Shown: in pieces, positions 1 to 36,176 of the stretch
Numbering within the stretch: the stretch's first letter is position 1
Layout: the number at the start of each line of letters is the position of its first letter
Source of the DNA: a virus
DNA: 36,176 nt
Virus record (IMG/VR): IMGVR_UViG_3300003322_000433
Location: 1-36,176 of that record
Direction: 5' to 3' (one strand)
Notes under the pieces: model-generated
The model's input: only the letters and a program-made list of their open reading frames with translations
What the model was told of the DNA's origin: nothing
Databases searched by the model: none
Translations under genes and position numbers: made by a program

Positions 1-451
1 CGCCGGAGTAGCCGCTCGCCGTGGCGCTCTTGTTCGCACCATTCGCTACGACGGCCTTTCGATCTTCATCCGTCTGCGCGCCATTGGCAGGCGTGCAACG
101 ATCCATTGTGTATTGGATAGCGGCCTTGATGAGTCCAGGCAGTGAAATTTCCGCCTTCACGGTCAGGCGCGAACTGGCGATCTTGCTGTCTTCGTCGTGG
201 CGAGCCAGCGTGCCGGACTGCTCGACAATGGCGAACTTGGACGTGCCGGCGCGGTAGTAGCGCAGTACGTGCAGCGGATACCCGCAGGCGTGGAAGCCTG
301 AATTGCACGCCTTCACTTCGCCGTGATGTTCGTAGGTCTTGCCAATCTCGTATTGGAAATCGCGGCACTTCCAGTCAGGGCTAAAGCCCTTGTAGGACGT
401 GACCACTTCCTGCGCCGGCATGACCGGTTTCGCTTTCTTCTTGGTAGCCAT
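1..451 (-). CDS. DUF7666-type protein with GAATASG repeats, N-terminal part (runs off the window start)
   Basis: This is the first 150 codons of a leftward gene that continues at the other end of the window (36176 to 35935). It starts at the ATG at 451-449, with an AAGGA ribosome site just upstream. The protein opens with a Lys-rich stretch, then YKGFSPDWKCRDFQYEIGKT and a CNSGFHACGYPLHVLRYY segment. These are typical of the DUF7666 domain found in phage accessory proteins. The last residues before the edge (SATASGYSG) are the first unit of a repeat. Function is unknown; the repeat could form a beta-solenoid or act as a spacer. It lies in the leftward early operon just upstream of the ERF gene. 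I am confident it is a real gene but not of its function. Confidence 0.85.
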   Translation of the reverse strand, partial: MATKKKAKPVMPAQEVVTSYKGFSPDWKCRDFQYEIGKTYEHHGEVKACNSGFHACGYPLHVLRYYRAGTSKFAIVEQSGTLARHDEDSKIASSRLTVKAEISLPGLIKAAIQYTMDRCTPANGAQTDEDRKAVVANGANKSATASGYSG

Positions 452-531
452 TTCGATCCTTGGTCACGCGCTACGCGGCGCGTCGGGTTGTCTCTTGCCA
501 GCTACCGGCTGGCGCGGTGTTGGAATTCGGT

Positions 532-553
532 GAACCGTTGTTTGGGACGGTTC
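532..553. other. perfect 7-bp stem hairpin
   Basis: GAACCGT, an eight-base loop, then ACGGTTC, about 80 bases upstream of the DUF7666 gene start. There is no T-run on either side. It could lie in the leader of the DUF7666 transcript. Confidence 0.4.
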
Positions 554-698
554 CAGCCCTATCCGACATGTATCGGAGTCCGTCTTTGATCCAAGACCGG
601 TGACGCTTCAATTCAAGGGTTGGGCCGCTATCTCAAGCGGGTGCAGCTACTAGGCCGCATGCAGGCCGATCTAGTTACATGGCAGTCCCTCCCTGTCA

Positions 699-749
699 TC
701 ACCGCGCGTTAGGCGTCGCGGAGTCCGCCAGATCATCGTGCGTTAGGCG
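699..749. repeat. pair of 16-bp imperfect direct repeats
   Basis: Two copies of CA[CT]CG[CT]GCGTTAGGCG in the same orientation, spaced about 34 bases (three helical turns) apart. They are identical over the last ten bases. This could be a pair of protein binding sites; no partner is evident. Confidence 0.45.
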
Positions 750-768
750 CTACCGTGTCGCCGGTAGC
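749..768. other. perfect 7-bp stem hairpin
   Basis: GCTACCG, a six-base loop, then CGGTAGC. It lies immediately next to the second direct repeat of the gene-free segment. There is no adjacent T-run, so it is more likely an RNA structure or operator than a terminator. Confidence 0.4.
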
Positions 769-780
769 CACGCGGATCGC

Positions 781-858
781 TCACCTTGCACCCGGCCTGC
801 TTTCCAGACACGTACTACTGGATGCCCTCGTTATTGCCCGATCAAGCGTAGTTCTCAT
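781..858 (-). CDS. possible 25-residue coupled peptide
   Basis: A 25-codon reading frame starts at an ATG that overlaps the stop of the upstream gene (ATGA). It encodes a basic, Ser/Thr/Arg-rich peptide. ATGA coupling is the rule in this operon, which is the only argument for it; the peptide resembles no family I know. It could simply be a chance frame at the edge of the gene-free segment. Confidence 0.22.
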   Translation of the reverse strand: MRTTLDRAITRASSSTCLESRPGAR

Positions 859-1076
859 GCCCTCTGCCTCACATCAAACTGCTCAGTCCCCTGCGCCTCC
901 CAGCACTCGACCGCTTCCTGAAGCGTCGGAAGCTTCGCAGTCCTCAAACCGCACGGCGGGCATTCCAAGTGGTGCAAATCCTTGCCAAGCGTGACGTAGT
1001 GCTTCGGCTGCTTCCCGCAACGACACGCGGCCAGTGATCCGGTCATGCGTTCTTCGCGCTGCATTCCGCCAGTCAT
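855..1076 (-). CDS. Lar-like small zinc-ribbon protein
   Basis: This encodes 73 residues. The ATG overlaps the stop of the preceding 29-residue peptide gene (ATGA). The core has a CRC pair near residue 18 and an ECPPCG pair about 22 residues later, followed by an LQEAVECWEAQ helix. That pattern (two Cys pairs, then an [A/V]xxW helix) is typical of the Lar restriction-alleviation family of small phage zinc proteins. In that family Lar modulates type I restriction; here this is inference from pattern only. Its place in the immediate-early leftward operon fits an anti-host role. Confidence 0.6.
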   Translation of the reverse strand: MTGGMQREERMTGSLAACRCGKQPKHYVTLGKDLHHLECPPCGLRTAKLPTLQEAVECWEAQGTEQFDVRQRA

Positions 1077-1162
1077 AGCAACCCCTCAACTCTCAGGTAG
1101 ACGACAAGCCCGGCAGCGATCCAGCACAGCGCGAGGCAGGCGTTTTCGGCGCGGGCGCTCAT
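1073..1162 (-). CDS. 29-residue single-pass membrane peptide
   Basis: This short frame is coupled at both ends. Its ATG overlaps the upstream stop (ATGA) and its own TGA overlaps the next ATG. The peptide has one hydrophobic stretch (ACLALCWIAAGLVVYL) long enough to span the membrane. No family is recognised. The two ATGA junctions and the membrane segment make translation likely; function is unknown. Confidence 0.55.
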   Translation of the reverse strand: MSARAENACLALCWIAAGLVVYLRVEGLL

Positions 1163-1425
1163 GCGGCACCTGTGCAGCGGGCGAGGGCGGCGGCAAGCCT
1201 GCGATCAACAGAGACACCTTCCGCGACGATTGCGCCTGACGCATCCCAGCGGCGTTGAAAATCCTGCTGCGCCTTAACCGCCTCGATCAGCTCGGCCACG
1301 GCAGCGATACCCGCCTCCGCACGCTCGATTCGCGGACCGTTGCCAGTCACGCCAACGCTCGCCGCCTTCGCGATCCGCACAACGCCGCGCAGGTCCTCAA
1401 GCACATCCGCAGTCTTAGCGTTCAT
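1159..1425 (-). CDS. early leftward protein of unknown function (88 aa)
   Basis: The 88-residue, Ala-rich, helical protein starts at an ATG overlapping the stop of the gene before it. It has VLEDLRGVVRIAKAAS near the N-terminus and a central AELIEAVKAQQDFQRRWDAS stretch, suggesting an alpha-helical or coiled-coil fold. No catalytic motif or membrane segment is seen. It is the third gene downstream of the leftward promoter. Function unknown. Confidence 0.7.
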   Translation of the reverse strand: MNAKTADVLEDLRGVVRIAKAASVGVTGNGPRIERAEAGIAAVAELIEAVKAQQDFQRRWDASGAIVAEGVSVDRRLAAALARCTGAA

Positions 1426-1679
1426 CGTGTCAGCTCCAGTTTCGTCAGTTCATCCGCCCGCGTGTGCAGTTGGTTCATTACCGCGCGACGCAATTCACGG
1501 CCTGCCGCGCATTCATCCAACGACATGAGAAGGGAAATAAGCAGTTGCGCCTCCATGCCGTTTTCCGGGTCAGTCGCTTCGCACAGCGCCTCCCAAACGT
1601 GCATCGGGTCCTTGCTCATCCGCGCGAAGTTCGCATCGGCGCAGGCGCGCACGGTATCGGCCATGTCGGCGAGGGTCAC
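1422..1679 (-). CDS. early leftward protein of unknown function (85 aa)
   Basis: This 85-residue protein starts at GTG, whose bases overlap the TGA of the preceding gene (GTGA). The sequence is acidic and helical, with LLISLLMSLDECAAGRELRRA in the middle and no recognisable domain. It is the second gene of the leftward immediate-early operon. Function unknown. Confidence 0.7.
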   Translation of the reverse strand: MTLADMADTVRACADANFARMSKDPMHVWEALCEATDPENGMEAQLLISLLMSLDECAAGRELRRAVMNQLHTRADELTKLELTR

Positions 1680-1867
1680 GACTGACCCCCACAGCCAGGC
1701 AACTTGACCCGCCGACCCATCGCATTACCAAGGTGCACGTGATACGCCGCGATCCGCGCAGCGAACTCGCGGCGTGCCAGGTGGTTCCAACCAGCTTCCT
1801 TTTGTGTGCGCATCGCGGCGCATGCAGCTCGGCGGTAGAAGCGGAGGTCTTGTAGCGGGTCGGTCAT
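1676..1867 (-). CDS. first gene of the leftward operon, unknown function (63 aa)
   Basis: I chose the ATG at 1867-1865 because a GAGGGGAAG ribosome site sits just upstream and the leftward promoter lies 40 bases further back. A longer frame would start upstream of the predicted transcription start. The product is small and basic, with a central helix (REFAARIAAYHVHLG). No family is recognised. As the promoter-proximal gene it is probably made first after infection. Confidence 0.65.
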   Translation of the reverse strand: MTDPLQDLRFYRRAACAAMRTQKEAGWNHLARREFAARIAAYHVHLGNAMGRRVKLPGCGGQS

Positions 1868-1905
1868 TTTGCTTCCCCTCGGTGGCGTTCGTGGGCGATG
1901 GGGTG

Positions 1906-1934
1906 ACATTACGCCTTTGGTTTTTGCATGTCAA
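1906..1934 (-). promoter_or_regulatory. leftward sigma-70 promoter (PL-like)
   Basis: Reading the minus strand, TTGACA (1934-1929) is followed by exactly 17 bases and then TAATGT (1911-1906). The -35 is a perfect consensus and the -10 matches four of six. Transcription would start near 1899, about 30 bases before the first leftward ATG. This is the strongest promoter I see in the window and should drive the leftward early operon. Confidence 0.85.
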
Positions 1935-1958
1935 CACCCTTGCGTGAAGAATTTTGCA
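1922..1958. promoter_or_regulatory. candidate operator pair in the switch region
   Basis: TTTTGCA occurs at 1922-1928 and again at 1952-1958, in the same orientation and 30 bases apart. One copy lies in the leftward promoter spacer and the other in the rightward promoter spacer. A repressor binding both could control both promoters, as lambda Cro/CI do. This is inference from position only. Confidence 0.35.
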
Positions 1959-1968
1959 ATGCTACAGT
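1940..1968 (+). promoter_or_regulatory. rightward promoter for the Cro-like gene
   Basis: TTGCGT (1940-1945), 17 bases, then TACAGT (1963-1968), preceded by a TG one base upstream (extended -10). The -35 is weak, but the extended -10 compensates. Transcription would start near 1975, only about three bases before the Cro-like ATG. The mRNA would then be nearly leaderless, which agrees with the lack of any ribosome site there. Confidence 0.5.
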
Positions 1969-1977
1969 TCGCACGCC

Positions 1978-2181
1978 ATGAAAATAACCAAACGGCAGGC
2001 CAAGGCCAAACTTGGCATAGTTTCTGACGTGCGGCTCGCCGCATACCTGTCCAAGCGTGGGCACAAGATCACGCGCCAAGCGTTGCATTATTACGAGGAG
2101 GACGCCGTTCTATCGTCGTCGCTTCGTGCCTGGCTGCTTGAGAATGAGCCGGAGTTGTTTCCGGTTAGGCGGCGAGCATGA
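1978..2181 (+). CDS. Cro-like helix-turn-helix repressor
   Basis: This is a 67-residue basic protein whose size and layout fit the Cro/CI-like family. A helix-turn-helix covers roughly residues 12-35: KLGIVSDVRLAAYLSKRG, then ITRQALHYYEE as the recognition part. It is the first rightward gene, divergent from the leftward operon, as cro is in lambdoid phages. There is no Shine-Dalgarno sequence before the ATG, and the predicted transcript start is only a few bases upstream. No CI-type partner is found. It probably binds the 1900-1970 region and turns down early transcription. Confidence 0.7.
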   Translation: MKITKRQAKAKLGIVSDVRLAAYLSKRGHKITRQALHYYEEDAVLSSSLRAWLLENEPELFPVRRRA

Positions 2182-2441
2182 AAGCGCCAGACATCTTATC
2201 CAAAGCCGCGCAGCACATTGCGGATCGTGCGGCGCAGCGCGACAAGCCGGAAGGCGAGCGCAGCATGGACCGCGCCGTACATGCTTTCAACGCGATTACC
2301 GGCCACAAGCTGAGCGAGCGAGACGGCTGGCTATTCATGGTGCAACTGAAAGCGGCGCGCGCCACAGCCGGCGCACATAACCCTGACGATTACGAGGATG
2401 GGGCGGCCTATTTTGCGCTTGCTGGTGAGGCGGCAGAGTGA
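2178..2441 (+). CDS. DUF6378-like early phage protein
   Basis: The 87-residue protein starts at an ATG overlapping the end of the Cro-like gene by four bases. It carries the pattern RSMDRAVHAFNAITGHKLSE, then DGWLFMVQLKAARA, then a PDDYEDGAAYFALAGEAA tail. I recognise this from the DUF6378 family of phage proteins. The family has no established function that I know of. It is translationally coupled into the rightward early operon. Confidence 0.65.
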   Translation: MKAPDILSKAAQHIADRAAQRDKPEGERSMDRAVHAFNAITGHKLSERDGWLFMVQLKAARATAGAHNPDDYEDGAAYFALAGEAAE

Positions 2442-2740
2442 ACTACCGCAGCCGCCAGTTCTTAGACCTGTGTTACCAGTTCCCCTGCATGCTGCTCCTG
2501 CCGTGCTGCGAGGGTGGCGACGCGGGCGAGCCTTGCCATTCGAACCAGTCCATACACGGAAAAGGTGGCGCGCTCAAGGCGCACGATTGTTTCGTTGTGC
2601 CTGGCTGCCGATCCTGCCATCGCGAGCTAGACCAAGGCCGAACCATGACGCGCGAAGAAAAGGCTGCCGCTTGGAATCGAGCCTATTGGCAATTTCTTGC
2701 CGAGCTATTCCTGCTCGGCCATCTTGAGGTGAAGTCATGA
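2438..2740 (+). CDS. DUF1364/YbcO-like putative HNH-type nuclease
   Basis: This encodes 100 residues with a GTG start overlapping the preceding TGA (GTGA). It opens with MNYRSRQFLDLCYQFPCM and continues with CHSNQSIHGKGGALKAHDCF and CRSCHRELDQG. The His, Cys-pair and second His arrangement matches DUF1364, the family of E. coli YbcO, a small HNH-like protein. In lambdoid phages these lie in recombination regions and are thought to cut branched DNA. Here it sits in the early rightward operon upstream of the replication genes. Confidence 0.7.
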   Translation: MNYRSRQFLDLCYQFPCMLLLPCCEGGDAGEPCHSNQSIHGKGGALKAHDCFVVPGCRSCHRELDQGRTMTREEKAAAWNRAYWQFLAELFLLGHLEVKS

Positions 2741-3003
2741 CGAGAGACGAAGCAAAAAAGCTGCTGCCTATCATTCAGGCGTTTGCGGAGGGGGAGACTG
2801 TTCAGATTAGCGGCGTATCCACGCCCGAGTGGGCAGACGTTGCGAATCCTGAAGACGTTGCATTCGGAAGCAAAGCCAAATACCGCATCAAGCCAAAGCC
2901 GCGCGAGGTGTATCTGTCGCTGCGTGAAGATGGTTCAGTTGCCGCAGTCTTCTCATCGCCGCATTGCGCCGGCGCAATCAAATTCCGCGAAGTGATCGAA
3001 TGA
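2737..3003 (+). CDS. small early protein of unknown function (88 aa)
   Basis: An ATG overlapping the upstream stop starts this 88-residue protein; an AGGTGA ribosome site lies in the end of the gene before. Residues 8-35 (LLPIIQAFAEGETVQI, then TPEWADV) and the short YRIKPKPREVYL segment resemble a common small phage protein that pairs a helical N-terminus with an 'IKP' strand. I know no function for it. Confidence 0.65.
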   Translation: MTRDEAKKLLPIIQAFAEGETVQISGVSTPEWADVANPEDVAFGSKAKYRIKPKPREVYLSLREDGSVAAVFSSPHCAGAIKFREVIE

Positions 3004-3326
3004 AGATCGCTGCCGCCATACTTCTCCTTTCCGCCACTGCCGCCGAGTGCAAAGACTGGCTTCACGTTGTGATGGTTCAGCCGCACCCAAGGGCCGCGCA
3101 ATCGCTGGTCTACTCGGAATGCTCCGTGGACAGCTTCGGCAGCTACTACGTGCTGACCTGCGACGGCGTGGCGTCTGGCAGCGCTTTCACGTCCACAGTG
3201 GGCGACAGCCTGACTCTCGACATAGGGCCGGCTCCGGTGCGCCCTGAGACGCGCTACGTGGGCGAGTGCACGCGACAGGGTGACGATTTCGCGTGTGACG
3301 ACACGATATTTTCGGTGATTGATTAG
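3000..3326 (+). CDS. probable exported small protein (108 aa)
   Basis: The ATG overlaps the TGA of the preceding gene. The N-terminus (MKIAAAILLLSATAAEC) looks like a Sec signal peptide, with possible cleavage after Ala-Ala-Glu or near it. The rest is rich in beta-type residues and has five further Cys, compatible with a disulfide-bonded periplasmic domain. No family is recognised. An exported early phage protein could act in superinfection exclusion; that is speculation. Confidence 0.6.
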   Translation: MKIAAAILLLSATAAECKDWLHVVMVQPHPRAAQSLVYSECSVDSFGSYYVLTCDGVASGSAFTSTVGDSLTLDIGPAPVRPETRYVGECTRQGDDFACDDTIFSVID

Positions 3327-3478
3327 CGGCCTCTGCCGTAGTAGCGTAACAACGGGTTTCGTACCCGCTTCGCCGGCTAGCGGTGCACTGATCCTGCATC
3401 GCGAACAACTTCCCCCGAGGTCTGCCGGCGTGGTTTCCTTGCTTCGGGGCCAAAACTTGCAGCTCCGGGGGGAGCAAA
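3327..3478. other. short intergenic stretch with a small hairpin
   Basis: About 150 bases between the early genes and the next small gene. It contains CGGGT-TTCGT-ACCCG near 3353-3367. The T-arm resemblance prompted a search for a tRNA, but no cloverleaf could be built. No T-run follows, so it is not an intrinsic terminator. I see nothing else in it. Confidence 0.4.
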
Positions 3479-3646
3479 ATGCGATCGATACGCGAAGTCA
3501 TGGCAAAGATGCCGGAACTGCAACGGTTCCGAGCGTGGCTTGAATCCGATGCGCCAGCAACCGAGGAACAGCTAGCCGAGGCGCGTCGAATCCTGGCGCA
3601 GCCTGAGAGGCAGCGCGACCTTTTTACACCGCACCCATTGCAATAG
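3479..3646 (+). CDS. small helical protein of unknown function (55 aa)
   Basis: A strong GGGGGGAG ribosome site lies seven bases or so before this ATG, which argues for a real gene despite its size. The product is charged and helical: MRSIREVMAKMPELQRFRAW, then an acidic linker and a Leu/Arg-rich helix ending in FTPHPLQ. No family is known to me. It ends 12 bases before the palindromic operator-like site upstream of the replication genes. Confidence 0.55.
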   Translation: MRSIREVMAKMPELQRFRAWLESDAPATEEQLAEARRILAQPERQRDLFTPHPLQ

Positions 3647-3657
3647 CCGTAGAATCG

Positions 3658-3677
3658 TGTAGAAAATACATTCTACA
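3658..3677. promoter_or_regulatory. palindromic operator-like site upstream of the replication genes
   Basis: TGTAGAA, six bases, then TTCTACA: a perfect 7-bp inverted repeat. A third half-site, GTAGAA, lies just upstream at about 3649-3654. The site is 16 bases before the replication gene ATG and overlaps a possible promoter (TTGCAA at 3638, 16 bases, TAGAAA at 3660). This is the usual geometry for a repressor operator. The binding protein is unknown. Confidence 0.5.
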
Positions 3678-3693
3678 GTCGAATGGGGGCGAT

Positions 3694-4425
3694 ATGAGTG
3701 TAACTTTTACCAAGCTGTTCAGTTCCATCACTGAATCCACGGTGTGGGCAGAGCCCGACCATACCCGCATTGTCTGGATCGCCATGCTTGCAATGGCCGA
3801 TCACGCCGGCCGCGTCTGGGCCAGCATTCCAGGGCTGGCCAATCGCGCCAGGGTCTCAATAGACAAGTGCGAGGAAGCCCTGAACACCTTCCTGTCTCCC
3901 GACAAATACAGCCGCACAAAGGACTTTGATGGGGTGCGAATAGAGGCGATAGACGGGGGGTGGCGCCTTCTTAATCATGCGAAATACAAGGCGATTCGTG
4001 ATCACGAGTCGATCAAGGAATCGAAGCGCAAATCCATTGCCAAGAGGCGGGCAGAGGAAAAGGCGGCGAAAGAAATGTCTACAGTAGACCGTGGTAGACA
4101 CAATGCAGAGTCAGATACAGAGGCAGATAGAGAAAAGAAAGATCAAAAGAAAGAGCCTGGCGTTTCACGCCAGCAGGCAGGCACTCGACTAGCAGAAGAT
4201 TGGGTATTGCCGGAGGACTGGAAGGCTTGGGCAGCGGCAGAAAGACCAGACGTGGACATTGCCCAGCAGGCAGCCAGCTTTGCCGATTACTGGCACGGGG
4301 TTCCGGGGCAGAAGGGCCGCAAGGCCGATTGGCTCGGGACGTGGCGGAATTGGATTCGCCGAGCCAATGCGTCGCGTAAGCCGCAGCAGAACGGAGCCTA
4401 CCAGCCTATGCCGGGTGAGATATGA
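3694..4425 (+). CDS. replication initiator-like protein (DnaT/gpO-type)
   Basis: This 243-residue protein has the two-part layout of phage replication initiators. Residues about 5-100 form a winged-helix-like region (KLFSSITESTVWAEPDHTR, SIPGLANRARVSIDKCEEAL, WRLLNHAKY). A highly charged Lys/Glu/Arg linker follows (about 100-155). The C-terminal domain has LPEDWKAWAAAERPDV, FADYWHG and WLGTWRNWIRRA, like DnaT/gpO-type C-termini that bind the helicase or ssDNA. Its stop overlaps the start of the primase-helicase gene, as expected for partners. It probably recruits that enzyme to the origin. Confidence 0.7.
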   Translation: MSVTFTKLFSSITESTVWAEPDHTRIVWIAMLAMADHAGRVWASIPGLANRARVSIDKCEEALNTFLSPDKYSRTKDFDGVRIEAIDGGWRLLNHAKYKAIRDHESIKESKRKSIAKRRAEEKAAKEMSTVDRGRHNAESDTEADREKKDQKKEPGVSRQQAGTRLAEDWVLPEDWKAWAAAERPDVDIAQQAASFADYWHGVPGQKGRKADWLGTWRNWIRRANASRKPQQNGAYQPMPGEI

Positions 4426-6269
4426 GCCAAATCACTGCCCGCGAGATTTCCGCATTGCTGGCGCGCGACGCCGAGGCGGTTACGCGGCACCTGTTGGGAG
4501 ATGGGAAACGTGAGGGCGCGGAGCTGCGCTATGGCGATACGGCCGGCGGTTCCGGAAAATCCATGGGCGTGCACCTGACCGGGGATAAGGCCGGGGTGTG
4601 GTGCGATTTCGACACGGGCGAGTCTGGCGACCTGCTGACCTTGTGGGCAACGGCGCGCCGGGTTGACCTGGGAACTGCGATCCGTGAGGCAAAAGACTGG
4701 CTTGGGATCCGTGACGTCGCCTTGACCGGCAAGCGCAGCGAGGCGAAGCCCATCTCGCGACCGGATGGCATCAAGGCTATAGGTCCGGGCGAATTGTACT
4801 GGCTGAAAGAGCGCCGAAAACTTTCGGCCGAAGCGGTTGCCGCGTACAAGCTCGTTTCTCGCGGTGACGGCGTAATCGGGTTCCCGATGTTGCTGCCGAA
4901 CGGCGATTTAGTCGGGATGAAGTTCCGCAAGACTTCCGAGGATTCGTATTGGAGCGAGGCTGGTGGGTCCAAGGCCCTGTTCGGCTGGCAGGCGATTCCG
5001 CCAACGGCGCGCACGGTGGTCCTATGCGAAGGCGAGCTGAAAGCCCTGGCGTGGTGGGATTACGGATTTCCGGCGTTGTCGGTCCCATTCGGCGGTGGTG
5101 GTGGGGCCAAACAGGATTGGATTGAGGTCGAATACGACCGGCTTGCGCGTTTCGATGTGATCTATCTCGCGATGGATGCGGACGCTGCCGGAAAAGAGGC
5201 GAGCGAATCGATCGTGAAGCGGTTGGGGCCTGAGCGGTGTGCGATGGTGAATCTGCCACTGCCGCAAGAGCCAGGCTCAAAATGCATCAACTCCTGCGTG
5301 CGGCACGGGGTGAGTCGGGCGGCTATCGCTGACGCAATCAAGACGGCCAAGCCGCGCGACCCGGAGGAATTGAGGGGGGCAGGGGACTACGCCGAGGAAG
5401 TATCGGCCCTGTTTGAGCAGCGCGGTCCAGAGCCAGGAATCAGAACCCCATGGAAAAAGGTCGGTGACGATCTGATTTTCCGGGCTGGGGAATACACCGT
5501 AATCGCCGGCATAAACGGGCACGGTAAGTCGCAGTGCGTGGGGTTCATGGCCGCCGCCGCGATTGCGGACGATTGGCGGGTCTGCGTGGCGTCCCTGGAG
5601 TTCAGGGTCTCTGGGTGGCTGCAACGAATTGTGCGCCAGTTTGCGGGGCGCGGAGACGTGGCGTCCACCTACGCCGGCAAAATTGTTTCGTGGCTCGGAG
5701 AGGGCCGCCTGTGGGCATTTGACGCACAGGGGACAGCCGACTGGCGAAGGATGGTCGAAGTATTCCGCTATGCCCGCCGCCGGTATGGGGTGGAATTGTT
5801 CGTGGTGGATAACCTGACAGGGCTAGGGATTGGCGAGGAAGACTACGAGGGGCAAAAGGCGGTTGCCTTGGCATTGGCCAACTTCGCCCGCGATGAAGGG
5901 TGCCACATCTGGCTGGTGGCTCATGTCCGAAAGGGCAACACTGAGCACGAACAGCCCGACAAAATGAGCGTGAAGGGGTCAGGGTCTATTACTGACCTTG
6001 CCAGCACGGTCCTAACCGTTTGGCGCAACAAGGCGAAGGAAGCCAAGCGCAAGGAAGCGGACATGACCCGACAGCCCATGTCGCTGGAAGACGAATCAAA
6101 ACCTGACGTGCGCGTAACGTGCTCAAAGCAGCGCAACTACTCCGGCACGGGAAATGGCGAGCCAGCCATTGCCCTCTGGTGGGATGGCGGCAGTTACCAC
6201 TACCTTTCGAGAAAAGAGCACGTTCCGCGACCACTGTTACCGCGAGGCTGGGATGAACAGCAGAGATGA
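4422..6269 (+). CDS. TOPRIM primase/DnaB-like helicase
   Basis: This 615-residue protein combines a TOPRIM domain and a RecA-type helicase, as in T7 gp4. The TOPRIM glutamate lies in LCEGELKAL (E203), and the DxD is in LAMDADAAGKE (D252, D254). The helicase Walker A is GINGHGKS (363-370) and Walker B is LFVVDN (459-464). HIWLVAHVRKG is the next conserved strand. The N-terminal 80 residues contain only one Cys, so the zinc ribbon usual in such primases is missing or degenerate. It starts at an ATG overlapping the initiator stop and should unwind, and perhaps prime, the phage replication fork together with host enzymes. Confidence 0.88.
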   Translation: MSQITAREISALLARDAEAVTRHLLGDGKREGAELRYGDTAGGSGKSMGVHLTGDKAGVWCDFDTGESGDLLTLWATARRVDLGTAIREAKDWLGIRDVALTGKRSEAKPISRPDGIKAIGPGELYWLKERRKLSAEAVAAYKLVSRGDGVIGFPMLLPNGDLVGMKFRKTSEDSYWSEAGGSKALFGWQAIPPTARTVVLCEGELKALAWWDYGFPALSVPFGGGGGAKQDWIEVEYDRLARFDVIYLAMDADAAGKEASESIVKRLGPERCAMVNLPLPQEPGSKCINSCVRHGVSRAAIADAIKTAKPRDPEELRGAGDYAEEVSALFEQRGPEPGIRTPWKKVGDDLIFRAGEYTVIAGINGHGKSQCVGFMAAAAIADDWRVCVASLEFRVSGWLQRIVRQFAGRGDVASTYAGKIVSWLGEGRLWAFDAQGTADWRRMVEVFRYARRRYGVELFVVDNLTGLGIGEEDYEGQKAVALALANFARDEGCHIWLVAHVRKGNTEHEQPDKMSVKGSGSITDLASTVLTVWRNKAKEAKRKEADMTRQPMSLEDESKPDVRVTCSKQRNYSGTGNGEPAIALWWDGGSYHYLSRKEHVPRPLLPRGWDEQQR

Positions 6270-6522
6270 CAACCGCCGCCGCATGCCAGCCACTGCGGCA
6301 ATGATCGATGAATTCAAAGGAGTGTTCGGAAATGGCGTCAAACTCATTCGAGCCGCAGAAGACACCGCAACCGGCCGTGAATACGCCGGAAGCTGGGCCG
6401 AGGAAGAAAAAGCGAACCTCGACCTTCAACAGTGCCCCGCTTGGCCCGTCGCGCCGGTACGAATTACCGCATACGATGCTGCCCGGTTGGCAGTACAGGC
6501 TGCTAAGAGGGTAAGGCGATGA
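6253..6522 (+). CDS. small protein downstream of the primase-helicase (89 aa)
   Basis: I set the start at the ATG at 6253, overlapping the helicase gene by 17 bases; an internal ATG at 6283 is possible. The product has MIDEFKGVFGNGVKLIRAAE, a phrase I associate with small proteins next to phage replication genes, and a basic C-terminal helix. No function is established. It is coupled to the next gene by ATGA. Confidence 0.6.
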   Translation: MNSRDDNRRRMPATAAMIDEFKGVFGNGVKLIRAAEDTATGREYAGSWAEEEKANLDLQQCPAWPVAPVRITAYDAARLAVQAAKRVRR

Positions 6523-6914
6523 TCCGCAAACTATGGCAACGATTCGTCGGACTGTTCCGCAAGCCGGCCAAACTAGACCTCGTGGCGATCAACTGCCGGA
6601 ACCAAGCCGCGCAGCTCAGGCTAAAGCCGCTGATCGACGGCCACATGCTCATGTGCCTGGAGAATCATGGCTACGATGCCCAGCTGAGGCCAGCCAAACA
6701 GTGCTCAGCGAATGATCCGGTGTTTCGTTGGCCAAGACGGCGCCCCATGGTTGCCGCGCTTCCCATGGCCTCCTATGCGGTCATGGCGCAGGAGGAGCAA
6801 ATCCAGAATTGGCTTGCCGTAAACGCCCTGACGTTCTGCTCCTCGGCGGATCAAGCGATGGGCGAGATATTCGGGATCGAGTTCGCGTCGGGTTATGAGC
6901 CGGTGGTAGGCTGA
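6519..6914 (+). CDS. unknown protein upstream of the small terminase (131 aa)
   Basis: This 131-residue protein begins with a basic amphipathic stretch (MIRKLWQRFVGLFRKP) and continues without any motif I can place. The ATG overlaps the upstream TGA. It lies between the replication module and the packaging genes. The basic start might bind nucleic acid or membrane; that is a guess. Confidence 0.6.
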   Translation: MIRKLWQRFVGLFRKPAKLDLVAINCRNQAAQLRLKPLIDGHMLMCLENHGYDAQLRPAKQCSANDPVFRWPRRRPMVAALPMASYAVMAQEEQIQNWLAVNALTFCSSADQAMGEIFGIEFASGYEPVVG

Positions 6915-6917
6915 GGC

Positions 6918-7445
6918 ATGCCGAGAAAGACCTATCCAAGCGATATCAAGCGCAAAAAGGAGGCCGACGCCAAAGCCGAAACCAGAGCTGCGGCAATGCT
7001 GGTGGAGAAAGAGCGCCAGCAGACCGCGTTCCTTGCCGCGTTCGTGGAAATGGGCACTGATCTTCGCGCCCGGCAGGCAGTGAAGCTCACGAAGTCGGTG
7101 GTGGAGCACTGGAAGGCCACAGACCCCAAGTTCCTGCTTGCCTACGAGGCCGCGGACGAGGATATCGGGCAAAAACTGGAGGGCAAGGCCGTCGATCTAG
7201 CCCTAGAGACAGCGGGCGGGCCAGGGGAGAAGACCCTGCTCACCCTGTTGGCAGCTCGCAACGAGCGCTACCGAAAGAATCTGAACATCCGGCATTCTGG
7301 CCCCGACGGTGGGCCTGTAGGCTTGGCATTCACGAGCCCTGAAGCTGTTAAAGCTCAGTTAATTGCTGTGGCGCACCAATTCCCCACTGTTGCGCCGATC
7401 ATCCGGCAGACACTGTCCGAAGTGCTTGAAGCGCTACCGAAGTAA
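6918..7445 (+). CDS. terminase small subunit-like protein (TerS)
   Basis: The 175-residue protein has a Lys/Ala-rich N-terminal helix. A helix-turn-helix-like region follows (FVEMGTDLRARQAVKLTKSV, then VEHWKATDPKFLLAYEAA), and then a helical oligomerisation part ending in LLTLLAARNERYRKN. This order, including the '[L/F]LxARxxxxYR' phrase, is typical of phage small terminases that recognise the packaging site. Position supports it: it opens the packaging/virion block, though three genes separate it from TerL rather than the usual zero or one. Start chosen at ATG 6918. Confidence 0.65.
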   Translation: MPRKTYPSDIKRKKEADAKAETRAAAMLVEKERQQTAFLAAFVEMGTDLRARQAVKLTKSVVEHWKATDPKFLLAYEAADEDIGQKLEGKAVDLALETAGGPGEKTLLTLLAARNERYRKNLNIRHSGPDGGPVGLAFTSPEAVKAQLIAVAHQFPTVAPIIRQTLSEVLEALPK

Positions 7446-7471
7446 ACGACCTCTATACCGTACTTTACATA

Positions 7472-7981
7472 ATGCACATCCCCGATACGCCCCTCATCCG
7501 CGCCCTCTATAAAGCCCATGCCGACGCCGCGCGGAACAACGACAACGCGTCGAAGCTGGCAGCGATCCAGGCCTACCAAGGCAGCGGGGACATGGGGAAG
7601 GCGATTGCTGCGGCGATCATGACGCTGGGGCACTTGCATGCGCCGATTGAGCAGGCGTGGCACGTGTTCGGAGGGGATAGGTTCTTGGGTGACGACGGCA
7701 AGAGGACGCCAGGCTTTGGTAACTCATTCCATGATGGAGGCGATCCGGCATTTTGGCCGGTCAGAAATGAGTTAAGCGATGGTGATCGCGCATGGATATG
7801 TGAGGCAGAGGAACTGGTGGGCCTCCCTGCCAATGCTGCGATGTACACCGCGGCCGTCTGTCACGCCCATAGCCTGCCACCAGAAGCCGGCCTCCTAATC
7901 TTCCTCCAAGCCCGCTTGCCCGTTTGGTTCGAGGCGTGCATGCTTCACGCGCCGCCCCCGTTGTGGGGCGGTAATCCGTAG
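7472..7981 (+). CDS. degenerate citrate-synthase-like protein (169 aa)
   Basis: The sequence follows the C-terminal half of citrate synthase or citryl-CoA lyase. GHLHAP (53-58) matches the 'GPLHG' loop with its catalytic His (H56). GKRTPGFGNSFHDGGDP (76-92) matches 'GKRIPGFGHRVH..DPR'. LPANAAMYTAAV (118-129) matches 'NVDFYSAxV', and FLQARLPVWFEA (144-155) matches 'FAxxRxxGWxAH'. However, the second catalytic His is Asn (N84) and the catalytic Asp is Ala. Only one of three catalytic residues remains, so normal activity is unlikely. No ribosome site precedes the ATG. It lies between TerS and virion genes, suggesting a recruited structural or CoA/acyl-binding role. The similarity is seen by eye only. 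Confidence 0.6.
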   Translation: MHIPDTPLIRALYKAHADAARNNDNASKLAAIQAYQGSGDMGKAIAAAIMTLGHLHAPIEQAWHVFGGDRFLGDDGKRTPGFGNSFHDGGDPAFWPVRNELSDGDRAWICEAEELVGLPANAAMYTAAVCHAHSLPPEAGLLIFLQARLPVWFEACMLHAPPPLWGGNP

Positions 7982-7982
7982 A

Positions 7983-7998
7983 AGTTTCACGTGGAACA
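7983..7998. promoter_or_regulatory. parS-like (ParB-binding) palindrome
   Basis: AGTTTCACGTGGAACA matches the bacterial chromosomal parS consensus TGTTNCACGTGAAACA at 14 of 15 defined positions if the common A/G variant is allowed. Its 14-base core fits GTTYCACGTGRAAC perfectly. It lies in the short gap between the citrate-synthase-like gene and the next virion gene. No ParA or ParB gene is present, so any binding would use host ParB. I saw no second copy with this core. Confidence 0.6.
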
Positions 7999-8011
7999 AT
8001 TGGAGAGTGTT

Positions 8012-8539
8012 ATGTCAAATCTGATCATGCAGGCCCTTCGCTCCATCCAGTCCGGCACGCCGTTCAGCGGTGCGCAAGAGCAGGGAGCGCTGCGCAAATT
8101 CGTCGGTATCAACCATGCAGCCCGCAAGGCAGCCGTCCAGACGGTCACCAGCTCGACGGTGTTCGTGAACGATGACACGCTGTTCGTGGAACTGCCTGTG
8201 GGCGAGCACCTATTCGACATTTACGCGCCCATGACCTGCGCGGCAGCTGGCAACATCAAGATGCAGTTTGTGGCGGCTGGCGGATTGGCGGTGTCGGCTA
8301 TCAAGGCAACGGCTACCCTGGGGCTGGACGCGACGGCTCCAACGTTGCTCGACATCACCGCGCTTAGTAGCTCGGTGAACGGCGGCACCTCCACGGCGTG
8401 GACCCAGCTCAATATCCGCGGCTCTGTGTTCGTGACGGCGCAGGGCATCCTGCAATTCCAGTGGGCGCAGCAGGCCAGTAGCGTCACGGCGACAACCATC
8501 CGAGCCGGCTCGACCATCCAGACTCGTCAGGTCTTGTGA
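8012..8539 (+). CDS. putative virion protein, decoration type (175 aa)
   Basis: I start this at ATG 8012, which has GGAGAG six bases upstream, rather than at the GTG at 7991 inside the parS-like element. After a short helical N-terminus the protein is beta-rich with many Thr/Ser/Ala and TVFVNDDTLFVELPVGEH, NIRGSVFVTAQGILQFQWAQ and a C-terminal TIQTRQVL. This composition is typical of capsid decoration or head-surface proteins. No specific family is recognised. It is coupled to the next gene by GTGA. Confidence 0.55.
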   Translation: MSNLIMQALRSIQSGTPFSGAQEQGALRKFVGINHAARKAAVQTVTSSTVFVNDDTLFVELPVGEHLFDIYAPMTCAAAGNIKMQFVAAGGLAVSAIKATATLGLDATAPTLLDITALSSSVNGGTSTAWTQLNIRGSVFVTAQGILQFQWAQQASSVTATTIRAGSTIQTRQVL

Positions 8540-9177
8540 TCCTACCCACCGAAAACGAAGCACTCAGGCAGGCCAACGTTTCCCCCGATGTGGTGGAGGC
8601 GTTGGCCTTCCTCTTGAAGGACCGGCCTATTGTGGTCGCTAAGGTGGTGTCGCCCTTGGACCTTGGTTCGACCGGCGGGACGCTCATCAGTTGGACGGCC
8701 ACCAATGGCGCCCTGGCACGCGGCACGATGATCCGGGCGACGCTGTGGGGCTCGTGCACGGTGGACACCTCGGATAGCTACTACCTGCGTTGCGCTCCGC
8801 TGGACACCTCAGGCGGTAGCTATGCTGTCAGTGCTAGGGCTGACTTTGCCCCCGGGGTGTTGGCTAACTTCGCCTGGCAAATCGACGCAGCATGGCGACT
8901 GTCTGGTGAGTCTGGCCTCAACACGCCAGCCAAGGCCCTGGCGCTCAACGTCAACGCGACCGAACGCCTACTGTTCAGCACGGATCAGGACGGCACGGAC
9001 AGTTTCGGCGGTGGGTTTGGTGGCATTCCGCCTGTCCTGTGCTGCGTCGCCAGTCGATTCACCGCCGGCCACGACCTGTACACAGGAAAGCCGCAGACAT
9101 TCAGCGTGTTCTTCCAGCCGCGCAACGGCAACACTACGAACATCGTCTGCAATGGCGGCTTCATGGAGGTGTTCTAG
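8536..9177 (+). CDS. putative virion protein (213 aa)
   Basis: The GTG start overlaps the preceding TGA. The 213-residue product begins with an acidic helix and continues as a Gly/Thr/Ser-rich beta protein with no membrane segment or catalytic motif. Its tail (FSVFFQPRNGNTTNIVCNGG) suggests a beta-sandwich virion protein. It ends one base into the TerL start. A head fibre or decoration role is plausible but unproven. Confidence 0.5.
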   Translation: MILPTENEALRQANVSPDVVEALAFLLKDRPIVVAKVVSPLDLGSTGGTLISWTATNGALARGTMIRATLWGSCTVDTSDSYYLRCAPLDTSGGSYAVSARADFAPGVLANFAWQIDAAWRLSGESGLNTPAKALALNVNATERLLFSTDQDGTDSFGGGFGGIPPVLCCVASRFTAGHDLYTGKPQTFSVFFQPRNGNTTNIVCNGGFMEVF

Positions 9178-10655
9178 TGCTCGACGTCGCCAACACGGCG
9201 GCAGAGCAGCATGCGTTGGGCATGCTTGGCGCCTTGGCCAAAAAGCTCATCGCGAACCTGCTGGACACCTTTTTTCCTGAAACGGGGCCATTCGCCCGCG
9301 ACCTGTTCCCGAAGCACATGCAGGCCATTGCCGAGACGTGCACGGCCAAGGTGCTGTCGATCTTTGGTGGCAACCGAGCGGGCAAGACCCTGCTCCTGGC
9401 CTACATCGCCTCCGTCTGGCTGACAGGGCGCTATCCCTGGTGGTGGATGGGCCGCAAGTTCCCGAAGCCCACGGACGGCTGGGTGGCGACGCAGACCAGC
9501 TCGCTCATGGTCAAGGGATTGCAGAAGTACCTGATCGGCTCGGATGGCACCGGAGGCATGATCGCCGCCGAGGACATTGTGCATATCGACTGGTCCCCGG
9601 CGATGGGCATGGCGTCGCGCGTCCATATCCGCCACCAGCCGACCGGGCTTATCTCGACACTGGAGTTTAAAACCTACGATATGGGTTGGCGCCGGTTCCA
9701 AACGGCGACGCTTGATTGGGTCATCCTGGACGAGGAACCGCCCGCGATGATCTTCTCGGAAGCCCTGACCCGTACCGCAAACAGGGAAGGGATCGGCATC
9801 CTCGGGTTTACTGCCCTGCAAGGCGTGACCCCGCTCGTGGCCCACCTTTGGCCCGAGATTGCCGGCGGCGCGCCGGAGGAGTTCATGGACGCGGAGGAAG
9901 TGGTCCGCGACATGATGAAGCGGGTATGCATCGGCTGGAAGGACGTTCCGCCGTCGGTGCTGCCTATCGCCGAGCGCGCAAGGTTGTCCGCATCCTACCT
10001 GCCACACGAGCGACAGGCTCGTATGGACGGCGTGCCCATGCTGGGCCGCGGACTCGTGTACCCATTGGGGCAGGACTCGTTCACTTGCGAGCCGTTCGAG
10101 ATTCCCGCCGAGTGGCCGCGGCTGTGCGCAGTGGACCCGGGCGGTACCCCTGGAGGCACAGGCAAGACGGCCGCCATCTGGTGTGCCTTCGACCCGTACA
10201 ACTTCATCTGGTACGCCTACAGCGAGCACTATCAGGATTGGGCGCCGATCCCGGTGCACGTCTCGGCCCTGAGCAAGCGCGGGAAGTGGATTCCGATGCT
10301 GCTGGACCCCGCCGGGCGCAACATCACGGATGGCAAGGCGGTGTATGCCGAATACGTGCAGGAGTTGCAGGAGGTCAATGAGAACTGGCCTGTCCACAAG
10401 GCGGACAAGCGGTTTACCGTGGGTCGCGTGGAACTGTTCGGGGAACTGCAATCAGGGTCGCTCAAGGTGTTCAGCACCCTGCGCCACACCCTGGCCGAGC
10501 ACCGCCAGTACGTCATCAACGAAAAGAGCGACTATGTGGGCCCCCATCACCTGTGGGACTGTTTGCGCTACATTGTGCGCGGCAAACACCACGCGGCCGT
10601 GAAGCCTTCGCGCGGCGCCTCCGATGTTCCCATGAAAGAGCAGAGGTTTTTCTAA
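9177..10655 (+). CDS. terminase large subunit (TerL)
   Basis: The 492-residue packaging motor has all the expected landmarks. Walker A is GGNRAGKT (64-71). Walker B is WVILDEE (181-187), including the catalytic Glu. The C-terminal RNase H-like nuclease carries Asp residues in AVDPGGT (D320), MLLDPAGR (D377) and HHLWDCLRYI (D461). I chose the GTG at 9177 because it overlaps the previous stop and has GGAGG at 9166-9170. TerL docks on the portal, pumps DNA using ATP and cuts it. It overlaps the portal start by one base. Confidence 0.93.
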   Translation: MLDVANTAAEQHALGMLGALAKKLIANLLDTFFPETGPFARDLFPKHMQAIAETCTAKVLSIFGGNRAGKTLLLAYIASVWLTGRYPWWWMGRKFPKPTDGWVATQTSSLMVKGLQKYLIGSDGTGGMIAAEDIVHIDWSPAMGMASRVHIRHQPTGLISTLEFKTYDMGWRRFQTATLDWVILDEEPPAMIFSEALTRTANREGIGILGFTALQGVTPLVAHLWPEIAGGAPEEFMDAEEVVRDMMKRVCIGWKDVPPSVLPIAERARLSASYLPHERQARMDGVPMLGRGLVYPLGQDSFTCEPFEIPAEWPRLCAVDPGGTPGGTGKTAAIWCAFDPYNFIWYAYSEHYQDWAPIPVHVSALSKRGKWIPMLLDPAGRNITDGKAVYAEYVQELQEVNENWPVHKADKRFTVGRVELFGELQSGSLKVFSTLRHTLAEHRQYVINEKSDYVGPHHLWDCLRYIVRGKHHAAVKPSRGASDVPMKEQRFF

Positions 10656-13066
10656 TGGCCGTGCCCTCGACCGAATTGCCCCCGCAGGACAGCTCTGCCG
10701 GCGAAGGCATCACGATGGAAGTGCTCCAGGGGTTTCAGTCGATCCCGTTGGAGAAGATAGACCTGGTAATGCTTGAGCAGATGCGCGATGAACTGAAGGC
10801 CGCACAGGCTGCCGCGGAACTGCTGCCAGAGGGCGACGAAGGGGAAGGCGCTGCCGAGGAACTGATCGGCGCCATGCTCGACTTCATCGAGAATTTGGAG
10901 GCTGAGCAGGTCCGGCGTCTTGATGCCTTATGCCTGGAGCTGTCCAAGGATCACGACAAGGCCATCGAAGCGCGCAAAGACGTTGACGCGCGCATGATCG
11001 ATGACGAGCTGCAATACCAGGGCAAACGCCGCCTGCAAGTCTCCAAAATGTACCCGTCGGACTCGACCGGCGAGCGAGACACGGACGACGAGACGACGAT
11101 CCACGCCACGCGCAACAAGACGGAAATGTACGCGGCGCGGCTTATCGACATGATGCTGCCGACGAATGCCGTGCCGTTCCGGGTGGACCCTGTGGAAGAC
11201 CCGGACCCGGAGTGTGTGCTGGCGTACTCCGAGCCTGCGCCACCACAGCCAGGCCCCGATGGGCAGCCCGTTCCGCCCACTGACCCGAAACTGGCCTTGG
11301 ACGATGCGAACTCGCGCGCCGCGGCCAAGATGTTCGAGAAGATCAAGAAACAGCTGCTGGAAGGCGGCCTGTTGAATCACGGTCGCCGCATGATCCGCGA
11401 CGCGTGCAAGTATGGCTACGGCATCCTTGAAGGGCCGTTCCCGCACTACAAGCGCCGGGTGAAGGTGAAGGGCGGCAAGGCCGAAATGGTGGTCGAAAAG
11501 GAGTCCTGCCCTGGCCTCGACTACGTGGACCCGTTTTACTGGTGGTACGACATGACCCCGAACATGGACGAATGCCGCAAGGCGTTCCGTCTGCACATTT
11601 GGGATCGTGCCAAGCTGATGGAGTTCAAGAAGTATCCGAACGTCATCCAGTACAACGTCGACAAGCTCTTGGAGCAGGACCGGGAAGGTCAGAGCAAGAC
11701 GGACTTTCCGTCGAACCTCGCCACGGTCATCCGCCAGCGCAACTCCGCGCTCGGGATGGTGGAGCCCATCGATAACCGCTGGGCCATCATCAAGGCCACA
11801 TGCGCTATCTCGGCCGAGCGCCTGAAGACTGTCACCGGTATCGAATGGCAGCACCCGGACACCATGCCGCTGGTAGAGATTTGGTGGTGCAACGGGAAGT
11901 GCCTGAAGTTCAAGCTGTCGCCGATGGAATGCGGCTGGCGGATGCCGTACTACGTCATGACGCTTATTCCCATTGACGACACGGTGTATGGCGGAGGTGT
12001 GCCGTACCTTGCTCGGGCGTCGCAGCGAGTTATTGAGGGCGGGTGGGAAGCTACGCTCACGAATGCGGCCGTTGCGGCAGCGCCGCTACTGTTCATGCGC
12101 AAGGGAAAGGTAACGCCGGCCGACAAGAAATGGCGCTGGCGTGGTCCCAAGCAGTTCGACGTGACGGCGACCGACGAAGGAAACGGCGTCGATATCCGCA
12201 ATTACTTCGAATCTCTGGTAATTCCGTCGAACGTCGAAGGGAATCTCCAGCTTGTGGCCGCCGCGTCCAAGCTCATGGACGAGGACACCTGGTTCAGCCA
12301 GATATTGCAAGGCAACATCACCGAGGCCGGCATGGCACCGGCATCGATGGCCGTGCAGATGATCAATCTCGCGACCGTATTCCAGCGCATGTTGGCCGCG
12401 GACTGCGACGACAACGTGTGGACCCCGCTTTCCAACCAATGGAACCTGTGGAACCTGATCTACTACCCCGAGGACAAGGAGTCCAAGGGCGACTTTATCG
12501 TCAAGGGCACGGCGTCAAGCGCGTTGGTGGCTCGGGATATCCAGATTCAGCACACCCAGGTGGCGTTGCAGCTTTCGGACAATCCGCGTTTCCAGGGCTT
12601 CACCGATGATTTCGAGCTGTGGCTGGCGCTGACCAATCAGCTCGAAATGCCGAACAAGGATTTGGTCAACCTACCGCGCGATAAGGCGATGGAGCGTCAG
12701 GCGCAATTGCAGGGTGGTGGTCCGCCGCCGGAATTGCAGGCCAAACAGATGGAAATCGAGTCGCGTGAGCGCATCGAAATGGCGAGGTTGCAGCTGGAAG
12801 GTCAGAAAGCAGCATCGGCGGCGCAGGTCGATCAGATGCGCATCGATGCTGACATGCAGGTTGCCCAGCTTAACTATCAGGCCGTGCTGGTGAAGGCGCA
12901 GGCCGATAGCGGTATCGCCATGGCCCAGCTTGCTAACGACGCCGAGAAGGCGACGCAGAAGGAAGCCACTGCCCGCGCGAAGATTGGTGCCGACGCGCAG
13001 ACGAAGATGACGATGCAGGAACGTGAATTGACGGCGACGCCGAACCCGCACAGCAGGCTTGATTGA
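10655..13066 (+). CDS. portal protein
   Basis: This 803-residue protein directly follows TerL, with a TAATG overlap. The size fits the large portals of short-tailed phages. An acidic helical N-terminus is followed by a mixed core with ATRNKTEMYAARLIDMMLP, DPFYWWYDMTPNMDECRKAF and GVPYLARASQRVIEGGWEA, features of podoviral portals. The C-terminal 130 residues are a Gln/Ala-rich helix (QMEIESRERIEMARLQLEG), like the barrel of P22-type portals. Twelve copies would form the DNA gateway at one capsid vertex. Confidence 0.85.
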   Translation: MAVPSTELPPQDSSAGEGITMEVLQGFQSIPLEKIDLVMLEQMRDELKAAQAAAELLPEGDEGEGAAEELIGAMLDFIENLEAEQVRRLDALCLELSKDHDKAIEARKDVDARMIDDELQYQGKRRLQVSKMYPSDSTGERDTDDETTIHATRNKTEMYAARLIDMMLPTNAVPFRVDPVEDPDPECVLAYSEPAPPQPGPDGQPVPPTDPKLALDDANSRAAAKMFEKIKKQLLEGGLLNHGRRMIRDACKYGYGILEGPFPHYKRRVKVKGGKAEMVVEKESCPGLDYVDPFYWWYDMTPNMDECRKAFRLHIWDRAKLMEFKKYPNVIQYNVDKLLEQDREGQSKTDFPSNLATVIRQRNSALGMVEPIDNRWAIIKATCAISAERLKTVTGIEWQHPDTMPLVEIWWCNGKCLKFKLSPMECGWRMPYYVMTLIPIDDTVYGGGVPYLARASQRVIEGGWEATLTNAAVAAAPLLFMRKGKVTPADKKWRWRGPKQFDVTATDEGNGVDIRNYFESLVIPSNVEGNLQLVAAASKLMDEDTWFSQILQGNITEAGMAPASMAVQMINLATVFQRMLAADCDDNVWTPLSNQWNLWNLIYYPEDKESKGDFIVKGTASSALVARDIQIQHTQVALQLSDNPRFQGFTDDFELWLALTNQLEMPNKDLVNLPRDKAMERQAQLQGGGPPPELQAKQMEIESRERIEMARLQLEGQKAASAAQVDQMRIDADMQVAQLNYQAVLVKAQADSGIAMAQLANDAEKATQKEATARAKIGADAQTKMTMQERELTATPNPHSRLD

Positions 13067-13329
13067 TGTTCACCATCGAAGACCTCGAAAAAGATAGTGC
13101 CGCCGCGCTGGAGCGAATCGACTTCGATTCACCGACTTGGCGAGCCATTGAACGATGGTTGACCGCGCAGGACTGGCTGCAATTGCGGTCTCTGGCATCG
13201 CAGACCATGGACCCAGTGAAGACAGAGCAGGCCCGGGCTCGCCTGTTCGCCCTGCGCGCGTTGCGCGATTTGCCGACTCTGGCACCCAAGAAGCCCGCCA
13301 ATCCCGTCTCTGAGGAAGACCCGTCGTGA
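13066..13329 (+). CDS. small virion-module protein of unknown function (87 aa)
   Basis: The ATG overlaps the portal stop (TGATG). The 87-residue product is helical and acidic at the start (MFTIEDLEKDSAAALERIDF), with WRAIERWLTAQDWLQLRSLA in the middle. Small helical proteins between portal and scaffold are common in such modules, but I recognise no family. It is coupled to the next gene by GTGA. Confidence 0.65.
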   Translation: MFTIEDLEKDSAAALERIDFDSPTWRAIERWLTAQDWLQLRSLASQTMDPVKTEQARARLFALRALRDLPTLAPKKPANPVSEEDPS

Positions 13330-14357
13330 TTCCTGACCAAGACAACGAAATCCGCACCGCCGAAGACGCCTTCGCGGCCGTTATTGCCGAGCACAAGGCT
13401 GCGGAGGCTGGCAACACAGAGCAGCAGCAGGAAAAGCCCGCTGCGCGCGAGTTCAATCGCGACGATCAGGGCCGCTTTGCTGCCGGTGAGCAGCAGCAGG
13501 AAGGCGAGAAAGAGCCCTTTGAGGGATTCTCGCAGCTTCCGGAGCCTGCTCAGGCCGCCTATCGACAATTGATGGGCGAGCGAGATACATTCAGCCGCGA
13601 ACGGGACGAGCTTCGCCGTAAACACGCCGAAGTTGCGAACCGGGTGCCGTACCTACAGCGAGAGCTAGCCAAGTATCAGCATGCGCCGCAGCAAAAGCCT
13701 GCGCCGACTGCGAAACAGGCCGCCGAGCTGAAGAAATGGGAAGACCTGAAACAGCGATTCCCGGAAGATGCGGAAGCCATTGACGAAAAGCTCAATGCCT
13801 TGCGCCAGGAATTCGGTGATGTTGGGTCGCTCGCCAAGCAACTTGCCGAGCTGAAGGAGTGGAAAGACACACTCCAGACCGAACGCGAAAACGCCGAGAT
13901 TTACGCCGCGCACGACGCGCTTGCGGAGCGGGTTCCAGACTGGAAAGTGCTGGCCGGCTTTGAAGATGCCGACGGCAACCCCATCGACCCGTCCGAAGCC
14001 GTTTTCCACCCGGAAGTGGCCGCGTGGATCGATGCACAGCCCGGATACCTTAAGAAAGCGTATCTGGAAGTGCTGACCCAAACGCGAGACACCGACGCGC
14101 AGGCGGAGATTTTCGAGAGATTCAAGGGCGATTACCTTGCTGCCCTGGAAGCCGAGGAAGCGGCGAACGGCCAACCCTCGACCCAGCCACAAGGCAATCG
14201 CAAGCGGCAGGACGCGCTTGCCGACGTTTCGCCTACTGGCGGCGGCGGGAACGGACTGGACCGTGACGAACGCAAGCCTTTCGGCCCAAGCCGCGAGGAT
14301 GCCTTCGCCGATACGGTCAGCCGCTACAGAGAACAATTCCGAACCGGTAGGCGCTAA
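13326..14357 (+). CDS. scaffolding-like protein
   Basis: The 343-residue, highly charged, Gln/Glu/Ala-rich protein lies between portal and major capsid genes, where scaffolds are encoded. It has an acidic N-terminus, long coiled-coil-type stretches (about 85-195) and a basic Gly/Ser-containing C-terminus (FGPSREDAFADTVSRYREQF). Scaffold C-termini typically bind capsid protein. The start is GTG, overlapping the previous TGA. Sequence identity is not used here; the call rests on composition and position. Confidence 0.65.
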   Translation: MIPDQDNEIRTAEDAFAAVIAEHKAAEAGNTEQQQEKPAAREFNRDDQGRFAAGEQQQEGEKEPFEGFSQLPEPAQAAYRQLMGERDTFSRERDELRRKHAEVANRVPYLQRELAKYQHAPQQKPAPTAKQAAELKKWEDLKQRFPEDAEAIDEKLNALRQEFGDVGSLAKQLAELKEWKDTLQTERENAEIYAAHDALAERVPDWKVLAGFEDADGNPIDPSEAVFHPEVAAWIDAQPGYLKKAYLEVLTQTRDTDAQAEIFERFKGDYLAALEAEEAANGQPSTQPQGNRKRQDALADVSPTGGGGNGLDRDERKPFGPSREDAFADTVSRYREQFRTGRR

Positions 14358-14372
14358 GTTAGGAGCCAAGTC

Positions 14373-15395
14373 ATGGCACAGCGCACTTACGCCAATTGGG
14401 GGCCGAATGCGGCCACCCAGGAGCAATATCTGGCCCTCGACCATGTGCTGACCACAGCGCCCGGTTACGAGGTCATCAAAATCGCCTGCGGTGAGGTGAC
14501 GATGCCTCGCCAGTCCGGTCGATCCATCACCATGCCGCGATGGCTGGCTTCCGCCGTGGACGCTACGCCGGCCCCCGAGGGCACGCAGAAGGAATCGCGC
14601 ACCCTGCTGCGTGATGAGTTCCCCGGCACGATGCAGCGCTACACCGAGCGTTATCAGGTGTCGCGCGTGGCGTACGACTTGGAGCCGTGGGATGCGGTCA
14701 AGGCGGCCGCGGATATCCTGGCGAAGAACCTGATCCCGTCCACCCGTGAGCGTGTGCGCTGGAACGCCGCGACCTCTGGTAACAACGTGGTCTACAACTC
14801 GTCATCGATCACCACGCGCAACACGGTGAACGGGCCGATCACTCCGGGGCGCATCCAGACCATCATCCGCTCGCTGTCGGCCACCAAGGCAATGACGTTT
14901 GCGGACCAGATCGACGGGCAGAACAAAGAAGGCACGTCGCCGGTCGAGTCGGGCTTCTACGGTTTCTTCCACTCGGACGAAGAGCCGGACCTGCGCGCAT
15001 TGCCGGGCTTCCAGCTGGCGGTGACGTACCCGAACGGGGGTACCAAGAAGTTCCGCGAGTTCGGCGCGTTCCAGAACCTGCGTTGCTTCACGACCCCTGA
15101 GGCGCTGAAGGTTGCCGGTGGCGGCGCTTCGAGCACGTCCATGCTGAACACCGCGGGCGTGGCGGACGTGTACCTGAACGTCATTTGCGGCAAGGAATTC
15201 TTGACCACGGTCAAGCTTGCTGGCGCCGGTAAGAATGGCTTCGGCAATCTGGACGTCAAGATTCTTGACCAGCCGGACAAGGCCGACCCGAACAACAATT
15301 GGGTCGATATCGTGGCCTCGTGGTACGACCTCTGTATCCTCACCTCGCAGGATTGGGGCTGGCGCTACGAAACTGCCGCTTCGGCCAACCTGTAA
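14373..15395 (+). CDS. major capsid protein, N4-gp56-like
   Basis: This 340-residue protein has a strong AGGAG ribosome site 9 bases before its ATG. The layout resembles the N4-gp56 family of HK97-fold capsid proteins: an N-terminal arm (TYANWGPNAATQEQYLALDH), then SRVAYDLEPWDAVKAAADIL, RERVRWNAATSG and a C-terminal DIVASWYDLCILTSQDWGW. Its place after the scaffold-like gene fits. It would build the icosahedral shell. A UUCG-type terminator lies one gene downstream, so this section may be transcribed more than the genes after it. Confidence 0.82.
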   Translation: MAQRTYANWGPNAATQEQYLALDHVLTTAPGYEVIKIACGEVTMPRQSGRSITMPRWLASAVDATPAPEGTQKESRTLLRDEFPGTMQRYTERYQVSRVAYDLEPWDAVKAAADILAKNLIPSTRERVRWNAATSGNNVVYNSSSITTRNTVNGPITPGRIQTIIRSLSATKAMTFADQIDGQNKEGTSPVESGFYGFFHSDEEPDLRALPGFQLAVTYPNGGTKKFREFGAFQNLRCFTTPEALKVAGGGASSTSMLNTAGVADVYLNVICGKEFLTTVKLAGAGKNGFGNLDVKILDQPDKADPNNNWVDIVASWYDLCILTSQDWGWRYETAASANL

Positions 15396-15410
15396 TCCGG
15401 GAGAACTACC

Positions 15411-15908
15411 ATGTCAAACTATTACAGCTCCCTCTATCAGCAGGTCGGTGCATCGTCCTCGACGACCTATGAGCCGGTCGGCCCGGTGCCGAGCAAGTCT
15501 GGCCAGCTCTATGTGGCCCGCTTCACGGCGACCGTTCCGGTCGGCTTCACGGTCGCGGACAACTTGTACCTGGTCCCGCTGCGCGGCATCTACGTACCCA
15601 CCGCATCACCGCAGTTGGCCGGCGTCCGGTTCGCACGCGGCGTGATCACCGTCTCGGGTGACGCGGGCGGTTCTGTCACGGTGAATATCGGCGGCGGTGC
15701 CGGCACGGGTCAGCTGTCGGGCACCGCGTTCGGCTCGGCCAGCACGATCCTCCAGGCCGCGGCGACCACGGATATCGCGATTGCGACCGTCGTGGCGGCC
15801 GGTCCGGTGCTGGTGACGGACGACATCAAATTGACGGGCGTGGCGAACACCACGGTCACGGCCCGCACGGTCAGTGGTTTCTTCGAGTTCTTCAACGCCG
15901 CGCCGTAA
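15411..15908 (+). CDS. capsid-associated protein, probable decoration or cement protein (165 aa)
   Basis: The protein begins MSNYYSSLYQQVGASSS and is otherwise beta-rich, with Gly/Thr/Val runs (SVTVNIGGGAGTGQLSG). The ATG follows GGGAG. It sits directly after the major capsid gene and directly before a terminator, so it should be made at the capsid level. Small beta-rich proteins here are often head decoration proteins. No family assignment is made. Confidence 0.6.
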   Translation: MSNYYSSLYQQVGASSSTTYEPVGPVPSKSGQLYVARFTATVPVGFTVADNLYLVPLRGIYVPTASPQLAGVRFARGVITVSGDAGGSVTVNIGGGAGTGQLSGTAFGSASTILQAAATTDIAIATVVAAGPVLVTDDIKLTGVANTTVTARTVSGFFEFFNAAP

Positions 15909-15915
15909 CCTTTCC

Positions 15916-15938
15916 GGGGCCCTTCGGGGCCCCTTTCT
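15916..15938 (+). terminator. intrinsic terminator with TTCG loop
   Basis: GGGGCCC, TTCG, GGGCCCC: a perfect 7-bp stem with a very stable UUCG tetraloop, followed by TTTCT. It lies between the capsid-associated gene and the rest of the virion operon. The short T-run may give only partial termination, lowering expression of downstream genes. Confidence 0.75.
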
Positions 15939-15950
15939 GTGGAGATTGAA

Positions 15951-16796
15951 ATGGCAAAGCCTTCAGGGCGCCGTCCGTTGGATATGGAAGCGCTCCGACA
16001 ATCCAACTATGCGAGCGCGTCGCGCGATGAAATGGAACGCGCGTACAAGCTGATCTGCGGGCAGGAGGTTGAGGAAGACGTGCCCGATGAGCGGCTGCGC
16101 TCCGAACTCCAGGCGCTGGATGGCGTGGAGAAGCTGAAGCATGACGCGGCACCGGTTCTGCCGGTGGTGGCTGCGGTACCGGAAGGAACTATCAATCCGG
16201 CCCGCATCCCGAATCTGTCCCCCACGGGAAAATGGGGCGGCCGCATGCGCCGCGTGACGATCCATCAGAATACAGACAAGGATGCGCCGGAGAATCTGGC
16301 CGTTTCGCTGGGCTGGGAGGGCAATATCTGGACGGTGCAGTACGATGTGCCGCTGGATATGCCGTGGCCGTGGTGGGAGGCGCTGAAAAACGCCGTCCAC
16401 AAGGATGAGCACAGCACCAAGGTGCGCCGCTGGGTGCCGGGCCGTACGGATGAGGAAATGGGCCGCATGGAACTGGACCCGGCCAAAAAGCACCTTGTCA
16501 ACCGCAAAAACTACCGCTACACGGATCACGGCGATGTGCCGGGCACGGAACACCTGCCGATTTCGTATTTTGACTTTTTCCAGGGTGAGGCCCGGCGCAC
16601 TGGTGTCTTCAGCAAGGCTCAGCCTGCGGTTCTGCTGCGCATCTACTCCATCCTGCACGATGGCCCACCCGTTGACCGCCGCGACGGCTACAAGCCCGTA
16701 CGGCTCGATCCCACGCAGCTTCGTTTCGCCATTGCCGAGCGCTTGGGGACGGAGTTCGTGGACATGCTAAACAACGAAGTGTTCGCGGTCGCGTGA
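15951..16796 (+). CDS. virion-module protein of unknown function (281 aa)
   Basis: I start at ATG 15951, with GGAG at 15941-15944; an ATG four codons earlier lies on the ribosome site. The N-terminus is helical and charged. The second half has MRRVTIHQNTDKDAPENLAV, VPLDMPWPWWEALKNAVHK and LPISYFDFFQGEA. No catalytic motif is seen and no family is recognised. It is coupled to the neck gene by GTGA. Confidence 0.65.
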   Translation: MAKPSGRRPLDMEALRQSNYASASRDEMERAYKLICGQEVEEDVPDERLRSELQALDGVEKLKHDAAPVLPVVAAVPEGTINPARIPNLSPTGKWGGRMRRVTIHQNTDKDAPENLAVSLGWEGNIWTVQYDVPLDMPWPWWEALKNAVHKDEHSTKVRRWVPGRTDEEMGRMELDPAKKHLVNRKNYRYTDHGDVPGTEHLPISYFDFFQGEARRTGVFSKAQPAVLLRIYSILHDGPPVDRRDGYKPVRLDPTQLRFAIAERLGTEFVDMLNNEVFAVA

Positions 16797-17536
16797 ACTA
16801 CGTCCAGCTCGCCCAAGGCGTGCATCGGTGGGTCCGGTCGGGTAATACCGCGCCGGGCTCATCGCCTTCGGGGCCGACGGATACGGCTAATCCCGATGTG
16901 AACGATATCGTTTACTTCGTGAATGAGGCCTATCAGCAAATCCAAATGTATCACGATGAGTGGCTCTGGATGCGCGCGCAGGGGACGTTCAACCTCGTCA
17001 CCGGAACGCGCACGTACAGCGTCGCCACGCTCCAGGGCGCTATCTCACGTTTCGAGCAGTACCGGTTCTTTGGTGCCGGCGCCACAGGACAGCAGCGGTA
17101 CCTGTACGTGAAGGACGCTGCGGCCACGACGCCATCGCAGATGCCATGTTGGTACCTGCCTTATGAGGAGTGGCGCGGCTATTTCGACCGCCTTCCGCGC
17201 CCGTCCAATTCGATGCCCGTTCGGTGCACGGTGCAGCCGGATGGAACGCTGGAGTTTGACCCGACGCCTGCGGCCGCGCCCTCTGGCGGCGTCTATTCCA
17301 TCCAGTTCGACTACCGCAAAACCCCGCAGACGCTGGTGTTCAGCACCAACGACACGCCGGAGATGCCGGCTAAGTTCCATGACCTCATTCTCTGGTGGGC
17401 GGTGCGCTTGTTCTGCGCGTCTCGATCGAATTCCGATGCGCTGGAGCAAACAGCGATCAATCGCGTGAACTACTGGCTCGACAAGATCGCGGCCGAACAA
17501 CTCCCCGAAATGGTGTTCCCCGATAGGTACTCGTAA
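16793..17536 (+). CDS. head-tail adaptor (neck) protein
   Basis: The GTG start overlaps the upstream stop. The 247-residue product has VNEAYQQIQMYHDEWLWM near the N-terminus, a central TFNLVTGTRTYSVA strand, DGTLEFDPTPA, and a final helix pair (FHDLILWWAVRLFC, RVNYWLDKIAAEQLP). This combination resembles adaptor/connector proteins that bind under the portal ring in podoviruses. It overlaps the tail-hub gene by one base. Confidence 0.6.
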   Translation: MNYVQLAQGVHRWVRSGNTAPGSSPSGPTDTANPDVNDIVYFVNEAYQQIQMYHDEWLWMRAQGTFNLVTGTRTYSVATLQGAISRFEQYRFFGAGATGQQRYLYVKDAAATTPSQMPCWYLPYEEWRGYFDRLPRPSNSMPVRCTVQPDGTLEFDPTPAAAPSGGVYSIQFDYRKTPQTLVFSTNDTPEMPAKFHDLILWWAVRLFCASRSNSDALEQTAINRVNYWLDKIAAEQLPEMVFPDRYS

Positions 17537-20500
17537 TGTCCGATAAGCAAACCCTGGTGCAGTTCGCGGGCGGCCTCGATCTTCAAAGCGACCCGCTGAC
17601 GGCGCCCGCGGGGACGCTAAAGCATTGCGTGAACTTCGAGGTCACGACCGAGGCGGGCTACACCAAAAGCGGCGGGTGGCTGCCTGCTGACGGCTCTTTG
17701 ATCGGTCCGGAAATACCTGACTTCCTGTTCTTCACCTACAAGGCGTCGGAGCTTACTGGCGCTTTTGTCCCCAACGAACTGGTCACGCTGAACCTGGACG
17801 CAGAGGACGGACCCAGGACCACGACGGCCACGTTTATCGGCATCGGGAGCCCTACGGCCTTCCTATTTGCTTACAACTCCACCGAGTTCGCCGACGCGAT
17901 GGACGCTGCAAACTCGGGCAATGTGATTGACGTCACGGGAACATTGAGCGGCGCTACCATCGTCATTGCCACGTCGCCGGGTAAGGTCTATCAGGCCGGC
18001 GCATCACTATGGGACACCGATGACGAAACGGGGATTGGGTTTCCGACCACAGCGGATTACAAGGCTTATGCGCAAGCCATCGTTGATCAGTACCTAAGCT
18101 TTGTGCAGCCAGTTCCAGGTAATCCACTCTCCCCGGTTGACGCAGTGTGCTACTACAAAGACGCCTACTACGCTTGGCGTGATATGCATGCGCTGTACTT
18201 CAACACGGGCACCTATACAGGGTCGATTTTGGAGGGCATGCAGCTCTCCAAAAATGGCACGATTGCCTTCGGCACGATCCTGAAGTTTGTCGTGACCTCC
18301 GGCAGTTTCGCGACCGGCGATGCGGCGGGCTATGTGGTCTTCTACGATGCGAGCGATTCGATCATTGCGACCTTGGCGGCCGGTGATCAAATCAAGATCA
18401 TGGACGCTTTGGGCGTAAACATCGGCAACGTCTGGAAGCACGACGCGACCGATCCGCGCCCGTTGCTGGCATTCACGCGTGCCGCCATGTACTCGGCGGA
18501 CGAAGAAACCCCGCAGGCCACCGCCCCCACGTCTGATAGCTGGGTGCGCAGACGTCTTTCTCGCGAGATTGGCTACAAGCAGGCTGCCGGATCGGTGGGG
18601 ACAGGGTTTGGCCCCGTGGGCGATGCAGACTACTCGATCTACGAGTACAGCCGGCTCGGCACCACGAATGCCCTTGCGCAGCTTTCCCCGGTCACGACAG
18701 CATACAAATTCCCAACCACGGTCACGCAGCAGTACACCGTTTGGGCGAACCCGAACAACATTAAAGCGCAGGACGGTGCCGTGGCATCGGTGGCCTATCC
18801 GCTCATCCTGACCCCGGCTGTATCGACCTGGATTCAGGGCGTCGGATTCGACTTCTCCGACATTCCTGCCGGGTCTTCGATCACTGGCATCGAGGTTGTA
18901 GTGCGCCGCCGCAATTCGACGGCCGGCGACAAATTCACCGACAAGACCGTTCAACTTGTACTGCCTGACGGAACGTTCAGCGCCAACAAGGCGGACGTGG
19001 CGACGGTATACCCCAATGCGCTCACGGATGCGACCTACGGCGGCGCGGCGGACACTTGGGCGATTGGCCCGACGCCGGACATGCTGAACGATGCGGACTT
19101 CGGCGTACGGTTTGAGGCGGTCGAAACGGTGAGTGCCGGCGCTACGTCGCTGGAAGTGGACGATATCAAGATGCGGGTGACGTACATCCCCGCTACGCGA
19201 TTGGTCTACATCCGCAACGCCGCCGCCGCGGTGCCGACGGACATTCCTGCGGGGGTCATCCACTACACCGTGGAGGGAGGAAACTCTGTCACGCAGGACA
19301 CGACGGGAACGCTGACCATCCAGATCGGCGATGATGAGTACAAGGGGACGGATGGAGGTAAGCTCCTCACCTACGGCCGCACGATTGGCGCCGGGGAGCA
19401 GATCAGAACCGCGACGGGTGGCGGTGGGAACCTCTTGGGGTACACCACGGGCGCGGACGTGCCCACCACGTTCCCGCCTTCCTCCGTTCAGGACGCCAAT
19501 GACCGAGCCCGCTACGAATTCAAGCTCGCCAACTTCTATGCCGACCCTGCGGCCCAAATGCTGTGGGGCGCAAACGGTTCTGAGTTCGGGTTCATGTGGG
19601 ACAACCAGTATTCGGTGCGCATCCGCACCGGTCGCCGCGCCGACCTCGACACACCGAGGCACCTGGCCGAACACCTCGGGTTTATGCATTGGGGGTTCAA
19701 TTCGGGCGACATCATCACGTCCGCCCCGTTCAGGCCGCTCACCTGCGATCCAGAACTTGGGTCCGCGCTGCGCAACGTGGGCGAGCCCGTCATGGGTATG
19801 GCGACGTTCAACGGCCAAACGTTGGGTGTGTTGACGAACAAGACGATTCGCGGATTCCAGGGCTCAAACCCGCTGAACTATTCCCCTATCATCATCACGC
19901 CCGAAGTGAACTGCCTAGAGTACACCCTAACCAACTTGGCAGGAACGCCAATGTGGGCCAGCTGCCGCGGCGTGGAATCAGTGTCAAGCGTCCAAGCCTA
20001 CGGCGATTTTGCGACCAAGCCCATCAGCGACGCGGCGACACCATGGCTACAACCTCGACTCCAGGCCAGTACGCGGTTCGGCGTGGTGGATCGCCGGCCG
20101 GCCTATGCGTATGCAGTGCGCAACAAGCGGCAGTATCGCCTTGCGTTCCGGGATGGCTACCAGTACACGCAAACGCTGTTCGGGCGAGAGAATCACCCGA
20201 TGGGTACCACGCAGATCATCGGACGTTCCCATGGCCCAGCGCTGGATCAGGACGTGTTGAAGTTCAGCAACCGCGCGCCTATCCGCCAAGCCTTTGCCGG
20301 GCTGCGTTCGGACGGGTCCGAGGTCATCATTGCATGCTTCGAAAACCAGCACGACCGCCCGGACTTGGTGCAGACGCCGAACGGAGTGTGCCCCTATCTG
20401 ATCAAATTGGACAGCTCCAACACCTACGGTGGCGAGCCGTTCAAAGGATCGTTTGAACTGAATCCGATCTACACCGGCTTCCCGACTCAGCCAGGAAAGC

Positions 20501-20814
20501 AGCAGCAGGCAGTGGTGTACACCGCGGCACAGGCCGGCGAAGTGTTTGAAATGTCCGTGGTGTCGGGGGAGAATCACTACGACACTTCGACGTTCGTGCA
20601 AGGCGTCACGCAATCGGTGACAATCGCTCCAGATTTGACGGCTACCTACATCCCGCAAGTTCAGTATGCCACCAAGGTGAGCATCGGCAATGCGGGCGAG
20701 TGCTTCAAGGCAACGTTCACCCAGGACGATCCGGCGCAGGACAGCAATTCGATGCCCATGCGGTTTACCCAAATGGTCATTACCACTTCACCGCAGGGCA
20801 TTCCGAGGACATGA
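17536..20814 (+). CDS. large tail hub/virion protein (1092 aa)
   Basis: The longest gene in the window starts with TAATG coupling. The N-terminus (VQFAGGLDLQSDPLTAPAGT, KHCVNFEVT, then a GYTKSGGW phrase) is the signature of large podoviral tail-hub proteins, which open with 'GGLD/N...PAGxLxxxxNFE'. The body is beta-rich. It includes a carbohydrate-binding-like stretch at about residues 395-560 ending in DDIKMRVTYIP. Position after the neck gene supports a tail-hub or nozzle role. Confidence 0.65.
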   Translation: MSDKQTLVQFAGGLDLQSDPLTAPAGTLKHCVNFEVTTEAGYTKSGGWLPADGSLIGPEIPDFLFFTYKASELTGAFVPNELVTLNLDAEDGPRTTTATFIGIGSPTAFLFAYNSTEFADAMDAANSGNVIDVTGTLSGATIVIATSPGKVYQAGASLWDTDDETGIGFPTTADYKAYAQAIVDQYLSFVQPVPGNPLSPVDAVCYYKDAYYAWRDMHALYFNTGTYTGSILEGMQLSKNGTIAFGTILKFVVTSGSFATGDAAGYVVFYDASDSIIATLAAGDQIKIMDALGVNIGNVWKHDATDPRPLLAFTRAAMYSADEETPQATAPTSDSWVRRRLSREIGYKQAAGSVGTGFGPVGDADYSIYEYSRLGTTNALAQLSPVTTAYKFPTTVTQQYTVWANPNNIKAQDGAVASVAYPLILTPAVSTWIQGVGFDFSDIPAGSSITGIEVVVRRRNSTAGDKFTDKTVQLVLPDGTFSANKADVATVYPNALTDATYGGAADTWAIGPTPDMLNDADFGVRFEAVETVSAGATSLEVDDIKMRVTYIPATRLVYIRNAAAAVPTDIPAGVIHYTVEGGNSVTQDTTGTLTIQIGDDEYKGTDGGKLLTYGRTIGAGEQIRTATGGGGNLLGYTTGADVPTTFPPSSVQDANDRARYEFKLANFYADPAAQMLWGANGSEFGFMWDNQYSVRIRTGRRADLDTPRHLAEHLGFMHWGFNSGDIITSAPFRPLTCDPELGSALRNVGEPVMGMATFNGQTLGVLTNKTIRGFQGSNPLNYSPIIITPEVNCLEYTLTNLAGTPMWASCRGVESVSSVQAYGDFATKPISDAATPWLQPRLQASTRFGVVDRRPAYAYAVRNKRQYRLAFRDGYQYTQTLFGRENHPMGTTQIIGRSHGPALDQDVLKFSNRAPIRQAFAGLRSDGSEVIIACFENQHDRPDLVQTPNGVCPYLIKLDSSNTYGGEPFKGSFELNPIYTGFPTQPGKQQQAVVYTAAQAGEVFEMSVVSGENHYDTSTFVQGVTQSVTIAPDLTATYIPQVQYATKVSIGNAGECFKATFTQDDPAQDSNSMPMRFTQMVITTSPQGIPRT

Positions 20815-20817
20815 GAC

Positions 20818-21522
20818 ATGGCAACAATGGACCGAATGGCCCCAAACAATGCCTATCTGTCCAATGCGACGGGGCAGATCGCGCGCCAGAATGGCTCCGG
20901 CGTCTACACGCGCACGGTGGACCCCAACGAAACGGTAGCGGGACAATACACCAACCTGCTGAAGGGGCCGCTGGCTGAGCGCGCGGCCCGTAAGGGCGCG
21001 ACGATGGCGCAAATGCGCGGCAGTTCTGGCAACGACACGATCTTTGCCAGAGCGTCGCAGGACGCCTTGGCCGAAAACCTACTGCCTGTCGCCAATGCCG
21101 ACGCCGCGACCTTCGGGCGCGTCGGATCAGAAAATGCGGAGGCCCTGAATCAGCAGAACGTGGCTGAGCAGGGCAACAAGTCGAACCAGATCGTTGCAAA
21201 CATCGGCGCCAGCGCGTCGAAGGAAGGCGCACGGCTCAACTTCCTATCCAACCAGAACCGGATGGAGGAAGACCGCCGGCAATTCGACATGAACTTCAAG
21301 CAGAATCAGGCGAACCGGGAGCAGGACCGGAACTGGCAGCTTGCCGACGCGGAAACAGCGCGCAAGGCCAATGGTCGCGCGGCGATCATGAATCAGGCGC
21401 TAGGGACAATCTTCTCCGATCCGTCGTACTGGCGCGATCCCGAGGGCGCCTCCGGCATGGTGAATTTCTTCTCCACGCAGTTCTCCAACATTTGGGACTC
21501 GCTGTTCCAAGACAGGCCTTGA
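20818..21522 (+). CDS. putative internal virion (ejection) protein (234 aa)
   Basis: The 234-residue protein has a polar N-terminus, a long Asn/Gln/Ala-rich helical middle (NQQNVAEQGNKSNQIVANIG; RMEEDRRQFDMNFKQNQANR) and an amphipathic C-terminus (VNFFSTQFSNIWDSLF). Such composition is typical of ejection proteins that leave the capsid with the DNA. It lies after the tail hub in a series of similar proteins. The exact role is inferred. Confidence 0.55.
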   Translation: MATMDRMAPNNAYLSNATGQIARQNGSGVYTRTVDPNETVAGQYTNLLKGPLAERAARKGATMAQMRGSSGNDTIFARASQDALAENLLPVANADAATFGRVGSENAEALNQQNVAEQGNKSNQIVANIGASASKEGARLNFLSNQNRMEEDRRQFDMNFKQNQANREQDRNWQLADAETARKANGRAAIMNQALGTIFSDPSYWRDPEGASGMVNFFSTQFSNIWDSLFQDRP

Positions 21523-21530
21523 GGTGACGT

Positions 21531-21977
21531 ATGGGATTCATCGCAGCCGCTGGTGTGCTCGTATCCGCTTACGGCGCCAAGAAACAGGGCGACGCGGCGA
21601 GTGCTGCCAACAAGACGCAGAAAAAGCTCACGCGTGAGCAGATGCAGCAGGAGAAAGAGGAAAGCGAGCGCAAGTTCTATCGTGACCTCTACTTGCAAGA
21701 ACAGCAGCGCAAGTTCCAGCAGCAGGACAAGCGGTATCGCGAGGATGCCATCGGCGGATTCCGAGGATTGGCGCCGGCCAGCGTGCAGAAAATGGGCCTG
21801 ACTCCACCCACGCCGACCAGCACGGAAGGGCTTGCCGACTTCGATCCTAACCAGCTCGGATTGGCCCAGAAAGACAAGCTGCGATTCGGTGGAACAGGCG
21901 TCACCGAGCCACCCAAAACGATGACGGGTATGGCCCCGTTCCGCGGCGGCAACGCCGATGGCTACATGGACCGCTGA
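21531..21977 (+). CDS. putative internal virion protein (148 aa)
   Basis: A GAGGTGA ribosome site precedes the ATG. The protein opens with a hydrophobic segment (MGFIAAAGVLVSAYG) and then has a charged coiled coil (KKLTREQMQQEKEESERKFY to QQEQQ-type residues near 70), ending in a Pro/Gly-rich tail. This hydrophobic start plus coiled coil resembles small ejection proteins such as T7 gp14, though I see no direct similarity. Confidence 0.5.
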   Translation: MGFIAAAGVLVSAYGAKKQGDAASAANKTQKKLTREQMQQEKEESERKFYRDLYLQEQQRKFQQQDKRYREDAIGGFRGLAPASVQKMGLTPPTPTSTEGLADFDPNQLGLAQKDKLRFGGTGVTEPPKTMTGMAPFRGGNADGYMDR

Positions 21978-21978
21978 C

Positions 21979-22512
21979 ATGGCCGACGAATATCAAAACC
22001 AAGAGGAAATCGAGCCGACGCAAGAGGCCCCGACCGAGGAGGCGGCCGAGCCTGTCGATCCGACCTCCATGATGGCCGGGGCCGACTTCGTGCCGCCCGA
22101 TATTTCCGACGATGCGCGCGAGTTCGTGACGCGCTGTCGCGAGATGATCTACTCAGAAAAGTTCCTCCCCGTGGTGCAGCAGGCCCTTACTGGGGCGAAT
22201 GACTTGGCAAGTGGCGTCGCCCCGGTCATTTTGCAGCTGATCACCGCGGCCGAGGACAAGATGGGGCCGCTGTCGGATGAAGATTTCCAGAAGGTAGCGC
22301 AATCCTTGGCCGGTACGCTGGTCGGGCTTGCCAAGATGATGGGCGACCCGGACGCGGAAGACATTCCGAGCGCCGTGCAGGAAGTGATGGCACAGGTTTC
22401 GGACATGACGTCTGAAGAAAACGCAACGGCGCAGGCTCCCGATGGAGGCATGCCCCCGGCTCCTGCGGAGCCTGCGCCACCTCAGACCATGGCCGGGATG
22501 ATGCCGCAGTGA
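21979..22512 (+). CDS. acidic virion-module protein (177 aa)
   Basis: The first 40 residues are strongly acidic (QNQEEIEPTQEAPTEEAAEP). A helical domain follows (DDAREFVTRCREMIYSEKF; LASGVAPVILQLITAAEDKM), then a Met/Pro/Ala-rich tail. It starts two bases after the previous stop. It could be a scaffold-like or chaperone-like partner of the ejection proteins. Function unknown. Confidence 0.55.
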   Translation: MADEYQNQEEIEPTQEAPTEEAAEPVDPTSMMAGADFVPPDISDDAREFVTRCREMIYSEKFLPVVQQALTGANDLASGVAPVILQLITAAEDKMGPLSDEDFQKVAQSLAGTLVGLAKMMGDPDAEDIPSAVQEVMAQVSDMTSEENATAQAPDGGMPPAPAEPAPPQTMAGMMPQ

Positions 22513-22685
22513 ACGAATTGCGTGCCATTGTCTGGTCGCAGTTCGTGTCTGCCATGCTGGGGTTTTCCCATCATCCAGGCACCACGCGCGACGCCGCGCA
22601 TCCGCGCGGTAAGGACGATATTTGCGCGGAAGCCGATCAGTATCTAGCCGAGTTCGACAAGCGTTTTGGAGGCGATCATGTCTAG
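22509..22685 (+). CDS. small protein between virion genes (58 aa)
   Basis: The GTG overlaps the preceding TGA (GTGA) and the stop overlaps the next gene by eight bases. The 58-residue product has a hydrophobic N-terminal stretch (AIVWSQFVSAMLGF) and then a polar His/Asp-rich part (HHPGTTRDAAHPRGKDD). No family is recognised. The coupling at both ends and the open frame support translation. Confidence 0.5.
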   Translation: MNELRAIVWSQFVSAMLGFSHHPGTTRDAAHPRGKDDICAEADQYLAEFDKRFGGDHV

Positions 22686-23823
22686 CGCAGGATGGGGTGC
22701 CGCCTTACAGGACATTGGCAATTCGCTGATGAACTACGGCATGAATCAAATGGCGATCAAGCAGAAGCGCGCCGATCAGGCTGCGGCGGATGATCGCGAA
22801 CAACGACTGATGGTCAAGCGCTTGCAGCTGGAGGCGGCTCTCGGCATCCCGCAGGAGCGCAGTAAGCAGGTACGGGACGAACAGACGCAAAAGGCGATGA
22901 TCGTTCACCAGCAATGGCAGCCGCCAGAGCTGGACGATACCGGCAACGTCACCAAGCCTGGCTCATGGATCGATACCAGCCGCGAGGAAGTGGTGCCGAA
23001 AAGCACCTTCGAGCCCACCTTGGGCGGTGTCTACACCGAAGGCCAAGGATTCAAGGCTGACCCGGAGGCGCAGAAGGCGATTATTGCTCAAAGGCTCGCT
23101 AGCCGCACTCCGGCGGCGGCTGGCCCTGCGCCTGATAAGGCAGCCAATTGGCGCATTGAGGACACCGACCAAGGAAAAATGCGCGTCAATATCCTGACGG
23201 GCGAGGTAGAACCGCTGGCCGCTGGCGGAAAGCCGCTCATGCAGGCCGGGAAGGGAACGTCCGGCCTGTCTCCGCAGGACAAAAAGCAGGTGTTCGCCGC
23301 GAACCAAAAGCTGGCATCGATCGATGCACTTGAGGAGCAACTCAACAACGTTGAGGGGCACTTCGAGAAATTGAAAGGCACGTGGAGCGCCGGCCCTGGT
23401 GGTGGACTTATTCCGGGCGCGGCGAATGCTGACGCGGAACAGTTCGACAAATCCGTAGCGTTGTTGTCGCCGCTTATGCGCCAGCTCACCCGCGTTCCGG
23501 GAGAGGGTGCGCAATCGGATTACGAAGCCAAGCTGATGGAAATGGCTAACCTGAAGCGCGGCAGCCGCGAGGCCACGACGGAAGGCCAGATCAAGGAAAT
23601 GCGCCAGCTCCTGAACAACATGCGTGCCGGGCACCAGATGACGCTTGAATCCTACGGCATGGAGTACAAGAAGCCCGGCGCGAAAGAGGCGCCAAAAGTG
23701 GACAAGAGCGGCGGAGCCGGATCATCGGCGCAGAACCCCGTGGATATCACCAGCGAGGCGGAGGCCGACAGCCTGCCTCCTGGCACGTTCGTGCGCCTCA
23801 ATGGCCGAGTAGGGAAAACCTGA
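22678..23823 (+). CDS. putative internal virion (ejection) protein (381 aa)
   Basis: I chose ATG 22678 over an upstream in-frame ATG because GGAGG at 22668-22672 is well placed. The protein begins GWGAALQDIGNSLMNYGMNQ, an amphipathic helix common in ejection proteins. A Lys/Gln-rich coiled coil follows, and later two helices (QKLASIDALEEQLNNVEGHF; EMRQLLNNMRAGHQMTLESY). The last 30 residues are polar. It lies between other ejection-type genes. Confidence 0.6.
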   Translation: MSSAGWGAALQDIGNSLMNYGMNQMAIKQKRADQAAADDREQRLMVKRLQLEAALGIPQERSKQVRDEQTQKAMIVHQQWQPPELDDTGNVTKPGSWIDTSREEVVPKSTFEPTLGGVYTEGQGFKADPEAQKAIIAQRLASRTPAAAGPAPDKAANWRIEDTDQGKMRVNILTGEVEPLAAGGKPLMQAGKGTSGLSPQDKKQVFAANQKLASIDALEEQLNNVEGHFEKLKGTWSAGPGGGLIPGAANADAEQFDKSVALLSPLMRQLTRVPGEGAQSDYEAKLMEMANLKRGSREATTEGQIKEMRQLLNNMRAGHQMTLESYGMEYKKPGAKEAPKVDKSGGAGSSAQNPVDITSEAEADSLPPGTFVRLNGRVGKT

Positions 23824-23824
23824 C

Positions 23825-26065
23825 ATGCCAATCCAGTGGCTTGATAGCGCCGCGCAGCCTAAGAGAAAGATCACTTGGGAGGATGAGGCGCAGCCGCTGG
23901 AATTGGGTGTTACGCCACAAGCGCACGCGTCGCTGCCACAGGAAGACATTCATGCGCAATCCGTCGTCCCAACCCTGATTTCCAGGGAGAGAACCCCAGC
24001 CCAAAAGGCCGCCGCCGAAGTGGCCGCCAGCATGAGTGCCGTGCAGCAGCACACGGCGCAGTTTGGCCGCGGATTCGCCGAGCTCGGGCAAGCGATCAAG
24101 CAGCTCAATGTCAACACCACAGCGGCTCTGACGCCTGCGGCCGATGATTCGGCACTCAAGGCCGGCGCCAAGCTTGCGGCTGCTCGCATGCTCAACGTCA
24201 GCCCTTCGGACGATCAGGCCAAAGCCCAGGCCGAGGCAGATGCCTATAACGCGCAGGTCGCGGATGAGGCGAAAATCTACAATGCCGGGCTTGGCAAGCT
24301 CCCTGGCGGCACTGTAGCGCCGATGGCTGCTCAGATGGTCGCCACGCTGCCTACCGCGCCATTGGTTGGCGGCGCGCCGACGGCCGGAGTCGTTGGGTCG
24401 GCCTTGCGTTCAGCGGGAACAGGGGCTGCTGCGGCGGCCTTAACGCAGCCAGTCACAGAGGGTGACGACTATTGGACCTCCAAGGCAAAGCAGGCAGGAC
24501 TAGGCGCGGCCGTTGGTGGCGCTACGGATGTTGGATTGCGCACGCTGGGCCGCGTCGCCGAGGAAGCCGCCTCCCCAGGCCGTGCGACGCGACTCTTTGA
24601 CCAAGTGACCAAGGCACGCAGTCCAGAGGCGCAGAAAATCGCCAAAGAGGGCGCCGAACTGGAACAGCGCATGCAGCTAGGGCTGACCCCCGGCATGCAG
24701 TCTGGCAACAAGGCCTTGATCGGCGCAGAGAACACCGCGCGGCAGTCCGTGTTTACCGCCAATGCTGTGGGCGAGTCAGACCGCAAGATCGCCGACCGCT
24801 ACGCGGCGCGCGCCAACGAGCTGGTGGATAGCCTTGGCGGCGCTACGGACTCGGCGACGGCTGGCTCACAGATCGCCGGCACGACCAAGCGCGCCATGCA
24901 GGCACTGCAATCCGCCCGTCGGGCGCAGGCCAAAGAGGACTTCGGCGTGGTCGATGCCATGACCAAGGGTTCCGCGAGCATTGACCCTAATGCCTCCAAT
25001 GCCGTCCTGCGTGACGTGCTGAGCACCTACGAAGGCGCCGGCACCGATGCGGGCGACGCGTTTGCACGGTGGGCAAAGAAACAACTTTCCAATGTGGACC
25101 CGACCGTTGCGGCCGCAGCAAAGAAACTCGGCAACCAAAAGCTCGCCACGGCGAATGCAGCGAGCGCGCCCGCGCAAGGAAACCTCGCCAAGCTGCTGCA
25201 ACTTCGCTCGCACATGTCGGAAGTCGCGTCCGGGCAGTCTGGAATCAGCGGGAAGCCAGTGGATCGCATGATTGCCTCGCGCATGCTGGAAGCTATCGAC
25301 CAAGACATAGAGGGGGCCGCGCAGAACATCGGCGGCGACCTTGGAGCGGCCTTGCGCAAGGCGAACGCGAACTACCGAGACTACTCGCAGAAAATCGACG
25401 GGGTGAAGAACGGACCGCTTGGTAAATTGCTTGGTGATGACTTGGTTGACCATGCCGGCAACGGGTTTTCGTCTGTTGCGCCAGAGCAACTTTTCGACCG
25501 GTTCTCGAAGCTGGAGCCGAGCCACATGCGTGTGGCGGTGAAGCTATTGGGCGATACCAACCCGCAGGCGTTGCAAGCCGCGCGCGCGGCTTACGTGCAG
25601 CGCGCTATCGACAACGCAGCGCCTACGGCTGGCGGTGGCATGCATCAAGCCCCGGTGCGCCCCGCAGCCTTCCTGAACTCACTGGCGAAGGGACAGAAGG
25701 ACAAGGAGCGCCTCGCGGCCCTGTTCGATGACAAGGCGAAGGCGCAGATTGACGATCTATTGAAGGCCGGGCAGCGGATCGGCGACAAGACCGGATACAA
25801 CGCATCGGGCACGGACGTTCGCGCGGAGACGCGCCAGCTCCTCGGGGTGCTGAAGGATTGGACCGTTAAGGGCGTGGCGAGCACCGCTGGGCAGGCGATG
25901 GGGCTGCGACAGGTGGCTAAGGCGATGGCCGATCCTGGCGCGCGTGAAGCGTTACTGACACTCCGTCGGCTCCCGCCGCAGGCTGCCGAGGCGCGGAAGG
26001 CTATCGCTTACCTCAATGCGTTCTATGCGACCCAGCCCGAGCGCCCAGAAGATGGCGCAGAGTAG
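23825..26065 (+). CDS. large internal virion (ejection) protein (746 aa)
   Basis: The second-largest gene encodes an Ala-rich, helical protein. A long hydrophobic/glycine stretch at about residues 155-205 (GGTVAPMAAQMVATLPTAPL, then VVGSALRSAGTGAAAAALT) could enter the membrane. Such stretches occur in podoviral ejection proteins that form a channel across the envelope. A helical repeat-like body follows. No lysozyme or peptidase motif is visible. Its 3' end overlaps an opposing open frame with two membrane segments. Confidence 0.6.
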   Translation: MPIQWLDSAAQPKRKITWEDEAQPLELGVTPQAHASLPQEDIHAQSVVPTLISRERTPAQKAAAEVAASMSAVQQHTAQFGRGFAELGQAIKQLNVNTTAALTPAADDSALKAGAKLAAARMLNVSPSDDQAKAQAEADAYNAQVADEAKIYNAGLGKLPGGTVAPMAAQMVATLPTAPLVGGAPTAGVVGSALRSAGTGAAAAALTQPVTEGDDYWTSKAKQAGLGAAVGGATDVGLRTLGRVAEEAASPGRATRLFDQVTKARSPEAQKIAKEGAELEQRMQLGLTPGMQSGNKALIGAENTARQSVFTANAVGESDRKIADRYAARANELVDSLGGATDSATAGSQIAGTTKRAMQALQSARRAQAKEDFGVVDAMTKGSASIDPNASNAVLRDVLSTYEGAGTDAGDAFARWAKKQLSNVDPTVAAAAKKLGNQKLATANAASAPAQGNLAKLLQLRSHMSEVASGQSGISGKPVDRMIASRMLEAIDQDIEGAAQNIGGDLGAALRKANANYRDYSQKIDGVKNGPLGKLLGDDLVDHAGNGFSSVAPEQLFDRFSKLEPSHMRVAVKLLGDTNPQALQAARAAYVQRAIDNAAPTAGGGMHQAPVRPAAFLNSLAKGQKDKERLAALFDDKAKAQIDDLLKAGQRIGDKTGYNASGTDVRAETRQLLGVLKDWTVKGVASTAGQAMGLRQVAKAMADPGAREALLTLRRLPPQAAEARKAIAYLNAFYATQPERPEDGAE

Positions 26066-26203
26066 TGTGACAAAGGACAGGAACAGAGCCGCAGCCACGA
26101 TTCCGGCGCCAACGTCTTGCAACGACCGAGAATGTGACGCGACAATCACCACAGCTAGAAACACCGCGCCGCGCAGACGTTTCCATAGGTATGAACGAAA
26201 CAT
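25952..26203 (-). CDS. possible antisense two-TM membrane protein
   Basis: An 83-residue frame runs against the rightward genes. Its ATG shares the CATG at 26201-26204 with the rightward gene start. The first 58 residues, encoded where the rightward strand has no gene, contain two hydrophobic segments (GAVFLAVVIVAS; GIVAAALFLSFVTLLCAIFW) after a basic start (MFRSYLWKRLRG). The polar C-terminus overlaps the ejection-protein gene. No good ribosome site is seen. It could be a holin-like or exclusion protein, or chance. Confidence 0.35.
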   Translation of the reverse strand: MFRSYLWKRLRGAVFLAVVIVASHSRSLQDVGAGIVAAALFLSFVTLLCAIFWALGLGRIERIEVSDSLPRLGSLRREPTECQ

Positions 26204-26435
26204 GATCACCGACACACCAGATCCGCAAACGTCGATCCTTCCCGGTCAGATTTCGCCCGTTCTGCAATACCCCGGCGCCGGCCAATCCATTCCGCAACCG
26301 CAGGCGGCCATTCTCGACGCCCGCAAACGGGGCAAGCGCCCCCTGTACCAGCTCGGCGGCCCGGAAGTAAGGGGCGGGTCTCCGGGACTCCCGACGCCGC
26401 CGCGCGCGGCTCCCCTGATGCGCCCCACTGGCTAG
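26202..26435 (+). CDS. Pro-rich small virion-module protein (77 aa)
   Basis: A Pro/Gln/Gly-rich 77-residue protein with SPVLQYPGAGQSIPQPQAAI and a Pro-rich C-terminus, likely disordered. The ribosome site is weak (AGGT about 11 bases upstream). It lies at the end of the virion operon. No function is assigned. Confidence 0.5.
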   Translation: MITDTPDPQTSILPGQISPVLQYPGAGQSIPQPQAAILDARKRGKRPLYQLGGPEVRGGSPGLPTPPRAAPLMRPTG

Positions 26436-26446
26436 GAGTAGTCACC

Positions 26447-26740
26447 ATGTCGTTCCTCGGTAAACTGGTAAAAGGCGGCCTCCCTGGCAAAAACGGCCTG
26501 CCGAAGAATCTGCCAGGCGGCTCCAAGGTGCCGGCCCCGCCAGGCATGGGCGGCGGCAAGAAAGGCCCGAAGCCGAATGCGCCGCTAAACATGGGCGTAC
26601 GCAATACGTCGGGCGGCATGGCGCCGCGCGCCGAAACCGCCAACTTCGTGAATCCCGACAAGGGGCGCCGCCTGTATCCGGATGCCGGCGCACTGCGCGA
26701 GAGCATGAAGGATAGAGCCATGAGGCCGGATCGCCGCTAA
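26447..26740 (+). CDS. Gly/Pro/Lys-rich protein at the end of the rightward arm (97 aa)
   Basis: A TAGGAG ribosome site precedes the ATG. The protein is basic and low-complexity (GKLVKGGLPGKNGLPKNLPG, then GMGGGKKGPKPNAP). The C-terminus is more ordered (RRLYPDAGALRESMKDRAM). It may bind DNA as a virion core protein; that is inference. Its TAA overlaps the stop codon of the opposing gene. Confidence 0.6.
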   Translation: MSFLGKLVKGGLPGKNGLPKNLPGGSKVPAPPGMGGGKKGPKPNAPLNMGVRNTSGGMAPRAETANFVNPDKGRRLYPDAGALRESMKDRAMRPDRR

Positions 26741-26895
26741 CGCTTCGGGCGCATGGCTTCCATCGTGCCTGTGACGGGCGCCTGATTCGGTTTCCGCTGC
26801 GAATTGAAGATACGGGCCGCCGAGGTTTTGGCGGCCTTTTCGCTTTTGCCGCTGGCGAGCAGCTTGTCTCTGATGGCTTCGTATTTGGCGGGCAT
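26737..26895 (-). CDS. small protein of a common phage type (52 aa)
   Basis: The sequence MPAKYEAIRDKLLASGKSEK, then AAKTSAARIFNSQRKPNQAP with 'VTG' is a pattern I know from many small phage proteins near virion or lysis genes. No function is known to me. It has GAGGTAGG just upstream of the ATG. It is the last leftward gene; its stop overlaps the stop of the converging rightward gene, and the rightward terminator lies inside it. Confidence 0.65.
   Translation of the reverse strand: MPAKYEAIRDKLLASGKSEKAAKTSAARIFNSQRKPNQAPVTGTMEAMRPKR
26815..26847 (+). terminator. rightward intrinsic terminator inside an opposing gene
   Basis: GGCCGCC, eight bases, GGCGGCC, then TTTTCGCTTTT. The 7-bp GC stem followed by a T-run points rightward and would end transcription of the 25-kb rightward arm. 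It sits in the coding sequence of the leftward 52-residue gene. Confidence 0.75.
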
Positions 26896-26897
26896 GC

Positions 26898-27359
26898 CTA
26901 CCTCGACACCTCGCGCGCGTAAGACTGCAGCCCCTCTACTTGTCGGTCGCAGAGTTCGGCGGCTGCAATAATTCGGCCCGCACTTTCGGCCCGGCTTCGG
27001 ATTTCGTCAGCAAGCTCGGCGGCGGTGGCGCCGGCTTTGGACAGGTCGGCTTGACAGGCGTTCCAGCGGCTTTGCAGGCGCAGAGCGCCAGACTTGAGGC
27101 CAGCAACAATAGTCTCAGCGTTTGCTTGCGCATCGGTTTTCCCCTTCTCGTAGGCTTCGGCGATTCTGTTTGTTGCCACCTTGGAGGCGATTTCCTGCGC
27201 TCGCGCCTCTTGCAGGAACGCGAGCACGTCTTTCTGCTGCGTGACCTCTACGCGCAGCGCCGCACGGTCGCAGAAGGCTTTGTCTATCCAGTGGGCCACG
27301 CCAGCGCCGGCCAGCGCAATGCCTAGGGCGCCTAGGAGCTTGAGGAGCAGTGGGTTCAT
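26898..27359 (-). CDS. Rz-like inner-membrane spanin
   Basis: I start at ATG 27359, which overlaps the preceding TGA (ATGA). The 153-residue product has an N-terminal membrane segment (LLLKLLGALGIALAGAGVA) followed by a long periplasmic coiled coil. This is the i-spanin layout. A second reading frame inside it encodes an Rz1-type lipoprotein. Together they fuse inner and outer membranes in the last lysis step. It closes the lysis cassette. Confidence 0.82.
   Translation of the reverse strand: MNPLLLKLLGALGIALAGAGVAHWIDKAFCDRAALRVEVTQQKDVLAFLQEARAQEIASKVATNRIAEAYEKGKTDAQANAETIVAGLKSGALRLQSRWNACQADLSKAGATAAELADEIRSRAESAGRIIAAAELCDRQVEGLQSYAREVSR
26936..27133 (-). CDS. Rz1-like outer-membrane spanin lipoprotein, nested in Rz
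   Basis: The 65-residue protein lies wholly within the Rz gene in another frame. It has a lipoprotein signal (MRKQTLRLLLLASSLALCAC, acylated Cys probably residue 20). A Pro-rich segment (PTCPKPAPPPPS) follows, as in lambda Rz1. Nested Rz/Rz1 pairs are established in phages of Gram-negative bacteria. It would sit in the inner leaflet of the outer membrane and bind the Rz C-terminus. Confidence 0.82.
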   Translation of the reverse strand: MRKQTLRLLLLASSLALCACKAAGTPVKPTCPKPAPPPPSLLTKSEAGPKVRAELLQPPNSATDK

Positions 27360-27673
27360 CGCGGCATCACCAATTTGTGAAGTCTGGACATGGCCCAATC
27401 GTAGCCGCCCTGGTCAATGGTCTCGACTGGCAGTTCGCGCTCTACCCCGAACACGATCTTGGTGGGAATTCTGGTTGTTGCCTGTATCGCCAGCACGATC
27501 ATGACCATTTCTCGAACCCGAGGATCAGGGGTATTCAGGGCTTCCAGGGCATCTACAGCAAGGCTTCGAATCTGCTTGAGGACGTCCGTCGTTGGCTTGC
27601 CCTTATCGGACAGCAACACAATCCCTCGCAACGCCTGCGCGGCCTTTGGGTTTAGGTCATCCTTGCGCGTCAC
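27356..27673 (-). CDS. unknown protein within the lysis cassette (105 aa)
   Basis: The GTG start overlaps the TGA of the holin-like gene (GTGA), and the stop overlaps the Rz start (ATGA). The 105-residue protein is mostly helical (KAAQALRGIVLLSDKGKPTT; REMVMIVLAIQATTRIP) with no clear membrane segment. It is unusual to find a soluble-looking protein between holin and Rz. Function unknown; perhaps an antiholin or a lysis regulator. Confidence 0.6.
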   Translation of the reverse strand: MTRKDDLNPKAAQALRGIVLLSDKGKPTTDVLKQIRSLAVDALEALNTPDPRVREMVMIVLAIQATTRIPTKIVFGVERELPVETIDQGGYDWAMSRLHKLVMPR

Positions 27674-28008
27674 GGCTTGAGCGCCTTCGGCTCGATGGCG
27701 GGCCATTTGGCGTAAATGGCCCGGGTCGCGAAGCTGTACAGCGTCGGCGCCGCAAGCCCAGCAAAGAGCCCAACGAAGAAGCCAGTGACGGTCGGAACCA
27801 GCCCGAAGGCTGTGATCCAGGCCAGGCCCAGGCACGTCAGGCGCACTACCCGATCCGCCTGCCATGCGTCCATGTTGTGCGGTAGCGTGTGCGCGAGGAA
27901 TTCGGTACCGAACCCGCCCACGCCCAAGGCGATCAGCACCGCGCGAGTCTCCTCGCTCGCGAACAACTGCCTGACGACCCCCCACACCGCGGCTAGTAGC
28001 TCTGTCAT
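27670..28008 (-). CDS. holin-like membrane protein (112 aa)
   Basis: The 112-residue protein has about three hydrophobic segments: roughly residues 22-41, 55-73 and 74-95, the last two in TCLGLAWITAFGLVPTVTGF and onwards. The C-terminus is basic. Size and topology fit a class I-type holin. The ATG overlaps the lysozyme-like gene stop (ATGA). In the lysis cassette it would form the inner-membrane lesion that releases the muralytic enzyme. Confidence 0.65.
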   Translation of the reverse strand: MTELLAAVWGVVRQLFASEETRAVLIALGVGGFGTEFLAHTLPHNMDAWQADRVVRLTCLGLAWITAFGLVPTVTGFFVGLFAGLAAPTLYSFATRAIYAKWPAIEPKALKP

Positions 28009-28478
28009 CGCATGCGTGCTCGCTCATAGTTCCCCGGCCAGAGCTCCGGATGAGGGAGCCCTGGTCTCCACAGACGGTCGTTGTAGCAGGCCCAGGCCGC
28101 GTCTACGTCTCCGACGGCAGGCAGCGGAAAGGGGTCGGTAAACAGGAGCAGGCGCGCGAAACCGCACCCGATGATGTCATTGGTCAGCATGGCCTGATAA
28201 GCCGCATCAGGGGTCGCTGCGATGCCTTCCAGAGCGCACAGGCGCTGCGCATGCGCTCTACTGGCATCGTGATGCAGCACGCCGTAGATGCCGCCGCCCT
28301 TTTCGTGCTGCCAAAAACTTCTAGCTGGTCCGTGGTATTGCTGGCGGGTCTCAAACTTCGATTCCTGAAGCCCGATTGCCCGGAGCATGATGCGGGCTTC
28401 TCGTGAATCGAAATGGGGGGGCATAAGCGCGAGCGTGCGCGAGATTATGCCTTCCGCCATGTCGAGCACGTCCGTCAT
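28005..28478 (-). CDS. endolysin-like protein, possible lytic transglycosylase (157 aa)
   Basis: This 157-residue protein carries RIMLRAIGLQESKFETRQQY followed by GPARSFWQHEKGGGIYGVL. The 'LQES[K/R]F' phrase has a Glu (about E39) placed like the catalytic Glu of soluble lytic transglycosylases. I have seen similar sequences in phage lysis cassettes. No signal peptide is visible, so export would depend on the holin. Its ATG overlaps the upstream 47-residue membrane protein gene, and its stop overlaps the holin ATG. The activity is inferred. Confidence 0.6.
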   Translation of the reverse strand: MTDVLDMAEGIISRTLALMPPHFDSREARIMLRAIGLQESKFETRQQYHGPARSFWQHEKGGGIYGVLHHDASRAHAQRLCALEGIAATPDAAYQAMLTNDIIGCGFARLLLFTDPFPLPAVGDVDAAWACYNDRLWRPGLPHPELWPGNYERARMR

Positions 28479-28618
28479 TTGCGCATAGCCAGTAGCGCAG
28501 CGATCCGACCCTTAAGTTTGCTGGCCCACTCTTTCAGCAGGGCCCACAGAAAAACCCACCAAGCTGTAGGAGCCTTTCCGGCCAAAAACCCGATGATGAA
28601 CACCGAAAGCCAGCTCAC
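28475..28618 (-). CDS. small membrane protein, second holin/antiholin candidate (47 aa)
   Basis: The GTG overlaps the previous TGA and the stop overlaps the lysozyme-like start. The 47-residue product is mostly hydrophobic (WLSVFIIGFLAGKAPTAWWV, then FLWALL) with a basic C-terminus. One or two membrane passes are likely. Small membrane proteins beside the endolysin are often holins or antiholins. Confidence 0.6.
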   Translation of the reverse strand: MSWLSVFIIGFLAGKAPTAWWVFLWALLKEWASKLKGRIAALLAMRK

Positions 28619-29217
28619 GGCACGATGAAAATCGATTGTGGATCGCTAAACGCAGTCTGGCCATCACCGGAGTCGCATTGCACGGTGAAGTCAAAGCTGT
28701 CGCTGACGGTTGGCGTGCCGCTTAAGATAAGCTGATCTCCATCAATGCTTAAGGCTAGCCCATCAGGGGAGGCGCCTGAAAATACTCGCTGGTTGCTATA
28801 GTCGCCATCCCCGCCGGAAATTGTGATGCTGCTGTTATATGGCACTCCGACATTTCCGGTGCCAGTAAAGGTCCCGGTGATAGAAAGAGCGGCATAGACG
28901 ACAATCGAACCCTCGATAAAAGCGGTCCACCCATTGGACGGGTCGTCCACCGCAATGACGAAGTAATAGGTGCCTGACGGGCTGGTCACATCGCCAGTTA
29001 ACAGGATCGTCTCGCCGTCAATGCCTGGAAGAAGACCGGCCGGAACCTCTCCCAGGACTACGCGGCAATTCGTGTAGGTGCCGCTGCCTCCAGCGATGAT
29101 GACGCTATCGTTGTAGGCCGCGCCGACGAATGTAGGGCTGTCGAAGCTGCCATCCACGTGTAGGACAGAATAGGCCGCAGGAAACGGCGCGTTGTGGACC
29201 AGTGGGCGCGCCAGCAT
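28615..29217 (-). CDS. protein with two Ig-like (He_PIG-type) repeats, putative virion surface protein
   Basis: I start at ATG 29217, just after the previous stop. The 200-residue protein has two related domains, about residues 25-110 and 115-198. Each follows the scheme 'GxxYN[D/S]S[I/V]xIxGGxGxY', then an 'xLxLSIDGDxLxLSGTPT' strand pair, typical of putative Ig (He_PIG) domains. Such domains decorate capsids or tails and bind surfaces. It lies on the leftward strand with the lysis genes, away from the other virion genes. Confidence 0.65.
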   Translation of the reverse strand: MLARPLVHNAPFPAAYSVLHVDGSFDSPTFVGAAYNDSVIIAGGSGTYTNCRVVLGEVPAGLLPGIDGETILLTGDVTSPSGTYYFVIAVDDPSNGWTAFIEGSIVVYAALSITGTFTGTGNVGVPYNSSITISGGDGDYSNQRVFSGASPDGLALSIDGDQLILSGTPTVSDSFDFTVQCDSGDGQTAFSDPQSIFIVP

Positions 29218-29218
29218 G

Positions 29219-29530
29219 TCAGTAGTTCCGCGCCGTGGCGATGGCCCAGACGGCACAGGCGCCAGCCGTGGCGGATTTGGTTACACCGTATTCGGGTCCG
29301 CCCTCAAGTGTTACGGCCGAAATGGAGGAAGTGAGCACAACCGGAGTTCCGGCAAAGTCGGTAACGATCTTCCAGCTTTCCCCGATCCGGACATAGATGC
29401 CCACTGTCTCGGCGCCGGCCAAATTGTCTGCCCCGATGGTGACGGCCGGGAAGTTCCCGCCGAGAGCGACGACACGTTGCGTGGCCACCGCGTCGGTCGT
29501 CGCGGCAATGATTGGCGTGGTGAGCTGCAT
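29219..29530 (-). CDS. small beta-rich protein, putative virion accessory (103 aa)
   Basis: The ATG has GAGGG upstream. The 103-residue product is Ala/Thr/Val-rich (VVALGGNFPAVTIGADNLAG, then IYVRIGESWKIVTDF), with a beta pattern suggesting a small sandwich domain. It is the first gene after the terminator at 29570-29598 and is followed at once by the Ig-like protein. Probably a tail or capsid accessory protein; not recognised. Confidence 0.5.
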   Translation of the reverse strand: MQLTTPIIAATTDAVATQRVVALGGNFPAVTIGADNLAGAETVGIYVRIGESWKIVTDFAGTPVVLTSSISAVTLEGGPEYGVTKSATAGACAVWAIATARNY

Positions 29531-29751
29531 CGCGATACCCTCGGCGGTTTTGGCAAGCGGACTCTACCGCAAAAAGCAAGCCCCCGAAACCGGGGGCTCA
29601 CAGTGGCGGCAACGTGCTGTTGCGTCTTGGGAAGGGTGCCGCCCGGGCTCGACAATGCCTGCCGCCCGCATGGCGCCTCACGGCGCGAGCCCCCCGGAGA
29701 TTTGGGGATAAGGGTTCCCCAGGGGTGAAGGTCGCAACGCCACGCCGCGAC
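29531..29751. other. intergenic region holding the terminator
   Basis: About 220 bases. Besides the terminator it holds a weaker hairpin near the end of the 69-residue gene (GGTCGC, 11 bases, GCGACC) with no clear T-run. I could not find a convincing promoter for the lysis block; TTGC-type hexamers occur but with poor spacing. Confidence 0.5.
29570..29598 (-). terminator. leftward intrinsic terminator
   Basis: On the minus strand, AGCCCCCG, a GTTT loop and CGGGGGCT form a perfect 8-bp stem, followed by TGCTTTTTG. It separates the leftward early/middle genes from the surface-protein and lysis genes. Those late genes would need their own promoter, read-through or antitermination. Confidence 0.82.
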
Positions 29752-29961
29752 CTATTCAAAACCGCTGAAAAGTAGCGAATCCGTATCAATGATGAGCACA
29801 GCGCCCTTATACACCCATCGCTGCAACGCGCCACGCGGGATATGCTTGGCAACGGCCTTTGATCGCACGTCGGCGAAGTGGCTGTTGTAGGCCGCCAGCT
29901 GGACAGTGCCGGAAGGCGACCCGTTGAAGATCAGGACGGCCGCTAGCGACAATCGCTTCAC
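29752..29961 (-). CDS. unknown small protein (69 aa)
   Basis: GTG start overlapping the previous TGA (GTGA). The N-terminus is moderately hydrophobic (KRLSLAAVLIFNG), and the rest is mixed with a basic middle (RSKAVAKHIPRGALQRWVYK). No family is recognised. It is the last gene before the leftward terminator. Confidence 0.55.
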   Translation of the reverse strand: MKRLSLAAVLIFNGSPSGTVQLAAYNSHFADVRSKAVAKHIPRGALQRWVYKGAVLIIDTDSLLFSGFE

Positions 29962-30509
29962 TTCACCCACTGCGCGGCGTTTTCGAGCATGAAGGCCACG
30001 CACTCGGCCGGCGTGCGGTTGATCGGTTTGCCCGTGCCCTTCTCCTCGTGCGGGATCGCAAACGCGTCCGTTATGACAGCAGTGCCATTGAGGGAGAAAT
30101 AGGTGTTGCCGAACGCGTTTTTGTGCTCAACTGCTGGATGCACTGCGTACCAGTCCGCCAAGCCCATGCCGCGGAACGTCGTCGCGCTAGCCGTGTTTGT
30201 GGCGGCGCAATACTGCTCGATGGAATTCGGCTCGCACGCCTTGGCGCCAGGAAAACAGGCGTAGCTGTAGCGCAACTGGTTTGCGGCCTCCAGCTGGCCA
30301 TCGGCCAGATACGTCTGGCGCTGCTCATCCAGTTCCTTGAACCGCACAAGGCCTGTTCCTTCGGCCGGGTGGCTCATGCCGTCGGAGCCATAGTTGCTAG
30401 TCGGCGGCGCATTCCACGCAGCGACGATCATCTGCGCAATGCTGGTGAGGGAGAGGCCGGTTGCCTTCGCCTCGGCGACGATTTGGTTTACGGTGTTTTC
30501 GATACTCAT
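29958..30509 (-). CDS. unknown protein (183 aa)
   Basis: GGAGAAG lies just before the ATG. The 183-residue protein has a helical start (ENTVNQIVAEAKATGLSLTS), a Cys-containing middle (YSYACFPGAKACEPNS) and no membrane segment. A short gap of 42 bases upstream may hold a promoter, but the hexamers are poor. It is coupled to the 69-residue gene. Function unknown. Confidence 0.65.
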   Translation of the reverse strand: MSIENTVNQIVAEAKATGLSLTSIAQMIVAAWNAPPTSNYGSDGMSHPAEGTGLVRFKELDEQRQTYLADGQLEAANQLRYSYACFPGAKACEPNSIEQYCAATNTASATTFRGMGLADWYAVHPAVEHKNAFGNTYFSLNGTAVITDAFAIPHEEKGTGKPINRTPAECVAFMLENAAQWVK

Positions 30510-30551
30510 TTTTTCTTCTCCGGGGTGTGTGTGAAAACTGAGTCTCTGCCA

Positions 30552-30851
30552 TTACGCGCCTCGCTTTGCGCCAAGCAATGCCAGCGCTTGGTTCTCAGTT
30601 TCGATGATATGGATCGTGCCACCGTGTTGCCTTACCCTGGCGTGCAGGATCGCCTGCTTACCCTCTCTCAATCTGCGGCGGCATGGCGCTTTGGCACCGT
30701 CCTTCACTTCCACAAGTAGCCTATCGCGCCACCAGACAGCCATATCCACAAAGCCCTCCAGCGCGGAAGTGTCGAGCACCAGAGCGCCGCACGACTCCAA
30801 GACTTCGGCGATGGCGGCATGGTTTGCATCCTTCCTAGCCGCGCGTCTCAT
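30552..30851 (-). CDS. PD-(D/E)XK-type nuclease of the VRR-NUC/resolvase-like group
   Basis: I prefer the ATG at 30851, which overlaps the HNH stop (ATGA) and gives the usual 'RRAARKDANHAAI' start; an upstream ATG adds five residues. The 99-residue core has GFVDMAVWWRDRLLVEVKDG, i.e. Asp, then E-x-K as in PD-(D/E)XK nucleases. REGKQAILHARVRQHGGTIH follows. Similar small phage proteins are annotated as VRR-NUC-like nucleases. It could cut branched DNA made by recombination. Confidence 0.68.
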   Translation of the reverse strand: MRRAARKDANHAAIAEVLESCGALVLDTSALEGFVDMAVWWRDRLLVEVKDGAKAPCRRRLREGKQAILHARVRQHGGTIHIIETENQALALLGAKRGA

Positions 30852-31282
30852 CGCAAATGCTTCCATGTCTTACCATTTCTGATGTCCCTAACAGCTTTCT
30901 TAGATAAGAAAAACTTGGTTGCCAAGCTATTTATGGAGTCTGTCGACATGATGATAACCAAAGCTTCATGCTCGGTTATTTTTGCGTGCCTGGCTTTCTC
31001 ACCTTTTGCATCCCTTCCTTTCGCTTTTGTATCTGCCACATTATCAGCCTGCGTCCCTAGAAATAGATGTGCCGGGTTTACGCAAGCTGGAGTATCGCAT
31101 TTGTGACAAACAACCATTCCGTCCGGAATCTCTCCAATGTGAATTTGATAAGACAATCTATGCGCTCTGCGGTTTCTGGTCAGGCCATAGCCAGCATGGT
31201 TCCATCCCGATGTCCACAGCCAACACCCTGTTTCTGTAACAGGGATGTATTTTTCTTCAAACGGAATTTCTTTCCCTGACAT
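30848..31282 (-). CDS. HNH homing-type endonuclease
   Basis: The 144-residue protein has an HNH_3 core: RAHRLSYQIHIGEIPDGMVV, then CHKCDTPACVNPAHLFLGT and NVADTKAKGR. The C-terminal LATKFFLSKKAVRDIRNGKT with a Trp-Lys-His end is a DNA-binding helix-turn-helix typical of mobile HNH enzymes. The gene is AT-rich: I count 107 G+C in 240 bases (30901-31140), against about 65% in nearby genes. It overlaps the ninB end by 26 bases. It is probably a recent mobile arrival. Confidence 0.85.
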   Translation of the reverse strand: MSGKEIPFEEKYIPVTETGCWLWTSGWNHAGYGLTRNRRAHRLSYQIHIGEIPDGMVVCHKCDTPACVNPAHLFLGTQADNVADTKAKGRDAKGEKARHAKITEHEALVIIMSTDSINSLATKFFLSKKAVRDIRNGKTWKHLR

Positions 31283-31628
31283 TCATCACCTCCGCAATGG
31301 TCTGTTTACTCGGCTCAGACCACTCTACGCCTTTGTCGCTTCCGATGGCGTAAAGGTATTCGATGAATTCAGCAAACCGACGCACACCATAGTTGCTCGT
31401 GCTGGCTCCGATCATCACAACCCCGCCGTCGATCCCTTCCGCCATTTCCGTTTCGCGCTCGAATCCGGCCGTGAGTATCGCCTTCCAGGCTTGCGGCGGG
31501 ATCATGCCGCGCACCCATTTTCCGCCTTTTGTGTGTCTCCATGGAACGTGCCGCGAGAAGTCCGCCAGCATGGGCCACATTTTACGGTTCTGGTTAAGCG
31601 TTCTGCGGCGGTCTTCGTCGTCTCTCAC
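31257..31628 (-). CDS. ninB: NinB-like recombination protein, short N-terminus
   Basis: The 123-residue product matches NinB: TLNQNRKMWPMLADFSRHVP, then IPPQAWKAILTAGFE, EGIDGGVVMIGASTSNYGVR and a C-terminal FIEYLYAIGSDKGVEWSEP. I chose the GTG at 31628, which overlaps the previous TGA and has GAGGGGGAAGG just upstream. That start leaves out the roughly 30-residue N-terminal strand region usual in NinB (about 140-150 residues). NinB (lambda Orf) helps load recombinase on ssDNA. The ERF gene earlier in the operon is its likely partner. Confidence 0.78.
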   Translation of the reverse strand: MRDDEDRRRTLNQNRKMWPMLADFSRHVPWRHTKGGKWVRGMIPPQAWKAILTAGFERETEMAEGIDGGVVMIGASTSNYGVRRFAEFIEYLYAIGSDKGVEWSEPSKQTIAEVMNVRERNSV

Positions 31629-32017
31629 CCCTTCCCCCTCGTAGCCTCGACCGCTGCCTGCGGCGACTCCACGATTTCCAGCCAGCCAGTCACGTTGGTC
31701 ACCGGCATTGATAGCCCGCCGCCATTGATCGAATGGCAGGTATCGCCGTAGCGGCGCATCACTGCCCATTTGTATTTGTAGATCGATTGAGTCTTCTTTG
31801 GGATTTGCTCGGCAAACTCCAGCACCAGAAACATGGAGCCATCCGGCGGCGCTCCTGTGTTCCATCCTAAGCGCGCTGCATGCCGCATCTGGTGGAAATC
31901 GCCCCACTTCCAGCGAATGCGGAATGAACACTCGGCCACTAGCGTGCTCAGCCCTACGAACATCGCCACTAATCCGTAGCCTGCTACCAACCAAGTCGCA
32001 ACGGATTCGATGCTCAC
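31625..32017 (-). CDS. membrane-anchored protein of unknown function (130 aa)
   Basis: GTG start overlapping the previous TGA, with a GAGGAGGGAG ribosome site. One hydrophobic segment lies near the N-terminus (TWLVAGYGLVAMFVGLSTLV), followed by a polar domain with WGDFHQMRHAARLGWNTGAP and MPVTNVTGWLEIVES. Probably anchored in the inner membrane. No family is recognised. Confidence 0.65.
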   Translation of the reverse strand: MSIESVATWLVAGYGLVAMFVGLSTLVAECSFRIRWKWGDFHQMRHAARLGWNTGAPPDGSMFLVLEFAEQIPKKTQSIYKYKWAVMRRYGDTCHSINGGGLSMPVTNVTGWLEIVESPQAAVEATRGKG

Positions 32018-32379
32018 GTCTCCCTCCTCCTCGCAACAGGGATCGGCAGGAAGCCGATGAAGCAGTCGAAGGTGTATCTATCGTCTCCCATAAAAACGAC
32101 GTCTTGCCCGTCTTCATCGGAATCGACCTCGCCAATATCAGGTATTCCAAGGTCTGGCCCATCCCAATACAGCAGAATCGTTTCACCACGAATTGCCTCT
32201 TCCATCGGCCTAAGCGTGTGGTGCTCGGCTAGGGCGGCGGTGAGCATCAGGCGCGTGGAACTAAGGGAATGGTGCTTGCCTATTCGCAGTGAGGATACGT
32301 AATCAGACCATGCCGCCTCGGCGGCTGCGATCATCGCCTCCGTCACTTCCTCGCGCTTGTCGTTCGGTTCGGTGGTCAT
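32014..32379 (-). CDS. accessory protein of unknown function (121 aa)
   Basis: ATG overlapping the upstream stop (ATGA). The N-terminal VTEAMIAAAEAAWSDY plus LMLTAALAEH is a phrase seen in many small phage proteins of this kind. The second half is acidic (IPDIGEVDSDEDGQDVVFMG). No enzymatic motif is seen. Function unknown. Confidence 0.65.
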   Translation of the reverse strand: MTTEPNDKREEVTEAMIAAAEAAWSDYVSSLRIGKHHSLSSTRLMLTAALAEHHTLRPMEEAIRGETILLYWDGPDLGIPDIGEVDSDEDGQDVVFMGDDRYTFDCFIGFLPIPVARRRET

Positions 32380-32693
32380 GGTTCGCACTCCGGAATTTGA
32401 ACGAACCGCTCGCTGCCTGTGAGATCTTTGGGCAATTCCTCACCCATCGCCGCGCGCAGTTCAGCGGCCCGTCTTGTGACCTGTCCGATACTTGGCGGAT
32501 CGGGATAGGAGTTCGACGTCTCCATTTCTTCCGTCACCCTCAGCACTGCGTCGGGCTCCGCAATCGCCTCCCGCAGCTCCCTCTGCGCCTGCCTGACAAG
32601 AGTCAGTGACGAGTAAGCCTTTTCGGTTGCGCAACGATCGGCGAGCCGTGCAAGCGTGCCGTCAATCACTGATTGGATCGTGTGGCGGTTCAT
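32376..32693 (-). CDS. helical accessory protein of unknown function (105 aa)
   Basis: ATGA-coupled to the gene before. The 105-residue product is helical (VIDGTLARLADRCATEKAYS; VRQAQRELREAIAEPDAVLR) with an acidic, Pro-containing middle and no membrane segment. No family is recognised. Confidence 0.65.
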   Translation of the reverse strand: MNRHTIQSVIDGTLARLADRCATEKAYSSLTLVRQAQRELREAIAEPDAVLRVTEEMETSNSYPDPPSIGQVTRRAAELRAAMGEELPKDLTGSERFVQIPECEP

Positions 32694-33022
32694 GGTCTTT
32701 CATCCAGTGCGCGCAACGCATGGGCGCGCTGTTCAATTCGCTCGATATCAACTGCCGACGCAGTAATGATCGCACTGAGCCAGTTGCCAGGCGTCGGCTG
32801 TTTCTCCAGTTCCGCAATCCTCTCCCTGGCTGCCTGTAGCTCTTTCTCTGAATGGTGGAAACTGTTCAGCACCTCATCTAGGGCTGCCTGCGCACAGGAG
32901 GCGCGGATGTACTCGACGCCGCCGCACATATTGTGACGGCGCGCGATCAGATAGACCGACTTGCCTTCGTAAGTTTCGGAGACAAAAACCCGCTCCGGCG
33001 CGGTTTCGGTGAGGGTGGTCAT
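32690..33022 (-). CDS. accessory protein with coiled coil (110 aa)
   Basis: Starts at the ATG overlapping the previous TGA. The N-terminal half is a small mixed domain (ERVFVSETYEGKSVYLIARR, then CGGVEYIRAS). The middle is a coiled coil (HSEKELQAARERIAELEKQ). The last part is Ala-rich and helical. Function unknown. Confidence 0.65.
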   Translation of the reverse strand: MTTLTETAPERVFVSETYEGKSVYLIARRHNMCGGVEYIRASCAQAALDEVLNSFHHSEKELQAARERIAELEKQPTPGNWLSAIITASAVDIERIEQRAHALRALDERP

Positions 33023-33174
33023 GTGAAGTCCTCGGCAATTTCAGCGCACAAACGAATCAACCTGGACTTTGCCTTTTCTTCGCTTTGTGACAACTCTTCG
33101 TCCTCATCAAGCGCATCACGGCATTCCAGCAATGCTGCGAGCGTATTTTCAAATCGGCAGTAACTCATGTTCAT
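33019..33174 (-). CDS. small phage protein of the 'MSYCRFxNT' type (51 aa)
   Basis: The ATG overlaps the previous TGA; a second ATG two codons on is also possible. MSYCRFENTLAALLECRDAL followed by an acidic helix and AKSRLIRLCAEIAEDF is a pattern I know from many phage genomes as a conserved hypothetical. No function is known. It is missed easily because of its length. Confidence 0.65.
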   Translation of the reverse strand: MNMSYCRFENTLAALLECRDALDEDEELSQSEEKAKSRLIRLCAEIAEDFT

Positions 33175-33425
33175 TGGCATGGCTTCGTTTCCTGAGGCGG
33201 CGGGTCTTGCGATAACGCGAATTCACGCAGGTTGGTCACCGTAAAAAGCACGCCGCCGAGCGTATTTGCTACAGCCCTGAATTCCTTCCTCAACCTCTCC
33301 CCCTCATCCAGCGCAGCGAGTAGGGCGGGGCCCTTCTGCCGCATGAAATTGCGGTATTGGGAACCGATCAGGACGTTGCAATCAGCATGGTCCATGAATT
33401 CCTGCAACTCATCGCGGATGGTCAT
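33171..33425 (-). CDS. accessory protein of unknown function (84 aa)
   Basis: ATGA-coupled. An 84-residue helical protein with RDELQEFMDHADCNVLIGSQ and PALLAALDEGERLRKEFRAV. No membrane segment or metal site. Function unknown. Confidence 0.6.
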   Translation of the reverse strand: MTIRDELQEFMDHADCNVLIGSQYRNFMRQKGPALLAALDEGERLRKEFRAVANTLGGVLFTVTNLREFALSQDPPPQETKPCQ

Positions 33426-33760
33426 GGCTTTGCCTTGGTGACTTTGTAGCCCAGGCGAGATGCAAGCCTGCGCATGCGGTCGGCATCAGCTGACGCAGCT
33501 TCGCGTTTGTCATTTGCGGCTTGTTCGCGCATCGCTCGCTTGATGTCGGCAACCTTTATCCCAGCAAGCTTTGCGTAGGCGCGGCGTGTCGATTGGTTAG
33601 CCCCATGAGGCCGCAACAAAGAGATTCGCCGGAAGGTTGTGAATATTTCTCCACTGGCCGTCCTGATCAACACATGACCAGGAGTTTTTACAACGTCTAC
33701 CGCAGAATGGCTGCCTTCCGGAAGGCATTCGATGTACTGAGGAACTAGCTTAGTTTTCAC
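33422..33760 (-). CDS. basic accessory protein of unknown function (112 aa)
   Basis: I start at the GTG at 33760, which overlaps the upstream TGA (GTGA); a longer frame would run into the gene before. The N-terminal part is beta-like (PGHVLIRTASGEIFTTFRR) and the C-terminal part is a basic helix (IKVADIKRAMREQAANDKRE, then RMRRLASRLGYKV). The basic end could bind nucleic acid. Function unknown. Confidence 0.6.
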   Translation of the reverse strand: MKTKLVPQYIECLPEGSHSAVDVVKTPGHVLIRTASGEIFTTFRRISLLRPHGANQSTRRAYAKLAGIKVADIKRAMREQAANDKREAASADADRMRRLASRLGYKVTKAKP

Positions 33761-34011
33761 GACTTCACCTCGGAGCGGGCGCGGATGGCATAGGCAATAC
33801 CAACTGATGTTATTTCGGCCACAGTAGCGCAAGCCTCCCTCTCCTCCGCCACAGCCGCGTCAAGGTCGGCGCGGGTGAAGAGCTGGATGGCTGTATGCTT
33901 TCCATCGCTTATCGCGGCAACGGTCATATGCGCAGTCGCTTCGCATGGCACAGGTGTCGCCACGCCGTTGCCGTTCACCACGTACCACCACCCCTCTGGC
34001 TTCGTGCTCAT
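33757..34011 (-). CDS. accessory protein of unknown function (84 aa)
   Basis: ATGA-coupled. Residues 6-15 (EGWWYVVNGN) and the LFTRADLDAAVAEEREACA helix are a common phrase in small phage early proteins. No function is known. No membrane segment. Confidence 0.6.
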   Translation of the reverse strand: MSTKPEGWWYVVNGNGVATPVPCEATAHMTVAAISDGKHTAIQLFTRADLDAAVAEEREACATVAEITSVGIAYAIRARSEVKS

Positions 34012-34226
34012 GTCCGGTTCCTCTTGCGTGACGCCTTGGCGATCTTGTTGCGGGCGCGCTGCTTGGCTACCTGTTTCGGCCCGCGACGCGTTTTGGTTCG
34101 CCAGCTAGAGCGTGGCGAATACGTGACGTCGTCGAGATATGGGCGGTCCACAACTTGAACCGCGCCGCCTCCGACTGCGAACGCGCTAACTAAGCTTGCG
34201 GCTAACATTGCGCGATTCGTGATCAT
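34008..34226 (-). CDS. small protein with hydrophobic N-terminus and very basic tail (72 aa)
   Basis: ATGA-coupled at both ends. The N-terminus (AMLAASLVSAFAVGGGAVQV) may be a signal peptide or membrane anchor. The last 30 residues are strongly basic (KTRRGPKQVAKQRARNKIAK). This resembles small phage proteins of unknown role. Membrane or DNA contact is possible. Confidence 0.6.
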   Translation of the reverse strand: MITNRAMLAASLVSAFAVGGGAVQVVDRPYLDDVTYSPRSSWRTKTRRGPKQVAKQRARNKIAKASRKRNRT

Positions 34227-34384
34227 GATCGTTCCTTCGCTTGTTCGCGCTTTGGTTGCCTGCCGCCGCCCATTCGCAAGACCTGTTGCGCTAGGATTAC
34301 TTTGATCCGGTATAGAGCCAACAAGACCTCAAGCTGGCGTTGCGTCAAAGGACGCGCCTCGCGCTGTGAGATGGGATGGGTCAT
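34223..34384 (-). CDS. small helical protein of unknown function (53 aa)
   Basis: I chose ATG 34384, two bases after the previous stop, over an in-frame start inside the upstream gene. The product is basic with a central helix (LTQRQLEVLLALYRIKVILA). The helix may be a helix-turn-helix fragment. Function unknown. Confidence 0.5.
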   Translation of the reverse strand: MTHPISQREARPLTQRQLEVLLALYRIKVILAQQVLRMGGGRQPKREQAKERS

Positions 34385-34386
34385 GG

Positions 34387-34578
34387 CTAGCCTTCCTCCC
34401 AAGGATGGTAACCAAGTTCTTTCAGGCACTTTTTCAGCTCGTCCCTGATTTCAGGGAGCGACCCCTTTAGGCATTCAACATGGATGCGGTCTGGGATCGG
34501 CATAGTTATCGCCCAACACAGATTGTCGATGCGGTCTGCCAATTCACAAATTCGTTCTAGAGCGTCGTCGTTACTCAC
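34387..34578 (-). CDS. small helical protein of unknown function (63 aa)
   Basis: GTG start directly after the stop of the zinc-ribbon gene, with GGGAG upstream. The product is acidic and helical (DDALERICELADRIDNLCWA; EIRDELKKCLKELGY). No family is recognised. Confidence 0.55.
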   Translation of the reverse strand: MSNDDALERICELADRIDNLCWAITMPIPDRIHVECLKGSLPEIRDELKKCLKELGYHPWEEG

Positions 34579-34884
34579 CTACTCCCCCTCCGTCTTCTCT
34601 GCGAGCTTGTCGCGGTTCGTGATCGGCTCATCTATCCGCGTTCCGCAGAACGGGCAGAAGTGGAAGATCATTCCCTTCTCGACGTGATCGCCGGACTTTG
34701 CGCCAAAAAACGAAATAGTCGGTTCGTCCGTTTTCACGTTGAACCACCGATACCACCAGATGCCTTTTTGTTTTCCTCGCGGATTGCCGAACTCGGTGCA
34801 ATTGTTCAGCGTGTCGCATGGCACCACGAACTTGCCATCGCGGATTTCACACTTTATGCGGCGCTCGGTTTTCTTCTTGCTCAC
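34579..34884 (-). CDS. zinc-ribbon-like accessory protein (101 aa)
   Basis: GTG start with GGAGG five bases upstream. The C-terminal half has MIFHFCPFCGTRID, the second CxxC half of a zinc ribbon. The possible first half is spread (C12, C23, C29). The N-terminus is basic (MSKKKTERRIKCEI). Such 'FCPFCG' proteins are common in phage early regions, of unknown role. Confidence 0.65.
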   Translation of the reverse strand: MSKKKTERRIKCEIRDGKFVVPCDTLNNCTEFGNPRGKQKGIWWYRWFNVKTDEPTISFFGAKSGDHVEKGMIFHFCPFCGTRIDEPITNRDKLAEKTEGE

Positions 34885-34894
34885 GCTGCCTCCG

Positions 34895-35044
34895 TCATGG
34901 TTCGGGGGTGGTCTTCCGAGGGTTCTTAGGTATCCGCTTCCGACCTTTCACCGCGCTGCGCCACTGGCCCCAGGGCGAAACCTTGGCAGCTGCGCGGCCT
35001 GCTTTCTTGCGGTTTATGACGTCGCCGGCATATCGCTTGCTCAT
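34895..35044 (-). CDS. very basic small protein (49 aa)
   Basis: The ATG overlaps the stop of the ERF gene (ATGA). The 49-residue product is Lys/Arg-rich throughout (MSKRYAGDVINRKKAGRAAA; SAVKGRKRIPKNPRK). DNA or RNA binding is likely from charge alone; it may assist the annealing protein. No family is recognised. Confidence 0.6.
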   Translation of the reverse strand: MSKRYAGDVINRKKAGRAAAKVSPWGQWRSAVKGRKRIPKNPRKTTPEP

Positions 35045-35832
35045 CGCTTGCTCAGCCGCTTCAGTGCGCTTCGGTGGTGGCTTGGCAGTAGGCCCCAAAT
35101 GCACGTTTTTTCCTCGGTCGGCAGCTTGCAGTCGGTCCAAATCTTGAGCGCGCCGGCAAGATTTCCTCCATCGGCCGCACTGTTCATTTCGGCGGCAAAC
35201 TGCTCGATGACGATTTGCTGCTCTTGCGGGAAGTCCACTAGGCGCACGCCATCCTGTGGGTCGCCGGCCCGTGGTTCCCTCTTCTGCGCGCCAGCCTTGC
35301 GCCCGTCGTCGTCCTCGCCGTAACTGGTAAGGTTCAGCAGCGCCCCGGCCGTATAGCGCTTGCCATAGCTCACGCTCGACGCAACGGCCTGTACGGGGTT
35401 CTTCCCACCACTGGGGTCCGCGGGTAGCTTGATCGTCGTGCGCTCGCTGTGTCCGCCCCTGTGGCTCAGCACGCCGGTAATGGCGATGCCTTCGGCGAAG
35501 TCAGTGCGGAATGACAGGGCAAAGCCGTATTTGGTCAGGATCGGCTTGATCGTGTCGTTGATATCCTCCCACAGCGCATACTTGTATCGGCCTGTGACCT
35601 CGCCGCGCTCCTTGATGCTCGGCAACTTGGTTTGCACCTCGGCCAGATCGCGCGCAAACTCGGCAGCCGCCTGGCGCTCAATCATGCGCTCGTGCATTGC
35701 CATCAAGCGTTCCATCTTGTCTATGTCGCAATTCGGGTCGCTGGCTGCGCGGGAAATGACCGATAGCAGTGATGCTGCCTCGCTCGGAGCGGCCATAACC
35801 GGGAACTCGTCTTTCTTCACAACAGCGTTCAT
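35041..35832 (-). CDS. erf: ERF-family single-strand annealing protein
   Basis: The 263-residue protein matches the ERF superfamily of phage recombinases. The signature region includes EVTGRYKYALWEDINDTIKP, ILTKYGFALSFRT, and later KNPVQAVASSVSYGKRYTAG and ALLNLTSYGEDDDG. A helical C-terminus follows. ERF binds ssDNA and anneals complementary strands, supporting circularisation of incoming DNA and recombination. GGAG lies before the ATG. NinB and the small nucleases further along the same operon are probable partners. Confidence 0.88.
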   Translation of the reverse strand: MNAVVKKDEFPVMAAPSEAASLLSVISRAASDPNCDIDKMERLMAMHERMIERQAAAEFARDLAEVQTKLPSIKERGEVTGRYKYALWEDINDTIKPILTKYGFALSFRTDFAEGIAITGVLSHRGGHSERTTIKLPADPSGGKNPVQAVASSVSYGKRYTAGALLNLTSYGEDDDGRKAGAQKREPRAGDPQDGVRLVDFPQEQQIVIEQFAAEMNSAADGGNLAGALKIWTDCKLPTEEKTCIWGLLPSHHRSALKRLSKR

Positions 35833-35934
35833 TCGTTACTCCGTGGGATGGTTATTCGGTGCAGCTACGCATCTGTGGGCACGACGTGTGGCCGGCGCAC
35901 TCTTTCGGGCGGTGCGCGAGGGGACGGGGAAGGG

Positions 35935-36176
35935 TTACGCTTCGACAAATTCGCCGCGCTCATTGAGCCAGTAGAACGTGTCTTCCTTGATTCCGTCATG
36001 GCCGACTATTGCGGCCTTGGCGTGGACGATCTTCATGTTGTCATCGCGGTACGTGAGGAACAGCGCGCAGCCGTTTTTGCCTTTTGCTTTGCCTCGATAG
36101 CCGCTCGCCGTGGCAGCGCCGTAGTAGCCGCTCGCCGTGGCAGCGCCGGATTTGCCGCTCGCCGTGGCAGCGCCGT
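35935..36176 (-). CDS. DUF7666-type protein with GAATASG repeats, C-terminal part (runs off the window end)
   Basis: This is the end of the gene that begins at 451. On the minus strand it encodes repeats of GAATASG plus two variable residues (KS, YY, YR), then GKAKGKNGCALFLTYRDDNM, a 'KAAIVGHDGIKEDTFYW' segment and the end LNERGEFVEA. The last 50 residues match the C-terminal domain often paired with these repeats in phage proteins. Joined to the first part it gives a 230-residue protein. The true number of repeats is uncertain. Confidence 0.85.
   Translation of the reverse strand, partial: GAATASGKSGAATASGYYGAATASGYRGKAKGKNGCALFLTYRDDNMKIVHAKAAIVGHDGIKEDTFYWLNERGEFVEA
36100..36176. repeat. 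tandem repeats: 21-bp core with 6-bp variable spacer
   Basis: Three identical 21-bp cores (36100-36120, 36127-36147, 36154-36174) are separated by GTAGTA and GGATTT. Each core encodes GAATASG on the minus strand. The window starts with the last four bases of such a core, a GGAGTA spacer and a partial core at 11-25. Spacers change two residues at a time, while cores are identical at the DNA level, which suggests recent unit expansion. Confidence 0.9.

Follow-up and report, generated by a model that had tools for sequence, protein, structure and literature searches.

Antitermination sites of the nut type are placed in the early leftward operon of phage lambda. A second type, untranslated RNA that folds into hairpins within an early phage transcript, is represented by putL and putR of HK022, two copies of about 70 nt that resemble each other, comprise two stem-loops and are found near their promoters (PMC9378689). 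Gene-free gaps as such occur in EBPR podovirus 1, a phage of similar size to the one studied here, in which several of them span 200–700 bp. The segment that we have analyzed shares with the lambda nut sites its location in an early leftward operon, but differs from them in that a boxA-like core motif was not found. With the put elements it would share the character of an untranslated hairpin RNA in an early transcript, but it amounts to about 400 nt, is present in one place at a distance of about 1 kb from the promoter, and has no second copy.

The window analyzed is the whole 36,176-base virus record IMGVR_UViG_3300003322_000433, a divergent podovirus-like, unclassified bacterial virus with a lambda-like layout. 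Its rightward genes comprise a Cro-like gene, named by position and sequence with no family match, a replication initiator and a primase/helicase, while small early genes, DUF7666, ERF, NinB/Orf and an HNH nuclease are encoded leftward. The head proteins are remote from those of all named phages, with a best match of 36% for TerL (EBPR podovirus 1) and of 21–27% for the portal protein. As the DUF7666 frame runs on the minus strand from 451 down to 1 and then from 36176 to 35935, and as the resulting protein of about 230 residues aligns with its relatives across this contig junction, the record is effectively circular. The features that frame the segment or bear on its interpretation are:

855 to 1867, minus strand: five tightly packed small genes between promoter and segment
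452 to 854, minus strand: gene-free, probably transcribed segment of 403 bases
1 to 451, minus strand: amino-terminal part of the DUF7666 gene, remainder at 35935 to 36176
35041 to 35832, minus strand: gene for the ERF single-strand annealing protein, next in the operon after DUF7666
3694 to 4425: replication initiator gene
6918 to 7445: TerS

Within the DUF7666 gene, at 36098–36176 and continuing near position 1, we also observed a tandem repeat with a 27-nt unit (2.9 copies, 92%), whose copy number at the contig junction could be a matter of assembly.

No gap in the leftward operon is longer than this segment, which is also, stretches where the map misses a gene excepted, the largest gap in the gene map. 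As had been stated in a preliminary description of this DNA, it holds no gene. The three minus-strand frames contain 7, 8 and 7 stops, and the resulting 22 stops on the putatively transcribed strand exceed the expected 14.5 (p=0.0055). With codon usage trained on the genome's confident genes, each of the six frames scores negative, and the six-frame translations, with X at stops, matched no PHROG or Pfam family; a single plus-strand ORF gave a PHROG match at chance level (E=0.36). With no open frame, no residual coding signal and no family match, a protein-coding gene or pseudogene was rejected, as were coding relics. A minor feature on the minus strand is GGAGG-GACTGCC-ATG-TAA at 675–692, a strong ribosome site followed at once by a start-stop pair, which occurs nowhere else in the genome (expectation 0.42 in shuffled genomes) and resembles the bar minigenes of lambda, possibly by chance.

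The preliminary description had further reported at least three perfect hairpins. With a stem of at least 5 bp and a loop of 3–10 nt we find nine, where shuffles average 2.84 (p=0.001, in tests made after the segment had been picked for its hairpins); four of them have stems of 6–7 bp:

466 to 483: perfect hairpin, 6-bp stem, 6-nt loop, lying close upstream of the ribosome site of DUF7666
497 to 513: perfect hairpin, 6-bp stem, 5-nt loop
532 to 553: perfect hairpin, 7-bp stem, 8-nt loop
562 to 577: perfect hairpin, 5-bp stem, 6-nt loop
582 to 597: perfect hairpin, 5-bp stem, 6-nt loop
625 to 640: perfect hairpin, 5-bp stem, 6-nt loop
702 to 721: hairpin, 5-bp stem, 10-nt loop, overlapping one copy of the direct repeat
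749 to 768: perfect hairpin, 7-bp stem, 6-nt loop
803 to 822: perfect hairpin, 5-bp stem, 10-nt loop

The earlier picture of a structured segment stands as far as these hairpins are concerned, but does not extend to an overall structure, the global folding energy of either strand being equal to that of its shuffles (z −0.04 and −0.27). An excess of folding is confined to pairs within 20–24 nt (z about −2.9 for a span of 20 and −2.7 for 24); z is −1.2 at a span of 30 and about 0 at 60 or without limit. At span 20 the segment stands near the top of 90 windows, and over 180 windows of both strands it comes third and sixth; it is equaled or surpassed in hairpin richness by the windows at 3652, where the initiator gene starts, at 9652 (TerL) and at 24852, two or three of which are coding stretches. 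The local hairpin excess is thus real, but not unique in the genome. A GTAGC hairpin motif occurs in four copies with 0.4 expected, which is not significant when all 5-mers are allowed for. When the 109 nt preceding the DUF7666 gene are folded, the ribosome site of that gene is unpaired. The searches turned up no close relative of the phage from which covariation of the hairpins could be read.

The segment also contains a direct repeat, previously described as a pair of 16-bp repeats three helical turns apart, which in our analysis is slightly longer:

698 to 715: copy 1 of the direct repeat, 18 nt
732 to 749: copy 2, 18 nt, identical to copy 1 in 16 of 18 positions, at a spacing of 34 bp

An equally good pair arose in one of 300 mononucleotide shuffles and in none of 600 dinucleotide shuffles, and with gaps allowed, the alignment of the pair lengthens to a degenerate tandem duplication (about 34 nt). 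Scanned for as a motif in viral contigs, the direct repeat gave ten unrelated matches, many of them simple repeats. Its core GTTAGGC recalls the boxes of integron attC sites, a likeness that was dropped, as the two copies have the same orientation and the inverse box GCCTAAC is absent from the plus strand. A CRISPR array was rejected, since there are two repeats only.

Two features on the minus strand concern transcription:

1934 to 1906, minus strand (1906 to 1934 of the window): sigma70-like leftward promoter, TTGACA-17-TAATGT
552 to 475, minus strand (475 to 552 of the window): C-rich, G-poor stretch of transcript, 78 nt, C/G 1.72, 97th percentile of the strand

The promoter, missed by a simple consensus scan because its second hexamer matches in only three positions, scores higher than any other promoter-like site on the genome's minus strand. 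The preliminary description had the segment transcribed from a leftward promoter ahead of DUF7666 and ERF; such a promoter-like site is present, and transcription across the segment, which we infer from it, is likely. The five small genes in between follow each other without gaps, neighbors overlapping by four bases. As a strong intrinsic terminator is found on the minus strand at 29601–29576, one transcript could cover both the segment and the recombination genes. Rho action at the C-rich stretch is conceivable; note that Rut-like C spacing is common on the minus strand, with 1129 matches. The promoter overlaps an inverted repeat, TGACAT...ATGTCA (1904–1934), that adjoins the Cro-like gene and is likely an operator.

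The reading that we tentatively place first is that 452–854 is an untranslated intercistronic RNA of a pL-type transcript, lineage-specific and, if it acts at all, acting in cis to tune read-through or decay before the DUF7666/ERF part. On one side of the segment lie the five overlapping small early genes as a block, on the other those for DUF7666 and ERF. Ribosomes would leave the last small gene at 855, so that about 400 nt of RNA would be exposed and would form short hairpins one after another, each independent of the next, with the C-rich stretch near the 3' end. The exposed RNA could then set the amount of transcript that reaches, and survives in, the DUF7666/ERF part, either by Rho-dependent termination or by RNase processing. 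This reading draws on six non-coding frames, on stops and hairpins in excess and a repeat beyond chance, on the strongest minus-strand promoter lying upstream of gapless genes, on an unpaired DUF7666 ribosome site, and on the C-rich stretch. It is weakened by the lack of a homologue and hence of covariation, by a fold that equals shuffles at span 60 and overall, by the equally hairpin-rich windows elsewhere, by the frequency of Rut-like C spacing, and by the selection of the segment before its hairpins were tested. Where the preliminary description proposed a regulatory RNA, an untranslated leftward RNA finds support in the local hairpins, in the promoter upstream and in the lack of any gene. 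The more specific alternatives that it named fail where they were tested. The RNA would be untranslated in vivo and may affect downstream expression, but any function is probably local and modest. Spare DNA is scarce in phages, so an untranslated stretch of 400 bp in the middle of an operon is a reasonable candidate for early-gene control, and if such control were confirmed, it would be exerted at a point between the genes for early takeover and those for recombination. It is quite improbable that the segment represents a previously undescribed phage regulatory RNA, in which about nine independent mini-hairpins and a duplicated linker motif would govern the passage of expression from the small early to the recombination genes.

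Nearly as likely as a cis-acting RNA is an inert spacer, a remnant of gained DNA or of a gene lost in this lineage that is now functionless and whose hairpins are accidental; the segment would then be ordinary. No DNA homologue was detected in phage and plasmid collections, and a 24-base exact scan gave no match. In 795 genomes of two bacterial families, no more than two stretches of 32–42 nt were matched, the stronger of them inside an unrelated GGDEF-type gene. We further looked at 30 DUF7666 loci from 21 viral contigs, 6 bacterial contigs and three phages. In most of these a mechanically called ORF on the same strand stops about 130 bp or less from the start codon, the largest distance being about 290 bp; the segment, or a conserved DUF7666 leader, was present in none of those compared by DNA. 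By these comparisons, the gap ahead of DUF7666 is a peculiarity of this lineage. Record L023, which holds a relative of the primase (73%), has no detectable DUF7666, nor was a similar segment present in the part fetched, and no relatives of the neighboring gene at 855–1076, of TerL or of the portal protein were found in the viral contigs. The preliminary description had counted a segment that is unconserved and transcriptionally silent as evidence against its proposal; at the level of sequence the segment is indeed unconserved, in collections that may lack near records and yielded no close relative of a phage whose lineage is hardly sampled. The global fold and the hairpin richness of other windows, coding ones included, likewise suit an inert spacer. 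Against it, neither residual coding signal nor a family match marks a lost gene, and hairpins, repeat and stop codons all exceed shuffles.

To return to a functional RNA, the segment might instead give rise to a small RNA of its own, either processed out of the pL transcript or driven by a dedicated promoter, that acts in trans on host or phage RNAs. Its hairpin-rich, untranslated nature would suit this, but promoter-like scores within the segment reach 7.8 at best versus 12.8 for pL, a terminator-like site is absent from its minus strand, and long complementarity to the rest of the phage was not found. Neither the covariance models of Rfam 15 nor a tRNA/tmRNA search with ARAGORN produced a match, and tRNA remnants were rejected. 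We consider a trans-acting RNA unlikely.

A site acting as DNA, be it a replication origin, an operator cluster or a packaging site, is improbable as well. The two direct repeats and several inverted repeats with half-sites about one helical turn apart could be read in this way, but the half-sites are all different and the repeat has two copies only. An origin, as contemplated in the preliminary description, finds no support in an AT-rich patch or iteron array, the most AT-rich 40 bp of the segment reaching just 52.5%, and the initiator and TerS genes are located elsewhere. An antitermination site of the nut or put type, suggested by the position in an early leftward transcript of lambda-like layout, is very unlikely, since the minus strand of 1–4000 lacks the boxA core GCTCTT that would precede a boxB hairpin, and since the minus strand of 452–854 is no more similar to the plus strand of the rightward gene-free stretch (3327–3480) than shuffles are, whereas putL and putR are alike, short and close to their promoters. 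A put RNA would also bind the beta-prime zinc-binding domain and antiterminate without a protein.

Two other gene-free stretches were noted. In the rightward operon, 152 bp on the plus strand at 3327–3478, upstream of the replication genes, fold with −63 kcal/mol (z −1.7). On the minus strand, the 221 bp at 29531–29751 contain the strong intrinsic terminator and fold better than shuffles (z about −2.2); a discrete structured RNA is more to be expected there than at 452–854.
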